Assembly (NCBI RefSeq): GCF_009903625.1
Contig: NZ_CP047569.1
Span: 1,210,501 to 1,274,500, forward strand
Source of the DNA: Microbulbifer sp. ALW1
GTDB lineage: Bacteria; Pseudomonadota; Gammaproteobacteria; Pseudomonadales; Cellvibrionaceae
Reading direction: 5' to 3'
DNA: 64,000 bases
Shown here: one piece after another, positions 1 through 64,000 of the stretch
Position numbering within the stretch: the stretch's first letter is position 1
How the letters are laid out: each line of letters opens with the position of its first letter
The notes under the pieces: model-generated
What the model was told of the DNA's origin: nothing
The model's database searches: none
Seen by the model: only the letters and a program-made list of their open reading frames with translations
Translations under genes and position numbers: made by a program

Positions 1-360
1 CAGCTGCTGTTTCAGCTTCTGCGGCATTACCCGTTCCAGCTTCGCCTGGGCACTGGCAACGGCGGTGGAGACATCGCCCACACTGAGGCTGCGGGCCGCG
101 AGCAGGCCGAGGGAAATGGCCAGGGTCTCGTCATTGGTAAACATCATCGGCGGCAGCTTGTAGCCGGACACCAGCCGATAGCCGCCGTAGCGCCCGCGCT
201 CTGCGGTTAGCGGAATCCCGATTTCCTCAAGGGTCGCGATATAACGGCGCAGAGTGCGGCCGTCCACGCCCAGCATTTGCGCCAGCTCGCCGCCACTCGC
301 GTTGCCGTGACTTTGCAGCAGCTCCAGCAGTGCCAGTACCCGTGTCGTTGGATTCGACAT
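1..360 (-). CDS. YafY/DeoR-type HTH transcriptional regulator, 3' part outside window
   Basis: The minus-strand frame opens at an ATG whose complement lies at 358-360 and runs off the left edge, so only about 120 N-terminal residues are visible. They begin MSNPTTRVLALLELLQSHG and form an HTH_11-type winged helix (GGELAQMLGVDGRTLRRYI). This is the usual start of YafY-like regulators, which carry a WYL domain further on; that part lies outside the window. The gene is divergent from the GST at 479, about 118 bp away, so it may control that gene. The regulator class is fairly secure; its ligand and target are not known. Confidence 0.8.
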   Translation of the reverse strand, partial: MSNPTTRVLALLELLQSHGNASGGELAQMLGVDGRTLRRYIATLEEIGIPLTAERGRYGGYRLVSGYKLPPMMFTNDETLAISLGLLAARSLSVGDVSTAVASAQAKLERVMPQKLKQQL

Positions 361-478
361 GAATTGCATCCTGCGTTTTTTATTAGGGCGGAATATAGCC
401 TATTTGAAGACTAGAGTATCCGCATTCCGGTCACACACCGTGGCGGATAATGAGAAGTCAAAGCAACGGAGAGCTGCT

Positions 479-1099
479 ATGCAAGATGAAGTGATTTTCT
501 ACACCAACCCGCAATCCCGCGGTCGTATCGTGCGCTGGATGCTGGAAGAGGTGGGCGCGCCTTACCGCACGGAGATTCTCGAATACGGCGGCAGCATGAA
601 AGCGCCCGCCTACCTGAAGATCAATCCCATGGGCAAAGTGCCGGCCATCGTTCACCGCGATCAGGTGGTGACCGAAGGCGCCGCCATCTGCGCCTACCTG
701 GCCGAGGCCTTCCCGCAAGCGGGGCTGGCGCCAACCGCGGAAGAGCGCGCCAGTTACTACCGCTGGTTGTTCTTTGCTGCTGGGCCCCTGGAAGCGGCCA
801 TTATCGACACCAAAACCCTAGGAGTTGAGCCGGATGCAGAGAAGCAGATGATGGTGGGCTACGGCAGCTACGCGGCGGTGCTCGACAACCTGTCCAACTG
901 GTTTATGGGTCACAACTATGTGGCGGGCGACCGCTTTACCGCTGCCGACGTTTATGTGGGATCGCAGATCAACTGGGGCCTGCAGTTCGGCACCATTGAA
1001 AAGCGCGTGGAATTCATCGACTACGCCAAGCGCGTTACCGACCGCGAAGCCTACCAGCGCGGCAATGCAAAAGATGACGCTCTGATGGAGAAGGCCTGA
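479..1099 (+). CDS. Glutathione S-transferase family protein
   Basis: A protein of 206 residues with a thioredoxin-fold N-terminus (FYTNPQSRGRIVRWMLEEVG), the NPMGKVPAIV segment with the cis-proline typical of GSTs, and a helical C-terminal domain. It is predicted to be a cytosolic glutathione-dependent enzyme; the substrate cannot be read from sequence. The open frame extends to 359, but the ATG at 479 follows a GGAG-like site and starts exactly at the GST fold, so the 40 upstream residues are discarded. It is divergent from the YafY-type regulator. A GC-rich hairpin follows the gene. Confidence 0.88.
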   Translation: MQDEVIFYTNPQSRGRIVRWMLEEVGAPYRTEILEYGGSMKAPAYLKINPMGKVPAIVHRDQVVTEGAAICAYLAEAFPQAGLAPTAEERASYYRWLFFAAGPLEAAIIDTKTLGVEPDAEKQMMVGYGSYAAVLDNLSNWFMGHNYVAGDRFTAADVYVGSQINWGLQFGTIEKRVEFIDYAKRVTDREAYQRGNAKDDALMEKA

Positions 1100-1180
1100 T
1101 CCATAAACCGATCAGGGCAGCTGTCACTGCCGTTCCGTGAATTATGAAGCGGATATCGACCTGAGTGCCGGTAACTGTCA

Positions 1181-1202
1181 CGGCGGCCATTCGTGGCCGC
1201 CG
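1181..1202 (+). terminator. GC-rich hairpin after the GST gene
   Basis: CGGCGGCCA and TGGCCGCCG form a perfect 9-bp stem around a TTCG loop, between the convergent GST and helicase genes. No T-run follows, so it is a weak intrinsic terminator at best. It may equally protect a transcript 3' end. Confidence 0.4.
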
Positions 1203-1233
1203 CGTCTGTCTGACGCTTAGTATTTGCAGCTGC

Positions 1234-2526
1234 TCACTTTTTGATAGAACCCCAGGGGGTTTTACGGGCAGGGCTGCCGGACGGACTGCCTGTCGCGGGG
1301 GCGGCCGATTTTTCTGGGCGGCCTCCTTTTTTGACGGTCTTTTTCGCCGTCCCTCTCTTCGCTGAAAAATTCAGGTTCGACGCTGGCAGATCCTTTACCA
1401 CAGGGAACTCGTCGATCGTCACCCGTTCAATGATCTTCCCAAGCCGGCGCTCCACCGCGCACAGGCGTTTGAAATCGTCCTTGGATACCAGGGATACCGC
1501 TTCCCCTGAAGAGCCGGCGCGTCCGGTGCGGCCGATACGGTGGATATACTCGTCGACATCGTCGGGCAAATCGTAATTGACCACGCGCTCAAGCTCGTCG
1601 ATATCAATGCCGCGGGCGGCAACGCCGGTGGCAATCAGGATGTTGATCTCGCCGGATTTGAAATCGGCGAGTATCTTCGAGCGCGATGCCTGACTCTTGC
1701 CACCATGGATGGCCTCCGCCTTTATGCCACGCTTTTCCAGCTGGCTCACCAGCTTTGCCGCACCATGCTGAGTACGGATAAAGATCAATGCCTGTGTCCA
1801 GTTGCGCTCCGTCACCAGATGACTGAGTAGCGCGGATTTATTGTGCTTGTCGACAGCAATCAACCACTGCGAAATCTTCGGAGCCGTTTTCTTATTGCCG
1901 GCAACGGAAACTTCAAAGGGGAATTCGACCACGATATCGGCGAGCGACCTTACCTGACGTGACATGGTCGCGGAAAACAGCAGGCTCTGGCGTCGTGTCG
2001 GCAGGCGCGCAATAATTTTTTCGAGATCGTCGATAAACCCCATATCCAGCATGCGGTCGGCTTCATCCAACACCAACACTTCCAGCTCATCAAAATGGAG
2101 CGCGCGCTGGCGCGCCAGATCGAGCAAGCGTCCTGGCGTGGCGACCACAATATCGACGCCCTCAATCAACTGCTGTTTCTGCGGCTCCAGGTCGACACCA
2201 CCCACCATCGCCATGGAAGTCACCGCCAGATGCTTGCCGTACTGCCGGACATTGTCTTCCACCTGCATCGCCAGCTCGCGGGTGGGCACCAGAATGAGCG
2301 CGCGAAAGCGCTTCGCCCGCCGCTCGCGTTTACCACTGAGCAAATCCAGAATCGGCAGCACAAAGGCCGCGGTTTTACCGGTGCCTGTTTGTGCAGTCGC
2401 GATCACGTCCCGGCCTTCCAGGATGGCGGGAATCGCTTTGCGCTGGATCTCGGTGGGGGTTGAATACCCTTTTTCTTCAAGGGCTTGCAGGATCGGGGCG
2501 CTCAAACCCAGGGGGCGGAATGTCAT
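1234..2526 (-). CDS. rhlE: DEAD-box ATP-dependent RNA helicase, RhlE type
   Basis: A cytosolic RNA-unwinding ATPase of 430 residues. The helicase motifs are intact: Q-motif region TPTEIQ (23-28), motif I AQTGTGKT (45-52), PTRELA (81-86), ATPGR (129-133), DEAD (154-157), SAT (185-187) and HRIGRTGRAG in the second RecA lobe. The opening MTFRPLGLSAPILQALEEKG is characteristic of the RhlE subgroup. A short basic C-terminal tail rich in K, S, G and P follows the core, as is common in RhlE. Family members act in ribosome assembly and mRNA decay, especially in the cold. It is convergent with the GST. Confidence 0.92.
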   Translation of the reverse strand: MTFRPLGLSAPILQALEEKGYSTPTEIQRKAIPAILEGRDVIATAQTGTGKTAAFVLPILDLLSGKRERRAKRFRALILVPTRELAMQVEDNVRQYGKHLAVTSMAMVGGVDLEPQKQQLIEGVDIVVATPGRLLDLARQRALHFDELEVLVLDEADRMLDMGFIDDLEKIIARLPTRRQSLLFSATMSRQVRSLADIVVEFPFEVSVAGNKKTAPKISQWLIAVDKHNKSALLSHLVTERNWTQALIFIRTQHGAAKLVSQLEKRGIKAEAIHGGKSQASRSKILADFKSGEINILIATGVAARGIDIDELERVVNYDLPDDVDEYIHRIGRTGRAGSSGEAVSLVSKDDFKRLCAVERRLGKIIERVTIDEFPVVKDLPASNLNFSAKRGTAKKTVKKGGRPEKSAAPATGSPSGSPARKTPWGSIKK

Positions 2527-2685
2527 CTGGAGTCTCTAAAGGGGCGGTAGCAAGGGGCGTTGGTCGGTAAATGACCAGCGGCTGGTTTCAGCACGGCATG
2601 GTAACAGTAAAGTACAGCGTAGGCGCTGGTTAGCTATTCGGCGTTATGAGCGGTCGCTCCTTGACCACTGCGGGGCAAATTCCAT

Positions 2686-2985
2686 TCAGGTAATAGCCCA
2701 GGCGACGAGTGATAGTGCCAGCCCTGCCAGCAGGCAAAGCAGGCCCTTGATCATCAGTGATTTGGGGTAGGCGGCTTCCTTGTGAATCAGGGAGTAAGGA
2801 AGTCCTGTTATCGGGCCGAGAACAAGCGACAACAGCCCCCAGCCCCAGCGGTTATTGCCCAATGCCGTCAGCGCAGCCATCAGGCCACCGAACCAAAAAA
2901 GCGTAATGCCTATTACAAGAATGATGAATATCGGTATGGTCAGCCATTGGTTGGCCAGAAATACCTTGAGGATTTCATGTTCCAT
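2686..2985 (-). CDS. Small multi-pass membrane protein
   Basis: A protein of 99 residues beginning MEHEILKVFLANQWLTIPIF, with about three hydrophobic segments (roughly 15-35, 45-62 and 78-98) and almost no soluble part. The frame is open up to 3138, but those 51 extra residues are arginine- and proline-rich and unlike the membrane body. The ATG at 2985 has a CCGGAAAAC stretch upstream and is preferred. I do not recognise the family. It is probably an inner-membrane protein. Confidence 0.6.
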   Translation of the reverse strand: MEHEILKVFLANQWLTIPIFIILVIGITLFWFGGLMAALTALGNNRWGWGLLSLVLGPITGLPYSLIHKEAAYPKSLMIKGLLCLLAGLALSLVAWAIT

Positions 2986-3162
2986 AAGTTTTCCGGGTGA
3001 ATATTTCGGCGCGATTGTAACAGGGTCGGGTGGATTATTGATTAGCCAGAATCGTGTGAAGATTTGAGGCCAGGCCCCCCTGGAAAAGCGCCACCCGTAA
3101 ACATGGGGGCAGCCCTTGCGGCCGCCCTCGTACGCCAATATTTTTCTCAGCTATCCATCGGA

Positions 3163-3567
3163 CTACTGTATTGCAGCGGTGTCCATCCACATAATTTCCC
3201 AGATATGCCCATCCAGATCCCGGAAAGCGCGGCCATACATAAAACCGTGGTCCTCGGGCTCGCGATAGCTGCTGCCGCCCGCCGCAACCGCCTTATCTAG
3301 CAGTGCATCTACCTCGGCACGGTTCTCCGCCGACAGGCACACCAGTACCTCGGTGCTCTTTTCGGTATCGCAGATCTCAAGGCCGGGGGTGAAACCCAGA
3401 AACTTCTCCCGGGTGAGCAACATCACAAAGTTGCTCTCACCGACGATCATGCAGGTTGCGGTCTCGTCAGTGAACTGGGGGTTGAACTCGAAGCCAAGCT
3501 GGGAAAAAAACTCGATGGATTTCCCCAGATCGGTGACTGGCAGGTTTACGAACATCATTCTGGACAT
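3163..3567 (-). CDS. VOC superfamily (glyoxalase/bleomycin resistance-like) protein
   Basis: A 134-residue, single-domain vicinal-oxygen-chelate protein. The start MSRMMFVNLPVTDLGKSIEF and the later GFMYGRAFRDLDGHIWEIMW are the two beta-alpha-beta-beta-beta units typical of the fold. The closing DLDGHIWE contains the usual C-terminal metal-ligand glutamate. Members include lyases, dioxygenases and binding proteins, so the substrate is open. A GAGGAA site precedes the ATG. A second, unrelated VOC gene lies at 5642-6022. Confidence 0.82.
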   Translation of the reverse strand: MSRMMFVNLPVTDLGKSIEFFSQLGFEFNPQFTDETATCMIVGESNFVMLLTREKFLGFTPGLEICDTEKSTEVLVCLSAENRAEVDALLDKAVAAGGSSYREPEDHGFMYGRAFRDLDGHIWEIMWMDTAAIQ

Positions 3568-3686
3568 GGTAATTCCTCTATTTCGACCAACGATAGATGG
3601 TGTTGGTATCTAATAGTCGAATCAGAAACGCCGAAATCGACAGCCAGCGAAATTTTTGACGGAAAACTCATCGAGAAGAGATATTG

Positions 3687-4424
3687 CTACTCTCGTCTAA
3701 TCCAACTGAGAAAGGCTGGAAGGCCGTTTTCATTCAATAAGCTTTCTCCCTGGCCAATCTGATCCAACTTGCGGACTTGCACCGCATTTTGTGCGGATTT
3801 GAAGTAATAGCCATCGTAAGTACAGAAAGACCCGCTCTGGTTATAAAGCGGATGTTCGCGCTCCGCGGCGATAAAGGTGATTCCATCACGTGTGAGAGAG
3901 CAGTTGGATGCGGGAAGTGCGCCAGTCCATTTTCCGGGCTTCATACCGCGACCATAGTAGTATGCCAGTCCCGCAATGGGCGCTGGCTCGTCAAAACTGA
4001 AAATAAAGGTCTGCTTCACGTGATTGAACAGAAGCTGTGATCCGCCGGATAGCAGGAGAGCGGAGTAGTCGCCGTAATGCACTATATGCTCAATAGAATT
4101 GCGGTCTAGCAGGGGGAAGTGCTTTTTGAGTGAAGCGGAAAATTTATCCTGTGTATAGAACCTGGCCATATCCGGCGCCATGGTCACCATTGTTTTCAAT
4201 GGTTCATTTCTATCCAGTGCAAACCCCAATTGGTCTACCGCTTTCCCTACAATCTCCTCGCGCTTTGGGTCAGCTGTGTTTGGGTAGCATAGAAAACTTG
4301 TTTTATCCGATATGCCCTCAAAGCATAAGTGTTCCTGTGTGGCCGTAGCGCTAGAAGAACTAAATGGGGCTAGTAGCATCAGGAGAAATGTTATTAAACC
4401 CGCAATTCCTTTTGCTCTGATCAT
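3687..4424 (-). CDS. Hypothetical exported protein
   Basis: A 245-residue protein with a clear Sec signal peptide (hydrophobic core LITFLLMLLAPF, then SSSSATA) and several cysteines in the mature part that could form disulphides in the periplasm. I recognise no domain. An AAGGACTCAGG site precedes the ATG. It lies in a run of small minus-strand genes with 50-70 bp gaps, possibly one loose transcription unit with 4480-4944 and 5017-5490. No function is proposed. Confidence 0.6.
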   Translation of the reverse strand: MIRAKGIAGLITFLLMLLAPFSSSSATATQEHLCFEGISDKTSFLCYPNTADPKREEIVGKAVDQLGFALDRNEPLKTMVTMAPDMARFYTQDKFSASLKKHFPLLDRNSIEHIVHYGDYSALLLSGGSQLLFNHVKQTFIFSFDEPAPIAGLAYYYGRGMKPGKWTGALPASNCSLTRDGITFIAAEREHPLYNQSGSFCTYDGYYFKSAQNAVQVRKLDQIGQGESLLNENGLPAFLSWIRRE

Positions 4425-4479
4425 TACCTGAGTCCTTGATTTTTATTGTCGTGTCGAGTGTTTAGCCGGGGCTGATAAT

Positions 4480-4944
4480 TCAATAAGAAAGGTCGAAATG
4501 TTTCTTTAAATGGGATCTGACACGCCTGAAATCCTTGCCGACACTGGAGGAAAATATGATTACTCCTCGCTCCGAATTTGGTTCGGTTAGGTAGATGTCA
4601 TGGGAACCGGTTTGGCCGTGTTGTTGGAAACTCGGAGATGAAGCTGCCCCACCTCCAACTCTCAGCCGCATTCCGCTGTAAGGAATGCTCTTGTTCCAGG
4701 TGAGGTAAAACCTTTTTCGTAAAATTATGGATTTACTATTCTTGTCTACAAAAATCCATGTTCTGTAGAAAGCAAAGCCCCAGAGAAAAATACATAGAAG
4801 TGAGCAAATGGCGATAAGTGTGTAGCTTCCCATTTTGTAGCCAACAAAACCAAACCCAATGATTGCAAAGAAAGACAGTAAAAACAGGGCTAATTTAGAT
4901 TTCATTGGGACCGAGAATGCGTCAATCCACTCGTTCTCGCTCAT
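4480..4944 (-). CDS. Hypothetical two-TM membrane protein
   Basis: A protein of 154 residues with two adjacent membrane helices (about 17-34 and 38-60). A soluble, beta-rich tail follows (FVDKNSKSIILRKRFYLTW and onwards). This layout resembles small PH-like (bPH) membrane proteins, but no motif proves it. A GAAGGAAAA ribosome-binding site precedes the ATG. The function is unknown. Confidence 0.55.
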   Translation of the reverse strand: MSENEWIDAFSVPMKSKLALFLLSFFAIIGFGFVGYKMGSYTLIAICSLLCIFLWGFAFYRTWIFVDKNSKSIILRKRFYLTWNKSIPYSGMRLRVGGGAASSPSFQQHGQTGSHDIYLTEPNSERGVIIFSSSVGKDFRRVRSHLKKHFDLSY

Positions 4945-5016
4945 GTATTTTCCTTCACTTCGTCTTCGCTCTAAATTATGCCTGGAAAGGGTGGTCGCAA
5001 CGACTTCTAGAAATTT

Positions 5017-5490
5017 TTAGTTGGTCTCAGATGTTGCGGTTGGTTTGACGACTTCTACTACTGTATTGGCCAGTTTGTCATGCCATCCCTGCTTTTTTTC
5101 ATCCCATGCAACCCACAGCAACCCCAATCCGAGCGGGATGGTGGAAATGAAATAGCCGATATAGCGAACGACGTACTGTTGGAGGGACGGCTTGCCACCA
5201 GTTTTGGCATCGACAATTCTGGCCGCAATGGCCATTTTTCCAGGGGTGGCCTGTTTGTATGCCCAGAAGGCAACTATGGCAATGAATGGAAATATCCAGT
5301 TAATGACGACGTCCGCAGTGCCCAGGAACAGCTGCTCGCTTTCGAGATATGTCCAGCCATAAATCAGAATCAACGGCGGCAGGGTGATAACCATCAGTAT
5401 CAGGGTGTCGATGATCGAGGCTCCAACACGTGGCCAGAATCCGGCGTAATTGAGTGTGTTTTCTGAGTGCGGTTGGCCCGTGCTAGTCAT
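5017..5490 (-). CDS. RDD family membrane protein
   Basis: A 157-residue inner-membrane protein of the RDD family. The diagnostic N-terminal segment is YAGFWPRVGASIIDTLIL, in which RVGASIID occupies the position of the family's R-x3-D-D signature. It is followed by about three membrane helices and the conserved TPGKMAIAARIVDAKTGGKPS and KKQGWHDKLANTVVV-like segments. RDD proteins are poorly characterised; some act in ion exchange. AAGGACGAAGA precedes the ATG. Confidence 0.85.
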   Translation of the reverse strand: MTSTGQPHSENTLNYAGFWPRVGASIIDTLILMVITLPPLILIYGWTYLESEQLFLGTADVVINWIFPFIAIVAFWAYKQATPGKMAIAARIVDAKTGGKPSLQQYVVRYIGYFISTIPLGLGLLWVAWDEKKQGWHDKLANTVVEVVKPTATSETN

Positions 5491-5641
5491 TCTTCGTCCT
5501 TGTTCGTTTGGTGACTTACTTCCTAGTGGGAATTACATCACATATATTTGGCATGTTTTATATCCCGGAATAATGTTCGCTGACAAGTCACCAGCCTTAA
5601 ACGAGGTAGTAATCAGCTGTTCGGTGACCTTGGGGCCGAAC

Positions 5642-6022
5642 TTATAGCTCTTGCTCCTTGTCATTGCGCGACGAAACTAAATGAATGATGTTCGACGGGC
5701 TAGAGATCCAAAACGCTTTAAACCCCTCAGGTAGTGGTTCAATTTCATCTCTACGATGGCAGCCCTGCTCTTTGAGATGCTCAGCGGCTCTACCAATATC
5801 ACTAGCGACGATCTCCAGCCATATTTCCGATTGACTCAAGCCGGGCACGGAGTCCAGCCAAAGCACTTTACCGCCAAACTCAAACTTGGGCGTGTCGTTC
5901 ACACCGTTTCCCGTAAGCTCTTTGAATCGCAAAATGTTTCGATAAAAATTGACGGTGCTTTCATGCTCATGTGCCGGGATCTTCATCGCAATGTTTTTTC
6001 CAGGCTCGAATTCCAGATCCAT
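5642..6022 (-). CDS. VOC superfamily protein
   Basis: A 126-residue glyoxalase/dioxygenase-fold protein. It contains STVNFYRNILRFKELTGNG, a hallmark VOC helix-strand start, and ends with GFKAFWISSPSNIIHLVSS, where the usual D-P-x-G-N loop is SPSNI. Metal-ligand positions are not obvious, so a binding role is as likely as catalysis. AAGGA precedes the ATG. Gaps on both sides exceed 150 bp, so it is probably transcribed alone. Confidence 0.75.
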   Translation of the reverse strand: MDLEFEPGKNIAMKIPAHEHESTVNFYRNILRFKELTGNGVNDTPKFEFGGKVLWLDSVPGLSQSEIWLEIVASDIGRAAEHLKEQGCHRRDEIEPLPEGFKAFWISSPSNIIHLVSSRNDKEQEL

Positions 6023-6213
6023 GATTCAATCCTTAGTCCGTGTATTTAACGTCGCGTAAAAATTGAAAGTGAGCTTACCGGAATTTTACAGGTGTCGCTT
6101 CCTGCTTGGTTTCATAGGCTCTCAGCGAAACGCTAAGCAGAAACGGCAGTAAAAGTTGTACGGCGGTGCCACCTGTTTGCGGCAGCACCAGTTGAGCAAG
6201 GTCCCGCAGTGCT

Positions 6214-7263
6214 TCAGGGTGCCGCCAGCGAAGCCATATCAATCACAAAGCGATAGCGCACATCCGAGCGCTTGAGCCGCTCCAGCGCATCGTTCACTTG
6301 GTCAATCTTGATAACCTCGCACTCCGGCAGGATGTTTTTTTTGGCGCAGAAGTTGATCAGCTCCTGGGTTTCGGCAATACCGCCGATGGCGGAGCCGACA
6401 ATGCAGCGGCGGCCCATGACGACCGCTTCGCTGTTCAGCTCTTCAATCGGGCCAATCTGTCCGACCAGTACCAGACCGCCATTGATATCCAGCAATTGCA
6501 GATAGGGAGTGAGGTCGTGTTTGACCGGAATGGTGTCGATGATCAGGTCGAAGGTGGATTGGGCGGCTTCCATCGCGGCGTCATCGCTGGATACGAGTAA
6601 ACCGTCGGCACCGAGGTCCAGCGCATCGGCCTCCTTGTCTTCGGTGCGGCTCAGTACCGTGACATCGGCACCCAGGCCCACCGCCAGTTTTACCGCCATA
6701 TGCCCGAGTCCGCCGAGGCCGATCACGCCCACGTGGCTGCCGGGGCCGATGTTCCAGTGACGCAGGGGGGAATAGGTAGTGATGCCGGCACACAGCAGCG
6801 GCGCCGCGCGGGAAAGGTCGAGGCCATCGGGTATGTGCAGCACAAATTCTTCCCGGCATACCAGGTGCTTGGAATAACCGCCCTGGGTTGTCTCGCCGTT
6901 AATGCGGTCGCGGCCGGCGTAGGTGAGGGTCATACCCTCGCGACAGAACTGTTCCTCGCCGTGGTGGCACTGATCGCATTCCTGGCAGGAATCCACCATG
7001 CAGCCCACGGCCACGGTGTCGCCTTTTTTGAACTGGTTGACGTCTTCGCCCACATCGATCACGCGACCGACAATCTCGTGCCCGGGCACCATCGGGAAAA
7101 TGCCCCAACCCCAGTCGTCCTGCACCTGGTGGATATCGGTAAAGCAGATGCCGCAATACAGCACCTCCATGGCGACGTCGTTGGGGCGCAGGTCGCGGCG
7201 TTCGAATTCCCAGGGGGCGAGGGTGTCGCCGGCGGATTGGGCGGCGTAACCGATGGTTTTCAT
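6214..7263 (-). CDS. Zinc-dependent NAD(P)-linked alcohol dehydrogenase (YahK/Ahr-like)
   Basis: A medium-chain alcohol dehydrogenase of 349 residues that interconverts aldehydes and alcohols in the cytosol. Catalytic-zinc residues are seen in CGICFTD (C37-C40) and GHE (H62-E63). The structural-zinc cysteines are C93, C96, C99 and C107. The Rossmann loop reads GLGGLGH. The sequence fits the cinnamyl-alcohol-dehydrogenase-like group with YahK and Ahr. The open frame continues to 7545, but the ATG at 7263 has a GGAG site and starts the domain, so the proline- and arginine-rich extension is rejected. Confidence 0.9.
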   Translation of the reverse strand: MKTIGYAAQSAGDTLAPWEFERRDLRPNDVAMEVLYCGICFTDIHQVQDDWGWGIFPMVPGHEIVGRVIDVGEDVNQFKKGDTVAVGCMVDSCQECDQCHHGEEQFCREGMTLTYAGRDRINGETTQGGYSKHLVCREEFVLHIPDGLDLSRAAPLLCAGITTYSPLRHWNIGPGSHVGVIGLGGLGHMAVKLAVGLGADVTVLSRTEDKEADALDLGADGLLVSSDDAAMEAAQSTFDLIIDTIPVKHDLTPYLQLLDINGGLVLVGQIGPIEELNSEAVVMGRRCIVGSAIGGIAETQELINFCAKKNILPECEVIKIDQVNDALERLKRSDVRYRFVIDMASLAAP

Positions 7264-7411
7264 CGTAGGCTCCGGAGTAGTGGCAAAGTGGTTGTACACA
7301 GGCCTAGGGAGTGTAGGTAAGCCTGCGCACAACGGGGGCCAATACCGCGGAATTTGGTGCCTTGCCGGAGGTGGAGAGAGGGCGGTGGTGCGAGAGTGGG
7401 GCGGTTTGTGG

Positions 7412-8314
7412 CTAGTCGCCCTTGTTGTCCTTTTCGGAATCCTTTGAACCTGAGGACTTTTGGCTGCGCAACGCGTACTGCGCCTGCGCCAGCTCGTTAT
7501 AGCGTTCCAGTAGGCTGCGGTCGGAATCCTCCGCCGCCAGCGCAATCAGGTCGATCTTCAGTTTCCCGTGCTGGTCGAACTGACTGGCGAAGGTGCCCAT
7601 GTCCGGCATATCCAGTTGCCAGTTCGTCAGCTTGCCCAGCACGTAATTTCCAAACAGGAAGGCCTCGTATTCATTCAGCAGTGTGAGGAAGTCACTGAAC
7701 GAAAACCCCTTCAGGTTTTTCTGTGCCTTAAAGGCTGCGGCATAACCGCTGTTGACCGCATCCTGCATATCGCTGGCATCGCTAAACGCGTGCTGGAATT
7801 GGAAAGAGTGGCGGGTCTCATGGATCAGAAAGGCCAGCGACTCGTACTTGGGGCGCTCGGCCAGCATCTTCGGATTCAGATAAACGGTGCCGGTCGAAGG
7901 GTTCTGCGGGTCAAAATCGAAATACACCATGCGGCCGGGGAAACTGTGGTCGTCGATCAGTAGCTTGGGTGCCTTAACTCCCATCACTGCGACTTCCAGC
8001 GTAAACACCCGCTTCAGGTAGGGAATCTGCTGCTCCATGGTTAGGCTGGGCCAGCGGGCAATCGCCTCTGCCAGTTCCTTGTCCTCGCGAATGGCTGCCA
8101 CCAGAGCATCGCCCTGTTCCACGGTCTGCCGAAATGCCGGTTGCAGAAAACCGCGCGCCTGCGGCTGCAGTGCGAACGCGGTGGGCATTTGCTGCTGCAA
8201 TTGCGGATTGGCGAAGATCTTGGCGTCTGCCGCGACCGCTGGACTAAAAAGCGCAGCGGCAAGGGCGCAGGAAACAGTGATGATCGCGGTCAGGGCGAGG
8301 GCGGGAAAGCGCAT
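7412..8314 (-). CDS. Exported protein with HExxH motif, putative metallopeptidase
   Basis: A 300-residue protein with a signal peptide (cleavage near AVAADA, about residue 30). In its centre is FLIHETRHSFQFQ, giving an HExxH zinc-peptidase motif at 165-169 inside a likely helix. The third ligand is not evident. The C-terminal 30 residues are polar and K/S/D-rich. TTGGAG precedes the start. I do not recognise a named family. A periplasmic zinc hydrolase is a reasonable guess, but HExxH alone is weak proof. Confidence 0.6.
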   Translation of the reverse strand: MRFPALALTAIITVSCALAAALFSPAVAADAKIFANPQLQQQMPTAFALQPQARGFLQPAFRQTVEQGDALVAAIREDKELAEAIARWPSLTMEQQIPYLKRVFTLEVAVMGVKAPKLLIDDHSFPGRMVYFDFDPQNPSTGTVYLNPKMLAERPKYESLAFLIHETRHSFQFQHAFSDASDMQDAVNSGYAAAFKAQKNLKGFSFSDFLTLLNEYEAFLFGNYVLGKLTNWQLDMPDMGTFASQFDQHGKLKIDLIALAAEDSDRSLLERYNELAQAQYALRSQKSSGSKDSEKDNKGD

Positions 8315-8401
8315 CGTTACTCCAAATGGCTTCGAGGTGTAGCCGGGTATTATACGTATCTCGCCGGCGTGCGGGTGGCTCGCCGGTCTTGCGGAAAGTA
8401 T

Positions 8402-9325
8402 CTACTTTTTACCCCTGGCCGCTGCCAGCGCTGCCTTGATCTGCTGGCGCAGCCAGGCCCGCAACGGATCGTCCTGGGTGCGCTGGTGCCAGATCTGCAG
8501 AATGTCCACGTCTGGCAGCTTGATCGGGCAGGGGTAGGTCACCAGGTCGGGAAGACTGCGGCAGGCCTGTTGGGCCACCGAGTTCAGGCAGGTGATCAGC
8601 AGATCGCTGCCTTCGATGGTGGTGGCGGGGGACAGGAAGCTCGACAGCCCCGCCACAATGCGCCGCTGGTGCCCGAGCTTGTGTAATTTCTTATCCACAA
8701 TACCGTCCAGGTCACCGGTCAGGGTAGTGACCAGATGCCCGCAGGCCAGGAAGGCCTCGAGATCCAGCGTCTTCCCAATGTGCCGGTTACTGCGGCTCGC
8801 CAGTACGCTGAAGCCCTCCTTGTGTACCTTCTGCTGATAGAAGGACGCGGGCAACTGCTCGAAGAAGCCCGCAATGGCGATATCACAGGCGCCGGTTTCC
8901 AGCTCGCTGCGCGGCAGGCGGCCGCGGGTGTTGTGAAACACCAGCTGCAGTTTGGGCGCCTGCTCACTGATCACCGGCAGCAGTTTGGGCAGCAACAACT
9001 GCTCGATAAAGTCGGTACCAAAGATATGCACGCGGCCTTCCCGCAGCAGAAAGCTCTCTTCGTCGCAGTAGTCGTAAAAGGATTCCAGCGAGCGCACCAG
9101 CGCCTGGATCTGTGGCGCCAGCTGGTGTGCCCGCGGCGTCGGCGTCAGTCCGCGCGGCGCGCGGGCAAACAGGGTGTCGTCGAACTCGCTGCGCAGCTTG
9201 GCCAGCTTGTGGCTGAGTGCCGGCTGGCTCAGGTTCATGCGCTCCGCGGCCACCGAGGCGTTGCGCTCCTCGTACAGCACCTGGAACAGCTTGAGCAGGT
9301 TCAGGTCTTTATTCCCGATATTCAT
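8402..9325 (-). CDS. LysR-type transcriptional regulator
   Basis: A 307-residue regulator with an N-terminal winged helix-turn-helix (about 8-65; ASVAAERMNLSQPALSHKLAKLR) and a periplasmic-binding-like effector domain. It is divergent from the PfpI-like gene at 9474, the usual layout for a LysR regulator and its target. The start codon lies in a 16-bp direct duplication. The ATG at 9325 keeps the frame and has CGGAAGC upstream, while the copy at 9341 soon meets a stop. The inducer is unknown. Confidence 0.92.
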   Translation of the reverse strand: MNIGNKDLNLLKLFQVLYEERNASVAAERMNLSQPALSHKLAKLRSEFDDTLFARAPRGLTPTPRAHQLAPQIQALVRSLESFYDYCDEESFLLREGRVHIFGTDFIEQLLLPKLLPVISEQAPKLQLVFHNTRGRLPRSELETGACDIAIAGFFEQLPASFYQQKVHKEGFSVLASRSNRHIGKTLDLEAFLACGHLVTTLTGDLDGIVDKKLHKLGHQRRIVAGLSSFLSPATTIEGSDLLITCLNSVAQQACRSLPDLVTYPCPIKLPDVDILQIWHQRTQDDPLRAWLRQQIKAALAAARGKK

Positions 9326-9342
9326 AGCTTCCGATATTCATA
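9315..9342. repeat. Direct duplication around the LysR start codon
   Basis: CCGATATTCATA occurs at 9315-9326 and again at 9331-9342, a 16-bp period. On the minus strand each copy supplies an ATG followed by AATATCGG. Only the inner ATG (9325) opens the LysR frame; the outer one reads about ten codons to a TAA. Confidence 0.75.
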
Positions 9343-9357
9343 TTTTGAAAGACTGTA

Positions 9358-9368
9358 ATTCAATGAAT
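9358..9368. promoter_or_regulatory. Possible LysR operator in the divergent intergenic region
   Basis: ATTCA-A-TGAAT is a perfect interrupted palindrome between the LysR gene and the PfpI gene. It lies in an AT-rich stretch and fits the T-N11-A style of LysR sites. Location and symmetry are the only evidence. Confidence 0.35.
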
Positions 9369-9473
9369 CGAATTATCTTATATCAGAATATGCCCTAGCA
9401 TAGCCCCCAATCCGGCAGCGGCCCACCCGAGCGGGGCCGGCTGCCGGCGCTAACTGTCTATTGGAGACCTTAC

Positions 9474-10217
9474 ATGAAGAAACTGTTTTCGATCGTTGTG
9501 GCGCTACTGGCGCTATCGTCCGCAAGCCTCGCCCTGGCCGCGCCGCGGGTACTGATCGTGGCCACCAGCCACGAGCAGATGGGGGATACCGACGAGAAAA
9601 CCGGCCTGTGGCTGTCGGAACTGACCCACCCCTACCACGAGCTCAAAAAGGCGGGCTTTGAGGTGGAAATCGCCAGCATCAAGGGCGGTGCGGTACCGGT
9701 GGATGCGCGCAGCATGGCGGATGACGATGCGGTGAACTTTGCATTCCTCGCCAGCCCGCAAACCCGCAGCCTGCTGGACAACACTCGTAAGCTCGCGGAC
9801 GTCAGCCCCAAGCGCTATCAGGCCATCCTGTTCGCCGGTGGCCACGGTACCGTGTGGGACTTCCCCAAGAGCCCGGCGGTCAATAGCGTCGCCTCCGCCA
9901 TCTACGCCGACGGCGGTTATGTGGCGGCCCTGTGCCACGGCCCGGCCGCGCTGCTGAATGTCACCGGCCAAGACGGCAAGCCGATCATTACCGGCAAGAA
10001 GGTCGCCGGTTTCAGCAACGAGGAAGAAAAGGCGGTAGGCCTGGCCGACGTAGTGCCTTACCTGCTGCAGGACGAACTGACCGCACTCGGCGCCAACTAC
10101 CTGGAAGGCAAAGCGTGGGAAAGCTTTGTGGTACAGGACGGCCGTATCATCACCGGCCAGAACCCGCAGTCCGCGGCGGAACTGGGCCGGGTACTGGCCA
10201 AGGCACTGAACCAGTAA
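9474..10217 (+). CDS. Exported DJ-1/PfpI (Hsp31-like) family protein
   Basis: A 247-residue member of the class I glutamine-amidotransferase-like DJ-1/PfpI family. The nucleophile elbow is ALCHGPA with Cys154 and His155, and the FAGGHGTVWDFP segment (120-131) forms the oxyanion side, as in Hsp31-type glyoxalases and chaperones. Unlike most relatives it has a signal peptide (residues 1-22), so it should act in the periplasm. GGAGACC precedes the ATG. The divergent LysR gene is its probable regulator. A decayed relative lies at 14394-14555. Confidence 0.88.
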   Translation: MKKLFSIVVALLALSSASLALAAPRVLIVATSHEQMGDTDEKTGLWLSELTHPYHELKKAGFEVEIASIKGGAVPVDARSMADDDAVNFAFLASPQTRSLLDNTRKLADVSPKRYQAILFAGGHGTVWDFPKSPAVNSVASAIYADGGYVAALCHGPAALLNVTGQDGKPIITGKKVAGFSNEEEKAVGLADVVPYLLQDELTALGANYLEGKAWESFVVQDGRIITGQNPQSAAELGRVLAKALNQ

Positions 10218-10265
10218 ACGCTGCTAACTGGGCGCTACTAACCAAGCGCTACCAGGTAAACGCAA

Positions 10266-10317
10266 AGAGCCCGGTGGCTGCCCGTGTTGTTGAGTACACA
10301 GGTGGTCACCGGGCTCT
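10266..10317. repeat. Inverted repeat between convergent genes
   Basis: Arms AGAGCCCGGTG and CACCGGGCTCT (11 bp, perfect) enclose a 30-nt loop between the PfpI gene and the convergent DUF1993 gene. It could fold in either transcript. There is no T-run, so it is not a classical terminator. Confidence 0.55.
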
Positions 10318-10354
10318 GCTGTTTCTGCGGGCGGTAATCTCTTACCGAGGCCGG

Positions 10355-10870
10355 TTAGGCCTCTTTCTGGATATGCGGGCGAAGGAACGTCATATAGTCC
10401 GCCTTGCCAATGGGCACGCCCATGTTGCGCAGCATGGCGTAGGTGGTGGTGATGTGGAAGTACAGGTTCGGGATCAGGTAATCGTTCACGTACTGGTGCC
10501 CCGGTATCTCACAAAAGGCACCGGGACCTAGTCCCAGGCGCTTCATCTCGTCCAGCTTGCTGTCGTCCACGTCGATGCCTTCAACCATGGTGCGGGTCTC
10601 ACTGATCAGCGCGCGCGCCTCGGCCAGTGTCGCCAGCTCCGGCTTGTGGTTATCTACCGGCTTGCCGGCACACCACTGCGAGAAGCCACGGGGCTGGTTG
10701 CACATAAACACAATCTGCGCACCAAACGGCAACATATCTTCCGCCAGGCGCTCCTGCATCAGAGCATCGGTATCGGTGACGTGTTTCTCGCCAACGTCCA
10801 GAAGGTGGTCGAGTACGTCCAGCCGTGATGTAAAAATGCGTTTGATCTCGGTAATTTGCTCGTTGGCCAT
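10355..10870 (-). CDS. DUF1993 family protein
   Basis: A 171-residue protein whose body (RLDVLDHLLDVGEKHV, ERLAEDMLPFGAQIVF, GLGPGAFCEIPGHQYVNDYLIPN) matches the all-helical DUF1993 family, which is related to the DinB/YfiT four-helix fold. GHQYVNDYLIPNLYFHITTTYAMLR supplies two conserved histidines, possible metal ligands. The biochemical role is undefined in the family. GAGAGAGC precedes the ATG. The protein is probably cytosolic. Confidence 0.85.
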   Translation of the reverse strand: MANEQITEIKRIFTSRLDVLDHLLDVGEKHVTDTDALMQERLAEDMLPFGAQIVFMCNQPRGFSQWCAGKPVDNHKPELATLAEARALISETRTMVEGIDVDDSKLDEMKRLGLGPGAFCEIPGHQYVNDYLIPNLYFHITTTYAMLRNMGVPIGKADYMTFLRPHIQKEA

Positions 10871-11094
10871 AATGCTCTCTCGTTGGGGTGTAGCAACGCT
10901 CTTTGCGCGCGCTATTTGGCGAAAACATTAGCGTATCCTGCGGGAGTGGAGGAGAAAAAGCAGAGTTAATTATACGTACGTAGCAAAATTCCGTTAGTTG
11001 ATACGGGCGTACATTGTTTTATGCTTGAGGTTGAGGTGGTATTAATTATTATTCGCTGAAGTTTCTAATTATATGTAGCTAAAAGGACTAGTGA

Positions 11095-11613
11095 ATGTTA
11101 GCCACCCACAGGGAAGCGGAAGAGCGCTATACGGTTATTCGGCAGGCCGTGATTTATGAACTCAATCGAGAACTTCAATCTGGGTGGCAGCCAGGGCTCA
11201 GGGCGACGTTGATTGATAGTCACACGCTCACTGAATCGGAACTTTGGAAGGGCTTACCGAGAAGAAAAGTCGACTGGGACTGGAAGCGAGGATATCAGTC
11301 ATTTAAGTTTCGATATCCGAAACGGTTTGAGCTGGCATTGTGGGACAATCACCAGTTAGCCAGCTTAAGCTTGGGGCGCCCAACCTATAATGGTGGTAGC
11401 CTGCGGCTTGATTTTCTAGAAGCAAGTCCAGAAAAGCGCAAGGGACTGAAGGTATTTGAGCCAACGTTCCTCGCGATGGTCAGTTATGCTACGGCGCTGG
11501 GAGCTAATGAACTCAGGATCATGAATCCGATAAATGCAGAGGTAAGGTCTTACTATGAAAAGTTTGGCTTTACCTATGTTGCGGAATCAGATTACTTGAA
11601 TATTCGATTGTGA
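11095..11613 (+). CDS. GNAT-like N-acetyltransferase-fold protein
   Basis: A 172-residue protein. The second half has a GNAT-like order: strand SLRLDFLEASP, a segment where EKRKGLKVFEP could replace the acetyl-CoA loop, a helix with TFLAMVSYATALGANELRIMNP, and the terminal RSYYEKFGFTYV typical of GNAT domains. The usual Q/R-x-x-G-x-G/A loop is not clear, so activity is uncertain. AAAAGGA precedes the ATG. Two tiny ORFs follow closely on the same strand and suggest one transcript. The region is AT-richer than the flanks. Confidence 0.65.
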   Translation: MLATHREAEERYTVIRQAVIYELNRELQSGWQPGLRATLIDSHTLTESELWKGLPRRKVDWDWKRGYQSFKFRYPKRFELALWDNHQLASLSLGRPTYNGGSLRLDFLEASPEKRKGLKVFEPTFLAMVSYATALGANELRIMNPINAEVRSYYEKFGFTYVAESDYLNIRL

Positions 11614-11622
11614 TTGAGCCTT

Positions 11623-11838
11623 ATGAGTAAAGATAAAGTTAAGCACATTAGCGATAAGCAGCGAGAGCGCGACTCCGGAGATATCTCGGAGGCCATTCGA
11701 CGTGCGCGGCAACACATTCGCAATATCGACTCGGAAGAGCTCGATGAGCCTGATGGCCTTGCTTCAGGTGATATGAAGAAGTTTCTCGACAACCCGGACC
11801 AGTACGAAAAGAACACTGATGATGAGCAAGGAAAATAA
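11623..11838 (+). CDS. Small acidic hypothetical protein
   Basis: A 71-residue, highly charged protein, mostly helical in appearance (ISEAIRRARQHIRNIDSEEL), with no membrane segment or cysteine. The ATG at 11623 lies 9 bp after the GNAT stop, so the two are probably co-transcribed; a TTG at 11614 is a possible earlier start. It overlaps the next ORF by 17 bp. No family is recognised. Confidence 0.5.
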   Translation: MSKDKVKHISDKQRERDSGDISEAIRRARQHIRNIDSEELDEPDGLASGDMKKFLDNPDQYEKNTDDEQGK

Positions 11839-11965
11839 CAAACCGAAAGAAAAGTTGGATAAGCAAGTCCAGCCGATGCCCGGTGAGGTAGATCCAAAGA
11901 ACGTGAAAGCCCATGTTTTTCTCAATATGCAGAAAGTAAAAAGTAAGCTGCTTAATAAGCGTTGA
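11822..11965 (+). CDS. Very small basic hypothetical ORF
   Basis: A 47-residue frame from ATG at 11822 to TGA at 11963-11965 (MSKENNKPKEKLDKQVQP, then PGEVDPKNVKAHVFLN), lysine-rich and soluble. It overlaps the end of the preceding small gene in another frame, which suggests translational coupling. Both small proteins start with MSK followed by charged residues. It is short and unsupported by any family, so it may be a chance frame. Confidence 0.4.
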   Translation: MSKENNKPKEKLDKQVQPMPGEVDPKNVKAHVFLNMQKVKSKLLNKR

Positions 11966-12001
11966 GCGCTCCGTCGTCAAAAAGCCGGCAGCAGAAGTGC
12001 A

Positions 12002-13072
12002 CTACTGCCAGATACCCGCATCCCGCAAGGTTTGCGTTAACCTGTCGGCAGTCTCAAACCGCGGCGCCTTTGCCGCATTGCTCAGCAGCACCAAACCGTT
12101 GCGCTCCTGTGGATAACTGATCAACAGTGACTTGTACCCGCGCACACTACCCGGATGGCGCGCGATAAACCGGCCGTCTTTCTCATACACCTGCCACGCC
12201 AGTGCAACTTGGATATCGCCCCAGGGTGTGTCTGCGCGCGGCTCCAGCATCTGTGTATAACTGGCATCGCTCAAAATCCTGTCATCGCGATTGAGCGTGG
12301 CACTGAGCCACAATCCCAGGTCTTGCGCGCTGGAGACCAGCCCCTCACTGGGATAAAAGCTGGGTTCGAATGGGCGCTGTTGTGTCGGTGTCAGCACCTT
12401 GCCCTGATAGGTCGGTAGCGCAGACGGTGCGACTCCCCGATGGCCATCGTAATAGCCGCTGTGCTTCATCGAGATGGGCGCCAGTATATGCCGTTGTACA
12501 TACTGCTCGAATGGCATCCCGGAGACCGCAGTGACAATCGCACCCAGCAGGTTAAAGCCGGTATCGCTGTATTCGAAGGCGTGAGCGGCCGTCTCTGCTG
12601 GTGCCTTGGATGCGATCAATGCCAGATAGTCGGCCTGCGAGCGCTGTTGTTCGCTGTCCACTGGTCGCACCGCATCCTGGATACCAGAGGTGTGGGTAAG
12701 CAGCTGGGCGATGGTGATGGGGGAGTTTTTGAATGCGGGAAGGTATTTTGATATTGGGTCAGACAGCTCCAGCTTTCCGGTTTCTGCCAGCTGCACGATG
12801 GACTGCGCGGTAAACAACTTGGAAATGGAGGCGATGCGAAATGTGGTCTCGCCCGTTACCGCCACCTGCTGCGCTTCGTCGATGTAACCTGAGCCGCCCA
12901 CATAGGCCAGCTCGCCGGAAGTGATCACTGCGACGGCGAGCGCGGGAGTCTGGAATTCAGAGCGTATCTCCGAAAGCGTCTGGTTCAGAGCCTCGCGGGC
13001 AGTATTCTCAAAGGCCAGCGCCGGCGATGACAGCAGCGCGAGGAACAACAGAAAAGTTCTGCTGGGATACAA
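12002..13072 (-). CDS. Serine hydrolase of the beta-lactamase/penicillin-binding fold
   Basis: A 356-residue exported protein with a signal peptide (1-20). It has the class C beta-lactamase-like catalytic order: S82-I-S-K85, Y168-S-D170 in place of Y-x-N, and a C-terminal RHPGSVRGYKS segment in the KTG/HGG position. It is most likely a periplasmic esterase or peptidase rather than a true beta-lactamase. The start codon is TTG, 6 nt after GGAG, and no ATG fits the signal peptide. The gene is single, between accessory genes. Confidence 0.85.
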   Translation of the reverse strand: MYPSRTFLLFLALLSSPALAFENTAREALNQTLSEIRSEFQTPALAVAVITSGELAYVGGSGYIDEAQQVAVTGETTFRIASISKLFTAQSIVQLAETGKLELSDPISKYLPAFKNSPITIAQLLTHTSGIQDAVRPVDSEQQRSQADYLALIASKAPAETAAHAFEYSDTGFNLLGAIVTAVSGMPFEQYVQRHILAPISMKHSGYYDGHRGVAPSALPTYQGKVLTPTQQRPFEPSFYPSEGLVSSAQDLGLWLSATLNRDDRILSDASYTQMLEPRADTPWGDIQVALAWQVYEKDGRFIARHPGSVRGYKSLLISYPQERNGLVLLSNAAKAPRFETADRLTQTLRDAGIWQ

Positions 13073-13127
13073 GTGATTCTCCGAAAGTTAAACTGGCCTG
13101 ATTGAGCTGATTTTATTGTCGTCAAGT

Positions 13128-13784
13128 CTATAAGGTAGCCAAGTGAAAATTTGTTCTTTGAGTCAGGGAGGCAGTTCCCGAGTTGTTTCCTACCTGTACT
13201 TTGGGGCGGAATTCATCCGTAGCTACCGAGCTGGCGCCACCTTGAATTAAGGCATCGCTCAACTCACTTCGGGGAATCTTGGGATTATTACTTTTACTGA
13301 ATACGTAAAAATTCATTTGGCAGGAAACGCCAAGAATGGATGCAGCTTTTCTGATTGCCTCGCAAGTGCTGCTATATAGTTCCTTGTTGGCCCTGATTTT
13401 TACTTCGTCGTTTTTAGTGTCGATGTTTTCTGCGTTAAGGTTCTTGGCATAAATGTTCGCGAGCAGTACTTCCGGTGATACATCGTAGAAATTGGCCGCA
13501 AATTTTACAGAAGAAGCGACGTCATTTGCATTTGTGGCATCAACTCCAAATGTCCAGGTTTCATTGTCTATAAGGGCAGCTTCTTTGGATACGCTGGCAG
13601 AGCGATCTTCAAAGGGTGACATGGCTACGGCGTAGTTTCTTGTTTTCCAGACCGATAGGCTGTGTAGTGTGGTGCGCAGCACATAATTTCTGGTAACGCT
13701 CTGATTTCCAAAAACCAGACTCACATCGGTTTTGAAAGCATACTTATCTTCAGCCACAGAAGTGGCACCGTTCTGACCGATCAT
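13128..13784 (-). CDS. Hypothetical protein, second gene of a two-gene unit
   Basis: A soluble 218-residue protein without a signal peptide or membrane helix. The N-terminal half looks beta-rich (YAFKTDVSLVFGNQSVTRNYVL); the middle contains helix-forming segments such as VKFAANFYDVSPEVLLANIYAKNL. I recognise no domain. AAGGGA precedes the ATG. It lies 24 bp downstream of the next gene and was probably transcribed with it. Its codons are AT-richer than the housekeeping genes. Confidence 0.55.
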   Translation of the reverse strand: MIGQNGATSVAEDKYAFKTDVSLVFGNQSVTRNYVLRTTLHSLSVWKTRNYAVAMSPFEDRSASVSKEAALIDNETWTFGVDATNANDVASSVKFAANFYDVSPEVLLANIYAKNLNAENIDTKNDEVKIRANKELYSSTCEAIRKAASILGVSCQMNFYVFSKSNNPKIPRSELSDALIQGGASSVATDEFRPKVQVGNNSGTASLTQRTNFHLATL

Positions 13785-13808
13785 CTAAAAATCCCTTTAA
13801 ATTAGTCT

Positions 13809-14189
13809 TTAATCCAAGTTAGAAATTATGTGCTTGTATTGAGTCTCATCTTCTATTTCTTTAGATCGAAAACCGCTAAATACAATTTCATTAATCGATG
13901 CAGATTCTTTCGCGTGAGCGATAACGTCATTACCGCTGTCGCCGATGACTTCCCACTGTTTTTGATCAAAACGGATTATTTTGGATACATCGATAAGTTC
14001 AAATTTCTTGTCGAGAAGTCCATTTCGAACTTTTCCAAGGATTTCCTCAAATGTGTTCAGTAGATCACCTGAATCTGAAGTTGGTACAAATACCTCGCTA
14101 AAGTAGAACTCGCAGTCGTCAAAATCGACATCGCAGCCGGGAAGGGGATGGCATTTTGTAAATACAATCCATATATCAGTTGAAGTCAT
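13809..14189 (-). CDS. Hypothetical protein, first gene of a two-gene unit
   Basis: A 126-residue acidic, soluble protein containing LPGCDVDFDDCEFYFSEVF and a helical end. No family is recognised. The frame also has an ATG at 14201, but that start lacks a ribosome-binding site, while the ATG at 14189 follows GGAACG. It heads a probable two-gene transcript with 13128-13784, next to the NTPase gene but separated from it by about 650 bp. Confidence 0.5.
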   Translation of the reverse strand: MTSTDIWIVFTKCHPLPGCDVDFDDCEFYFSEVFVPTSDSGDLLNTFEEILGKVRNGLLDKKFELIDVSKIIRFDQKQWEVIGDSGNDVIAHAKESASINEIVFSGFRSKEIEDETQYKHIISNLD

Positions 14190-14393
14190 TTTTCGTTCCA
14201 TCTAAAAAATCTGAAAAGAAGTGGAGGTGAGTAGCTAATTTATACGAAAAAATGGTTCGGTTGTTCCAGTTTTGGATTCGGGTATTTTTTACTCACTATG
14301 ATTAGGGACGTTTATATCACAAAGTAATTCGCAGTCCAGTAGGGAACTGGATTGAATGCAGGTAACCGTGGTATCGCGTGAGACTTTCCCTAG

Positions 14394-14555
14394 AGCCTGG
14401 CGGTTAGCAGCATTGCCTGCGCCAGCTTCACCGAAGACTATTTCGCGTCACTGTGCCATGGCCCGGCGGCGATGCTGAATGTCACCGGCAAAATGACAAG
14501 CAGATTACTGCCGGCAAAAAATCGCGGGTTTCAGTAGTGAGGAAGTGAATAGGGT
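14394..14555 (+). pseudogene. Decayed fragment of a DJ-1/PfpI-like gene
   Basis: From 14394 the plus strand reads SLAVSSIACASFTEDYFASL, then CHGPAAMLNVTG. This matches residues 133-165 of the PfpI-like protein at 9474 (SPAVNSVASAIYADGGYVAA, then LCHGPAALLNVTG). After that point the frame is broken by small indels, though the DNA still resembles the gene up to about 14555. There is no start, no 5' half and no 3' end. It is a relic of a paralogue or a transferred copy. Confidence 0.8.
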
Positions 14556-14775
14556 CCAGATCAACTGTTTTGTGCACATTGATGTCTGCTGATTTTTTGC
14601 ATCATTTAACCTGAGGCCATTCGGAACTCATTTTCCTAAAGGTCAGGACTTAATTTTTTGAAAAAATATGCGATTCCAATGAGGTGCTGAATGTTGATTT
14701 GAACCCAATTTACGAGGTGATCAGCTCGCGAGCGCTATATCTTTATGACAAATGGTAAACCCTATCTTTTGGTGA

Positions 14776-14822
14776 GATAAAAATAGTGGGGAGGGCCAAA
14801 TTGTAGGTCCTCCCTCCCCCCC
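14776..14822 (-). terminator. Likely intrinsic terminator of the phosphoesterase-NTPase gene
   Basis: On the minus strand GGGGAGGG and CCCTCCCC pair across a 16-nt loop. ACTATTTTTATC follows. It lies 26-72 bp after the stop of the large NTPase gene. An A/T run and a run of seven G residues sit just before the stem. Confidence 0.55.
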
Positions 14823-14847
14823 AAAAAAAATATATATAAGGTTGAAG

Positions 14848-17800
14848 CTAAGCGTCGATCGTTGATCTGGATCGATTTATTAGGCGTGTTTTCTTACTTT
14901 TAACGTCAATAGATCTAGCATTTGACATTGTGATATTCGCGAGGTCACACAGCTTCTGCTTATCTAGGTCCGTGGTGTGAAACATGTGTAAATGATATGC
15001 AACTAAAGTCTGTAGGATTTTAAAGGAAAAGGTGTTAGCCCGTAGATCTCTTGATAACTTTTTTAATTGATCGATTGGAAGTCTTCCGGGGCGCACTAAT
15101 TCTGTGGCAGCCTCGAATAGTCTATAAGATATGGAGCCATCATCTCTAACAACAGCAGATATATCTTCGCGTAGACGATCTGAAGTTACGAATAGAGCAG
15201 TTTTCGCAATTAATCCAGTACAGATCATGCCAACGACTTCGAAAGCGGCTTTTTGAGATAGTCTGCTTAACTCGTCTATATCATCTATTTTCTTGACTTT
15301 ATCACTTATTGCACGCTCAATGTCCTTAACTAGGCTCTCGGGATCTCTAAGAGTTTCCTCTAGAACGAAACGTAATAGACGGAGCGGTCCTCCGAAAACT
15401 TCCTTCAAATATTCTGATTTCTTGGATCTTTCAATGGAGCCGTAGTAGTTTTTTGTTATTTGACCTAAGATTTCAGCAGTTTTAATAAGGAGATTGAATT
15501 TCTTGGATATATCGATTGCTTCGTTAGCATCTGAATCGTCGCTATCTTCAGTGTTGTCCCCATCATCCTCTATAGCGTCGGCAGCTTTTCGTTGTTCAAC
15601 CTGGGATCTTTCTACATCTATTTCTTCAATAACAAGCTCTGCAGAACTTGCAACTAAAGCATTTAGTGATTCCACATCATTGTCTAGATCTAACTCCGCA
15701 ACGTCAGCAAAACATTTTTGCAGCGCGAATGAAACTTGATCCGTGAGCCAAGAATCATTTACATGGTGAGATAGAAAAAGAATGATTCCAGAATTTTCAC
15801 GTTTATTCAGGTTCTCACACAACCCGCCTACTAGGCCTTTTATCTGCTCGTCGTGTAATTTTTGCGCTAAATATTTCCCCACGAAAAAATAGTATACATA
15901 TGGGTAGGGGAAGGTGTAGAAACCATCGGAAGCGGACAATATTTTTGCGCGAGTAAGAAGTTTTAATCGGTTATCAAAGTCAACGGATGTATATTTTTCC
16001 GAGAAAATTTTGTTAAACTCTCTTAATTTATTCGTATATATTTCTTTTGTTTCTTCACACCTATAAAACCAGGCTAAGTTAGAAAGATAGTTGAAAATTT
16101 CGTTTAGCTGGTCATTTCTTACGCCGCACTCTTTCAGGCTTTTCGTGATAAGGTATTGGTAATAATAAGCGAATCCGGCATTTTCTAGCTCTCCTTCTTG
16201 CTGATTTTCACAGCTTTGGAGCAGTATAAGTATGTATATTGGTCTGGGCGGTACTAGGTTTTTCCCTATAACTGTGTTGATTAGTGTTTCTACGCTGTGG
16301 ACCTTTTTGTCGAGTTCTTGCTTTGTTTCAATATTCCCACACATGCACCAGTTTTTAATTAGCTCGTGACGAAGCTGATATCCAAAATTCTTTATTTCAT
16401 ATGTATCGTATTCGGAAAAAGTTTTAGATAGTGACTTGTCGATTAATTCGTTGAGCTCGATTTCTCCGGATCCGGATATGATGACAGAGTCAAACTTTGC
16501 TTCAATAAATTTTATTATTTTATCTTTGTTCTTTATCGATCCGGGTAGTCGATCAAACCCATCGATAAAAGCGATTTTTTTTCCTATTTCAGAAGTTGAG
16601 TATGTATTTGGGTCTTTGTATTGTTTTTCGATTTTTCGTTTTAGCGTGTTGCTGAGTTCATGCTGTGAGCTTGATTTGAAATCAAAGCTATCGAAGTAAA
16701 CAGGTAGTAGTCCAGACCCATGTGCATCAAGATACATTTTTTTCAATAGGAATGATTTGCCTGACTTATCTTCTCCCAAGACTAGAATTTTAGTATTTTT
16801 ATTAGGTTCTAATTTGATTTGGCTGGCTGATATAGTTCTCCGTTCCACTGACTGTTTGTCTTCTAGTTCGGGATATACGAAGACATCTTTAGCTTCTATT
16901 ATTTTCTTTTCGGGATGTGAAAAATTGCCGCCCGCATCCATGAATTCTTCAATTATACTTTCATGTAGGGCTGTTTTTTTTAATTCGGAGTTTTCTGATA
17001 AGGGAAGTATTGGGAAGGACTTTTCACTTTCTACGATAGCTTTCTCACCAGAAAATACATATCTACTTTCACTCGCGGATGCGTTCGTTAAGTCGAACTT
17101 TATGCAGGAAAAACCATCGCTTACACCTGGTTCGCAAGATTGAAGTGCCGAAGATTCGAAATAAAGACTCTTTCCGTGATCAGACTCGTCAATAAGCCCA
17201 GAAGAGGTGTTGTGTTCATGTCCAGAAAAAACAGCATCGAAGTCTCTTCTCAACGATTTTCTAAGGGGATGATATGATTGCTGCCCATACCAATTAAGTG
17301 GGTGGTGGATTACTGCGATTCTTAGGTCTGAATCGCAATTTTTCACGTGGGAAAACTTTTCAATAGGGAAGGTTAGTTCGCCCTGCTTTTCTTTTAATTT
17401 TGACATCCATGCTGCATTAATGACGGATATTTTTACAGATTTGCCGGCGACTGGTATCAGATAGTCAACCCATAATTTATGTTCGAATATTGGCTTTAGT
17501 GTAGATATTTTGTCTCGAAAAGCAAAGAAATCTGATTGCACCTCGGTGCATTTCTCTATTATCGATTCATCATTAGCTTGTTCTGGATTGGACGCCAGTG
17601 AGTCAATAACTATATTTCGAATTGAACAAGCTTTAGAAAAATCACAGTCATGATTTCCGGGGGCAACGACTATGTGCGTTGCTATTTTATATTTTTCTAA
17701 TATTTCATTTTTTATTGTGCTAAGCAGTGTTGATGCTAATTCATACTCTGCCTTTTTTCCGCTAAATGCGATATCGCCTGAAACAATAATCAGGCAGCAA

Positions 17801-17916
17801 TCTATATCTCCAGTAAGGTTGCTCAAAGAGCTGTAAATTTCCTTTGTGTTTACATGAGCCTGATTAAAGGAAGATTTTATATGTATGTCGCTAAGATGAA
17901 GTACGCAGAAAGTCAT
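14848..17916 (-). CDS. Calcineurin-like metallophosphoesterase fused to NACHT/STAND-like NTPase
   Basis: A 1022-residue protein. Residues 1-290 are a metallophosphoesterase with all five motifs: D10-I-H12, GD 47-48, GNHD 87-90, HH 204-205 and GHEH 232-235, so it should bind two metals. Residues about 375-690 are a P-loop NTPase: Walker A GEDKSGKS (381-388), Walker B FIDGFDRL (450-457), then NFGYQLRHELIKNW, PPRPIYILILLQ and YPYVYYFFVGKYLA, in the order seen in NACHT modules. The remaining 330 residues are helical, with an acidic stretch (782-797). Such effector-NTPase-sensor layouts occur in bacterial NLR-like antiviral proteins. The target and activity are unknown. The gene is AT-rich, transcribed alone, and has AGG 8 nt before its ATG. 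Confidence 0.85.
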   Translation of the reverse strand: MTFCVLHLSDIHIKSSFNQAHVNTKEIYSSLSNLTGDIDCCLIIVSGDIAFSGKKAEYELASTLLSTIKNEILEKYKIATHIVVAPGNHDCDFSKACSIRNIVIDSLASNPEQANDESIIEKCTEVQSDFFAFRDKISTLKPIFEHKLWVDYLIPVAGKSVKISVINAAWMSKLKEKQGELTFPIEKFSHVKNCDSDLRIAVIHHPLNWYGQQSYHPLRKSLRRDFDAVFSGHEHNTSSGLIDESDHGKSLYFESSALQSCEPGVSDGFSCIKFDLTNASASESRYVFSGEKAIVESEKSFPILPLSENSELKKTALHESIIEEFMDAGGNFSHPEKKIIEAKDVFVYPELEDKQSVERRTISASQIKLEPNKNTKILVLGEDKSGKSFLLKKMYLDAHGSGLLPVYFDSFDFKSSSQHELSNTLKRKIEKQYKDPNTYSTSEIGKKIAFIDGFDRLPGSIKNKDKIIKFIEAKFDSVIISGSGEIELNELIDKSLSKTFSEYDTYEIKNFGYQLRHELIKNWCMCGNIETKQELDKKVHSVETLINTVIGKNLVPPRPIYILILLQSCENQQEGELENAGFAYYYQYLITKSLKECGVRNDQLNEIFNYLSNLAWFYRCEETKEIYTNKLREFNKIFSEKYTSVDFDNRLKLLTRAKILSASDGFYTFPYPYVYYFFVGKYLAQKLHDEQIKGLVGGLCENLNKRENSGIILFLSHHVNDSWLTDQVSFALQKCFADVAELDLDNDVESLNALVASSAELVIEEIDVERSQVEQRKAADAIEDDGDNTEDSDDSDANEAIDISKKFNLLIKTAEILGQITKNYYGSIERSKKSEYLKEVFGGPLRLLRFVLEETLRDPESLVKDIERAISDKVKKIDDIDELSRLSQKAAFEVVGMICTGLIAKTALFVTSDRLREDISAVVRDDGSISYRLFEAATELVRPGRLPIDQLKKLSRDLRANTFSFKILQTLVAYHLHMFHTTDLDKQKLCDLANITMSNARSIDVKSKKTRLINRSRSTIDA

Positions 17917-18423
17917 ATTAATGCCTGTTTATAATTTTCTATGTAATGTCTTTAAATTCGCCAATTTCAGTGTAAAAAAATTATGATTTAACCGAGGTCG
18001 GTTGCCGGGGCTGGCTTCTCATTGTTTATTTTTTTGTGGCGTAACAAGTTTTGCCATTCAATGGTGATACATTACCGGCCGTGATGCGCGTCCCCTTTAT
18101 ATTGTGACGTACTTTATAACATGCTGGTTTTCAACTGACGAGACGATCTAATCTGTTGTGGTTTTCGAAGTTTGTACTCACTAACTTTGGGCGCATACTT
18201 GTCGCCTATCGGTGAGAAGTTTCGTGGAATAGATTTTTTCTTTAGCTTGATAAGTGTTCGCTAGCGTGTATCTGGCATAGCATTTTGGTATTTCAGGGAG
18301 GCATTTCCTAAAGCCGCATCCCCACCATTCATACCCAATTTAACCTCACGCCACCGACACCCCGTCGCCCAACCCCACCACTCCTGCTATCTTCCTCTGC
18401 ATAACTATGCAAAGGATCGCCCC
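17917..18423. other. Intergenic stretch at the right edge of the AT-rich region
   Basis: No gene is supported in these 507 bp. Base composition shifts from AT-rich to GC-rich at about 18300, next to the M16 peptidase gene, and may mark the edge of transferred DNA. The upstream region of the NTPase gene (17917-17950) has a TATAAA-like element. Confidence 0.5.
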
Positions 18424-21360
18424 ATGCCCCGCAACCTTACCGCCTCCCTGGCGCTATTGACCGCACTCTCCATTCCGGCCCTCGGCCTGTTCGGCTGCGA
18501 CCGCTCCAGTACCCAAACCGAGCCGAAGCCCCAGACTGAGGTGGCATCTAAAGCCTCGGATCAGAAAGAAACCAAGCCTGAATTCGCCATCGAGTATGAG
18601 CAGTTCCAGCTGGATAACGGCCTCAATGTGCTGTTCCACATCGATCGCTCCGACCCGGTAGTGGCGGTGTCGCTCACCGCCCATGTGGGTTCGGCGCGGG
18701 AGAAAGAAGGCCGCACCGGCTTTGCCCACCTGTTCGAGCACCTGCTGTTCCTGGAGTCCGAGAACCTGGGCAAGGGTGGATTGGATGCGATGAGTGCGCG
18801 TATTGGCGGTTCCGGGGCCAATGGTTCCACGTCCCGCGATGTCACCAATTACTACCAGACAGTGCCCAAGGATGCGCTGGAGAAGATGCTGTGGGCAGAG
18901 GCCGATAAGCTGGGCTGGTTTATCAATACGGTGACCGATCCGGTGCTGGCGAAAGAAAAGCAGGTGGTAAAGAACGAGAAGCGCCAGAGTGTGGATAACC
19001 GCCCCTACGGCCACAGCCAGTACGTAATCGATCGCAATCTCTACCCGGAGGGCCACCCCTACAGCTGGCAGGTGATTGGCTCGCTGGAGGATCTGGACAA
19101 CGCCACCCTGGACGATGTGAAGACCTTCTTCCGCCGCTGGTATGTGCCCAACAACGTGACTCTTGTGGTGGCCGGGGATTTTGATCCGGAAGAGGCCAAG
19201 GCGCTGGTGAAAAAGTATTTCGGTGAGATCCCCGCGGGGGAGGCCATCGAGCGCGCACCCAAGCAGCCGATCACTTTGAAGGAAACCAAGCGGCTCTATT
19301 ACGAGGACAACTTCGCCCGTCAGCCCCAGCTGAGCATGGCCTGGCCCACGGTGCCGCGTTACAGCGAAGACAGTTATCCACTGTCGGTGCTGACGGAATA
19401 CCTGTCCAGTGGCAAGCGCGCGCCTCTGTACCGGGTGCTGGTGGAAGACGAACAGCTCACCGCGCATGTGGCCATGGGCGCGTACGAATCCGAACTGGCG
19501 GGGCAGGTTCAACTGGAGGTGCAGGCATTCACCGGTGGTCATCTGGACGCGGTCTTCGCGGGCATCCAGAAGGGCTTTGCCCTGTTTGAAAAAGAGGGCA
19601 TCGGCGAGGAAGACCTGGAGCGTATCAAGGCGGGGCAGGAAGTGGCGTTCTACAACAGCCTCTCCAGCGTACTGGGCAAGGGTTTCCAGCTGGCCCAGTA
19701 CCAGATTTACGCGAATGACCCGGGGTATGTGACGGAGGATATCGAGCGGCTGCTGGCGGTCACCGCGGAGGATGTGCAGCGGGTGTACGACAAGTACATC
19801 AAGGGCAAGCCCTACGTGGCCACCAGCTTTGTGCCCCGCGGTGAAAAGGCGCTGGCGCTGTCCGGCTCCACGGCCGCGCAGGTGGTGGAAGAGAAAGTAG
19901 TGGAGGGCGCGGAAGCGCAGTTTGATGCCTCCGCCAGCGCGGCGTACGAGAAAACCCCATCAAGCTTCGACCGCGCCAAGGAGCCGGCCTACGGCGACCC
20001 GGCGGAAACCTCGGTGCCGGATGTGTGGCAGGGCAAGCTGGACAACGGGATCGAAGTTTTCGGTATCGAAAACAGTGAGGTGCCGGTTGTGACCTTCAGC
20101 CTGGTGATCGATGGCGGCATGCTGCAGGAGAGTATCGATAAAACCGGTGTGGCCAACCTCACCGCCATGCTGATGGAGCGCGGTACCAAAAACCGCACCC
20201 CGGAAGAGCTGGAAACCGCGATTCAGAAACTGGGTGCCAGTATTAATGTGTCTGCGGGGCAGGATGCGTTCCGCTTCAGTGTGACCACCCTGGCGCGCAA
20301 CTTTGATCAGGTGTTCGCGCTGTTGCAGGAAATGCTGCTGGAGCCGCGCTGGGACGAGAAAGAACTGGTGCTGGCGAAGAAGAGCGTTACCAGCCAGATC
20401 AAACGCGCGGAAGCCGAGCCCAATGCCATTGCCGGCAAGACCTTTGCGCGCTTGCTGCACGGCACAGACAGTATCCGCGGTCACAGCGGCCTGGGTACCG
20501 AAGCCTCCGTTGCGGCCATCACCATGGATGACCTCAAGGCCTTTTACAAAAACACCCTGTCGCCCTCGGTAGCCAGCGCGCATGTAGTGGGCGATATCCC
20601 GCAGGCGGAGTTTATGGCCGCCGCAGCGCAACTGGCCAAGCAGTGGCCCGCCAAGCCAGTGAAAATTCCCGAGCCGGAATCCAGGCCCGCCAAGCCCGGT
20701 ATCTATTTTGTCGATGTGCCGGGTTCCAAGCAGTCGGTATTGCGTATCGGCCGCCTGGCAATGCCGGCGGTGTCGGAAGACTATTATCCGGCGGTGTTCA
20801 CCAATTACATTCTTGGCGGTGGTGGCTTCGCCTCGCGCCTGATGCAGCAGCTGCGGGAAGGCAAGGGCTACACCTATGGCATCGGTTCCAGTGTGTCTGG
20901 TGGCAAGACCGAGGGCCGCTTCTCGATCGGCAGCGGCGTGCGCGCGAATGTCACCGCGGAATCGGTGCAACTGATCCACGACATTCTCAAGGAGTACGCC
21001 CCCACCTACACTGAGGCCGACCTGGAAAACTCGCGCTCTTATCTGGTGCGCGCCAATACCCGCGCGTTTGAAACCGCGGGCGCCAAACTCGGCCTGCTGG
21101 AGAACATGAGTGAATACGGCTGGCCTGCGGACTATGTGCGCGAGCGCGAGGCGACCGCCAAGGCCATGACGATTCCCCGGGTGCAGAAGATTGCCGAGAC
21201 CTATATGCAGCCGGATTCCATGATCTGGCTGGTGGCGGGCGATCGCGCTAGCCAGTTCGAGCGGCTTGAGAAACTTGGTGTGGGTGACGTCACTCTGGTG
21301 GAGGATCAGCAGTCGTCACAGTCGGACGAACCTGCTGCCGAAGCTCTTGGCGAGGACTGA
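18424..21360 (+). CDS. M16 family zinc metallopeptidase, lipoprotein
   Basis: A 978-residue pitrilysin-type protease with two M16 halves. The first has the inverted zinc motif H102-x-x-E-H106, with E185 as probable third ligand (VVKNEKRQ). The second half (about 530-950) lacks the motif, as is usual for the non-catalytic half. The N-terminus is a lipoprotein signal ending LFGC (Cys25), with Asp at +2, which in E. coli favours retention in the inner membrane. It probably degrades peptides in the periplasm. AAGGATC precedes the ATG. Confidence 0.92.
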   Translation: MPRNLTASLALLTALSIPALGLFGCDRSSTQTEPKPQTEVASKASDQKETKPEFAIEYEQFQLDNGLNVLFHIDRSDPVVAVSLTAHVGSAREKEGRTGFAHLFEHLLFLESENLGKGGLDAMSARIGGSGANGSTSRDVTNYYQTVPKDALEKMLWAEADKLGWFINTVTDPVLAKEKQVVKNEKRQSVDNRPYGHSQYVIDRNLYPEGHPYSWQVIGSLEDLDNATLDDVKTFFRRWYVPNNVTLVVAGDFDPEEAKALVKKYFGEIPAGEAIERAPKQPITLKETKRLYYEDNFARQPQLSMAWPTVPRYSEDSYPLSVLTEYLSSGKRAPLYRVLVEDEQLTAHVAMGAYESELAGQVQLEVQAFTGGHLDAVFAGIQKGFALFEKEGIGEEDLERIKAGQEVAFYNSLSSVLGKGFQLAQYQIYANDPGYVTEDIERLLAVTAEDVQRVYDKYIKGKPYVATSFVPRGEKALALSGSTAAQVVEEKVVEGAEAQFDASASAAYEKTPSSFDRAKEPAYGDPAETSVPDVWQGKLDNGIEVFGIENSEVPVVTFSLVIDGGMLQESIDKTGVANLTAMLMERGTKNRTPEELETAIQKLGASINVSAGQDAFRFSVTTLARNFDQVFALLQEMLLEPRWDEKELVLAKKSVTSQIKRAEAEPNAIAGKTFARLLHGTDSIRGHSGLGTEASVAAITMDDLKAFYKNTLSPSVASAHVVGDIPQAEFMAAAAQLAKQWPAKPVKIPEPESRPAKPGIYFVDVPGSKQSVLRIGRLAMPAVSEDYYPAVFTNYILGGGGFASRLMQQLREGKGYTYGIGSSVSGGKTEGRFSIGSGVRANVTAESVQLIHDILKEYAPTYTEADLENSRSYLVRANTRAFETAGAKLGLLENMSEYGWPADYVREREATAKAMTIPRVQKIAETYMQPDSMIWLVAGDRASQFERLEKLGVGDVTLVEDQQSSQSDEPAAEALGED

Positions 21361-21385
21361 TAACGACAGGTATTAGGGGCAGGTA

Positions 21386-21553
21386 TTACCGGCAGGATTG
21401 CTCGAGCACGGCGATACGCGCCTTGTCTTCGCGGCTTTCCTGCTGGCGGTATTTCTGCGCGGTCGCCTGATCCAGGGCGATGTAAACCCAGAATATATTG
21501 GTCGCCAGCAACAGGGTGCTGAGCAATAGGATGATGATTGTTTTTGCACCCAT
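21386..21553 (-). CDS. Small single-pass membrane protein
   Basis: A 55-residue frame, ATG at 21553 to TAA at 21386, with one hydrophobic helix (residues 5-26, TIIILLLSTLLLATNIFWVY) and a charged tail ending with a lone cysteine (EQSCR). It starts 2 bp after the stop of the membrane-protein gene 21556-22440 and is probably co-translated with it. The coherent TM-plus-charged-tail pattern makes a real gene likely. Function unknown. Confidence 0.6.
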   Translation of the reverse strand: MGAKTIIILLLSTLLLATNIFWVYIALDQATAQKYRQQESREDKARIAVLEQSCR

Positions 21554-21555
21554 GT

Positions 21556-22440
21556 TCAGTGGCTCGCCTCGGCAGAATGATTGGCCATCGCTTTCTTCAA
21601 TCGCGCGTAGAGTGCGCTCGCGTCTATCCCCAATTTCTTAAGCTTGAGTGGCTTTTTTAATCCGCTGGTGGTGATCCACAATTCCGGGTAGCGATTGCCA
21701 TAGGCGATATTGTCGTTGATCCGAAGCCGTTCGATGTCTGCAAAAGCTATCCGTTTTTTTTCAAACGGATAGCGGACCTCAACAGCGTTGTGCAGGATGC
21801 GCACACCGCAGGCGGTGGTGATGTACTCGTGGAGAACAGTGATGATGGTAAACGACATGGCACCGTAGCCGAGCCAGGGGTGACCCAACTGCGCCACGTA
21901 AAACCCCATGATCAGAAGAAACAGCGGGCCCAGCGCGTAGGCCATGTGGTAGCTGCTGCTTCGGCCAAAACGACACGCTACCGCTCCGCGGCTGTTCATC
22001 GCTATCTGGTGCGCAATGATTTCCCGAAGATCCTCGAAGTCCTGCAGGTGGAAGCTGGCGCTCAGCAGCAGCTTGCTGTCGGCATCGCTCAGGTAAAGGT
22101 ACTGCAGGAAGGTATTCTCCTGCTGACTGGCGATCGCGCCCCAGGGGATCAGCCCCTGTTCCCGCCCACGGTATTGATACCAGATACCTTCCTCGTCGAT
22201 CGCCAGTGCCCGATAGGGTGCCCTCTGTCGCTGGTAATAGGCATAGACGGCCGCCGGTCCCAGCAAGCTGCAAAACGACAGCGAGAGGATGTACGCCGCT
22301 CTTGCGTCGAGCGGCTCCAGGTCAGGGTTGAGAAGCGGGATCAGTGACAGGGCGGCACTGAAGGCGAAGAGTGCCGTGAAGATCTCCTGCCAGCGCCGCA
22401 GAAAGCGCAGGTGGTGGTCGAAGATCACATATTCCGTCAT
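21556..22440 (-). CDS. Membrane protein with repeated TM pair and PH-like segments
   Basis: A 294-residue protein with two similar halves. Each has a pair of membrane helices (about 18-38 with 48-68, and 167-185 with 190-208) followed by a beta-rich soluble segment (YRALAIDEEGIWYQYRGREQ and GVRILHNAVEVRYPFEKKRI). This suggests tandem bacterial PH-like membrane domains. I do not recognise a named family. It is followed at once by the 55-residue membrane ORF. The upstream ribosome-binding site is weak. Confidence 0.6.
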   Translation of the reverse strand: MTEYVIFDHHLRFLRRWQEIFTALFAFSAALSLIPLLNPDLEPLDARAAYILSLSFCSLLGPAAVYAYYQRQRAPYRALAIDEEGIWYQYRGREQGLIPWGAIASQQENTFLQYLYLSDADSKLLLSASFHLQDFEDLREIIAHQIAMNSRGAVACRFGRSSSYHMAYALGPLFLLIMGFYVAQLGHPWLGYGAMSFTIITVLHEYITTACGVRILHNAVEVRYPFEKKRIAFADIERLRINDNIAYGNRYPELWITTSGLKKPLKLKKLGIDASALYARLKKAMANHSAEASH

Positions 22441-22763
22441 GGGGTGCGCTCACCGGTCCAGATTTTGTTTCTTGAGTGCTTTTATCGTCTTGATGGCGAG
22501 CCGGGAATCCCATCCCCGGAAGGAACTGGGCGAGTTATCCACAGGCTGCGGCGTGATTTATAACATGTGAGTTCGGCGGTTTGCAGAGAAATATTCCCAT
22601 GAAAAGCCCTGTTTGCGACGTGTCTCTATGCGATCGAATTAAGAGGCGGGTAATCGCCAATTAACCAAGCGGCAGTGGATTATTATTGCTCTGGAGGTAA
22701 CCCGTAATACAAGGCCTGGCCAGTGGCCCGGTCTTTTTGTGTGAATAACCAGGGGTGAGCGCA

Positions 22764-23453
22764 ATGGACTACAAACTCTACTACTGGGACCTGCCCTTTC
22801 GCGGCGTGTTTATCGAAATGCTGCTGCAGGATGTGGGCGCCAGCTACCAGCGGCTGGATGCCAGTGAAATCTACCCCGACAAGTGCCTGACCATCCAGAA
22901 CCCGGGCATGGCGCCGCCTTACCTCTACGATTACGGCATCCGCAAAACCATCGCGCAGATGCCGGCCATCCTGATGCACCTGGCGCATAAATACGACTAC
23001 CTGCCAAAGCGCGCCGAAACCCACACCCTGGCCCTGAAAACGATTCTGGACTGCAACGATGTGTTGATGGAAATCACCAACTACAACGGCATGCAGATGT
23101 GGGAAAAAGCGCGCTGGGACGCCTTTCGCTACGGCCGCCTGCCGGACTGGATGCAGATTTTCGAGAACACCGGCCTCGCCCACGGATTGCACGATGGCAA
23201 AGGTTTCCTGCTGGGCTCGACCATCTCGGTAGCGGACATTGCTACTACGGCGCTGTTCGGTACCATGATGTACGCTTTTCCCCAGCTGGAAAATGACGTG
23301 CAGGAGAATGCCCCGGCGATTGCGGGGTTGTGTCGGCGCATTGAATCCCGAGCGGTCATTGCGCCATTTTTAGAGCAGCAGCGGGCAAAGTACGGCCGCG
23401 GATACTGCGGTGGTCAGATAGAGCGCTCACTGCGCAAGGTAATGGATGAATGA
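22764..23453 (+). CDS. Glutathione S-transferase-like protein
   Basis: A 229-residue protein. The start KLYYWDLPFRGVFIEMLLQDVG fits a GST thioredoxin-like domain and GKGFLLGSTISVADIATTALFG the conserved N-capping segment of the C-terminal domain. The catalytic Ser/Cys position is not clear, so the glutathione site may be altered. A GTG at 22755 is possible, but the ATG at 22764 is spaced correctly after AGGGG. The stop overlaps the next start (ATGA), so it is coupled to the META/SH3 gene. Confidence 0.78.
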   Translation: MDYKLYYWDLPFRGVFIEMLLQDVGASYQRLDASEIYPDKCLTIQNPGMAPPYLYDYGIRKTIAQMPAILMHLAHKYDYLPKRAETHTLALKTILDCNDVLMEITNYNGMQMWEKARWDAFRYGRLPDWMQIFENTGLAHGLHDGKGFLLGSTISVADIATTALFGTMMYAFPQLENDVQENAPAIAGLCRRIESRAVIAPFLEQQRAKYGRGYCGGQIERSLRKVMDE

Positions 23454-24505
23454 ATAAGAAACTGGCCCGCTTGCTACAGGTGTCGCAGCGGATATACCAA
23501 CGCCGCGGGTTTGTATCCCTTGGGGCTTTTACCCTGTTGTTCCTCGCAAGCGTTAGTACACACGCCAGCGTTCTGGAGAATACCACTTGGCGCCTGTCAG
23601 AATTCCGCTCGATGAGTGATGAGGTCGGCTCCATGCGGCCGGACAACCCTCTCAGTGTACAGATCCGTTTCGGGGCAGATGGCACCGCAAGTATGCAGCT
23701 GGACTGCAATCGGGGTAGTGCCAGGTGGCAGCTCAAATCCTCCACGGATCCTTCCAATGGCCAGTTTGAATTGGGCCCGGTAGGGGCGACGCTTGCTCTC
23801 TGCCAGGGTAATAATCTGGGTGAGAAATTCGCACGTGATGCGCCCATGTTGCGTGGTTATATGATCCGTGATGGTCGGCTGTCTCTCAGCCTGATGGCGG
23901 ATGCCGGCATTTATATATTTGATCCGATTCCACCGAAGGCCAGTGTGGAGCAGGGCGGACCCAGGGTATGGGAAGTGACTGGCGCACCCTCCGGGCTGAA
24001 CCTGCGCTCGGCGGCTTCCGCCTCTGCCAGTATCGTGGGGCGCTTCGCCAATGGCGAGCGTCTGGATAACCTCGGTTGCGAAACGGCCGGCGGCCGGCTG
24101 TGGTGTAACGTTCAGCAGTTTGGCGGCGGCCCGGTGGGCTATGTCGCCGCAGATTACCTGACTCCCGCAATCGCTCCCGATGGCTCCATGCCGGCCGGTA
24201 CAGACGATTCGGCACTGCGCGCGGGCAAGGGGGATTTCGATGCAACCGGCAATGTACCCTGTGGTGATCAGTGGTGTGAATTTGGCGTGGCGCGCGCTGG
24301 TGGCGGTTTTGCTACTGTGGTGATCACCCGCGCGGACGGTATGCGACGGGCGCTGTTTTTCCGGATGGGGATTGCGGCCGGCGCCGATACCGCGGAAGCG
24401 GACGGACAGCGCCCATTCAGTGCGCGACGCGAGGACGATAATTATCTGATCCGTGTCGGTCCCGAGCGCTACAAAATACCGGATGCAGTGATTTTCGGCG
24501 GCTAG
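23450..24505 (+). CDS. Exported META-domain and SH3-like protein
   Basis: A 351-residue protein with a signal segment (about 20-40). A META/HslJ-like domain follows (NTTWRLSEFRSM, LDCNRGSARWQL, GATLALCQGN). Next is a bacterial SH3 segment (about 170-230: GLNLRSAASASASIVGRFANG, GYVAADYL) and a final domain I cannot name. META domains occur in heat-shock/outer-membrane proteins; SH3b repeats often bind cell-wall material. Overlap with the GST gene suggests translational coupling. Likely periplasmic. Confidence 0.72.
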   Translation: MNKKLARLLQVSQRIYQRRGFVSLGAFTLLFLASVSTHASVLENTTWRLSEFRSMSDEVGSMRPDNPLSVQIRFGADGTASMQLDCNRGSARWQLKSSTDPSNGQFELGPVGATLALCQGNNLGEKFARDAPMLRGYMIRDGRLSLSLMADAGIYIFDPIPPKASVEQGGPRVWEVTGAPSGLNLRSAASASASIVGRFANGERLDNLGCETAGGRLWCNVQQFGGGPVGYVAADYLTPAIAPDGSMPAGTDDSALRAGKGDFDATGNVPCGDQWCEFGVARAGGGFATVVITRADGMRRALFFRMGIAAGADTAEADGQRPFSARREDDNYLIRVGPERYKIPDAVIFGG

Positions 24506-24534
24506 TCGAATTAGCGCCCACCTTGTAATGACAT

Positions 24535-24559
24535 AAAAAAAGGGGAGCCGGCGCTCCCC
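24535..24559 (-). terminator. Intrinsic terminator of the aldehyde dehydrogenase gene
   Basis: GGGGAGC-CGGC-GCTCCCC at 24542-24559 is a perfect hairpin; on the minus strand it is followed by seven T residues. It ends transcription of the gene at 24606-26126. The opposite strand lacks a T-run. Confidence 0.85.
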
Positions 24560-24605
24560 GCAATGTCTCACAGGAGGGATCCCGCAATCGGGACTTTGTG
24601 CCGGG

Positions 24606-26126
<1,521 letters not shown>

Positions 26127-26359
26127 CGCGGTTTTCCTCTTTCGAGTCGTTGTTATGTCGCTGAGCTCCCCGCGTGCGTTGTTATCTGTCAGTACGAGGA
26201 GTAGTCTTGAAGCGCGGGCGGTGGCCCGGCTTTTTTTGGTTTGAGCGATGAAAACATAGGGGCTGCGGGAGTCTCTGGCTTTCCTCTGAGTACAGATCAC
26301 TTGATTCTGAATCCAGAACCGCAAGCGCAACGTCAGCAACAATAACTAAAAAGAAAACT

Positions 26360-27262
26360 ATGACTGGATTAACCATTCGCGGTCGCAACAAACCGCGGGA
26401 GCTGGTGGAAAACCGCGTCTCCTTCGCCGGTCCCAGCTCTGAACTCAGCGTTTACGATACCTACCTTCCGGCAGAGCGGGTTGGCCTCTGTTCCGGTGAG
26501 CTCCTGTATTGCGGCATGATCAGCGGTCGCAAGATTATGCACGGGGCAAAAAACTACCGCGCAGAATTTGTTCCCCAGGAATCCTTTGTGATGTCGCCGG
26601 GCGAGCAGGTATTCATCGACTTCCCCGACGCCCGCCTGGAAACCCCTACTTCCTGTCTCACTATCGAAATTGCCCGCGAGCGCGTGGAAAATATCTGCGC
26701 GAAATTAAATGGCGCGGCGGCGGTTCAACCGGAGTTCGAAGACTGGCGCTACCGCCCGGATACGCTGATCCACACCCAGCACAGCCAGGCGACCCAGGCG
26801 CTGTTGCAGCGGCTGGTGACCACCTTTACGGAAAATTCCAGTGACCGGGATTTACTGGTGGATCTGGGTGTGAGCGAGCTTGTCGTGCGTATGCTGCGGG
26901 AACAGATGCGCACTTTCCTGCTGAAGGTGTGTGAAAACAATCCGGAAGTGAATGGGCTGGGTGCGGCGCTGCACCTGGTGCAGACGAAACTCGACCAGCC
27001 GCTGGATATCGACCAGCTAAGCCGTATTGCCTGCATGAGCCGCAGCCGTTTTTACAGCGAGTTTAAAAAACACCTGGGTTGTACCCCGGCGGAATTTCAG
27101 CAGCACCTGCGGATGCAGGCGGCAAAGGAACGCCTGGCACGAGGCGAGACGGTCACCCGTGTGTGTTTCGATTTGGGCTACCGCCACCTGAGCCATTTCA
27201 GCCGACGCTTTCACCAGCAATTCGGCATGAGCCCCAAGCAGTTTCAGGAAAAACAACACTGA
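26360..27262 (+). CDS. AraC-family transcriptional regulator
   Basis: A 300-residue regulator with a beta-rich N-terminal sensing region and a C-terminal pair of helix-turn-helix motifs (about 205-300: LDIDQLSRIACMSRSRFYSE, TRVCFDLGYRHLSHFSRRFH). Its position, divergent from the aldehyde dehydrogenase across 233 bp, makes control of that gene by an aldehyde or alcohol signal likely, but this is inferred from context. No classical sigma-54 site was found in the shared region. An intrinsic terminator follows. Confidence 0.9.
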   Translation: MTGLTIRGRNKPRELVENRVSFAGPSSELSVYDTYLPAERVGLCSGELLYCGMISGRKIMHGAKNYRAEFVPQESFVMSPGEQVFIDFPDARLETPTSCLTIEIARERVENICAKLNGAAAVQPEFEDWRYRPDTLIHTQHSQATQALLQRLVTTFTENSSDRDLLVDLGVSELVVRMLREQMRTFLLKVCENNPEVNGLGAALHLVQTKLDQPLDIDQLSRIACMSRSRFYSEFKKHLGCTPAEFQQHLRMQAAKERLARGETVTRVCFDLGYRHLSHFSRRFHQQFGMSPKQFQEKQH

Positions 27263-27311
27263 GTTTTTGGGCTTGGGGTACCGGGCGAACAACAACGGCG
27301 AGATTAAGAAA

Positions 27312-27346
27312 GAAAAAAGGCAGCCCGACTTGGGCCGCCTTTTTTT
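27312..27346. terminator. Bidirectional intrinsic terminator
   Basis: GGCAGCCC-GACTT-GGGCCGCC (27319-27339) is flanked by an A-run on the left and seven T residues on the right. It serves the AraC gene (+) and probably the ImpA-like gene (-), which converge here. Confidence 0.8.
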
Positions 27347-27352
27347 CGAATT

Positions 27353-27377
27353 CCATCGATACTTGTTTTATCGATGG
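27353..27377. repeat. Inverted repeat
   Basis: CCATCGAT and ATCGATGG flank a 9-nt spacer, just after the bidirectional terminator. It may be a second stem in the terminator region or a protein site. Confidence 0.5.
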
Positions 27378-27401
27378 CTAATTTCTCGATGATCAGTAGG
27401 T

Positions 27402-30400
27402 CTACTTGGCGTGGCCGACCAGCGCATCGCAATAGGCATTGTTGGCAGCAGGTAGATAGAAGGCACTTTCCACCGCCGGGTAAGCGAAACTCGCTACCTG
27501 CGCATCGGCCTCCGCACTGTAGCTCTGGCCAATAAGGTCAAAGTAGGGGCGGTAATCCAGGCCGGTGGCGCGGCTGCTGGCGATCAACAGCCAGTCGTTG
27601 TTGTCGATGGCATTGGCCTGCTCTCGAGTATAGCTGGAGAAACCCAACGCGTCCTTACCGGCCTCCCAATCGCTGTCATTGCCTTTGGCGGCATTGAATG
27701 CGCGCTCTAAAATATGCAGCCGCGGGACCAGGTTCCAACCATCATCCAGCGCGCCGTTTTCTTCGGCGTGCATCATCATTTCAATGATCAGTGCTACCCC
27801 GTAATTCCAACCGCTATAACCCCGGGCTGCCATATAGGCGGCCGGGTCGGCCTCACCCTGGCTGGCCGCAAGATCGCCGCTGATGGTATCGAACGGCAGG
27901 TTCTGGCAATTTGCCGCAATCCCGTCTTCGTCCTGTGCCCGGGACTTGGGGTAGTAGGAATAGAAGTTGGTGGTGGCGTGTCCCTCAAAGCCGTTGAACT
28001 TGAAGCGACCGCTTTCCACGTTGTGGCCAACTTCATGCAGGTCGCCGTGGCCGAGAACCGAGAAGTCCCAGGTCGCATCGTAAGGATTGCCGGAGCAGCC
28101 GGCGCCACAGGTGGATTGATCCATGTTGCCGTGCTGGACCTGATCCCATACTGCCAGCTCGAAACCGTTGTCCGCGGCAAAGTTGTGGATTTCCGGCACG
28201 ACGTCGATGCCTTCCCCCTGCACCCCGGCGGCAATGCGCAAATAGTTGTGATGGTACTTGGTGATATAGGTTTCCATTTCGCTCGGGGTGTCCCAGCGGC
28301 TGTCCTGGGACAGCGAGCGGCTCAGCCTGGTGCCGAGAGAATGGACCTCGAAGTAGTCGGTGACGATTTCGGCCCAGTCGTATTGATCCGCCGCTAGTGC
28401 CGCCGCGAAGGCAGCATCGTCGCCACCGGTTTGCCAGAAGGGATGCTGGCCGACATTACTGAATGCGAAGGTCATGTCGGTGCCTTTGTCGGAGAAACCG
28501 ATCTGCACCGGGCCGCCGTAGGGCGAAGTGACGGCGATGGTCTCGCCGGCTTTGATTGGCAGCTTGGTGGACTGCAGGAACTTCGGCCGCGTGTAGCCCC
28601 AGGTCGGGCCGTTAGCGCTCGGGTACATATGGCGGGTGGAGCCGGTGCGCTGGGTGTTGATAAATACCGAGGCATCAACGTCGCGGTTGCTGTCGGTGCG
28701 GGTGACGGTAAAGGTCTGCCCCGGCAGCGCGTAAACACCTGCGGCGCGGAACGAGCGACGGCTGGTGAGGTTTACCGTTTTATCCACCGGCGTAATGTGG
28801 CTGAAATCCGCGCGGCTGAAATTGCCGAGGTCCGGTTGTCCCGGATTGTGTTGCCGGCTGTTGTACACCATGGCGTCGGCAAAATACGCCCTCAGGAAGT
28901 CCACGGTGGGAGTGGTGTCTTTCCACATGGGGAAGGCCACGCTTTCGCGGTATTTGTCGGCCAGCAGGAGCAACAGTTTTTCCAGCCGGTATTTGCCGTC
29001 GATGCTGAATATATTCAGTGACTGCTGATCGAAACGTCGCGGTATACCCTGCAGGTTATTGCTCGCGCTGCTGAATTCACTGGCGTAGGCCGCGATATTG
29101 CTGCAGTTGTTGTCCTCATCGGCGCACTGGGAAATATCGAAGCTGAAGCTGTTGTTTTTGAAGTTTTTTACCAGGCCGGCAATCTGGGTGAGGCTGGAAT
29201 GGCTCGCGCGCATCTCTTCCGCGGAAGTCCAGTTGGCGGCATCCTGGGAGAAGTAGTTACCTGCACTGCCCGGACTTTGTGTCTGCACCTCAAAGAAGCT
29301 CAGGATCGGATTGGTCAGCGCGGTAGAGTTCCAGCTGTTGGTATGCACATACAGCAGGGATTGCTGGTTGTTCACCGCCAGCTGCAGTGCGGCGGTTACC
29401 GAGTCGGTTGCCATCGCGGTGTCGGTTGCACCGGTGATGATCAGGTCGGCGCCGTTCAGGCAGCTGCTCAACTCCGCTTCCACCGCGCAGCGGTTAATGA
29501 CGGCCTGACTATTTTGTCCCTGTAACCAGCTTTCTGTGGCACTCATGTTGCCGGAACTCATTTGCATCAGCGCCACGGTGACCGCGCCTTCGCCGGAAAG
29601 GCTGGTGTCTTGTGGGGCCAGCAGCCAGTCGAGCAGATTAATCATCGGCTGCGAAAATTCCCCGTGACCGCCGCCATTGAGATCCACGATAACGTTGTCG
29701 CCCATGGCGACGGTGCGGTATCCGGATTTATCGGTGGCGGTTACGAAGGTGTAACCCTGGTTGCCGTTTACGACTTCCAGCACATCACTCAGGCTGTCGA
29801 GAGAGAAGTAACGTGAATTTCGGCTGGGATCAAAAACAATGGGGCCCTCGCCAAAAATGGCCGCGTGAAAGTCGGCAACCATTTCCTGGCGCTCGGCCAC
29901 GCGATCGAGAATACGCTGCTCCAGTTCACTGGTTGCGGCGGGCAGCAGTGCGGGATCGCCGGCCGTTACGGCTTCGTCAATGCGGTCTTTGAGGGTGACG
30001 GCGATGGTATCGCTGGCACTGGAGGTTGCACTGCTTACGGTGAGACGGAATTCGAATGCTTCCGTCTGCATTGAGGAAGGGTAGAGAACTTCCGTTTCTG
30101 CCGCGTCCGCCGCGGTAAAGGTGACCGCGGGACCGGAAACTTGCTGCCATTGGAAAGTGAGGGGGCCATCGCCACTGACGCTGCTCGTCAGATTCAGTAG
30201 CTGGTCGTTGTACAGGGTGATTGGATCCGGCAGCGTCACGGATACCGGGGTCGGGCTTGAGCCGTCACCGCTATCTTGCCCATCACCATTATCGGAGCCG
30301 TCGCTCCCATCATTACCGCCATCTCCGCTATCACCGCCGTCCCCCGGATTTTCAACCGGGTCGTTTACTGGCGTATCGCTGGAGGAACTGCCACCGCCGC

Positions 30401-30464
30401 CACAACCGACGAGTGCGAGAAGCGTGAAAATCAAAAATGATCTGGTAATGGGTTTTATGGTCAT
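27402..30464 (-). CDS. ImpA-like (M60-related) zinc metalloprotease, lipoprotein
   Basis: A 1020-residue surface lipoprotein. The signal ends LVGC (Cys21), followed by a low-complexity Gly/Asp/Ser linker (about 22-70), a PKD/REJ-like beta domain (about 75-160) and a long region ending in a peptidase domain with H810-E-V-G-H814. An additional glutamate occurs soon after (FNGFEGHATTN). These features fit ImpA-type proteases, which cleave glycoproteins in Pseudomonas. AAGGGC precedes the ATG. It may degrade host or algal glycoproteins; the substrate is inferred. Confidence 0.82.
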   Translation of the reverse strand: MTIKPITRSFLIFTLLALVGCGGGGSSSSDTPVNDPVENPGDGGDSGDGGNDGSDGSDNGDGQDSGDGSSPTPVSVTLPDPITLYNDQLLNLTSSVSGDGPLTFQWQQVSGPAVTFTAADAAETEVLYPSSMQTEAFEFRLTVSSATSSASDTIAVTLKDRIDEAVTAGDPALLPAATSELEQRILDRVAERQEMVADFHAAIFGEGPIVFDPSRNSRYFSLDSLSDVLEVVNGNQGYTFVTATDKSGYRTVAMGDNVIVDLNGGGHGEFSQPMINLLDWLLAPQDTSLSGEGAVTVALMQMSSGNMSATESWLQGQNSQAVINRCAVEAELSSCLNGADLIITGATDTAMATDSVTAALQLAVNNQQSLLYVHTNSWNSTALTNPILSFFEVQTQSPGSAGNYFSQDAANWTSAEEMRASHSSLTQIAGLVKNFKNNSFSFDISQCADEDNNCSNIAAYASEFSSASNNLQGIPRRFDQQSLNIFSIDGKYRLEKLLLLLADKYRESVAFPMWKDTTPTVDFLRAYFADAMVYNSRQHNPGQPDLGNFSRADFSHITPVDKTVNLTSRRSFRAAGVYALPGQTFTVTRTDSNRDVDASVFINTQRTGSTRHMYPSANGPTWGYTRPKFLQSTKLPIKAGETIAVTSPYGGPVQIGFSDKGTDMTFAFSNVGQHPFWQTGGDDAAFAAALAADQYDWAEIVTDYFEVHSLGTRLSRSLSQDSRWDTPSEMETYITKYHHNYLRIAAGVQGEGIDVVPEIHNFAADNGFELAVWDQVQHGNMDQSTCGAGCSGNPYDATWDFSVLGHGDLHEVGHNVESGRFKFNGFEGHATTNFYSYYPKSRAQDEDGIAANCQNLPFDTISGDLAASQGEADPAAYMAARGYSGWNYGVALIIEMMMHAEENGALDDGWNLVPRLHILERAFNAAKGNDSDWEAGKDALGFSSYTREQANAIDNNDWLLIASSRATGLDYRPYFDLIGQSYSAEADAQVASFAYPAVESAFYLPAANNAYCDALVGHAK

Positions 30465-30721
30465 TGTTGCCCTTGAGTGAAGGTTACCTATCTGGACTCG
30501 TTGCAGGCGCGCCGGCCCGCCTACGATGTGCGCGGCATATTATGCGGATGTAGCCGGATCTCGCTTGATCTCGGGCGGAGTAAGTTAAGTTTTTGACTGA
30601 ATTGGGATATTGGTCACCGATTGGCGACATGGAATCATGAGGTTGAATAAATAAACAGGCGGAATTGATGGCGGGCAGCCACCGGCACAGAGGCCGGTGG
30701 CGAAGGAGAGGGTAAAGCGGT

Positions 30722-31453
30722 TTAGCCGGCGGGAACCCAGCTACCGTCCGGGCGACGACAGGCAACGCTTTGAGTGCCGCCCTGGCCTACGATTTCGGTA
30801 ACAAAGGAGCGGCAGTACTGGTCGCCACGCTGCTCAAAGGCACCCGGGGTGACCGCGTACTGCTCGTTGCCCTGGGCGTTCTGCCAGGTAACACGCTCAC
30901 CTTCCGGGGCAAATTCCAGTACCTGTCCGACACACGCCTGGTTGCGCTGATCCATCTTTTTGCCGATGTTGCCACCAATCAGCACACCGGCGATGGCGCC
31001 GCCAATGGTGGCTGCGGTATTGCCGCGGCCGTCGCCAATCTGGTGACCGATCACGCCACCGATCAGGCCGCCCAGCACACTGCCGACCTTATCGCTGTTA
31101 CAGCGGGAGGCGGTAGTAGGCTGCGGAGCCGGTCGCCACTCCGGGCGGTACTCGGGTTCCGGTGCCTGTTGGTTGAACCAGGGCGGCAGTACCACGACAC
31201 GCACGGGCTCGCGTCCATGGTGGTGGTGATCAACATAGCGATCCCGGGTGCGGCAGGTGCGCTCTTCCACATAGTCGCCATTGCGCTTCCACTTGCGCTC
31301 AACCTTGCAGTTGCCGTCCCAGTATTCCTCTTTGCGCTCGTGCTTGTGATGTTTGTTCTTCTTCCAGCCGCGACCTTCGGGCGGATCGGCGTACAGGCTG
31401 CTGGAAAGGGTGCCGCAGAGCAGCGCGGCGAGGGCGGTGGTCAAGATTCTCAT
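30722..31453 (-). CDS. Exported glycine-zipper (2TM) envelope protein
   Basis: A 243-residue protein with a signal peptide, a basic, His-rich segment (KKNKHHKHERKEEYWDGN), and a glycine-zipper hairpin (SVLGGLIGGVIGHQIG and AATIGGAIAGVLIGGNIGKKM, about 135-180). Such zippers occur in Rickettsia 17-kDa-type surface antigens. The frame can start at 31480 only with ATT; the ATG at 31453 fits the signal peptide. It is probably anchored in the outer membrane. Confidence 0.8.
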   Translation of the reverse strand: MRILTTALAALLCGTLSSSLYADPPEGRGWKKNKHHKHERKEEYWDGNCKVERKWKRNGDYVEERTCRTRDRYVDHHHHGREPVRVVVLPPWFNQQAPEPEYRPEWRPAPQPTTASRCNSDKVGSVLGGLIGGVIGHQIGDGRGNTAATIGGAIAGVLIGGNIGKKMDQRNQACVGQVLEFAPEGERVTWQNAQGNEQYAVTPGAFEQRGDQYCRSFVTEIVGQGGTQSVACRRPDGSWVPAG

Positions 31454-31562
31454 GCTGAATATCCGCTTCGTTCTTATCAATGGCTATTGGCGCGGATAGT
31501 AACAACGGTGATCTGAACAGACAGTGAATGAGTCAGCGTTTCTGGTACCTGATCGGCGGATC

Positions 31563-31805
31563 TCAGGATTTGGTCCAGGGGTTATCCCGGCAGAAGGTCG
31601 CAATATAGAGGTCTTCGACCTTGCTGCGGGCCCAGGGGGTTTTGCGCAGAAACTTGAGGCTGGATTTCACCGAGGGGTCTTTCTTGAAGCAGTTGATATC
31701 GACCCGCTCCGCCAGACCATCCCAGCCGTAGTGGGCCTCCAGTTCCTCGACGATATCGGCGAGCTTGATGCCGTGGAGCGGATTGTTGGGTTGTGAATCC
31801 TGCAT
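31563..31805 (-). CDS. VF530-family DNA-binding protein
   Basis: An 80-residue protein almost entirely matching the VF530/DUF2132 family: [20 protein letters not shown], then [20 protein letters not shown] and [15 protein letters not shown]. Members are small helical proteins reported to bind DNA; the role is not settled. A TTG at 31823 is also in frame, but the ATG at 31805 is closer to the family start. Probably cytosolic and monocistronic. Confidence 0.85.
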
Positions 31806-32158
31806 AAGTGACTGCCTGGACAAATTGGCGTTCTGGAAGAGTTCAGCCCGGAATTATGCCCTGTTACCACTGGCGGTATCCACTACCGAGTCCCGCAGGC
31901 GGTAGTGAAGTCGCCAGCTGGAGGAATACGGGATTGTTGAGTGTGATCGGCTCGCTAAAGGCGATAAGTGCCATGCCCGCAATTTTGGGATTCTGAGTTG
32001 AAGCACCTGCCAACTGACCGGCGCAAATAAAACATCTGTCTAATCTTCAGTTGCCCAGGGATCCCGGAGTTCACCTGGGCAATCAACCAATCAAATCCCC
32101 GATTTGGCAGCAAGCAGTTCGGCTCGAGAGTGGGGCTTATTGTGCAAATGGAGAAAGC
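31806..32158. other. Intergenic region with a stem-loop
   Basis: No coding frame is convincing. CACTACCG and CGGTAGTG (31881-31907) pair around an 11-nt loop, with TGGCG and CGCCA as outer arms. It may be a terminator-like element or part of a 5' untranslated region. No T-run follows. Confidence 0.4.
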
Positions 32159-32857
32159 ATGAAAACTGCGAATCTAGGAAAGAAATATGCGCTGAAGGCG
32201 CTTGTGTCCGCTGCCAGTATCGCGCTCGGCACCATAGCCCTGGGCAGTGCGGCTCAGGCCGAGGTGTTCGAAATGAAAAAGGGCGAGTTTTCTGGCTCTT
32301 TCATCACCTCGTATCTGACCTATAAGCCCGGTGATAGAACGATTACCACCATTGCCAACGGGTTTGCCGCGGGCAAAAAAATGGGGGCGTTTCAGAGTCA
32401 TACCGTGGCGGATTTTCGCAATGAGAGCTCGGATTGCACTCCGGATGATGGGTTGGATCCAATGCGGGTCGAACGCTTTTTCATTGTCGTGAAATCGGAT
32501 GTGGTTTTGACCTTCAAAAAGGGGCAGCTTTTTCTGAAGTCGGAATTTCCAATGGAAACTCCGGTTGATACCCCTATCGCTGACATACGTGAATATGCAA
32601 GTGGCTGTGCGTTTTTCAATCTTGTACTGGTTGAAGAAAGACCAGAGCTTGCGGATATCGCTGGAGGTTTCGATCTGAAGGTGAAATACAGGGTTGTGGG
32701 CGGTACCGGTGCTTTTGCCGGAGCCAAGGGCGAATTGATCAGCACCTCAACAGGCACGACGCTGGAATTCAATGATAACGGTGGCGGTGAAAACTGGTTT
32801 GGTGGCGCTAGCGGTACACTTGAGGGCAGCTTCTGTACCGACTGCACTTACCCCTAG
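32159..32857 (+). CDS. Hypothetical exported protein
   Basis: A 232-residue protein with a typical signal peptide (KYALKALVSAASIALGTIAL, then GSAAQAE). The mature part is beta-rich and contains a GGTGAFAGAKGEL segment like that in allene-oxide-cyclase-barrel or dirigent-like exported proteins, and it ends with a pair of cysteines (FCTDCTYP). I cannot name it with certainty. It is convergent with the amidohydrolase. Confidence 0.62.
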   Translation: MKTANLGKKYALKALVSAASIALGTIALGSAAQAEVFEMKKGEFSGSFITSYLTYKPGDRTITTIANGFAAGKKMGAFQSHTVADFRNESSDCTPDDGLDPMRVERFFIVVKSDVVLTFKKGQLFLKSEFPMETPVDTPIADIREYASGCAFFNLVLVEERPELADIAGGFDLKVKYRVVGGTGAFAGAKGELISTSTGTTLEFNDNGGGENWFGGASGTLEGSFCTDCTYP

Positions 32858-32963
32858 ACCGCATTACCCTTAGTTGCGATCAGGGCCCAAACAGTCCCGC
32901 AAATTACTCTGCACTGATACTGGATAGGAAAAAACTGTCCAGGATCAGCGGCTCCCCGGTGCA

Positions 32964-34838
32964 TCACTTTTCACCAGTGCCCTGTTCTACCGCCTGCATC
33001 AACAGGCTCAACGCATCATTAAAGCATCCGTCACCATGCTGGTGGCGGATGCCAGGCGGATGTATGTGCGCTTCACTGCCGCTGGCACTGAACGTTGGCA
33101 GGGTTACACCAAACATGGCGGGTGTAGGCGCAGTAGCGTTTTCTTTCCCACGCTGGTAAATCGAAACGCCTTCCTTGTAGGTCTCCAGTACCTTGAGGTC
33201 CGCAAGTTGCTCTTGCGGCACAGTCAGCGGGTTGTCCGAGAGCACCACCAGATCCGCCATTTTCCCCACTTCAATCGAGCCCTTCCTGTTCTCTTCAAAG
33301 TGCTGCCAGGCAGACCAGAGTGTCATCGCCTTGAGGGCCGTGGCGACGGGCACGCGGTGCTTTGCACCGAGTACGCGCCCGCTGCGGGTGCGGCGGGTGA
33401 CGGTGGCAGACAGCACGCGCATGGAATCCGGCAGTGCCACCGGTGCATCGTGGTGGGTGCCAAACATCATGTTCTGTTCCAGTATCCAGCCGGTCGGCGA
33501 AATATTCTCGGCGCGCTCCGGGCCCAGCACGGAGTCGCGGTGGTAGTCGCCCCAGTAAAAAGTGTGCATGGGAAATAGCGAGGGGAAGATGCCCAGCGCC
33601 TTGATCTCGTCCACCTGATCCCGGCGCAGTGTTTGCCCGTGAACCAGCACCGGGCGGTTGTCGACTTTCGGGTATTTGGCTTCGGCGGCCCTGACCGCCT
33701 TGATCATCAGGTCGATGGCTGCGTCGCCATTGCAATGAACCAGAATCTGCCAGTTATTCGCGTAGGCTTTTTGCACTGCATCCATTGCCTGTTGCTCGGT
33801 AATGGCAGCGTATCCGCGGTAACCCTTGTTCTGACCCGGAGGGGGTATGAAGTAGGGCTTGGTCAGCCAGGCGGTTTTCCCCTGGGGAGAGCCATCAATG
33901 GTGAGCTTGGCTCCGCCGACGCGAAAGTGGTTTTTATACGCCCGGGTTGGGCGCATATCCGAGACTTCCAGAATATCCGGGTAGACCACCAGATCGATTT
34001 TCAGTGCACCGCTATCGGCCACCCGCTGTAGTGCATCGAGGGACGCTTGTGTGGCCCGGCCCTCCTGTCCGGTGGTGTAGCCATAGGAGGCCAACAATTT
34101 TGTACCCTCGATCCCAAAAAGATCATTTGCGTCTTTGTTCAGCGATTTGCCAAATGCCCCGAGGATTTGGAAAAACCCGTATTCCTCGGCAACGCCATTG
34201 GGGGTTTTGCCATCGCTCTCCCGCTGGAATACCCCGCCCTTTGGATTTTGGGTTTCTGCAGAGATACCGGCAATTTCCAGGGCCTTGGAATTAGCGACCC
34301 CAAGATGCCCGGACTGGTGAATAATCAGTATGGGAATATCGCGAGAAACTTTATCGAGGTCCCGACGGGTAGGGTGGCGCTGTTCGGTGAGCTGGGAATT
34401 GTCGTAGCCGAAGCCCACGATCCAGCCGATCTGGTCGATGGCTTTTTTATTGTTTTTCGCCCAGTCATTCAGCAGTGTGATCAGGGATTCAATATCTTTA
34501 CCGGTGCCATCTGGCGGTGGCAACAGGTTTGCGGTCATGGACTGGAAACCGATCATCCAGGCGTGGCCGTGGGAATCCACAAAACCGGGAATCAGAGCTT
34601 TTCCAGCAAGGTCGATTTTTTTTGTATTTTCGCCCGCAGTCTTGAGCACATCCGCGAGTTTGCCCACCGTCAGGATATTGCCGTCTTTGACAGCTACGGC
34701 TTCTGCCGATGGTTGCGCGTCATTAATCGTGATAATGGTGCCGTTATGGAAGATGGTGTCTGCAGTTTCTGAGCCGAGTGCAATTTGAGTCATAAGCGAA
34801 AAAAACAGAGCGGTTACTAAACGCGATAAATACATCAT
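32964..34838 (-). CDS. Exported amidohydrolase (YtcJ/Amidohydro_3-like)
   Basis: A 624-residue metal-dependent hydrolase with an N-terminal signal peptide and the typical DSHGHAW metal motif. Later YANNWQILVHCNGDAAIDLM and PVLVHGQTLR provide further ligands. The C-terminal segment with GKMADLVVLSDNPL is typical of the group. Relatives include N-substituted formamide deformylases, but no substrate can be assigned. The ATG at 34838 lies 10 bp after the stop of the NHL-repeat gene, with GGAAAG between, so the two form an operon. Confidence 0.88.
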   Translation of the reverse strand: MMYLSRLVTALFFSLMTQIALGSETADTIFHNGTIITINDAQPSAEAVAVKDGNILTVGKLADVLKTAGENTKKIDLAGKALIPGFVDSHGHAWMIGFQSMTANLLPPPDGTGKDIESLITLLNDWAKNNKKAIDQIGWIVGFGYDNSQLTEQRHPTRRDLDKVSRDIPILIIHQSGHLGVANSKALEIAGISAETQNPKGGVFQRESDGKTPNGVAEEYGFFQILGAFGKSLNKDANDLFGIEGTKLLASYGYTTGQEGRATQASLDALQRVADSGALKIDLVVYPDILEVSDMRPTRAYKNHFRVGGAKLTIDGSPQGKTAWLTKPYFIPPPGQNKGYRGYAAITEQQAMDAVQKAYANNWQILVHCNGDAAIDLMIKAVRAAEAKYPKVDNRPVLVHGQTLRRDQVDEIKALGIFPSLFPMHTFYWGDYHRDSVLGPERAENISPTGWILEQNMMFGTHHDAPVALPDSMRVLSATVTRRTRSGRVLGAKHRVPVATALKAMTLWSAWQHFEENRKGSIEVGKMADLVVLSDNPLTVPQEQLADLKVLETYKEGVSIYQRGKENATAPTPAMFGVTLPTFSASGSEAHIHPPGIRHQHGDGCFNDALSLLMQAVEQGTGEK

Positions 34839-34848
34839 GGCTTTCCAA

Positions 34849-36963
34849 TTAACGTTTGTTTTTTCCGAGTGCATCGGGAAGTGTTACCGGGCCTATTAGT
34901 GGTGTTTTTACCGGTGCCGCGAGGCCAAAAAATACCACGGCACCATTGCCGCCAAAGCGGGTGGAGAGTGCTTCATCCGGGTCTTTCTTGAATCCTTCAT
35001 CGGGCCTGTCCCAGTTATTGGCAACCCAGACATTGCCGGCGGGGTCGATCGCCACATCGGTGACTATCTGCAAGCCGCCGATATAACCGGAAGGGGGAGA
35101 AATTGCCTGCCCGGTTTTGAATCCGGGAGGGCAGGCGTCGGTGCGTACCCCGCACAGCTGGGTAATCGAGCGGCCGGTGGAGTTGGCTATCCACACATTG
35201 TCGTTACCGTCGATCGCTACACCCCAGGCGCCGATGGTGCTGTTGTTGCCATCAAAAGTACCCAGCAATGTCCCTTCAGTGCTGAGCAGCGATACGTTAC
35301 CGCCGGGGAAACGGGTGATGATTTCGTAGAGATCGATCCACTCCTGGGCCGCCTGCTGCTCCTCCGACACACCGCGTTTGTGGCTCTCCGCCTTTGCCTT
35401 GAGTTTGGCCTCGATAAACGCCAGCTTTTCCCGGGTAGTGGGTGTGCCCACGGTATTCGCCACCCAGGCATTGCCACGGCTGTCGATGGCGACGGCGCGG
35501 GGTGCGAAGCCCACTTTGAAATACTCGGCCCTGTCCGGATCACTGGCGGGGAAACGGGTCACCGTGTCGCCACCACTGTTGGTTACCCAGATGCGATCCT
35601 TGTGATCGATGGCGAGGTGAAAGGGTGCTTTGAACTGGAGTTTCCCTTCTTCTGGCTTGCCAGTAAGGGCGCTGCCGAGAATGCGCCCTTTGGCGGCGTC
35701 TCCGCCGGGCAGGTGCACGATCTGATGGCGGCCGTTATCCAGCGCCCATACATCGCCGTTGGGAGTAACGATGATGCCCTGCATGGAGCCGAGCTTTCCG
35801 CCGAAGTCGTAGCCGCTCTCCGGTGACAGCGGTGCGCCAGTCTTGCGGTCGAATACCGATATATTTTTGCCCGCAAGGCTGGTGGCCCAGACCTTGTCGT
35901 CAGCGGAGATGGCAATGCCAAATCCTGGGCCATCGATACCGCCGCCGCGAAAGCCGGTGGTCATGGGGGAAAGCGGTTTGCCATCCGGCGCGAGCTTGGA
36001 AAGTCCGCCGCCAAAGCCGGCAAAAATCGTGGATTGTGCGCCGACGAGGAAATTGTCGTCGGCCCACATATTGCCGTCATCGTCGATGGCGATGCCGCCC
36101 AGGGAGTTGAGGCCTCCGCCGGAATAAACCAGTGACAGCGTCCAGGCACTGGGTGCGAAATTCAGATAGGGAATAAACGGCGTTTTGCGCCAGCGTTTGC
36201 CGGCGGGCACCGGATAGAATGCATCGAGCAGTGCGAACAGCGATTGCGCGTTATGCCACGGATTACGCGCAATGTTCTGGGCGGCCGAGAGGGTATTGTC
36301 CGGCGCTTTACCACCGGGCGGCGTGGCAGCGGCAAACAGTTTGTTGCAGTTGCCCGGTGCCTGGGCGCAACCTGAAAGCAGGATGCTGAGGGTGTTGAAC
36401 CTGGCCAGCGTCGGTGTCTGTGCGCTGTTCAGCGGATTCTGGATTACCGGGCCGAGTTCGCCGGTCTCGAGGTCGACCAGGTTCGGCACATTGCCCGCGG
36501 CAATCTTCAGGCCCTGCAGATGACCGGTGAGAATCTGGTCTTTCAGGAATACTGCGGCGGTCCATACAGACGCGACGGTGGTGCGCTCATTGAGCGTCAC
36601 GGATTTCGGCGGTGACGTGCCGAGAATGGCGAGGAACTGGAGCGCGGTATTTGCCTGCGGACTTTCTGCCGTTTGCGCGATACCGCCGCTGGAGGTCAGG
36701 TAGAGGACACCGGCAGCACCGCCGGCTGCGTCAGGGCTCAGGGTGAAGCGGCCTTCGTTGTCAGTCTTGGTCTGGGCGAGTTTGCTGGGGTGCCCCGACC
36801 CGGCCCGCCACAGTGTGACTTCTGCCCCTGATATCGGCTTGGTGGCGGCCTGAACCCGCCCCTGGATGGTTTCTGCCAGCACCGACGTTGCAGAGAGCCC
36901 CAGCAGGGTGATGGCCAGCATTGGCAAGCAGCGCTTGAGAAGTGCGACAAGAATACCCGGCAT
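34849..36963 (-). CDS. Exported NHL/beta-propeller protein with carboxypeptidase-regulatory-like domain
   Basis: A 704-residue protein with a signal peptide (about 1-30). An Ig-like carboxypeptidase-regulatory domain follows (IQGRVQAATKPISGAEVTLW and EGRFTLSPDAAGG). A long array of blade-like repeats then begins: GIAIDDDGNMWADD, HLAIDHKDRIWVTNSGGDTV, GVAIDGNDNVWIANSTGRSI. The pattern resembles NHL/virginiamycin-B-lyase propellers. It probably binds or scaffolds in the periplasm. It is the first gene of an operon with the amidohydrolase. Confidence 0.8.
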   Translation of the reverse strand: MPGILVALLKRCLPMLAITLLGLSATSVLAETIQGRVQAATKPISGAEVTLWRAGSGHPSKLAQTKTDNEGRFTLSPDAAGGAAGVLYLTSSGGIAQTAESPQANTALQFLAILGTSPPKSVTLNERTTVASVWTAAVFLKDQILTGHLQGLKIAAGNVPNLVDLETGELGPVIQNPLNSAQTPTLARFNTLSILLSGCAQAPGNCNKLFAAATPPGGKAPDNTLSAAQNIARNPWHNAQSLFALLDAFYPVPAGKRWRKTPFIPYLNFAPSAWTLSLVYSGGGLNSLGGIAIDDDGNMWADDNFLVGAQSTIFAGFGGGLSKLAPDGKPLSPMTTGFRGGGIDGPGFGIAISADDKVWATSLAGKNISVFDRKTGAPLSPESGYDFGGKLGSMQGIIVTPNGDVWALDNGRHQIVHLPGGDAAKGRILGSALTGKPEEGKLQFKAPFHLAIDHKDRIWVTNSGGDTVTRFPASDPDRAEYFKVGFAPRAVAIDSRGNAWVANTVGTPTTREKLAFIEAKLKAKAESHKRGVSEEQQAAQEWIDLYEIITRFPGGNVSLLSTEGTLLGTFDGNNSTIGAWGVAIDGNDNVWIANSTGRSITQLCGVRTDACPPGFKTGQAISPPSGYIGGLQIVTDVAIDPAGNVWVANNWDRPDEGFKKDPDEALSTRFGGNGAVVFFGLAAPVKTPLIGPVTLPDALGKNKR

Positions 36964-37068
36964 TTGATGACTAACTCCCTAATCTCCCATGCCAAGTTAT
37001 AGCCGGGTTAGGGAGGGCGCGCAGGGAGCCTCTGGGCTATGGCGGAGATTTTTGTCGGAGATTGCCGC

Positions 37069-38538
37069 TCAGTTTTTGCCGTCGATAGTTTTGCGGATTT
37101 TGCCGAACACGTTGCGGATTAATTTTTTCGCGGCGGGCATCTGCTCTTCAATCTCGGCGCGCAACGCCAGCAGCTCGGCATTTTCCGGCTGGATGCTGAG
37201 ACCGGTATTGGCATCTCGGTGCGCGCGGTCCAGATCGCCTTCGAGCAGATGGGCGCGGGCGCGGCGGGAGTACTCCGCCGCCAGCTGATCGATACCTGCC
37301 AGCGCCTGCGGGTTGTCTTGTTCCAGGGCGAGCGCCTCGCGATAGAAGTGCAGGGCATTGGTATCTGCGGGTTTGACCAGGTCGCCCCGCTCGATGGCTT
37401 CGGCGCCACGGCTGACATAGTCCTGCACCAGCGATTCGGTAACGCGCTCCAGGCCTTCGTGCGCCTCGTCGTTGTCCTGTTCCAGTAGCAGTACCTGGCG
37501 GTAGTAGTAGCGGGCGTTGTCCTGTTCGGGGGCGATGAAGCGGCCCTCTTCGAGTCCGAGCTCCGCCTGCTCCAGCAGTCGATTGATTTCGCGTTCGGTT
37601 TCGCTCTCGTAAGTCGCGAAAAAGACCAGTAGCAACGCTGCGATCGCACCGACTGCCGGCAGCAAGAATCGCGGCAGCCGACCGGTGATGCCGGCCTGGC
37701 CGGCGGGCATAACAGAAGGACGCGCTGTGGTTGCGGTGGGATCGAGCAAGGGCTCGATGGCGGCGGCCAGTTCCTCGCAGGTTTGAAAACGGTCCTGGGG
37801 GCGCTTGGCCAGCATGCGATCCAGCAGTGGCTGCAGATACACGTATTCCTGGGGCAGCGGCGGCAGTGCCTGCTGAATATGGTTGATGGCAGTGCTGGTA
37901 TGGCTGCTGCCCTTGAACGGGTTGTGCCCCAGCAGCAGCTCCAGCAGGATCACGCCCAGGCCATAGATATCTGTGGTGATATCCAGCGGTTGTCCCTGGG
38001 CCTGCTCGGGGCTGCTGTAAGAGGGGCTGCCCAGGCTGTGTCCTACCAGGGTCAGGTCCGAGTCGTTCTCCACATCCTTGGCAATGCCGAAATCGGTGAG
38101 CACCGCAGTGCCGTCCTTGCGAAACAGGATATTCGCCGGCTTCACATCCCGGTGGATGATACCCTTGGCGTGTACCACACCGAGGCCCGTGGCGATTTGC
38201 CGGATCAGCCGCAGGATTGCTCCGGGTTCGCAGAAACGCTCCCGGTTCTCGCTCAGGTCACCGCCCTCGAGAAACTCCATGGCGATGTAGTGATCGCCAT
38301 TGGCTAGTGTCGAAATATCGTGGATGGTGATGATGTGGGGATTGCTGAGGCTGGCAATAAAGTGCGCTTCGTTGATAAAGCGCTCATTGAGCTGCGCTTG
38401 GTTCCCGTTGCGCAGTACCTTGATGGCAACCTTGCGGTTCAGCGATTCCTGGGTGGCCAGGTAGACCGAGGCCATACCACCCTGGCCAATTGGGCCGTGC
38501 ACTTGGTAGCCGGGGATGTGAAGTTCGGGGTGCGTCAT
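37069..38538 (-). CDS. Membrane-anchored Ser/Thr protein kinase
   Basis: A 489-residue PknB-like kinase. Glycine loop G15-x-x-G18-x-G20, catalytic lysine K40, HRDVKPAN (129-136) and DFG (149-151) are present, so it should be active. A single TM helix (about 289-310) joins the cytosolic kinase to an outer segment of TPR-like helical repeats (LLEQDNDEAHEGLERVTESL and similar). The frame opens earlier (38643), but the ATG at 38538 fits the kinase start. No PASTA domains. Its partners are unknown. Confidence 0.88.
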   Translation of the reverse strand: MTHPELHIPGYQVHGPIGQGGMASVYLATQESLNRKVAIKVLRNGNQAQLNERFINEAHFIASLSNPHIITIHDISTLANGDHYIAMEFLEGGDLSENRERFCEPGAILRLIRQIATGLGVVHAKGIIHRDVKPANILFRKDGTAVLTDFGIAKDVENDSDLTLVGHSLGSPSYSSPEQAQGQPLDITTDIYGLGVILLELLLGHNPFKGSSHTSTAINHIQQALPPLPQEYVYLQPLLDRMLAKRPQDRFQTCEELAAAIEPLLDPTATTARPSVMPAGQAGITGRLPRFLLPAVGAIAALLLVFFATYESETEREINRLLEQAELGLEEGRFIAPEQDNARYYYRQVLLLEQDNDEAHEGLERVTESLVQDYVSRGAEAIERGDLVKPADTNALHFYREALALEQDNPQALAGIDQLAAEYSRRARAHLLEGDLDRAHRDANTGLSIQPENAELLALRAEIEEQMPAAKKLIRNVFGKIRKTIDGKN

Positions 38539-38688
38539 AACAGCCAGATTTGCCAGCGCTGATGGATCAATGGAGGGGCGCAAGGATACCGCCGCGATTA
38601 GGCGAAATAAACCGAGCACGCCACAGAGTGCTGAGCGCATCACGTCAGGGGGCTTTGGCGTCTGTTGCCAGCGGTGAAAATACCGTCG

Positions 38689-40221
38689 TTAGAAATTGTC
38701 CGGGTTGCGGATGATCTGCCTGGCCCGTGCCGAAAGAGCGTCCAGCTCATCACTGTCCATTTTGTCCAGCAGACTGAGCATCATCGCCATCCGCGGGTTG
38801 CCCTCGAAATGTGTGCGCTTTTCAGCCAGGAAGTGCCAATAGAGGCTGTTAAAAGGGCAGGCGTCCTCTCCGGTTTTTTCCTTCACCTTGTAGCGGCATT
38901 CCGCGCAGTAATTGCTCATCTTATTGATATAGCTGCCGCTGGAGATATACGGCTTGGTGGCGACCAGGCCGCCATCGGCGAACTGGCTCATGCCCCGTGT
39001 GTTGGTGATTTCCACCCACTGGATTGCATCGATATAGATCCCAAGGTACCAATCGTCCACCTGGTCCGGGTGCACCTGGGTCAGCAGTGCGAAATTGCCG
39101 GTGATCATCAAGCGCTGGATGTGATGGGCGTAGGCGTGATCGAGGCTGTTTTTGATGGCGTGGTGCAGGCAGTTCATCTGCGTGTCTGCGTTCCAGTAAA
39201 ACGCCGGCAGATCATTGTGATTCTGCAGCCGGTTACAGCGCCCGTAGCCGGGCATCTCCCGCCAGTAGACGCCGCGCATGTATTCCCGCCAACCGAGGAT
39301 CTGCCGCACAAACCCCTCGACTTCATTGAGGGAAATGGTGTTCTTGTTTTGCTGCCAGTATTCGATGACCGCATCGATCACTTCCCGGGGGTGCAGCAAC
39401 TTGCTGTTCATGGCAAAACTGAGGCGGCTGTGAAACAGGTATACCTGTTCGGGGTCCATCGCATCCTGGTAGTCGCCGAAGTGGATCAGAAGATGCTCGC
39501 AGAAATAGCGCAGCACCTTCAGGCCGCCTTCGCGGGTGGTGGGCCAGTTGAAATGTTCCGGATCGATATTGCCGAAGGTTTTTACACCCGCCTGTTCAAT
39601 GCGCTGGAGCGTTTCGCGCACATCTTTAAGGAAGCCTTTTTCATGGGGTATTGCCGGCTTGCCCTTCCATTTCTTGCGGTTACTTTCATCGAAGTTCCAT
39701 TTGCCACCGGCAGGCTTGCCATCCTCCATCAACAGATTGTGCTTGCGGCGCATGTGCCGGTAAAAGCTTTCCATCAGCAGGGATTTTTTATCCGCAAAAA
39801 ACGCTTCCAGCTCGCTTCTGGAAGTAAGGAAGTGTTCGCTGTCGAAAGCTTCGCTGGGAATACTGAGGTCGTCACTCAGCTGTTGGAGTTGCTGGTCCAG
39901 GCGGTATTCATCGGCCAGCTGGTATTCGAACTTCTCAATCCCGTGTGTCTGGATCAGGTTGGCGATATTGGTGCCGAGCTTCTGGGTGTTGTCCGGGTGA
40001 TCCAGGGGATAGTAAATCACGCGTTTACCGCGGTCTTGCAGCCACTGGGCGAACGCGGACATCGCCTCGAAAAATGCCACCACCTTCTGGATGTGATGCT
40101 TTACGTAGTCGGTTTCTTGGCGCATTTCGGCGATGAAGTAGAGGGTGTCTTCATCGTCATTGTGGTACCAGGAGTGCTTGTGATTGAGCTGGTCGCCCAG
40201 GATCAGGCGCAGAGTTTTCAA
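38689..40221 (-). CDS. Iron-sulfur bacterial cryptochrome/photolyase (FeS-BCP, PhrB-like)
   Basis: A 510-residue FAD-dependent protein of the prokaryotic (6-4) photolyase/cryptochrome group. It starts KTLRLILGDQLNHKHSWYH, the typical family opening, and carries four cysteines suited to a [4Fe-4S] cluster: C351, C439, C442 and C455. It should repair or sense light-induced DNA damage. The start codon is TTG after AGAGAAAG. It follows the CRY-DASH gene by 19 bp, so both belong to one operon. Confidence 0.9.
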   Translation of the reverse strand: MKTLRLILGDQLNHKHSWYHNDDEDTLYFIAEMRQETDYVKHHIQKVVAFFEAMSAFAQWLQDRGKRVIYYPLDHPDNTQKLGTNIANLIQTHGIEKFEYQLADEYRLDQQLQQLSDDLSIPSEAFDSEHFLTSRSELEAFFADKKSLLMESFYRHMRRKHNLLMEDGKPAGGKWNFDESNRKKWKGKPAIPHEKGFLKDVRETLQRIEQAGVKTFGNIDPEHFNWPTTREGGLKVLRYFCEHLLIHFGDYQDAMDPEQVYLFHSRLSFAMNSKLLHPREVIDAVIEYWQQNKNTISLNEVEGFVRQILGWREYMRGVYWREMPGYGRCNRLQNHNDLPAFYWNADTQMNCLHHAIKNSLDHAYAHHIQRLMITGNFALLTQVHPDQVDDWYLGIYIDAIQWVEITNTRGMSQFADGGLVATKPYISSGSYINKMSNYCAECRYKVKEKTGEDACPFNSLYWHFLAEKRTHFEGNPRMAMMLSLLDKMDSDELDALSARARQIIRNPDNF

Positions 40222-40240
40222 TGGGCTTTCTCTTTTCGGG

Positions 40241-41557
40241 TTACCGCCAGCGGTTGCGAAAACTCCTATCCGGGTCGTAGCGCTCGGCCTGCCCCTGGAT
40301 GTCGAAGCGGCGATCGCGCGGGTCGTTGCCTACACCGCTGTTGTACATCCAGTTGCCGTAGTTGCTGTGGACGTCGTAGTCCAGCAGCAGGCTTTCAAAG
40401 TAGGCGGCGCCGATACGCCAATCCTGCTGCCGTTCGCGCGCGAAATAGCTGGCAACATTCTGGCGGCCGCGATTACTCATCCAGCCGGTAGCCGCGATTT
40501 CACGCATGTTGGCGTTGACGAAGTCGTACTCGGTTTCACCATTTATCCAGCGCTGGATTTCTTCCGGGTCGCGCTGCCAGGAGTAGTCCTGTTCAAGGAT
40601 GCCACCGAGATGGAAGATTTGGTCTCCGTGCTTGAGGCTGACGAACTTGAAGAAATCCCGCCACAGCAACTCGAATACCAGCCAGTAGGTGTCCTCGTTG
40701 GCTTTTACGTCCTGTTCGAATTCCCGGATCATCCAGTACACCTGCCGCGGCGAAAGACTGCCGTTGGCAAGCCATGGGGAGAGCTTGCTGCTGTAGTCGG
40801 TGCCGACAAGGCCGTCGCGGGTGTGTTTGTAGCGTAAGAGGTTTTCGGACTTCCAGAAATAATCCTGAATCCGCTGCTGGGCGGCTGCACCACCGCCATG
40901 AAATGGGAAGGCGCTACGCGGATCCGGGGTGAAGGTTTCCAGACCAAGCTGAGCGAGGCTCGGCAGGGTGGTGTGAAAACTTTCATCAGCCCCGATCTGC
41001 CAGTTTTCGGCGGGCATGGGCGACGGGCGCGGAACCGGCGGGCGCACCGACCACGCTTGCTCGCACGCCTTGCGGAAGGCGGTAAATACACGAGGCAGAT
41101 CCTGCGGGGCAAACGGCAGGTCTTGCGGGTGCAACAGCAACTGGCCATAGAATTCGTGCAGATTCACTGCGGCCATTCCCGCGGCAGTCTGCACGGCCTC
41201 CTGTACCAGCCGCTCATCGCGGGTCCACTCCCGTTGCAGGTAGAGGTCGCTTATCCCGAGTGTCGCCACTAATGCGGGGATCGCCGACTCCGGGTGTTTC
41301 TGGCTGATCAGTAGTGGAACATTGATGACCGCGAGCTGCCGCTGCAGATCGGCGAGAGATTCCAGCAGAAATTGTGCGCGGAATTTTTCCGTGCGCCGAA
41401 ACCCGTACTGGTCTTTTTCAAACTGGCGCGGGTCCAGGCAGTAGAGTGCGACCACGCTACCGCCGTGCTGCTGCGCATTACCGCAGGCTTCGGCAAGGCC
41501 GTGGTGGTCGCTGCTGCGGAGGTCGTTGCGGAACCAGACCAGGTTGTTCTTGTTCAT
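40241..41557 (-). CDS. CRY-DASH-type cryptochrome/photolyase
   Basis: A 438-residue photolyase-family protein. NLVWFRNDLRSSDHHGLAEA and the FAD-site end RGRQNVASYFARERQQDWRI, GNWMYNSGVGNDPRDRRFD identify the DASH class, which repairs cyclobutane dimers in single-stranded DNA. The protein ends soon after YDPDRSFRNRW; relatives usually continue with LPEL and a short tail, so the C-terminus is slightly short. It overlaps the acyl-CoA dehydrogenase gene by 4 bp and precedes the Fe-S photolyase gene. Confidence 0.9.
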   Translation of the reverse strand: MNKNNLVWFRNDLRSSDHHGLAEACGNAQQHGGSVVALYCLDPRQFEKDQYGFRRTEKFRAQFLLESLADLQRQLAVINVPLLISQKHPESAIPALVATLGISDLYLQREWTRDERLVQEAVQTAAGMAAVNLHEFYGQLLLHPQDLPFAPQDLPRVFTAFRKACEQAWSVRPPVPRPSPMPAENWQIGADESFHTTLPSLAQLGLETFTPDPRSAFPFHGGGAAAQQRIQDYFWKSENLLRYKHTRDGLVGTDYSSKLSPWLANGSLSPRQVYWMIREFEQDVKANEDTYWLVFELLWRDFFKFVSLKHGDQIFHLGGILEQDYSWQRDPEEIQRWINGETEYDFVNANMREIAATGWMSNRGRQNVASYFARERQQDWRIGAAYFESLLLDYDVHSNYGNWMYNSGVGNDPRDRRFDIQGQAERYDPDRSFRNRWR

Positions 41558-42702
41558 TCGCGCTTGAGGAGTTCCCGCGAAATGATCAGTTTCATGATTT
41601 CATTGGTACCGGCGTAGATCCGCTGTACCCGCGCGTCGGCCCAGGCGCGGGCGATGGGGTACTCCCACATGTAGCCGAAACCGCCGTGCAACTGCATGCA
41701 CTCATCCAGCAGTTTGCACTGGAAATCCGTCGCCAGTAGTTTGGCTTTGGCAGCGGTGGAGACGTCGAGCTTTTCCTCGTAGTGCAATTCCAGGCAGCGG
41801 TCGATAAAGACCCGCAGTGCGGTGAGCTCGCTATCCAGTTCGGCGAGTTTGAACTGGGTATTCTGGAAGGCGGAAATGGGCTTGCCGAAGGCCTTGCGGT
41901 CTTTGACGTACTCGATGGTCCAGCCGATGGCGGCCTCACAGTTGGCGATGGCATTGACCGCCACACTCAATCGCTCCTGGGGCAACTCCTGCATCAGGTA
42001 AATAAAACCCTGGCCCTCTCCGCCGAGCAGATTTTCCACCGGCACTTTCACATCGTCGAAGAACAGCTCGGAAGTGTCCTGGGCTTTCATGCCCACTTTT
42101 TCCAGATTGGTGCCTTTCTTGAACCCGGGGCTGTCGGATTCAACCAACAGCAGACTGACACCGGCGGCGCCCGCGGCGGGATCGGTTTTGGCAACCACCA
42201 CCACCAGGTCTGCATGCTGGCCGTTAGTGATAAAGGTTTTGGAACCGTTCAACACATAGTGATCGCCGTCTTTCACCGCAGTGGTGCGCACCCCCTGCAG
42301 ATCGGAACCGGCGCCGGGTTCGGTCATGGCAATGGCGGTGACTATGTCGCCGCTGATACAGCCGGGCAGGTATCTCTGCTTCTGCTCTTCGGTACCGTAA
42401 TTGACGATGTAAGGCACGGCGATATCCGAGTGCAGTCCCCACCCGATACCGGTCAGTCCCTGGCGGGAAATTTCTTCATCGACGATGGCGTTGTAACCGA
42501 AGTCCAGTTCCAGCCCGCCATAGGCTTCCGGCACTTGCGGGCACAGAAAACCCATGGCGCCGGCCTTGCGCCAGAGTTCGCGGTCAACCTGGCCGTCTTT
42601 TTCCCACTGGTGGTGATAGGGGGCGGCTTCGGTTTCGAGGAATTTTCGCACGCTGTCACGAAACTGTTCGTGTTCGGTACTGAAGACGGTTCTCGGGATC
42701 AT
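41554..42702 (-). CDS. Acyl-CoA dehydrogenase family protein
   Basis: A 382-residue FAD flavoenzyme that forms the 2,3-double bond of acyl-CoAs. It has AMTEPGAGSDLQGVRTTAVK, ITNGQHADLVVVVAKT, LHGGFGYMWEYPIARAWADA and YAGTNEIMKLIISREL. Ala, not Glu, follows Tyr at the MCAD-type catalytic-base position, as in isovaleryl-CoA-type enzymes where the base is elsewhere. It is first in an operon with two photolyases, overlapping the second gene by 4 bp; the reason for this pairing is unknown. Confidence 0.9.
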   Translation of the reverse strand: MIPRTVFSTEHEQFRDSVRKFLETEAAPYHHQWEKDGQVDRELWRKAGAMGFLCPQVPEAYGGLELDFGYNAIVDEEISRQGLTGIGWGLHSDIAVPYIVNYGTEEQKQRYLPGCISGDIVTAIAMTEPGAGSDLQGVRTTAVKDGDHYVLNGSKTFITNGQHADLVVVVAKTDPAAGAAGVSLLLVESDSPGFKKGTNLEKVGMKAQDTSELFFDDVKVPVENLLGGEGQGFIYLMQELPQERLSVAVNAIANCEAAIGWTIEYVKDRKAFGKPISAFQNTQFKLAELDSELTALRVFIDRCLELHYEEKLDVSTAAKAKLLATDFQCKLLDECMQLHGGFGYMWEYPIARAWADARVQRIYAGTNEIMKLIISRELLKRE

Positions 42703-42972
42703 GTTGGGGCCATTTTATTGCTGTTGTCGTTGTCCATCGCCGCGTTGGTGAATACGGAATGGCTGGTCTGAATAAATTAGCTCATGTGGCGCCGGGCACA
42801 ATGGCTTTTGACGCCAAGTCTGTGGACGGTTCGCATTAAGAATCCTGATGTGGCGGGTTTTTCTTATTCTGAAACGGCCTAACTTGAGGATTTTGGTGCC
42901 GTACACTGTTGAGAGTGATTTCGCCGAAGGCAATCGCGGCGGCAACAGTGCAAGTAAACGTGAGGTACGCAA

Positions 42973-44202
42973 ATGGCTGACAATCTTCTGGAAATGGCGG
43001 TACGCCATTTGGGTTCATCGGGTCTGGGCGCACTGGGTAGTGCTCTGGGTTTGCCGGAAGGCAAAAGTGAATCTGCATTCACCACCGGGGCCGCATCGGT
43101 ACTTGCGGGTATGCTGAACAAGGCCGGCAGCGAGAGCGGTCTCGGCGCTCTGCTGAATATGGCGACCAAGAGCACCAGCATGGACCTGTCGTCGCCGGCG
43201 GATATTTTTTCCACACCGGACAAGATGACCAGTCTGCAGGATGTGGGCGGCAGCATGCTGGAATCCCTGTTTGGCGGTAAGCGCGACGGTGTGATCAACG
43301 CGGTTGCCGGCGCGCTGGGGCTGAACAGCACCAAGGGCGGCAGCCTGCTGCGCATTGCCGCGCCGGTGATCATGTCGCTGATCGGCAAGCTGGTAAAAAG
43401 CAAAGGCCTGAATATGGAGGGCCTGGCAGCGCTGTTGCTGGGGCAGAAGGCGCATGTCAAAGACAAGCTGCCACCGGGGCTGCTGCAGGAGCTGGGGGTG
43501 AAAAACCTCGATGAACTGGCGGAGCGCACGGTGGTGGAAACCACGCCGCGTCAGACTGCGCACACCCGGACACCGCCGCCGGTCAAAAAAAGTGGCTGGG
43601 GCAAGTGGCTGTGGCCACTGTTGATTGCCCTGGGTGTACTCTGGGCGCTGAACATGTGCGCCAAGAAAGAAAAACTGGATGACGGCACCGGTGGTGTGGT
43701 CATGGAACAGGATGAGGTAGTGGTCACCGAGGAGCCGGCAACAACCGATGAACCGGCGGTGGTCGAAGACGATGTGGTGGTGGCCGAGGAGCCGGTCACC
43801 AGTGGCGATTTCGGCAAAGACTTCCGCGATTACCTGGCCAATGCCCAGCGCGACCCGAACCGCGAGTTCCCGCTGAATATCGAGTTCCCCACCGACGGCA
43901 GCATGCCCAACGCGGCATCACTACCGGACGTACAGGCGCTGATTACCGTGATGCAGGAAAACCCGGGGCTCTCGATCATGATTGAAGGCCACACGGATAG
44001 CGACGGCGATGCCGGGGCCAATCAGAAGTTGTCTGAATCCCGTGCGCAGGCGGTGATGAAGATGCTGACCGATGCCGGTATCGATGCCACCCGTATCAAG
44101 GCGGTGGGCGTGGGCTCCGCCGACCCGGTGGCGAGCAACGACACCGAAGAGGGCAAGCAGAAGAACCGTCGTATCGTGGTGAAGGTGACCTCCTTCGAGT
44201 AG
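42973..44202 (+). CDS. DUF937-OmpA fusion membrane protein
   Basis: A 409-residue protein. Residues 1-180 are alanine/glycine-rich helices resembling DUF937. A single TM helix (about 209-229) follows. An acidic linker rich in E, D, V and T (234-265) leads to a C-terminal OmpA-like domain (about 290-409; IEGHTDSDGDAGANQKLSES, SRAQAV, NRRIVVKV) that should bind peptidoglycan. The N-terminal part is probably cytoplasmic. Such a protein may tether a cytosolic function to the cell wall. A bidirectional terminator follows. Confidence 0.85.
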   Translation: MADNLLEMAVRHLGSSGLGALGSALGLPEGKSESAFTTGAASVLAGMLNKAGSESGLGALLNMATKSTSMDLSSPADIFSTPDKMTSLQDVGGSMLESLFGGKRDGVINAVAGALGLNSTKGGSLLRIAAPVIMSLIGKLVKSKGLNMEGLAALLLGQKAHVKDKLPPGLLQELGVKNLDELAERTVVETTPRQTAHTRTPPPVKKSGWGKWLWPLLIALGVLWALNMCAKKEKLDDGTGGVVMEQDEVVVTEEPATTDEPAVVEDDVVVAEEPVTSGDFGKDFRDYLANAQRDPNREFPLNIEFPTDGSMPNAASLPDVQALITVMQENPGLSIMIEGHTDSDGDAGANQKLSESRAQAVMKMLTDAGIDATRIKAVGVGSADPVASNDTEEGKQKNRRIVVKVTSFE

Positions 44203-44227
44203 AAATGATCGACAGTGAATGCCTGAA

Positions 44228-44262
44228 AAAGAAAACCCGCGGTTCGCCGCGGGTTTTCTTTT
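44228..44262. terminator. Bidirectional intrinsic terminator
   Basis: AAAACCCGCGG-TTCG-CCGCGGGTTTT (44232-44257) is a perfect 11-bp stem with a tetraloop. It is flanked by A and T runs and lies between the convergent OmpA-fusion and AraC genes. Confidence 0.9.
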
Positions 44263-44278
44263 TGCTGGAGCAATAAAT

Positions 44279-45376
44279 TTAATTGCGGTACTTGTCCCGA
44301 TAAGCGCCGGGTGCGAGACCGGTCCATTTCTTGAAGGCGCGGTTGAAGGCGCTGGGCTCGGAAAAACCCAGGCGCTCGGCAATTTCGGCCACTGCGGTTT
44401 CCTGTTGTTTGAGCTGGTACATGGCCATATCCCGGCGCACGGAATCCTTGATGTCCTGCCAGCTGTTGCCTTCGTCTTTCAGGCGTCGACGCAGTGTCTG
44501 TGGCGAGGTGAACAGGCGCTCGGCCACATCGTCCAGGGACAGGTTCTCGATGCTGTTGTGGCTTTGCAGCATGCGGCGGATGCGGCCGGTGAAACTGTTA
44601 TCGGACTTATATTGGGTCAGCAGGCACTCAGGGGCGCGGGCGAGGAATTCACTCAGCTGCTGGGCGTCGCGCACCAGCGGCATGTTCAGGTAGCGGGTGC
44701 TGAATACCAGGCAGCTTTCCTGCTGGTGAAAGTAGTGCCGGCAGGGGAACATATCGCTGTAGTCTTCGTCGTAATCCGGTGGCGGAAAGGCCAGGTGTAC
44801 CCGTTCCAGCAAAATGGTGCGGTCGATCAGCCAGCTGAAAAAACGCAGCCAGATGACCGCCAGGGATTCGACAAAATTCTGGTTCGGTAACTGTTTCTGG
44901 TTGCCGTGATGGAAAATCAGGCGGGCCTCTTCCCCATCTTCCACCAGTTTGATGTGCAGGTCGTCACTGACCATGCTGACAAAGCGCCCGGAGCGCAGCA
45001 GGGCCCGCCGCAAATTGGGGCAGGTGATGGTGGCATGGGCCATCATCGCAAAGGTACCGCGCAGCCAGGGGCGCGCCAGGTAACCGCCAGACTCATCCCC
45101 CAGCTGATCCCACAACAGGCGCAACAGAAGGGCCAGTTGCTCGCGGCCAATACGGGCGTCGTTGCGGATGGTGGTGGCGGGCTCGATACCGGCGCTCAGC
45201 AGCAGCTGGTCGGTGTCGACGCCCGCGGCCTTGGCCCCGGCGAGGTGGGCAAATACCGCGGCCGCCAGAATGCCGGGGTCCTTGTGGCCCGCGTCAGACT
45301 GCTCATGGTCGAGGGCTTGGTTTTCTGTCTCCACGGTCACGATTCCCGGCTCCGGTGTCGTTGAGGGGGAGTGCAT
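44279..45376 (-). CDS. AraC-family regulator with arabinose-binding-like N-terminal domain
   Basis: A 365-residue regulator of the OruR/ArgR-like AraC branch. The N-terminal domain begins ILAAAVFAHLAGAKAAGVDT and contains DESGGYLARPWLRGTFAMMA. The C-terminal HTH pair is ENLSLDDVAERLFTSPQTLR and VAEIAERLGFSEPSAFNRAF. The frame is open upstream to 45487, but the ATG at 45376 has a GGGGGAG site. No divergent metabolic partner is evident, so the regulon is open. Confidence 0.88.
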   Translation of the reverse strand: MHSPSTTPEPGIVTVETENQALDHEQSDAGHKDPGILAAAVFAHLAGAKAAGVDTDQLLLSAGIEPATTIRNDARIGREQLALLLRLLWDQLGDESGGYLARPWLRGTFAMMAHATITCPNLRRALLRSGRFVSMVSDDLHIKLVEDGEEARLIFHHGNQKQLPNQNFVESLAVIWLRFFSWLIDRTILLERVHLAFPPPDYDEDYSDMFPCRHYFHQQESCLVFSTRYLNMPLVRDAQQLSEFLARAPECLLTQYKSDNSFTGRIRRMLQSHNSIENLSLDDVAERLFTSPQTLRRRLKDEGNSWQDIKDSVRRDMAMYQLKQQETAVAEIAERLGFSEPSAFNRAFKKWTGLAPGAYRDKYRN

Positions 45377-45517
45377 TGTTATTACGCACCTGAATGGGGG
45401 GATTATGCAAAAAGGTGCATAAAAAGTCCCGCTTCCGGGAAATTGGGAAATCAATGTGCTACAAATGGTTTTTCTGTCGTCTGCCAACCGCCAATCTAAA
45501 AACTACAGGAAGTGATC

Positions 45518-45844
45518 ATGGACAAAGCCATTACCTGTGCACTCAACCCCACCATCTGCCGCCGTCTGCTGATTACCTATCTGATCGAGCAGTTACCGCG
45601 CCCCAACAATCCTGCGCTGGAGGAGGTGACAGGTTGGCCGCGGCGCACGGTGCAGGACGTGATCGCCAAGGGGTTGCCGGGGCACGGCACTCAGGTGGAG
45701 TTTGTGCAGCAGGGGGTGCGCAATAACGACGGTTATTACGAACTGAAAGACTGGGGTTCGATCGATGGCAGCTGGGTGCGGGCGCACCTGGAAGAGATTG
45801 CTGCCGTACTGGAGCTGGCGCCGGAGCGGATTCCGGCGCCCTAG
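45518..45844 (+). CDS. Small winged-helix-like DNA-binding protein
   Basis: A 108-residue protein. NPTICRRLLITYLIEQLP and ALEEVTGWPRRTVQDVIAKG form a helix-turn-helix. The rest (VEFVQQGVRNNDGYYELKDW) looks like the wing and a short C-terminal extension. This pattern belongs to a conserved but poorly named gammaproteobacterial family. AGGAAG precedes the ATG. It stands between an AraC gene (divergent) and a convergent DUF4168 gene. Confidence 0.7.
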   Translation: MDKAITCALNPTICRRLLITYLIEQLPRPNNPALEEVTGWPRRTVQDVIAKGLPGHGTQVEFVQQGVRNNDGYYELKDWGSIDGSWVRAHLEEIAAVLELAPERIPAP

Positions 45845-45861
45845 GCTCTTTGGCGTAGCCG

Positions 45862-46206
45862 TTACTGCGGGGCGGCGGCCTTCTGCAGTATGTCGTTCAC
45901 CTTCTGCAGTAGCGCTGGATCATTGCGCAGCTGGGTGGCAATGCCCTGGTATTCTTCTTTGCTCAGGCCCGCGCCCTGCACCGCGGCGACCATTTTGGAC
46001 TGGGCTTCCACGTTGATGGCTTCGGCAGCTGCGGCATCCGCGGCCGCTTTGATCTTGGGCGCGTATTCCTGGCTCAGGGTGACAATGGAGCGGTAGGCAT
46101 CGGCAAATTTCTGTAGCTGCGCGTCGCTCACAGCGGTTTCTGCAAAGGCACTGGAAACGGCGAGAGCCAGTGCGAGTGCGGCGGAGTAAATGGCGGTCGG
46201 CTTCAT
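45862..46206 (-). CDS. DUF4168 family exported protein
   Basis: A 114-residue protein with a signal peptide ending near AFAETA (about residue 22). The mature part is helical: VSDAQLQKFADAYRSIVTL and GLSKEEYQGIATQLRNDPAL fit DUF4168. No biochemical role is established for the family. AGAGGTGCTC precedes the ATG at 46206. Probably periplasmic. Confidence 0.8.
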   Translation of the reverse strand: MKPTAIYSAALALALAVSSAFAETAVSDAQLQKFADAYRSIVTLSQEYAPKIKAAADAAAAEAINVEAQSKMVAAVQGAGLSKEEYQGIATQLRNDPALLQKVNDILQKAAAPQ

Positions 46207-46405
46207 GAGCACCTCTCGTTATTGAGATCACGCATCTGTGCGGAGTGCACGCCCAGCGTCGGATGAGGGCTACAGAGCCTTGGCGGTGTTGAGGCGCTGT
46301 CTGCTTAGGGTAGTTGGTATTCAGGCCCGTTTGGGCCATTTGCCGCCAGTCTGCACCGGCGGCGGTCGTTTTGTGTGGCAGTGCCAACTCACCGTTTGTG
46401 CGGCG

Positions 46406-47032
46406 TCAAAAAAGTCCGAGGAATTTTTTGCGTTTTTTCAGTGAGGCCTCGCAACTATTGAGTTGTCGCTGGTAGCTCTGGGCCCTGGTTGAAACCTTCT
46501 GAGCGACATTTTTTAGCCATTTTTTGTTGCGGTAGGTGCGGCGATTAAAGCCTCCCTGACCCTCGTGGTAGGCGAGGTACAGGCTGTAGGTATCGTTCGG
46601 CTTGATCCGGCACTGGCGCTGGCTGGTGTTGTGGTACCAACCGACAAAGTCGATGGCATCGGCGAAATCGTCGCGGTCACCGCCGTAGTTGCCGGTGGAG
46701 CGCTGGTAGCCTTTCCAGGTGGGGCCCAGTGCCTGGGCGTAACCGTAGGCATCCGAAGGGCGCGGTCCGGGAATTATCCACAGGATCTTGGTGCGCGGCG
46801 GTTTGGCGTCGTGCACAAAGCGGGACTCCTGGTGCAGTGTGGCCATCATAGTGGCGATGGGGGTATTCCACTTGCGTGAGGACTTGGCGGCGTCGTGATA
46901 CCAGTCGTCTTTCTCGCGAAAGATCTCGCAGATATTGTCGGTATTACTGGGTGGGGTAGTGGCGCAGCCCGCCATCAACAGCATGGGCAGGGCGAGCAAC
47001 GCCAGTTTCAGTTTCTTATTCTTATGAATCAT
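46406..47032 (-). CDS. SLT-type lytic transglycosylase lipoprotein
   Basis: A 208-residue lipoprotein (LMAGC, Cys23) with a lysozyme-like SLT domain. The catalytic glutamate is E69 in TLHQESRF; GYAQALGPTWKGY and YLAYHEGQGGFNRRTY are other hallmarks. It cleaves peptidoglycan glycan strands in the periplasm. It lies 45 bp downstream of rpiA on the same strand, across three 12-bp tandem repeats, and could be partly co-transcribed with rpiA. Confidence 0.88.
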   Translation of the reverse strand: MIHKNKKLKLALLALPMLLMAGCATTPPSNTDNICEIFREKDDWYHDAAKSSRKWNTPIATMMATLHQESRFVHDAKPPRTKILWIIPGPRPSDAYGYAQALGPTWKGYQRSTGNYGGDRDDFADAIDFVGWYHNTSQRQCRIKPNDTYSLYLAYHEGQGGFNRRTYRNKKWLKNVAQKVSTRAQSYQRQLNSCEASLKKRKKFLGLF

Positions 47033-47044
47033 CAGCTTCCAAAT

Positions 47045-47080
47045 GATTGTTGCTTAGATTGTTACTTAGATTGTTGCTCA
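47045..47080. repeat. Three 12-bp tandem repeats at the rpiA stop codon
   Basis: Units GATTGTTGCTTA, GATTGTTACTTA and GATTGTTGCTCA lie head-to-tail between rpiA and the lytic transglycosylase. The first unit on the minus strand contains the rpiA stop codon. Each unit differs by a base or two. Confidence 0.85.
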
Positions 47081-47755
47081 GACTTTTGATTTGATCGTCT
47101 TCACGCCATCGGCGGTGCCGAGCAGCAATATGTCTGCGGGGCGGGCCGCAAAGAGGCCATTGGTGACCACACCGGTGATATTGTTGATGGCGTCTTCCAA
47201 TGCCAGGGGCTTGGCGATCTGCATATTGTGCACGTCGAGAATGACATTGCCATTGTCGGTCGTCACTCCCTCGCGGTACACCGGGTCTCCACCCAGCTTC
47301 ACCAGCTCGCGGGCAACATAGGAACGCGCCATCGGAATGACTTCGACCGGCAGTGGGAAGTTGCCCAGCACTTCGACCCATTTGCTGCCGTCGGCGATAC
47401 ACACAAACTCTTCGGAGCAGGCCGCCACAATTTTCTCGCGGGTGAGCGCGGCGCCGCCACCCTTGATCAGCTGCAGCAGCGGGTTAGTTTCATCGGCGCC
47501 GTCCACGTAGACACGGATGCTGTCCACCGCGTTGAGGTCGTACACGGGAATACCGTGGGACTTGAGGCGCTCGGCGGAGGCGTCGGAGCTGGCGACGGTG
47601 CCGTCAAACAGGCCCTTTTTCTCCGCGAGGAAATCGATGAAGTAATTGGCGGTAGAGCCGGTACCGACGCCGACAATGGTGTCGGCATCCAGCATGGGGG
47701 TGATGTATTCCACCGCGGCGCGGGCGACGTCCTGTTTCAGTTGATCCTGGTTCAT
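47078..47755 (-). CDS. rpiA: Ribose-5-phosphate isomerase A
   Basis: A 225-residue cytosolic enzyme that interconverts ribose-5-phosphate and ribulose-5-phosphate in the pentose phosphate pathway. [25 protein letters not shown] and [14 protein letters not shown] are the conserved substrate and catalytic loops. Length equals that of E. coli RpiA. The ATG at 47755 is the expected start, although the frame is open upstream. It is divergent from ilvA, an arrangement also common in Pseudomonas. Confidence 0.97.
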
Positions 47756-47931
47756 AGCTGGTCCCGTAAGGCTGTCCTGTAAGGAAAATATGCGTCCATG
47801 TGCAATTTTTGCCACAAAAATACCCGCTTTCGAATATTTTTTCGCGCAAAAATGGCCTGAAAGTGGCTTTGCTGCTGCATAGCGATTAGACTGGCGGGCT
47901 TGCAAACGTCCACCGGCAGTCGGTTTTTGTC

Positions 47932-49455
47932 ATGCCCAAGTCCTATATCAAGCGCATTTTAGACGCGCGTATTTATGATGTCGCCATCGAAACCCCGCTG
48001 GAGCCCATGCGCCAGCTTTCACATCGCCTGGGAAACCGCATTCTGCTGAAGCGCGAAGACCTGCAGCCGGTGTTTTCTTTCAAGATTCGCGGCGCCTATA
48101 ACAAACTGTTGCAGCTGCCTCCGGAGCAGCGCGCCAAGGGTGTGATCTGTGCTTCGGCGGGCAATCACGCCCAGGGCCTGGCCCTGGGGGCCCAGCAACT
48201 GGGGGTGCGCGCGACCATCGTCATGCCGTCGACCACACCGGCGATCAAGGTGAATGCGGTGCGCATGCGCGGTGCCGAGGTGGTGTTGCACGGCGATACC
48301 TTTGACGAGGCCGCTGCCCGCGCCAAAGAGCTGGTGGAAGAGCGCGGCCTGGTGTTTATCCACCCCTACGACGACCCGGACGTGATCGCCGGCCAGGGCA
48401 CCGTGGCGATGGAATTGCTGCGCCAGCAGCCCGGCAATCTGGATGCGGTGTTTATCCCGGTAGGCGGCGGCGGCCTGGCGGCCGGTATGGCGGCCTACAT
48501 CAAATATGTGCGCCCGGAGATCAAGGTTTACGCGGTAGAGCCGGAAGATGCTGCCTGCCTGAAATTGGCCATGGACGAGGGCAATCGCGACGGGCGCCTG
48601 CCGCAAGTGGGCCTGTTTGCCGATGGTGTGGCCGTGGCGCAGATCGGCGAGGAAACCTATCGGGTACTGCGCGAGACCCTCGATGGGGTCATCACCGTGA
48701 CCACCGACGAAATCTGCGCGGCGATCAAGGACATCTTTGAGGATACCCGCTCCATTGCCGAGCCCGCCGGTGCTGTGGGCCTCGCCGGGATGAAAAAGTA
48801 TGTGGAACAGAGCGGCGGTGAAAACGCCACCCTGGCCACGGTATGCAGTGGCGCCAACACCAATTTCGACCGCCTGCGCTATATCAGTGAGCGCACTGAA
48901 ATCGGCGAGAAGCGCGAGGCGGTACTGGCGGTAACCATTCCGGAGAAGCCCGGTAGCTACCTGCAGTTCTGCCAGGATCTGGGCGATCGCTCCATCACCG
49001 AGTTCAACTACCGCTATGCCAACAGCGGCGAGGCACACATCTTTGTCGGCATGCAGGTGACCACCGATGCGGATCGCCAGCAGCTGGTTGCGCAATTGCA
49101 GGAGGGCGGTTACCGGGTGACTGACCTCACCGACAATGAAATGGCCAAGCTGCATATCCGCCACCTTGTTGGCGGCCGCGCGCCGGGTATCGAGGATGAA
49201 GTGGTTTACCGCTTCGAATTCCCCGAGCGCCCCGGAGCACTGCGCAAGTTCCTGGAGCAACTGGCGGGGCGTTGGAATATTACCCTGTTCCACTACCGCA
49301 ACCACGGCGCGGCCTACGGACGTGTGTTGGTGGGGCTGGAGGTAGCCGAGGCTGAGCGCCCGGCGCTACGGGCCCTGCTGGACCAGTTGCACTACCCCTT
49401 CTGGGAAGAAACCGAGAATCCGGCCTACCAGTTCTTCCTTTCCCAGGGGAAATGA
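47932..49455 (+). CDS. ilvA: Biosynthetic threonine ammonia-lyase
   Basis: A 507-residue PLP enzyme that deaminates threonine to 2-oxobutanoate, first step of isoleucine synthesis. The PLP lysine is K51 (SFKIRGAYNK), the glycine loop is VGGGGLAAG and two ACT-like regulatory domains occupy about 330-500 (TIPEKPGSYLQFCQDL and FEFPERPGALRKFLEQLAG). The two ACT-like domains indicate the isoleucine-inhibited biosynthetic form rather than the catabolic form. It is divergent from rpiA. Confidence 0.96.
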   Translation: MPKSYIKRILDARIYDVAIETPLEPMRQLSHRLGNRILLKREDLQPVFSFKIRGAYNKLLQLPPEQRAKGVICASAGNHAQGLALGAQQLGVRATIVMPSTTPAIKVNAVRMRGAEVVLHGDTFDEAAARAKELVEERGLVFIHPYDDPDVIAGQGTVAMELLRQQPGNLDAVFIPVGGGGLAAGMAAYIKYVRPEIKVYAVEPEDAACLKLAMDEGNRDGRLPQVGLFADGVAVAQIGEETYRVLRETLDGVITVTTDEICAAIKDIFEDTRSIAEPAGAVGLAGMKKYVEQSGGENATLATVCSGANTNFDRLRYISERTEIGEKREAVLAVTIPEKPGSYLQFCQDLGDRSITEFNYRYANSGEAHIFVGMQVTTDADRQQLVAQLQEGGYRVTDLTDNEMAKLHIRHLVGGRAPGIEDEVVYRFEFPERPGALRKFLEQLAGRWNITLFHYRNHGAAYGRVLVGLEVAEAERPALRALLDQLHYPFWEETENPAYQFFLSQGK

Positions 49456-49840
49456 ACCGGGTGCAGTGGAATATGTGTGCCAGTCGTCAGATTTTGCGGT
49501 GGGTAGTTCACCCGCGCGGGTCTGTCGAACTTGCAATTTCCAAAATGTGAGGTTTCTCTCAAAAAAAAGCGCTTGACGGGTTACTATTTGGCCATCGATC
49601 GAGTATCTTTTGACCGGTGATTAGCCCTTGTGGGCCAGCTGAATGCCAACTTGGCATCAGTTTGGCAAGGGTAGTGATGCGGGTGACCGAGCAGCTGTGA
49701 GAAGGAGGAATTTTTCCTCTGGACCGGAACTTTTCTGGGAGCCTACGTCTAAATCACAACTGGCGGCGCAGATCGCCAGGTAAAAAAGAACTCGAACGAA
49801 TTAAAAACAACAAGAATTCAGATCTAACAGGATGGTCCCC
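49456..49840. other. Long intergenic leader before a tiny gene
   Basis: No coding frame is supported. The region holds a CTTGACGG element (about 49571), the palindrome at 49644-49656 and a GGAGGAATTTTTCCTC imperfect palindrome at about 49705. It may be the promoter and 5' leader of the 46-residue ORF at 49841. Confidence 0.5.
49644..49656. promoter_or_regulatory. Possible operator palindrome
   Basis: TGCCAA-C-TTGGCA is a perfect palindrome with a 1-bp centre, followed 4 bp later by another TTTGGCA half-site. It lies about 185 bp upstream of the small membrane ORF. No regulator can be named. Confidence 0.35.
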
Positions 49841-49981
49841 ATGAAACCCGATGCATTGACACTCGCTGTAGTTGTCTTTGTTGCGGGCGTACTGCTGAGC
49901 AGCAGTGGTCTGACCGAGGTGTTCTCTTCCGACCAGGAAGAGGCCCCGGCGGCGCTGCAGCAGGGAGTGGTTACTCGCTGA
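49841..49981 (+). CDS. Very small single-TM protein
   Basis: A 46-residue frame from ATG at 49841 to TGA at 49979-49981, with a hydrophobic helix (about 6-24, LTLAVVVFVAGVLLSSSG) and an acidic then polar tail. ACAGGA stands at proper distance upstream and an intrinsic terminator follows within 30 bp, both favouring a real gene. An in-frame ATG at 49832 is the alternative start. Probably an inner-membrane small protein of unknown role. Confidence 0.65.
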   Translation: MKPDALTLAVVVFVAGVLLSSSGLTEVFSSDQEEAPAALQQGVVTR

Positions 49982-50008
49982 CCCCTTCGCCCGCAGGCTG
50001 AATGCCAC

Positions 50009-50044
50009 AAAAAAAGCCAAACCCGAAAAGGTTTGGCTTTTTTT
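50009..50044. terminator. Bidirectional intrinsic terminator
   Basis: AAAAAGCCAAACC-CGAAAA-GGTTTGGCTTTTT is a near-perfect stem with A and T runs on both sides. It separates the tiny membrane ORF from the convergent 5-formyl-THF cyclo-ligase gene. Confidence 0.9.
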
Positions 50045-50085
50045 GTGCCTGCCGTTCGGGGGCACCCATTGCGATCTAGCGAGGC

Positions 50086-50727
50086 TCAGGTGCAGCGGTA
50101 TAACTGCTGATCTGTGGCCACCACTGATAGCGGAATATCCCAGCTCTCCACCGTTAACTGATGTACGCACTGCAACTGGTGGGCAATGCCCGCCAGCTTT
50201 GGGCCACTGCCCGGCCGTAAACGCTTGAAGGCAAAGGTGCGGTCATAGTAACCGGCACCCATACCCAGGCGCGCCCCGGAAGGATCAAAGGCCACCAGAG
50301 GCAGCAGCACCAGGTCCATTTTGTGTGGTGGCCGGACTTTCGCGATGCGAGATGTCTTCCCGGGCGCAATGCCTGAGGGCTGGTTGCGGCGAACCAGCGG
50401 TTCAGGAATACCGTATCGGTTGCGGTAGCGCAGGGGGGTGCCCGACCAATGCAGAAAGGTCATGGTGGAGCGGCTGCCGCGGGGCAGTGCCGGCAGGTAA
50501 AAGTATTTGTCGGGGAAGCGCGTCAGCAGCGGGCGCGGATCGATCTCGCCGTCCATGGGCCAGTAAATGCCGATGTGGCGGGCCCGTTTCAGCTCTGGAC
50601 ACAGTGCCAGGCGTGCACACAGCCGCTGGCTGGCCAGGCGCTGCTGATATTGGCTCAGGGCGCGTCGCGCAGCGCGAATTTGTCGGCGCAGCTGGGTTTT
50701 GACTGTGGGTACGGGAGTGTCTGACAT
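50086..50727 (-). CDS. 5-formyltetrahydrofolate cyclo-ligase
   Basis: A 213-residue enzyme that converts 5-formyl-THF to 5,10-methenyl-THF using ATP. KTQLRRQIRAARRALSQYQQ, a PLVAFDPSGARLGMGAGYYD segment and a basic RRQIRAARR region match the YgfA/Fau family. Its position downstream of zapA and 6S RNA is the standard gammaproteobacterial arrangement. The start has a weak ribosome-binding site. Confidence 0.95.
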   Translation of the reverse strand: MSDTPVPTVKTQLRRQIRAARRALSQYQQRLASQRLCARLALCPELKRARHIGIYWPMDGEIDPRPLLTRFPDKYFYLPALPRGSRSTMTFLHWSGTPLRYRNRYGIPEPLVRRNQPSGIAPGKTSRIAKVRPPHKMDLVLLPLVAFDPSGARLGMGAGYYDRTFAFKRLRPGSGPKLAGIAHQLQCVHQLTVESWDIPLSVVATDQQLYRCT

Positions 50728-50783
50728 CGGCGGACGCTGGATGTGCGGCAGTGAAGTTGGCGCACTGCCCGGCGTAAGGAATT

Positions 50784-50966
50784 AGGAGCCCCGAAGATGC
50801 GGCTGATGACATAGCCTTGAACCGTAAGGCTCAAGGTGGGGGTTACCGGAATGCATAAGGCTTTCCGCTACAAGGCGGACTTGCACACCAACATCCGCTG
50901 GGAACCTCCAGGGTAGAATTATCGGCTCAGGACATAGTCAACTGGCCAACACTTCAGGGCGAGGGG
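50784..50966 (-). ncRNA. ssrS: 6S RNA
   Basis: The minus strand between zapA and the cyclo-ligase gene has the 6S pattern. The 5' arm is GCCCTGAAGTGTTGGCCAGT, followed by CCTGAGCCGATA. The 3' arm has CACCTTGAGCC, then GGTTCAAGG, and ends with GCATCTTCGGGGCTCC. Parts resemble E. coli 6S (CCTGAGCCGATA, CACCTTGA, GGTTCAAGG, GCATCT). 6S binds sigma-70 RNA polymerase in stationary phase. The ends are approximate, set by pairing of the arms. Confidence 0.88.
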
Positions 50967-51163
50967 TAATTATACAACTTGGAAGCTATCTTGGCTAAAC
51001 GCACTTTCCGTGAAAAATGTGCTTTTTGGCGATAGTCAAGCATCGCGGTTGCGAAGGTCTTATATAAAGCTGTGTAGCGAATAGAAGACAGAGTAGTGGA
51101 ACGCAGGCAGGGAAGAGTTGGTTAGATAGTTGTGAGTGATTCGCGACGCGAGAGACGCCGGGA

Positions 51164-51478
51164 TCAAGCCTGGTCGAATTTGTTGAGCGCCGCCTGGACT
51201 TTTTCGTGCAGGCGATCGAGCATTTCCTCTTCCACCGGCTGACGCGCGAGCCCGGCCTTGGCCTGGATCAGCTCGTGGGCGATATTCAGGGCTGCCATCA
51301 CCGCAATGCGCTCCGCGCCGATCACGGAACCGCTATTGCGGATTTTGGCCATGCGCTCATTGAGCAGTCGCGCAGACGCCTGCAGTCCCGGCTGCTCTTC
51401 TTCCGAACAGGCAACGCGATACTCTTTATCGAGAATCGTGACGGCCACTGTGGCGGAATTGTGCGGTTTGCTGCTCAT
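51164..51478 (-). CDS. zapA: Cell division protein ZapA
   Basis: A 104-residue protein that bundles FtsZ filaments at the division ring. VAVTILDKEYRVACSEEEQP is the typical N-terminal domain, followed by ASARLLNERMAKIRNSG and a C-terminal coiled coil. The start overlaps the stop of the upstream small coiled-coil gene by 1 bp, indicating coupled translation. Its position next to 6S RNA is conserved. Confidence 0.94.
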   Translation of the reverse strand: MSSKPHNSATVAVTILDKEYRVACSEEEQPGLQASARLLNERMAKIRNSGSVIGAERIAVMAALNIAHELIQAKAGLARQPVEEEMLDRLHEKVQAALNKFDQA

Positions 51479-51681
51479 CAGTTTTCTTGGCTCAGGCCTT
51501 TCAGTCGGTTGATCATTGTTTCAACGCGGCTGCGGGCCACTTCATTGTTTTTAATCAGCCGTTGGCGCTCCTGCAGCCACTGGCCTTCCTGTTCACGCAG
51601 TGATCGGTTATCTGCGGTCAGCTGCTGGCACTGCTGTATCAGCGAGTCCAGTTTCAATTCTAACGCCTGTAGTTTGTCCAT
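51478..51681 (-). CDS. TIGR02449-type small coiled-coil protein (ZapB-like)
   Basis: A 67-residue protein, almost one coiled coil (MDKLQALELKLDSLIQQCQQ, LREQEGQWLQERQRLIKNNE). Such proteins stand directly before zapA in Pseudomonas and relatives and are thought to act with it in division. The frame is open upstream to 51840 but only the ATG at 51681 gives the family length. It overlaps zapA by 1 bp. Confidence 0.82.
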   Translation of the reverse strand: MDKLQALELKLDSLIQQCQQLTADNRSLREQEGQWLQERQRLIKNNEVARSRVETMINRLKGLSQEN

Positions 51682-51942
51682 AATGCCTGCGTATTCGGTG
51701 CGCCGCTTACCCCTGCGACTTGTTGCGCCGCCGCTCGTCAACGGCGGCCGCTCTTTGCATTGACCGGAATAAAATCCAGCGCCACGACTGCGGGAGTCGG
51801 GGGATTCCGCTACTATATTGCCGGTGTAATAGGGGGTCAATTGCCCCGCGTCTTTAGTGTGAACGGGCGCTAGCCATTATTTCACCAGTTTGGTGCGTTA
51901 ATCGCACCCTAGCTTTGTTTGCCGGTGTCACCAGGAGAGTTT

Positions 51943-52539
51943 ATGTCCCCATCAACCCCTTCCGCAGCGTCAGCCAGGGAAATATCCTTTGATGACCTCG
52001 CCAACCAGATTGTGGTGGCCGGCGGAAAAATCGGCCCCAGTGAACTGCACGGGTTTATCTGTGGCCTGCTGGCCGCGGGTGCACGCCCGGACAAGTCGCG
52101 CTGGCAGAAAGAGCTGGCGGAATTTCTCGACCTGGATGCGGTACCTGCCGACCTGCTACGGGATGCGCTGCAATTGGCCGAGCGAAGCCAGCAGGACCTT
52201 GCGGATAACAATTTTTCATTCCAGCCTCTGCTCAGCAGTAGCGATGAGTTGGCCGAGCGCGGCCAGACCTTGTGCCACTGGTGTGAGGGCTTTTTGCACG
52301 GGTTCGGAATCGGCAAGTATGCCGGTGAACTCTTGCCCACCAGCAGCGAGGCATTGAAAGACCTGGCAGAGATTGCCCAGCTGAATGCCTCCGACCTGGA
52401 AAACAATCCTGAGCAGGAGCGTGAGTTATTCGAAGTGCAGGAATATGTGCGTATGGCAGCCCTGAATATCTTTGTGGAATGCAACTCTGCAGCGGATGGC
52501 GGCGAGACGCCGGCCACTGATGCGCCCACATTGCACTGA
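51943..52539 (+). CDS. UPF0149 (YgfB) family protein
   Basis: A 198-residue cytosolic protein of the YgfB family: GPSELHGFICGLLAAGARPD, CHWCEGFLHGFGIG and a C-terminal EVQEYVRMAALNIFVECN. In Pseudomonas aeruginosa YgfB modulates expression of ampDh3; the function here is inferred only. AGGAGAG precedes the ATG at 51943. It heads the pepP-ubiH-ubiI cluster, the conserved order in gammaproteobacteria. Confidence 0.92.
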   Translation: MSPSTPSAASAREISFDDLANQIVVAGGKIGPSELHGFICGLLAAGARPDKSRWQKELAEFLDLDAVPADLLRDALQLAERSQQDLADNNFSFQPLLSSSDELAERGQTLCHWCEGFLHGFGIGKYAGELLPTSSEALKDLAEIAQLNASDLENNPEQERELFEVQEYVRMAALNIFVECNSAADGGETPATDAPTLH

Positions 52540-52595
52540 AGGGGTGCGCTAAAGGTGCCAAACTCCCGCCGCCAGCCCAGATATTTTTCCAGTTC

Positions 52596-53930
52596 ATGAA
52601 TATTTCCAAAGCAGAATATGCCCGTCGCCGGCAACGCCTTGTCGATGGGCTGCCACCAAACAGCCTCGCCATAGTGCCGGCGGCGCGTGAGCAATTGCGC
52701 TCGCGGGATACCTATTTTCCTTTTCGCCAAGACAGTGACTTTCTGTATCTCAGTGGCTTTGATGAGCCCGAGTCTCTGCTGGTACTGATCCCCGGGCGCG
52801 ACCAGGGGCAGGCGCTGCTGTTCTGTCGCGAGCGGGATGAGGAAAAAGAAATGTGGGATGGCCCTCGCCTGGGGCCGGAGCGGGCGGCGGAATACTGCGG
52901 GCTCTGCGATGCGTTCCCGATCGGTGATCTCGACGATATCTTGCCGGGATTGCTGGAAGGGCGGGACCTGATTTGTTACACCATGGGGCGCTTTCCCCAA
53001 CTGGATCGTCGCCTGCAGTCCTATCTCAAATCCATCGACAGCGCGCCGGCGAGCAGTGGCGCGCCGGAAATGGTCAGCCTGGACCCTCTGCTACACGATT
53101 TGCGCCTGTATAAAAGTGCGGCGGAAATCCGCCTGATGGCGCGCGCGGCCGAGATCAGTGCCGAAGGGCACCGCCGCGCCATGTCGCGCTGCAAGCCCGG
53201 GTTGTCGGAATATCACCTGGAAGCAGAATTACTGCACGCCTTTACCGCCGCGGGCGCGCGCGAGCCAGCCTATACCAGTATCGTCGGTGGCGGTCGCAAT
53301 GCTCTGGTGATGCACTATTGCGCCAACAATGCACCGCTCAAAAACGGCGACCTGGTATTGATTGATGCCGGCTGTGAATACCGCGGGTACGCGGCGGATA
53401 TCACTCGCACTTTTCCCGTCAACGGCCGCTTTAGTGGCCCGCAAAAAGCTGTGTACGAAATCGTGCTGGCGAGCCAGCAGGCGGCGATCGAACAGATCGT
53501 GGCCGGGAACGACTGGGACCAGCCCCACCGCGCCAGTGTGGAAGTGATTGTGCGCGGGCTCAAGGACCTCGGACTGCTGAAGGGCGATACACACGGGTTG
53601 ATCGAGTCCGGCGCCTACCGCCGCTTTTATATGCATCGCGTTGGGCACTGGCTGGGGATGGATGTGCACGATGTGGGCGATTACAAAGTCCATGGCCAGT
53701 GGCGACAACTGGAAACGGGGATGACCATGACGGTTGAGCCCGGAATATATATCGCTGCGGACGACGATGCGGTGCCGGAAAAATTTCGCGGTATCGGCAT
53801 CCGTATCGAAGACGATGTGGCACTGATGAAAGATGGCGCTCAGGTTTTGTCTGCGGCGGCGCCCAAAAGTGTCGCGGATATCGAGCACCTGATGAGTACC
53901 GGAGATCTGGTGCAGGAGACACTGCTGTGA
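52596..53930 (+). CDS. pepP: Xaa-Pro aminopeptidase
   Basis: A 444-residue manganese peptidase that removes N-terminal residues preceding proline. Metal ligands are visible in LIDAGCEYRGYAADITRTFP (two Asp), HRVGHWLGMDVHD, TVEPGIYI and GIGIRIEDD. The N-terminal domain begins SKAEYARRRQRLVDGLPPNS. Length matches E. coli PepP. It overlaps ubiH by 4 bp (GTGA). Confidence 0.95.
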   Translation: MNISKAEYARRRQRLVDGLPPNSLAIVPAAREQLRSRDTYFPFRQDSDFLYLSGFDEPESLLVLIPGRDQGQALLFCRERDEEKEMWDGPRLGPERAAEYCGLCDAFPIGDLDDILPGLLEGRDLICYTMGRFPQLDRRLQSYLKSIDSAPASSGAPEMVSLDPLLHDLRLYKSAAEIRLMARAAEISAEGHRRAMSRCKPGLSEYHLEAELLHAFTAAGAREPAYTSIVGGGRNALVMHYCANNAPLKNGDLVLIDAGCEYRGYAADITRTFPVNGRFSGPQKAVYEIVLASQQAAIEQIVAGNDWDQPHRASVEVIVRGLKDLGLLKGDTHGLIESGAYRRFYMHRVGHWLGMDVHDVGDYKVHGQWRQLETGMTMTVEPGIYIAADDDAVPEKFRGIGIRIEDDVALMKDGAQVLSAAAPKSVADIEHLMSTGDLVQETLL

Positions 53931-55210
53931 ACGAGTCCACCGAAGTTATCAACGCTTCCGATCCGCCGGAAACCGATGTGGCGATTGTCGGTGGCGGTAT
54001 GGCGGGCGCCTGTCTCGCGCTGATGTTGTCACAGCAGTGCCCTGAAATAACGGTTTCCCTGCTGGAACGCCAGCCGCTGCCAGACAGTAATGCCAGCCTG
54101 ACGCTGCCGAGTTTTGATACCCGTGCAACAGCCATTGCCGCCGGCAGCCTGCAACTGTTTGCCCAGCTCGGTTTGTGGCCGCAATTGCGGGAGTACGCCG
54201 CGCCCATTCGCAAAGTGCAGGTCAGCGACCGCGGCCACAGCCTCGGTGCCACCCTGGATGCAAAGGTGGAGGCTGCGGCAAGTTTTGACGGCATGCTCGG
54301 CGCGGTGATTGAAAATGCCGCCCTGGGACCTCTGCTGTACCGGGCGCTGACAGAAACCGACGTGCAAGTACTGGCACCGGCGGAAGTGACCGGAGTGCAG
54401 ATGTTGCCGGAAGGTGCGCGATTGAGCTGGCACAGCGGTGATAAGCCACAGCAATTACAGGCGGGCTTATTGGTCGTGGCCGACGGTGTTGGCTCGCCGC
54501 TGTGTCGCCAGCTGGGGATTGCCTCCTCGGAAGTGGATTATCACCAGCAGGCACTGGTGACTACCGTGGGCCTACAGCGCGACCACGGCGGCGTGGCCTT
54601 CGAACGCTTCACCGACAGCGGCCCCATGGCACTTCTGCCACTGCCACACCGGGATGGCACCCACCGGGCGGCGCTGGTATGGACCTGTGAAAATAGCGAC
54701 AGGGACGCACTGGCGGCCCTGTCGGAGGCCGAGTTCGTGCAACACCTGCAGCGGGCTTTTGGCTGGCGTGCGGGGCGCATCCTGCGCGCCGGCAAGCTGC
54801 AGAGCTATCCGCTGAAGCTGTCGCTGGCGCGGGAACAGGTGCGTAGGGGCGTGGCGCTGGTGGGCAACTGTGCGCATTTCCTGCACCCGGTGGCAGGCCA
54901 GGGGTTCAATCTCACCCTGCGGGACTGCGATGGCCTGGTGCGGGCGATTGCCACCGGTCGGACACTGGCGGATCAGGGCACCGGTTGCGGGCAATTCCGC
55001 CCCGGCGAGCTAGACTTACTTCAGGCTTACTGGCGCGAACGTCAACATGATCAGCAGCTGACCATCGGTTTCAGTGACCGCATCCCCCCCCTGTTTGCCT
55101 CCCGCAACCTGTTGATCAGCGGGTTGCGGCAGGCCGGATTGCTGGGGCTGTCGCTGTTTCCCCCCCTGCGCGCAGGCTTTGCCCGCCAGGCCGCTGGTTT
55201 GGCGCTCTGA
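53927..55210 (+). CDS. ubiH: 2-octaprenyl-6-methoxyphenol hydroxylase, UbiH
   Basis: A 427-residue FAD-dependent monooxygenase of ubiquinone synthesis. VAIVGGGMAGACLALMLSQQ is the dinucleotide fold, VVADGVGSPL a DG motif, and VALVGNCAHFLHPVAGQGFN the FAD-ribityl motif. The start codon is GTG, overlapping the pepP stop. Position between pepP and a second UbiH-family gene supports the ubiH name, although the two paralogues are hard to separate by eye. Confidence 0.9.
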   Translation: MNESTEVINASDPPETDVAIVGGGMAGACLALMLSQQCPEITVSLLERQPLPDSNASLTLPSFDTRATAIAAGSLQLFAQLGLWPQLREYAAPIRKVQVSDRGHSLGATLDAKVEAAASFDGMLGAVIENAALGPLLYRALTETDVQVLAPAEVTGVQMLPEGARLSWHSGDKPQQLQAGLLVVADGVGSPLCRQLGIASSEVDYHQQALVTTVGLQRDHGGVAFERFTDSGPMALLPLPHRDGTHRAALVWTCENSDRDALAALSEAEFVQHLQRAFGWRAGRILRAGKLQSYPLKLSLAREQVRRGVALVGNCAHFLHPVAGQGFNLTLRDCDGLVRAIATGRTLADQGTGCGQFRPGELDLLQAYWRERQHDQQLTIGFSDRIPPLFASRNLLISGLRQAGLLGLSLFPPLRAGFARQAAGLAL

Positions 55211-55269
55211 TCCACCCTATAAGTATCTGATTCGGTCAACACGCAATTCAGCGCGGAGAACAACTGCCT

Positions 55270-56505
55270 ATGAACAGACAGCGAATGGACGTCACCATCG
55301 TCGGCGGCGGCATGGTGGGTATGGCGCAGGCGGCACTGCTGGCCGTGCGCCACCCGCAGCTGCGGATTTCGCTGCTGGAGGCCTCTTCGATCGAACCGCC
55401 GGTAGACCCCGAGCACTACGACGCTCGCGTGGTCGCGCTGACGGAATCCTCCCGGGCACTGCTGGAAGAGGTGGGGGCCTGGCAGCAGATAGCCGGCCAG
55501 CGCGAGTGCCCCTATACGCAGATGCGGGTGTGGGATGCTGAGGGTACCGGTTCCGTGTGGTTTGACTGTCGCGACGTCAAGTTGCCGAACCTGGGACACA
55601 TTGTGGAAAACAATGTGATCCTGGCGGCACTGCGCGCGCGTATCAATGCATTGAGCAATGTGGACCTGGTGACCGGGTTCAAGCTGGAAAGCTGGTGGCG
55701 GGACTGCGGTCTCTGGCACCTGCAATCCCGCAGCCCGGACCGCGATGCCGTAGAGGGGCTGGACAACCAGTCTCCGGTACTCACCACGCGCCTGTTGATC
55801 GGCGCCGACGGCGCCCGCTCACGGGTGCGGGATTTGTTGCGCATTCGCACCCGGGATGTGGAGTATCAACAGACCGCGCTGGTGTGTATCGCCAAGTGCG
55901 AGCAGTCGCACCAATTTACCGCTTGGCAGCGATTCCTGGATACCGGCCCCTTGGCATTCCTGCCACTCTCGGGGCTGGGCGATGATCGCCACTGTGCGGT
56001 GGTCTGGTCCGCCGACGATGTCCTTGCCCGCGAACTGGTGATGCTGGATGACAAGGCGTTTGCCCTGAATCTGGAAAAGGCGTTTGAAAGCCGCCTCGGC
56101 GGAATCGAGTCCGTCAGTGAGCGTTTTTCTTTTGCGCTGCGCGCGCGCCATGCGGAAGCTTATTTCGGTCCGGGTGCGGTGCTGATTGGTGATGCCGCCC
56201 ACAGCATTCACCCCCTGGCTGGTCAGGGCGTGAACCTGGGGTTGATGGATGTGCTGGTATTGAGTGAGGAGATCGGCCGCGCCCTGAAACGGGAAATTTC
56301 GCCGGCGCACACTTCAGTGCTGTCTCGCTACCAGCGCCGTCGCCGCGGTGAAAACGCGGCCACGCTCAAGGCCATGAGCACGTTCAAATCCCTGTTCGGT
56401 GCCGGTGATCTGCACTGGCGCTGGTTGCGCAATACCGGGCTGAGCATGGTGGATGCCAGCCCACTATTGAAGAAACGCATCATCATGCGCGCCATGTCGG
56501 TGTAA
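55270..56505 (+). CDS. ubiI: UbiH/UbiI-family FAD monooxygenase
   Basis: A 411-residue enzyme of the same family (VTIVGGGMVGMAQAALL; LIGADGARSRVRDLLRIRTR; VLIGDAAHSIHPLAGQGVNL). In E. coli ubiI (visC) follows ubiH and hydroxylates C5 of the ubiquinone ring, which supports the name. It lies 59 bp after ubiH. A terminator follows, so the operon ends here, whereas E. coli has the gcv operon next. Confidence 0.88.
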   Translation: MNRQRMDVTIVGGGMVGMAQAALLAVRHPQLRISLLEASSIEPPVDPEHYDARVVALTESSRALLEEVGAWQQIAGQRECPYTQMRVWDAEGTGSVWFDCRDVKLPNLGHIVENNVILAALRARINALSNVDLVTGFKLESWWRDCGLWHLQSRSPDRDAVEGLDNQSPVLTTRLLIGADGARSRVRDLLRIRTRDVEYQQTALVCIAKCEQSHQFTAWQRFLDTGPLAFLPLSGLGDDRHCAVVWSADDVLARELVMLDDKAFALNLEKAFESRLGGIESVSERFSFALRARHAEAYFGPGAVLIGDAAHSIHPLAGQGVNLGLMDVLVLSEEIGRALKREISPAHTSVLSRYQRRRRGENAATLKAMSTFKSLFGAGDLHWRWLRNTGLSMVDASPLLKKRIIMRAMSV

Positions 56506-56544
56506 GGCTTGCAGGCCCTGGAGATCCAGCGGTCGCGGTGTTCG

Positions 56545-56576
56545 ATAAAAAACGCGGCGCTGGGCCGCGTTTTTTA
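56545..56576. terminator. Bidirectional intrinsic terminator after ubiI
   Basis: ACGCGGC-GCTGG-GCCGCGT lies between an A-run and a run of six T residues. It ends the ygfB-pepP-ubiH-ubiI transcript. Confidence 0.85.
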
Positions 56577-56594
56577 TTGGCCTGCTGTGCGCCG

Positions 56595-56663
56595 TGCGAG
56601 GGGTGAGGCGCGAGGAACGAGGTGCAAGGAGTAAGGTGTGAGGCTGGTGTGTGAGGAGCTAGG
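56595..56663. repeat. Degenerate 7-bp tandem array
   Basis: About nine units of the form NNN-R-AGG run head-to-tail: TGCGAGG, GGTGAGG, CGCGAGG, AACGAGG, TGCAAGG, AGTAAGG, TGTGAGG, one imperfect stretch, then AGCTAGG. It lies between the ubiI terminator and the rhomboid gene. No coding frame crosses it convincingly. Confidence 0.8.
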
Positions 56664-56754
56664 CGCAAAAATGGCGGCATTCAGAATCTCCCGACAAAAT
56701 TTGTTAGAGTCCCGCGGTCTGTTTTTTCTGCCCCGAGAGTAAAAGGATCGGCAC

Positions 56755-57840
56755 TTGAGTAACTGGATCACCGTGTGCGACTTCCCCCTGCAGCAAGACC
56801 TTTCTGCAGTGGCGGATTTTATTCGCCGCCACCAACTGCCTCTGCGCATCACCGAAGAGAACAATCACCAGCGGGTTGCCTGCCTGGCACCGCAGCTCGT
56901 GGATCCCATGAAGCAGTTGCTGGAGCGCTGGCAGTCTGGTGAGCTGGATCTCGCGCAGGTCAAGGTGCACGTCTACGACGAAAACGAAAGCGAATCCGCA
57001 TCGGCCGGACAAGCGCAGGTTGATGAACCGCAGAATAAAATTTTGCCGGAGTCGGTGGACGCGAATGCCAAGCCAGGCGCAGAGCCCCGAAAGAAAACGG
57101 CAGTGTATTCGGTCATTCCCGACTGGCCTCTGTTGCAGACCCCGGTCAGTTTGCTGTTGATTGCCTTGTGCTTTATCGGCTGGTTTCTGCTGCGCCAGGG
57201 CTGGTTCGAACCCCTGGTGATCTTTCCGCAGCAAACCGGCGATTTTGGTCCCTCGGTTTCCTCCCTGTCCCGGCATCTGGCGCACGGGGAATACTGGCGC
57301 CTGTGGACGCCGGCCATTGTGCATTTTTCCCTGCCGCACGCACTGTTTAACAGCCTTGGTATCTGGATTGTCGGGCGCTCGCTGGAGGCCCGTGCCGGTT
57401 CGCTGTGGTTTGCCCTGCTGGTACTGATCAGCGCACCGGTTGCCAATCTGGCGCAGTATTTCTGGGCGCCACAGAACCTGTTTGGTGGTATGTCCGGCGT
57501 GGTATATGCGCTGATTGGCGTCGCCTTTGTTATCCAGCGCTGGCAGCCTCAGTGGCGGGATCTGCCCTCGTCTCTGGTGTGGCTTGCGGTCGTGTGGTTG
57601 CTGGTGTGTATGAGTGGCCTGGTGGATTACTTTATTGCTGGCGGTATAGCCAATGCCGCACATCTGGGCGGTTTTGCCGCAGGGCTGATTCTGGGGCTGT
57701 TCTTCTGTATAGCGGGCGGAGCCCGGCACTATTTTGGGGGCGGAGTCGGAGTCGGAGTCGGAGTCGGGGGCGGGGGAGAGCCGGGTAATAGCAGCTCGAC
57801 GGATGCCCCCCCTTCGGCCAACGCGCGCAAAAGATTCTGA
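56755..57840 (+). CDS. glpG: Rhomboid intramembrane serine protease (GlpG)
   Basis: A 361-residue protease that cleaves membrane proteins in the bilayer. An N-terminal cytosolic GlpG domain (1-75) is followed by a charged linker and six TM helices. The catalytic serine is S247 (GGMSG), the base H303 (NAAHLGG), with H195 and N199 in HALFN. The start is TTG after AAGGATC. The tail contains a repeated G-V segment (328-340) encoded by a GGAGTC array. It precedes the CNNM gene by 6 bp. Confidence 0.92.
   Translation: MSNWITVCDFPLQQDLSAVADFIRRHQLPLRITEENNHQRVACLAPQLVDPMKQLLERWQSGELDLAQVKVHVYDENESESASAGQAQVDEPQNKILPESVDANAKPGAEPRKKTAVYSVIPDWPLLQTPVSLLLIALCFIGWFLLRQGWFEPLVIFPQQTGDFGPSVSSLSRHLAHGEYWRLWTPAIVHFSLPHALFNSLGIWIVGRSLEARAGSLWFALLVLISAPVANLAQYFWAPQNLFGGMSGVVYALIGVAFVIQRWQPQWRDLPSSLVWLAVVWLLVCMSGLVDYFIAGGIANAAHLGGFAAGLILGLFFCIAGGARHYFGGGVGVGVGVGGGGEPGNSSSTDAPPSANARKRF
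57742..57765 (+). repeat. GGAGTC hexanucleotide tandem repeat in glpG
   Basis: Four copies of GGAGTC stand in the 3' part of the rhomboid gene and encode Gly-Val pairs. Changes in copy number would keep the frame and alter tail length. A G-rich run follows. Confidence 0.9.
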
Positions 57841-57846
57841 TTACCC

Positions 57847-59109
57847 ATGTTGCTACTGATTGTTTATGTTCTGGTTGCCCTTGGGTTTTCATTCCTGTGT
57901 TCGGTCGCCGAGTCTGTGCTGCTCAGTGTGACCCGCCCCTACATCAGTTTGCTGGAGCGGGAAGGGCATAAATCCGGTGGCCTGTTGCGGCAACTCAAGG
58001 ATGACATCAATGCGCCGCTGGCAGCCATTCTTACCCTCAATACGGTTGCGCACACCGTGGGCGCCGCCGGTGCCGGGGCGCAGGCCGCGGCTGTCTTTGG
58101 CAGTCATTATCTGGGGATTGCCTCGGCGATACTGACGCTGTTGATTCTGGTCTTTTCTGAAATCATTCCCAAAACTCTTGGCGCGGTTTACTGGCGTCAG
58201 CTGGCCCCGGCAACCGCCTATGCTCTGCGCTATCTGGTGATTTTGCTGAAGCCATTTGTTTGGCTGTCGGAGTGGCTGACCAAGGGCATGGCCCGCGGGC
58301 CCACCATGACCGGGTTCAGTCGCGAAGAGTTTGCGGTGATGGCGGAACTGGGGGAAGCCGAGGGGCAACTGGAACGGCACGAGTCCAGTATTCTGCACAA
58401 CCTGTTTTATACCTTGCGGGATCACACGGTGCGGGAAGTGATGACGCCGCGCACCGTGGTGTTCTCGCTGTCCCAGGATATGTCCATCGCCGATGCCTAT
58501 GAGTATGTGGACAAGAGCCGCTTTTCTCGCATCCCGGTGTACGAGCAGGATGATCCGGATTATGTGGTCGGCTTTGTGCTAAAGCAGGATCTGTTGTCGG
58601 CCTATGCGCGCGGTGACGCCGGCGGTGATTTAAAGCAGCGGCAGCTGCGGGAATTGCGCAGGGACCTGTTGATGCTGCCGGAGACGGCGGCCATCTACCA
58701 GGCTTTCCACAAAATGCTGTCGCGCCGGGTGCAGATCAGCGCGGTAGTGGATGAATACGGCAGCCTGGAGGGGCTGGTAACCCTGGAGGATATTCTCGAA
58801 ACGCTTCTGGGTGAGGAAATCGTCGACGAAGCCGATAAAACCCCGGATCGCCAGGAACTGGCCAAGCGCCTGTGGCGCTGGCGCTCCAAGCGCTACGGTC
58901 TGCGGGTGGATGAAACGGCGCAGGAGCAACAGGCAGAAACCGAGCCCCAGGAGCAGTTACAGGAAATTATCAGGGAAGACAGACCGGACAGTGAGTCGTC
59001 ATCGGTTGCGGGTGAGGACGGTAATCCTGAAAAAAAATCCGCGGGGGCCGAGCCGTTCGACAAAGGGCCACAGGAGAAAACGAAACCGGATGACCGCGGG
59101 GAAAATTAG
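57847..59109 (+). CDS. CNNM/HlyC-CorC family membrane protein
   Basis: A 420-residue protein. The first 180 residues are a DUF21/CNNM transmembrane domain (SFLCSVAESVLLSVTRPYIS, EIIPKTLGAVYW). CBS domains occupy about 200-320 (VREVMTPRTVVFSLSQDMSI, SAVVDEYGSLEGLVTLEDIL). The tail is acidic and proline-rich instead of a CorC_HlyC domain. Relatives are magnesium or cobalt efflux proteins. It follows glpG closely, so they form a probable operon. Confidence 0.88.
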   Translation: MLLLIVYVLVALGFSFLCSVAESVLLSVTRPYISLLEREGHKSGGLLRQLKDDINAPLAAILTLNTVAHTVGAAGAGAQAAAVFGSHYLGIASAILTLLILVFSEIIPKTLGAVYWRQLAPATAYALRYLVILLKPFVWLSEWLTKGMARGPTMTGFSREEFAVMAELGEAEGQLERHESSILHNLFYTLRDHTVREVMTPRTVVFSLSQDMSIADAYEYVDKSRFSRIPVYEQDDPDYVVGFVLKQDLLSAYARGDAGGDLKQRQLRELRRDLLMLPETAAIYQAFHKMLSRRVQISAVVDEYGSLEGLVTLEDILETLLGEEIVDEADKTPDRQELAKRLWRWRSKRYGLRVDETAQEQQAETEPQEQLQEIIREDRPDSESSSVAGEDGNPEKKSAGAEPFDKGPQEKTKPDDRGEN

Positions 59110-59299
59110 AACCCCGTCAGTATTTTGCGGTCCCAATGAGTGCTATCGAACTCTTGTGGCGGTTTTGTTTACTGATCTTGTGAACGAATTTTTTCAACGG
59201 TTCACCGCAAGGCCCTTGAAAAATACCTGTCGCGGACGGATAACTAAGTTGTCGGCGGCGGGTTCACTCCTCGCGACAAAGACATAATTCGAAAAGCCA

Positions 59300-59602
59300 G
59301 TGAGTCATAACGTGCGTCTTGGAATCCTACTGATACTGCTGCAGTCCATGCTGCTCTGCGCCGAAGGTCGCGCGGAGTCGCAGTCGGTACAGCTGGATTC
59401 CGTCGACAAAGTGATTGGCACACTGCTGCTGGATGGCGACGAGCAACAGCCGGATCAGCCGGACGTTGCTGCTGTTCTTCCTGTTGCTCAGCGGCAAGTC
59501 CTTGAGGCTGCCACTGTTGCTCCCGAGTCAGCCAGTGTTTCCCCTCTCTCTTCTGCAGCCCGTGCGGCCCATACCATTCGCGGGCCGCCAGCCCGGCAAT
59601 AA
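59300..59602 (+). CDS. Small exported hypothetical protein
   Basis: A 100-residue frame with a signal peptide (VRLGILLILLQSMLLCAEG) and a low-complexity Gln/Ala/Val/Pro-rich mature part. The start is GTG with a weak ribosome-binding site. It may be a genuine secreted protein or a chance frame. It lies between the CNNM and CBS genes. Confidence 0.4.
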   Translation: MSHNVRLGILLILLQSMLLCAEGRAESQSVQLDSVDKVIGTLLLDGDEQQPDQPDVAAVLPVAQRQVLEAATVAPESASVSPLSSAARAAHTIRGPPARQ

Positions 59603-59725
59603 TTTTCTGAGTGTTATCGAATCAGGCTCCGGCAGTACCGCTTTGCTGCCGGGTCCCCCCAGAATAATCCGGTCGCAATGTCCAGGTTTACGGATTGCTG
59701 CGCCCGTAAAAAGAGAATTGTTGTC

Positions 59726-60292
59726 ATGAAAAAATTGGATCTGGTACCGCTGCAGGATGTGGACAAACTGGTTTTCCCGGAAGAGTTTCACGAGCTTACC
59801 CTGAGTTCTCCTGCGCTCAAGTTCGTTACCGATTTCAAAAAACACCACCCGGCAGTACTGACGGCATCGGTATCCGCGTTAGATGCGGCACAAGTGTTGC
59901 GCACCGGACACAGATCCTGGGTGCTGGTGATGGATCATCGCGGTGATTTCACTGGTCTCCTCACTGCAGAAGATGTGTCCTATCAGCGGGTAATGCAGTG
60001 TGTGGCGGCGGGACAGAATCGCGGAGAGCTGACGGTTGCCGACCTGATGCATAGGCGCAATCAATTGCAGTTGCTGAGCTATGCCCAGCTGCAGGGGACT
60101 TCGATTCGCGATGTGCTGGAAACCATGCGTCGCGCGGGGCAGCGCCACTGCCTGGTGGTGGATGTTGACCAGCACCACGTGCGTGGTGTGATCAGCGCCG
60201 AAGATGTGGCGGCGCGCCTGAATATGGACTTTGCTATCGATACCCCGGCGAGCTTTGCCGAAATGCTGACCGCAGTGGCCCCGGTGCATTGA
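59726..60292 (+). CDS. CBS-domain pair protein
   Basis: A 188-residue cytosolic protein consisting of two CBS motifs (SWVLVMDHRGDFTGLLTAED and HCLVVDVDQHHVRGVISAED) with an N-terminal extension. CBS pairs bind adenine nucleotides and act as sensors. AGAGAA precedes the ATG at 59726; an in-frame ATG at 59678 has no such site. Its partner protein is unknown; the CNNM transporter upstream has CBS domains too. Confidence 0.8.
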   Translation: MKKLDLVPLQDVDKLVFPEEFHELTLSSPALKFVTDFKKHHPAVLTASVSALDAAQVLRTGHRSWVLVMDHRGDFTGLLTAEDVSYQRVMQCVAAGQNRGELTVADLMHRRNQLQLLSYAQLQGTSIRDVLETMRRAGQRHCLVVDVDQHHVRGVISAEDVAARLNMDFAIDTPASFAEMLTAVAPVH

Positions 60293-60330
60293 CCGAAAAT
60301 GGGTTTTGATCGGGTGGGTCGACCCGGCTC

Positions 60331-61119
60331 CTAGCGGGCCGGATCGATCGTATCTCCAAGGCTGTTGTTCACCCGGAACCAGCCGGTAACGCTATAGCGC
60401 GGGCGGTGGCTGGTGAGTACTTCGTGAGGGAACTCCTCCGACAGGAAGATCACCATCTGCCCGAAGCGCGGCGCCACTTTTTCAATCACTTCTTCCCCGT
60501 CCGGGGTATAGATCTGCAGCTCGCCGCCATTCTGCGGCTGCCAATTGGGGGTCAGGTAGAGCACCGTACTGACTAGCCGGTTGGTGTTGCCCTTGAACGC
60601 ATCCAGATGCTTTTTGTAGTAGCTGCCGCGGTCGTAACGGGCGTAGTGGCACTCGTAATCGAACAGCCCCAGGAACAGTCTCCGGTTCAGCCCCAGGCGC
60701 AGGGATTCCGCCCAGCTCAGGTAGGCGGCCACGGCCGGGTTGGACTTGTCCAGCCAGAAAATTTCGTCGGTGCGCACAAACTGATTCAGCTGGTGCTCCT
60801 GCTCGCGGCCGATGCCCGCGGTCTGGAAGCGCGCGCGGTCGATGGAGCGAAAGTGTCGCAGCAGTGACCCCAGCAGGGTCGGCGGCAGGGGTGCCGGTAA
60901 TACGATATACCCGGTTTCACGCAGGGCGCTGGCAATACGGTCCAGCGGGTCGTCGCCATCGGGGCCGCGGCGCCAGGCGTTCTCCTCAAGGGATAAAACG
61001 GCGTTCAAATAGGTTGTTTCCGGAATGGGGCTGCGCGGGAAGGTGCTGGCCGAGAGGGAGGTCTGTGGCGGCGGCCGGCGCGGCGGTTGAACAGGTCGAT
61101 CTTTATACAACCAGTTCAA
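60331..61119 (-). CDS. 2OG-Fe(II) oxygenase (prolyl-4-hydroxylase-like)
   Basis: A protein of up to 262 residues with the double-stranded beta-helix Fe(II) facial triad: H171-L-D173 and distal H232 (FPHEVLTSH), followed by the 2-oxoglutarate arginine in RYSVTGWF. No ATG occurs in the N-terminal part. TTG codons at 61119 and 61008 are possible starts; 61008 has GGAAA about 10 nt upstream and would give 225 residues. The longest frame is reported. Substrate unknown. Confidence 0.75.
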   Translation of the reverse strand: MNWLYKDRPVQPPRRPPPQTSLSASTFPRSPIPETTYLNAVLSLEENAWRRGPDGDDPLDRIASALRETGYIVLPAPLPPTLLGSLLRHFRSIDRARFQTAGIGREQEHQLNQFVRTDEIFWLDKSNPAVAAYLSWAESLRLGLNRRLFLGLFDYECHYARYDRGSYYKKHLDAFKGNTNRLVSTVLYLTPNWQPQNGGELQIYTPDGEEVIEKVAPRFGQMVIFLSEEFPHEVLTSHRPRYSVTGWFRVNNSLGDTIDPAR

Positions 61120-61194
61120 CCGGCGTGCCAGAAAAATTCGCCGGATTTGAACGCTTAGGGTTATTTGTCCGGGCTATTTGTTTAGGGCTGTGCA

Positions 61195-62976
61195 TTAAGG
61201 GCTTAGCACCAGATCCCAGCCGGTCAGCAGAATCGCGATGGTCACCGTGCCCACCAGCAGGTTCATCGGCAGGCCCACTTTCAGGTAGTCGGAGAAGCGG
61301 TAGCCGCCGGGGCCGTAGACCATCAGGTTGGTCTGGTAACCCAGAGGGGTGGCAAAGCTGGCGGAGGCCGCCATCATCACCGCGAACATAAACGGTTCCG
61401 GGTTCAGCCCGGCGCTGGCGGTAATTTGCAGCACTATGGGCACCATGATGATGGCTGCGGCATTGTTGGTGACCATTTCCGTCAACAGCGAAACGCACAG
61501 ATACACCAGGATCAGCATCAGCCAGGGGTGGCCGTAAGACAGGGATATCACCATCTCTGCCACAACTGCGGCGACCCCGGTTTTCTGCAGGGCCACGCCG
61601 AGGGCAAAAGAAGCGGCGATGGTAATCAGCACCGGCAGGTCCAGGCTTTTCTGCGCCTGGTTGACTGAGCAGCAGCGAGTCACCAGCATGGCGCCGGCGC
61701 CGAGCAGGGAGGCGTTGAGCATACTGATCAGGCCGGTGCCGGCGGCCAGTACAATCGCGATCAGAATCAGCCAGGCGGTGAGGCCTTTTTCGTGGCGTGG
61801 GCTCTCTGCTTCCAGGTCATTGATCAGCAGGAAGTCTTTACTATAGCGCTGGCGCAGTACAAAGCCGGGGCGCGCTTCCAGCAGTAAAGAATCGCCGGCC
61901 TTCAGCTTGGTGCTGCCGAGGTTGCCGGACACCCGCTGGCCGTTGCGGGCTACCGCCAGTACCGCGGCACCGTAGCGTTTGCGGAACTGGGCATCGCGGA
62001 TACTGCTGCCGATCACTTCGCAGTGGGGAGAGACGACTACTTCCACCAGACGACGCTCTTCCACCCCGGTCTTGAGAGCGGAGTCGCTATCGTCGTGGTC
62101 CGAGGGCACTATGCCGCGCATGCGCAGCAGATCGGAGATGGCTTCGGTCTCACCGGCGAATACCAGGCGGTCACCACCGCGTAGCTTTTCCTCGGAGCGC
62201 ACCGGCGTGATCGCCCGGTTATCGCGCTCGATTTCCACCAGATAAACCCGCCGCAGACCCCGCAGGCCGGCGTCCTCCACCGTTTTTCCGACCAGTGGAC
62301 CATTGCTGTCCACCGCCACTTCCAGGGTGAATTCCCGCAGGTTGCCGAAGGGCTTCTTTTCCCGACGATCTGGCAGCCAGCGCGGGAAAAAGATCAGCAT
62401 AAAGGCCACACCGATCAGCGCGGCGGGCAGACCCACTGCGGCAATGGAGAAGAGGGAGAAGCCCTCATTGCCGGTAATCGACTGGTACTGGCCATTCACT
62501 ACCAGATTGGTGCTGGTGCCGATCAGCGTCAGGGTGCCACCGAGAATCGCGCCGTAGCTGAGGGGAATCATCAGTTTGGAGGGCGCCACGTCAATGCGCT
62601 TGGCCCAGGCATTCAGCGCCGGGATCATGGTGGCCACTACCGGGGTGTTGTTGAGATAGCCAGACAGGGCCACCACTGGCGCGAATACCCGCAACATGGC
62701 AGAGCGCACAGTCCTGGGGCGCCCCAGCAGGTGCTTGACCATCATATCGATGCCGCCGGAGGCGTGGATTCCGGTCGCGACCACAAACATGGCGGCCACG
62801 GTGATCAGGCCGCTATTGCTGAACCCGGACAGTGCCTCACCGGGGGAAAGTATCCCCGTCACGCTCAACAGGGTGAGCGCCGCCATCATCACCAGATAGG
62901 CCTGGATGCGGGAAAAAATCAGTGTGGCCAGTACGGCAAAGACGAGAAAAAGGGAAAACCAGCCGGACCAATCCAT
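61195..62976 (-). CDS. SLC13/DASS-type anion:sodium symporter with TrkA-C domains
   Basis: A 593-residue inner-membrane transporter with about eleven hydrophobic segments. Membrane blocks at the N-terminus (ending near 200) and the C-terminus (from about 405) flank two soluble TrkA-C-like modules (EKLRGGDRLVFAGETEAISD and STKLKAGDSLLLEARPGFVL). Conserved SYLNNTPVVATMIP and TEMVTNNAAAIIMVPIVLQI motifs mark the SLC13 fold. Substrates could be sulfate, phosphate or dicarboxylates. No partner gene is adjacent. Confidence 0.88.
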   Translation of the reverse strand: MDWSGWFSLFLVFAVLATLIFSRIQAYLVMMAALTLLSVTGILSPGEALSGFSNSGLITVAAMFVVATGIHASGGIDMMVKHLLGRPRTVRSAMLRVFAPVVALSGYLNNTPVVATMIPALNAWAKRIDVAPSKLMIPLSYGAILGGTLTLIGTSTNLVVNGQYQSITGNEGFSLFSIAAVGLPAALIGVAFMLIFFPRWLPDRREKKPFGNLREFTLEVAVDSNGPLVGKTVEDAGLRGLRRVYLVEIERDNRAITPVRSEEKLRGGDRLVFAGETEAISDLLRMRGIVPSDHDDSDSALKTGVEERRLVEVVVSPHCEVIGSSIRDAQFRKRYGAAVLAVARNGQRVSGNLGSTKLKAGDSLLLEARPGFVLRQRYSKDFLLINDLEAESPRHEKGLTAWLILIAIVLAAGTGLISMLNASLLGAGAMLVTRCCSVNQAQKSLDLPVLITIAASFALGVALQKTGVAAVVAEMVISLSYGHPWLMLILVYLCVSLLTEMVTNNAAAIIMVPIVLQITASAGLNPEPFMFAVMMAASASFATPLGYQTNLMVYGPGGYRFSDYLKVGLPMNLLVGTVTIAILLTGWDLVLSP

Positions 62977-63229
62977 AACAGAGAGCGTGCGTTCGCAGTA
63001 AATAAGACGGCTAAAACTACTGCAAACCCTTTGGCACCAAAAGTTATTTTTTCACATATTGATATAGCGATATTCGAATCGTGGGGGCATTTGTCGCCAT
63101 CAGGCCTGCTGGTGAACACCGCTTCAAGCATATTTTTCACTGCGGCTGCTAGTCTTTGCAGAGTATCGGCATCTGGTAACTGCTGTTGGGCGGCCGTTAG
63201 AATACGCGGCTAAATTTGTAGGGGCTTTG

Positions 63230-63269
63230 CAGGTCGACTTTCTCCAGTCAGCCTGCCAGGTCGACTTTC
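63230..63269. repeat. 13-bp direct repeat upstream of gcvT
   Basis: CAGGTCGACTTTC occurs at 63230-63242 and 63257-63269, 27 bp apart, about two and a half helical turns. This spacing is compatible with binding of a dimeric regulator. Confidence 0.6.
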
Positions 63270-63272
63270 CGG

Positions 63273-63295
63273 CTACCCTGAGCAACTTCGGGTAG
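63273..63295 (+). other. Stem-loop in the gcvT leader
   Basis: CTACCC and GGGTAG pair around an 11-nt loop 28 nt before the gcvT start. It could influence translation or be an attenuator remnant. It is short and may be fortuitous. Confidence 0.35.
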
Positions 63296-63323
63296 GGGAT
63301 CAGATCACAGGAATCAGCGAATA

Positions 63324-64000
63324 ATGGGAAATAAAACCGCGCTTTACGATACCCACGTTTCCATGGGCGGCAAAATGGTGGACTTCGGCGGCTGGGATAT
63401 GCCGCTGCACTACGGCTCACAGCTGGAGGAGCACCACAAGGTACGCCGCGCAGCGGGCATGTTTGACGTCTCGCACATGACTGTCGTGGACGTAGACGGA
63501 GCCGGCGCCAAGGACTACCTGCGCACCCTGCTGGCCAACGACGTAGCCAAGCTCGATGGCAACCCCGGCAAGGCGCTGTATACCGGCATGCTGAATGAAC
63601 AGGGCGGTGTGGTGGACGACCTGATTGTCTACCTGCGCGACCCCGGTTACCGCGTGGTGGTTAACTGCGCCACCCGCGAGAAAGACCTGGCGTGGATGAA
63701 CGAGCAGGCCAAAGCCTTTGAGGTAACCCTGACCGAGCGCCCGCACCTGGCGATGATCGCCATTCAGGGGCCGGAAGCGATCGGCAAGGTAAAAGACGTT
63801 CTCGGCATCGACTGGGCCGCTGCCATCGACGGCCTGAAGGTATTCAACAGCTTTGCTCGCGGTGACTGGTTTATCGCCCGCACCGGCTATACCGGTGAAG
63901 ATGGTCTGGAAATCATGCTCAACAACGACGATGCCGCCGGTTTCTGGACCGCGCTTGCAGAGGCTGGTGTTGCTCCCTGTGGCCTCGGTGCCCGGGATAC
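63324..64000 (+). CDS. gcvT: Glycine cleavage system T protein, 5' part
   Basis: The first 225 or so residues of aminomethyltransferase, cut by the right edge. [20 protein letters not shown], the GMFDVSHM motif and [14 protein letters not shown] are diagnostic. The enzyme moves the glycine-derived aminomethyl carbon to tetrahydrofolate. The gcvH and gcvP genes would be expected beyond the window. The ATG follows a GGAA-like sequence. Confidence 0.95.

Follow-up and report, generated by a model that had tools for sequence, protein, structure and literature searches.

A DS-8-family metallophosphoesterase–NACHT protein, a probable anti-phage receptor, in an apparent defence hotspot of Microbulbifer

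A gene of Microbulbifer sp. ALW1 probably codes for an anti-phage immune receptor of the DS-8 family, made up of one protein in which a metallophosphoesterase (MPP) domain would be switched on by a NACHT module. The gene lies in a window of 64 kb, the whole stretch of DNA analysed here, which is part of a 4.68-Mb single-contig genome. Its product of 1022 residues scores 1055.1 bits against the NCBIfam model NF053861 (DS8_antiphage), which has a curated cut-off of 790, and the match spans positions 1-994 of the 994 in the profile and residues 7-995 of the protein. An N-terminal metallophosphatase and a NACHT-type NTPase are united in one protein, as seen with Pfam (Metallophos, nSTAND_NTPase4) and in the fold models, and the catalytic MPP and Walker residues are all intact. 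According to the available part of PMC13092281, DS-8 is system 8 of DefensePredictor (Science 2026), an anti-phage system of one protein in which a metallophosphatase is combined with a NACHT domain, and was plasmid-tested in E. coli MG1655. Defence was ablated when either of two predicted catalytic MPP residues was altered, and also by a change at a residue that is probably essential to the NACHT ATPase (PMC13092281, same part). No further DS-8 paper was recognised in the literature search, as far as the text at hand goes. The fusion of MPP and NACHT in one protein, which a sequence-only reading of this DNA had proposed, is thereby confirmed and is itself not new, since the available text describes and tests it in 2026 as DS-8 (PMC13092281). 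We infer from its sequence that the Microbulbifer copy also acts in phage defence.

The open reading frame is real: it begins with ATG, and its homologues, which number 1310 at E ≤ 1e-3, include full-length ones, the nearest other one among the 120 matches listed being 88% identical. The gene is AT-rich, as had been claimed, with a GC content of 0.38 vs 0.564 for the window, and it stands alone, with gaps of 507 bases to the M16 peptidase gene on one side and 646 bases to the following ORF downstream on the other. The terminator of its own that had been ascribed to it did not hold up. Five terminator-like sites on both strands compare with 3.9 ± 2.0 in shuffled sequences, the sole site on the strand of the gene is a 5-pair stem 336 bases beyond the stop, and neither promoter-like nor terminator-like sites around the gene were above chance in the scan against shuffles. 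A degraded DJ-1-like fragment with two stops is found at window positions 14352-14519, 329-496 bases beyond the gene end, and the region is therefore partly decayed. This fragment and the chance-level promoter- and terminator-like sites would suit a defence gene that has decayed or lost its activity and persists as a passenger of the hotspot; against this, the frame is open over 1022 codons and the catalytic positions are kept, which makes such decay very improbable in our judgement. The coordinates of the gene, its parts and its borders are collected in Table 1.

Table 1. Positions in the window of the DS-8-family gene, its domains and motifs, and the insert that holds it.
Feature	Position	Strand	Remarks
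DS-8-family gene (MPP, NACHT-type STAND NTPase, helical C-terminus)	14848..17916	-	1022 aa, ATG start
N-terminal calcineurin-like metallophosphoesterase (MPP) domain, residues about 1-308, putative effector position	16993..17916	-	
Metal motif I, D10-x-H12	17881..17889	-	≥90% conserved in 31 homologues; kept in 10 compared MPP sequences
Metal motif II, G47-D48	17773..17778	-	invariant in 31 aligned homologues
Metal motif III, G87-N88-H89-D90	17647..17658	-	invariant in 31 aligned homologues
Metal motif IV, H204 (H205)	17302..17307	-	H204 invariant, H205 ≥90% in 31 homologues
Metal motif V, G232-H233-E234-H235	17212..17223	-	invariant in 31 aligned homologues
Walker A, residues 381-388 (GEDKSGKS)	16753..16776	-	G386 and K387 invariant in 31 homologues
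Walker B region, residues 447-457, with D452	16546..16578	-	D452 invariant in both MPP and TIR forms
Pfam nSTAND_NTPase4 segment, residues 627-679	15880..16038	-	48.3 bits vs cut-off of 27
Helical C-terminal region, residues about 690-1022, presumed sensor	14851..15849	-	mostly helical in both models; common to TIR forms
Low-GC insert (about 0.44) containing the gene, edges approximate	10900..18400	.	composition; comparison with 19 congeners
DJ-1-like gene, one border of insert	9474-10217		
M16 peptidase gene, other border of insert	18424-21360		

Pfam Metallophos matches residues 5-236 with 40.1 bits (cut-off 21.5), and all five MPP metal motifs that had been reported are there. Two residues proposed for substitution, H87 and H90, had been misnumbered: position 87 is G and position 90 is D, and the pair should read H89 and D90. 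The numbering of K387 (Walker A) and D452 (Walker B) was correct, and both are invariant in the 31 homologues. As judged by sequence and predicted fold together, the putative two-metal phosphoesterase active site is intact and the predicted NACHT-type P-loop switch carries intact Walker motifs.

The identity of the switch was approached by profile and by fold. A PDB sequence-profile search gave, among the matches listed, weak MPP and P-loop matches only, and fold comparison was needed. The fold model of residues 310-1022 matches the NACHT modules of NLRs, the best Z of 13.8 being just over the level that the fold-comparison tool flags for helical models. The rmsd is 7.5-12.6 Å among the best 31 matches and, because it is high, subdomain placement differs from that in NLRs. 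A profile search for NACHT or STAND families, which the sequence-only reading had put forward as a check, found nSTAND_NTPase4 above its cut-off. The NACHT-like segments in that reading are thus borne out by this profile and by the NLR fold match, whereas Pfam NACHT itself, at 15.3 bits, stays under its cut-off of 26.7. For the C-terminal region, the helical character was recovered in both models and the sensor role stays presumed.

In bNACHT and Avs proteins a NACHT/STAND switch links the effector at the N-terminus to a C-terminal part. The fold match to NLRs fits the same switch layout here, but the comparison with these families that had been suggested came out negative, as none of their models was among the PADLOC matches of the 1022-residue protein at E ≤ 1. 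DS-9 (NF053862), in the available text a two-gene system with a HAD phosphatase (PMC13092281), has a related MPP domain; membership was rejected at 44.5 bits over residues 4-100, far under the cut-off of 420, and with no Pfam HAD match in seven neighbouring proteins. Membership of CBASS was also rejected, there being no cyclase and no PADLOC match in the five scanned neighbours (9474 to 14201, with the ORF at 10355-10870 left out). PADLOC does match the protein to the candidate PDC-S60, with both of its models (PDLC05050, E 3.7e-83, residues 314-1008; PDLC05051, E 2.2e-37, residues 5-688). PDC-S60 is a candidate label only, and no publication naming it was found in the literature search. PDLC05050 has another N-terminal domain, and its positions 2-304 are matched by L127, the N-terminus of which may resemble DUF4062; as Pfam did not match it there, we give this resemblance no weight. 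Since the two PDC-S60 models have different N-termini, part of the N-terminal variety has already been catalogued.

This variety extends to TIR domains. A plasmid search returned five records of TIR-annotated proteins in which the match was confined to residues 326-987, and a set of eight TIR relatives of 841-869 residues was drawn from whole genomes and a Lactococcus plasmid (L022, L023, L040, L042, L044, L045, L107 and L108). Pfam TIR_2 is above its cut-off at the N-terminus of all eight and the remainder aligns with DS-8, in L022 with positions 289-994 of NF053861; the NTPase core and C-terminus are as in the Microbulbifer protein, with TIR replacing the MPP. Because the five TIR forms scanned score 366-570 bits against NF053861, below the DS-8 cut-off, they were rejected as members of DS-8 and are regarded as relatives. 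In the core tree, which has long branches on some rows and on L111 above all, a single change separates the 8 TIR rows from the 27 MPP rows, with support of 96/92 and recovery in 99% of 200 bootstrap trees. The E. coli DS-8 proteins group with the Microbulbifer protein on the MPP side. The N-terminal domain thus appears exchangeable, and in the present sample one swap would account for the exchange. Since the TIR relatives keep the same switch and C-terminus and bear TIR in place of the MPP, the MPP would stand at the effector position and serve as effector.

The exchange also bears on what such an effector may do. TIR domains are known to act in defence by consuming NAD+, according to the part of PMC13174449 at hand, and exchange with such a domain makes a destructive effector, by analogy, more likely in our view than a signal-degrading enzyme. 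The latter is suggested by the wording of the DS-8 authors in the available text (PMC13092281). The MPP would then be SMPDL3A-like and hydrolyse a cyclic or other signalling nucleotide, defence being achieved by removal of the signal and not by destruction of a bulk pool; we consider this unlikely. To our knowledge, SMPDL3A, Rv0805 and the purple acid phosphatases are without an NTPase switch, and their substrates differ. A search for literature on the function of YydB found nothing useful.

In the scheme that we consider most likely, the receptor would be held in an inactive, nucleotide-bound, autoinhibited state in the uninfected cell. The helical C-terminal part could then recognise a phage product, upon which nucleotide exchange would let the NACHT modules oligomerise, and clustering would switch on the N-terminal MPP. 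The activated domain may hydrolyse phosphodiester or pyrophosphate bonds in a nucleotide-type substrate, either a pool needed by phage or cell or a nucleic acid, and phage growth would be stopped, probably at the expense of the cell. The oligomerisation, the sensing and the order of effector action in this scheme are borrowed by analogy from other NLR-like proteins; the need for catalytic and switch residues has been shown for E. coli DS-8 in the available text (PMC13092281). A rival version of the same receptor, in which the MPP is an Mre11/SbcD-like nuclease that, once activated, cleaves DNA or RNA of phage or host, has a low probability in our estimate.

Searching other genomes with the DS-8 model also revealed related MPP domains in proteins of other composition. 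A related MPP precedes SIR2_2 in L024, nSTAND6 in L121 and L125, NACHT with HEAT repeats in L126 and an HSP90-like ATPase in L124. L111 is a further MPP-NTPase4 protein, its NTPase4 match being just under the cut-off, and L122 carries the MPP without a second Pfam domain. The ten MPP sequences compared retain all eight metal-ligand positions, although they are only 15-30% identical to the Microbulbifer MPP. The MPP is matched over residues 1-238 (E 4.4e-19) by PDLC00736, a CBASS effector model of PADLOC, and the C-terminal part of this model (positions 378-531) matches a SAVED effector (E 4.1e-7). The E. coli relative L118 is without a PDLC00736 match at E ≤ 1e-3, which counts against the wider link. 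Tentatively, one may speculate that the MPP is a general mobile executioner that is plugged into unrelated switches (NTPase4/NACHT, nSTAND6, NACHT-HEAT, SIR2 fusions, the HSP90-like ATPase and, via PDLC00736, a CBASS effector), swaps with TIR and would destroy a shared nucleotide or dinucleotide metabolite on activation. If true, the MPP would be a general effector class beside TIR, SIR2 and nucleases, and not an enzyme that degrades a signal. The literature search, as far as the text at hand goes, found no prior description of the effector exchange, of the wider use of the MPP or of the Microbulbifer hotspot.

The link to E. coli was made through an intermediate, L106, from a family that was selected by its thrC match and taken to be Enterobacteriaceae; direct DNA comparison to E. 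coli with the window gene, L003, L020 (part of the gene only), L008 and L007 as queries gave no match. Two E. coli proteins named 'anti-phage protein' by NCBI score 967 and 954 bits against NF053861 and are collinear with the Microbulbifer protein over residues 41-995. The E. coli members differ from the Microbulbifer copy in host and island and are about 30% identical to it (52% positives), a figure that refers to the NCBI-named proteins, as the available text of PMC13092281 does not give which accession is the DS-8 its authors tested. A match to L106 was present in at least 7 of 5426 E. coli genomes, which is a lower bound because only 8-11% of the L106 query was matched. One E. coli copy, L118, lies in an island flanked by recombinase genes on both sides.

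The DS-8 family is rare. Scores above the DS-8 cut-off were obtained in 2 of 369 class-wide genomes, the source genome included, and in 1 of 395 genomes of the family of L106. Any DS-8 match was seen in 6 of 144 genomes in the family of the source organism and in 9 of 293 in its order, several of these being partial, and no relative was found encoded in the phage records searched. Within the genus, full-length DS-8 occurs in 2 of 48 congeners, source genome counted; the second copy has 31% identity and lies on a contig other than that of its M16 gene, and a third congener has the DS-8 core only. The genus, family and order genomes searched gave no sign of vertical descent within a conserved neighbourhood.

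Sequence comparison places the gene in what appears to be a defence hotspot of Microbulbifer, where related species keep other defence families. The DJ-1-like protein of the window has its nearest named relative in Microbulbifer sp. Q7. The M16 gene was found at ≥75% identity in 24 of 47 other congeners and the region was read in 19 of the 24. The loci have their border on the M16 side in common, and the DJ-1-like gene is the other border in 7 of the 19; the genes upstream of M16 differ between loci. At least one called ORF of GC ≤0.44 is present in the stretch read at 18 of the 19 loci (L093 has none), with ORFs called by a simple longest-ORF rule that in L089 chose a frame antisense to the M16 gene.

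From 17 of these loci, 36 insert ORFs were chosen by eye for length and low GC, and 30 of them, from 14 loci, were scanned with PADLOC. Matches at E ≤ 1e-10 were obtained at nine of the 14 loci: AbiU (L087), Lamassu (L089), SIR2/pAgo-like (L098), SIR2-type (L092), a CBASS cyclase with SAVED nuclease and E1-E2 (L100), PDC-M55C (L101), PDC-S31 (L095), PDC-M34A/B (L096) and a type IV restriction enzyme (L102). Four loci gave weak matches only (L088, L090, L099, L104) and one, L091, gave none. As a control, ten long proteins elsewhere in the window, a small set that was not GC-matched, gave no PADLOC match at E ≤ 1e-3.

Defence neighbours of homologues, the enrichment of which had been proposed as a check, were also encountered. 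A Paenisporosarcina plasmid homologue has R-M, Pycsar and Hachiman genes nearby, and 88 ORFs around 11 homologues, scanned with no control set, include at least Shango, CBASS, type I R-M and BrxHI-like matches at E ≤ 1e-10 among the 25 listed of 223 matching families. The reading of the protein as a defence protein with effector, switch and sensor is favoured because the TIR relatives, these neighbours and the genus hotspot all fit it, and the candidate antiviral NLR of the sequence-only reading gains support from this context together with the DS8_antiphage score and the NLR-like fold. MPP and STAND domains occur in non-defence proteins too, as is generally known, and the protein might on that ground be a housekeeping STAND regulator or a metabolic phosphoesterase. 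This was rejected as highly improbable in view of the patchy distribution with a divergent second copy away from its M16 gene, the low GC, the hotspot location and the DS-8 family experiment in the available text (PMC13092281).

An unaided reading of sequence was here enough to recognise a member of a real NLR-like immune family. To what was known of this family we add that MPP and TIR are naturally exchanged on a common NACHT-like core and that related MPP domains occur in several further multidomain proteins, and the question of the DS-8 phosphoesterase substrate is thereby made testable by chimeras and metabolite assays. The DS-8 family is placed at an apparent defence hotspot of a probably marine genus, where further defence systems may be sought beside the M16 gene.

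The region at window 10900-18400 and the congener loci L086-L104, all adjoining the M16 peptidase gene, are on sequence grounds a predicted defence hotspot of the genus. The inserts beside this gene differ among the congeners compared, and defence-family matches at E<=1e-10 were obtained with PADLOC in nine of the 14 hotspot loci scanned.

Features in the window part of the predicted hotspot
Feature	Window position	Remark
Beta-lactamase-family (PF00144) protein	12002-13072	Family match
Small gene pair	13128-13784 and 13809-14201	Recurs at L101 4998-6066
DJ-1-like fragment	14352-14519	Decayed, two stops

The PF00144 protein is probably a different serine hydrolase and not a class C beta-lactamase, since the best class C model reached only 98 bits, far under its cut-off of 415. 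The small pair gave no match above cut-off in a Pfam search. It is also present at the same hotspot in one other congener (71% and 62% identity), where it lies about 1 kb from a homologue of the PADLOC candidate family PDC-M55C. The DJ-1-like fragment lies a short way beyond the end of the DS-8-family gene; a short remnant resembling it occurs in the congener G665, and in G690 a DJ-1-like gene is broken into two frames (L092 2368-3110).

Related metallophosphoesterase (MPP) domains, with the metal ligands kept, are found at the N-terminus of five proteins from other genomes (L024, L121, L124, L125 and L126), the partners being SIR2_2, nSTAND6, an HSP90-like ATPase and NACHT-HEAT. L111, of 857 aa, has the MPP-NTPase4 architecture and a shorter C-terminus. 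Its branch in the core tree is very long, it matches the PADLOC candidate family PDC-S60 at 7e-86, and it may perhaps represent a distinct subfamily.

Within the genus a second DS-8 protein, L128 of G660, is only 31% identical to that of the window and is encoded on a contig other than that of the G660 M16 gene, which together suggest that DS-8 was acquired separately within the genus.
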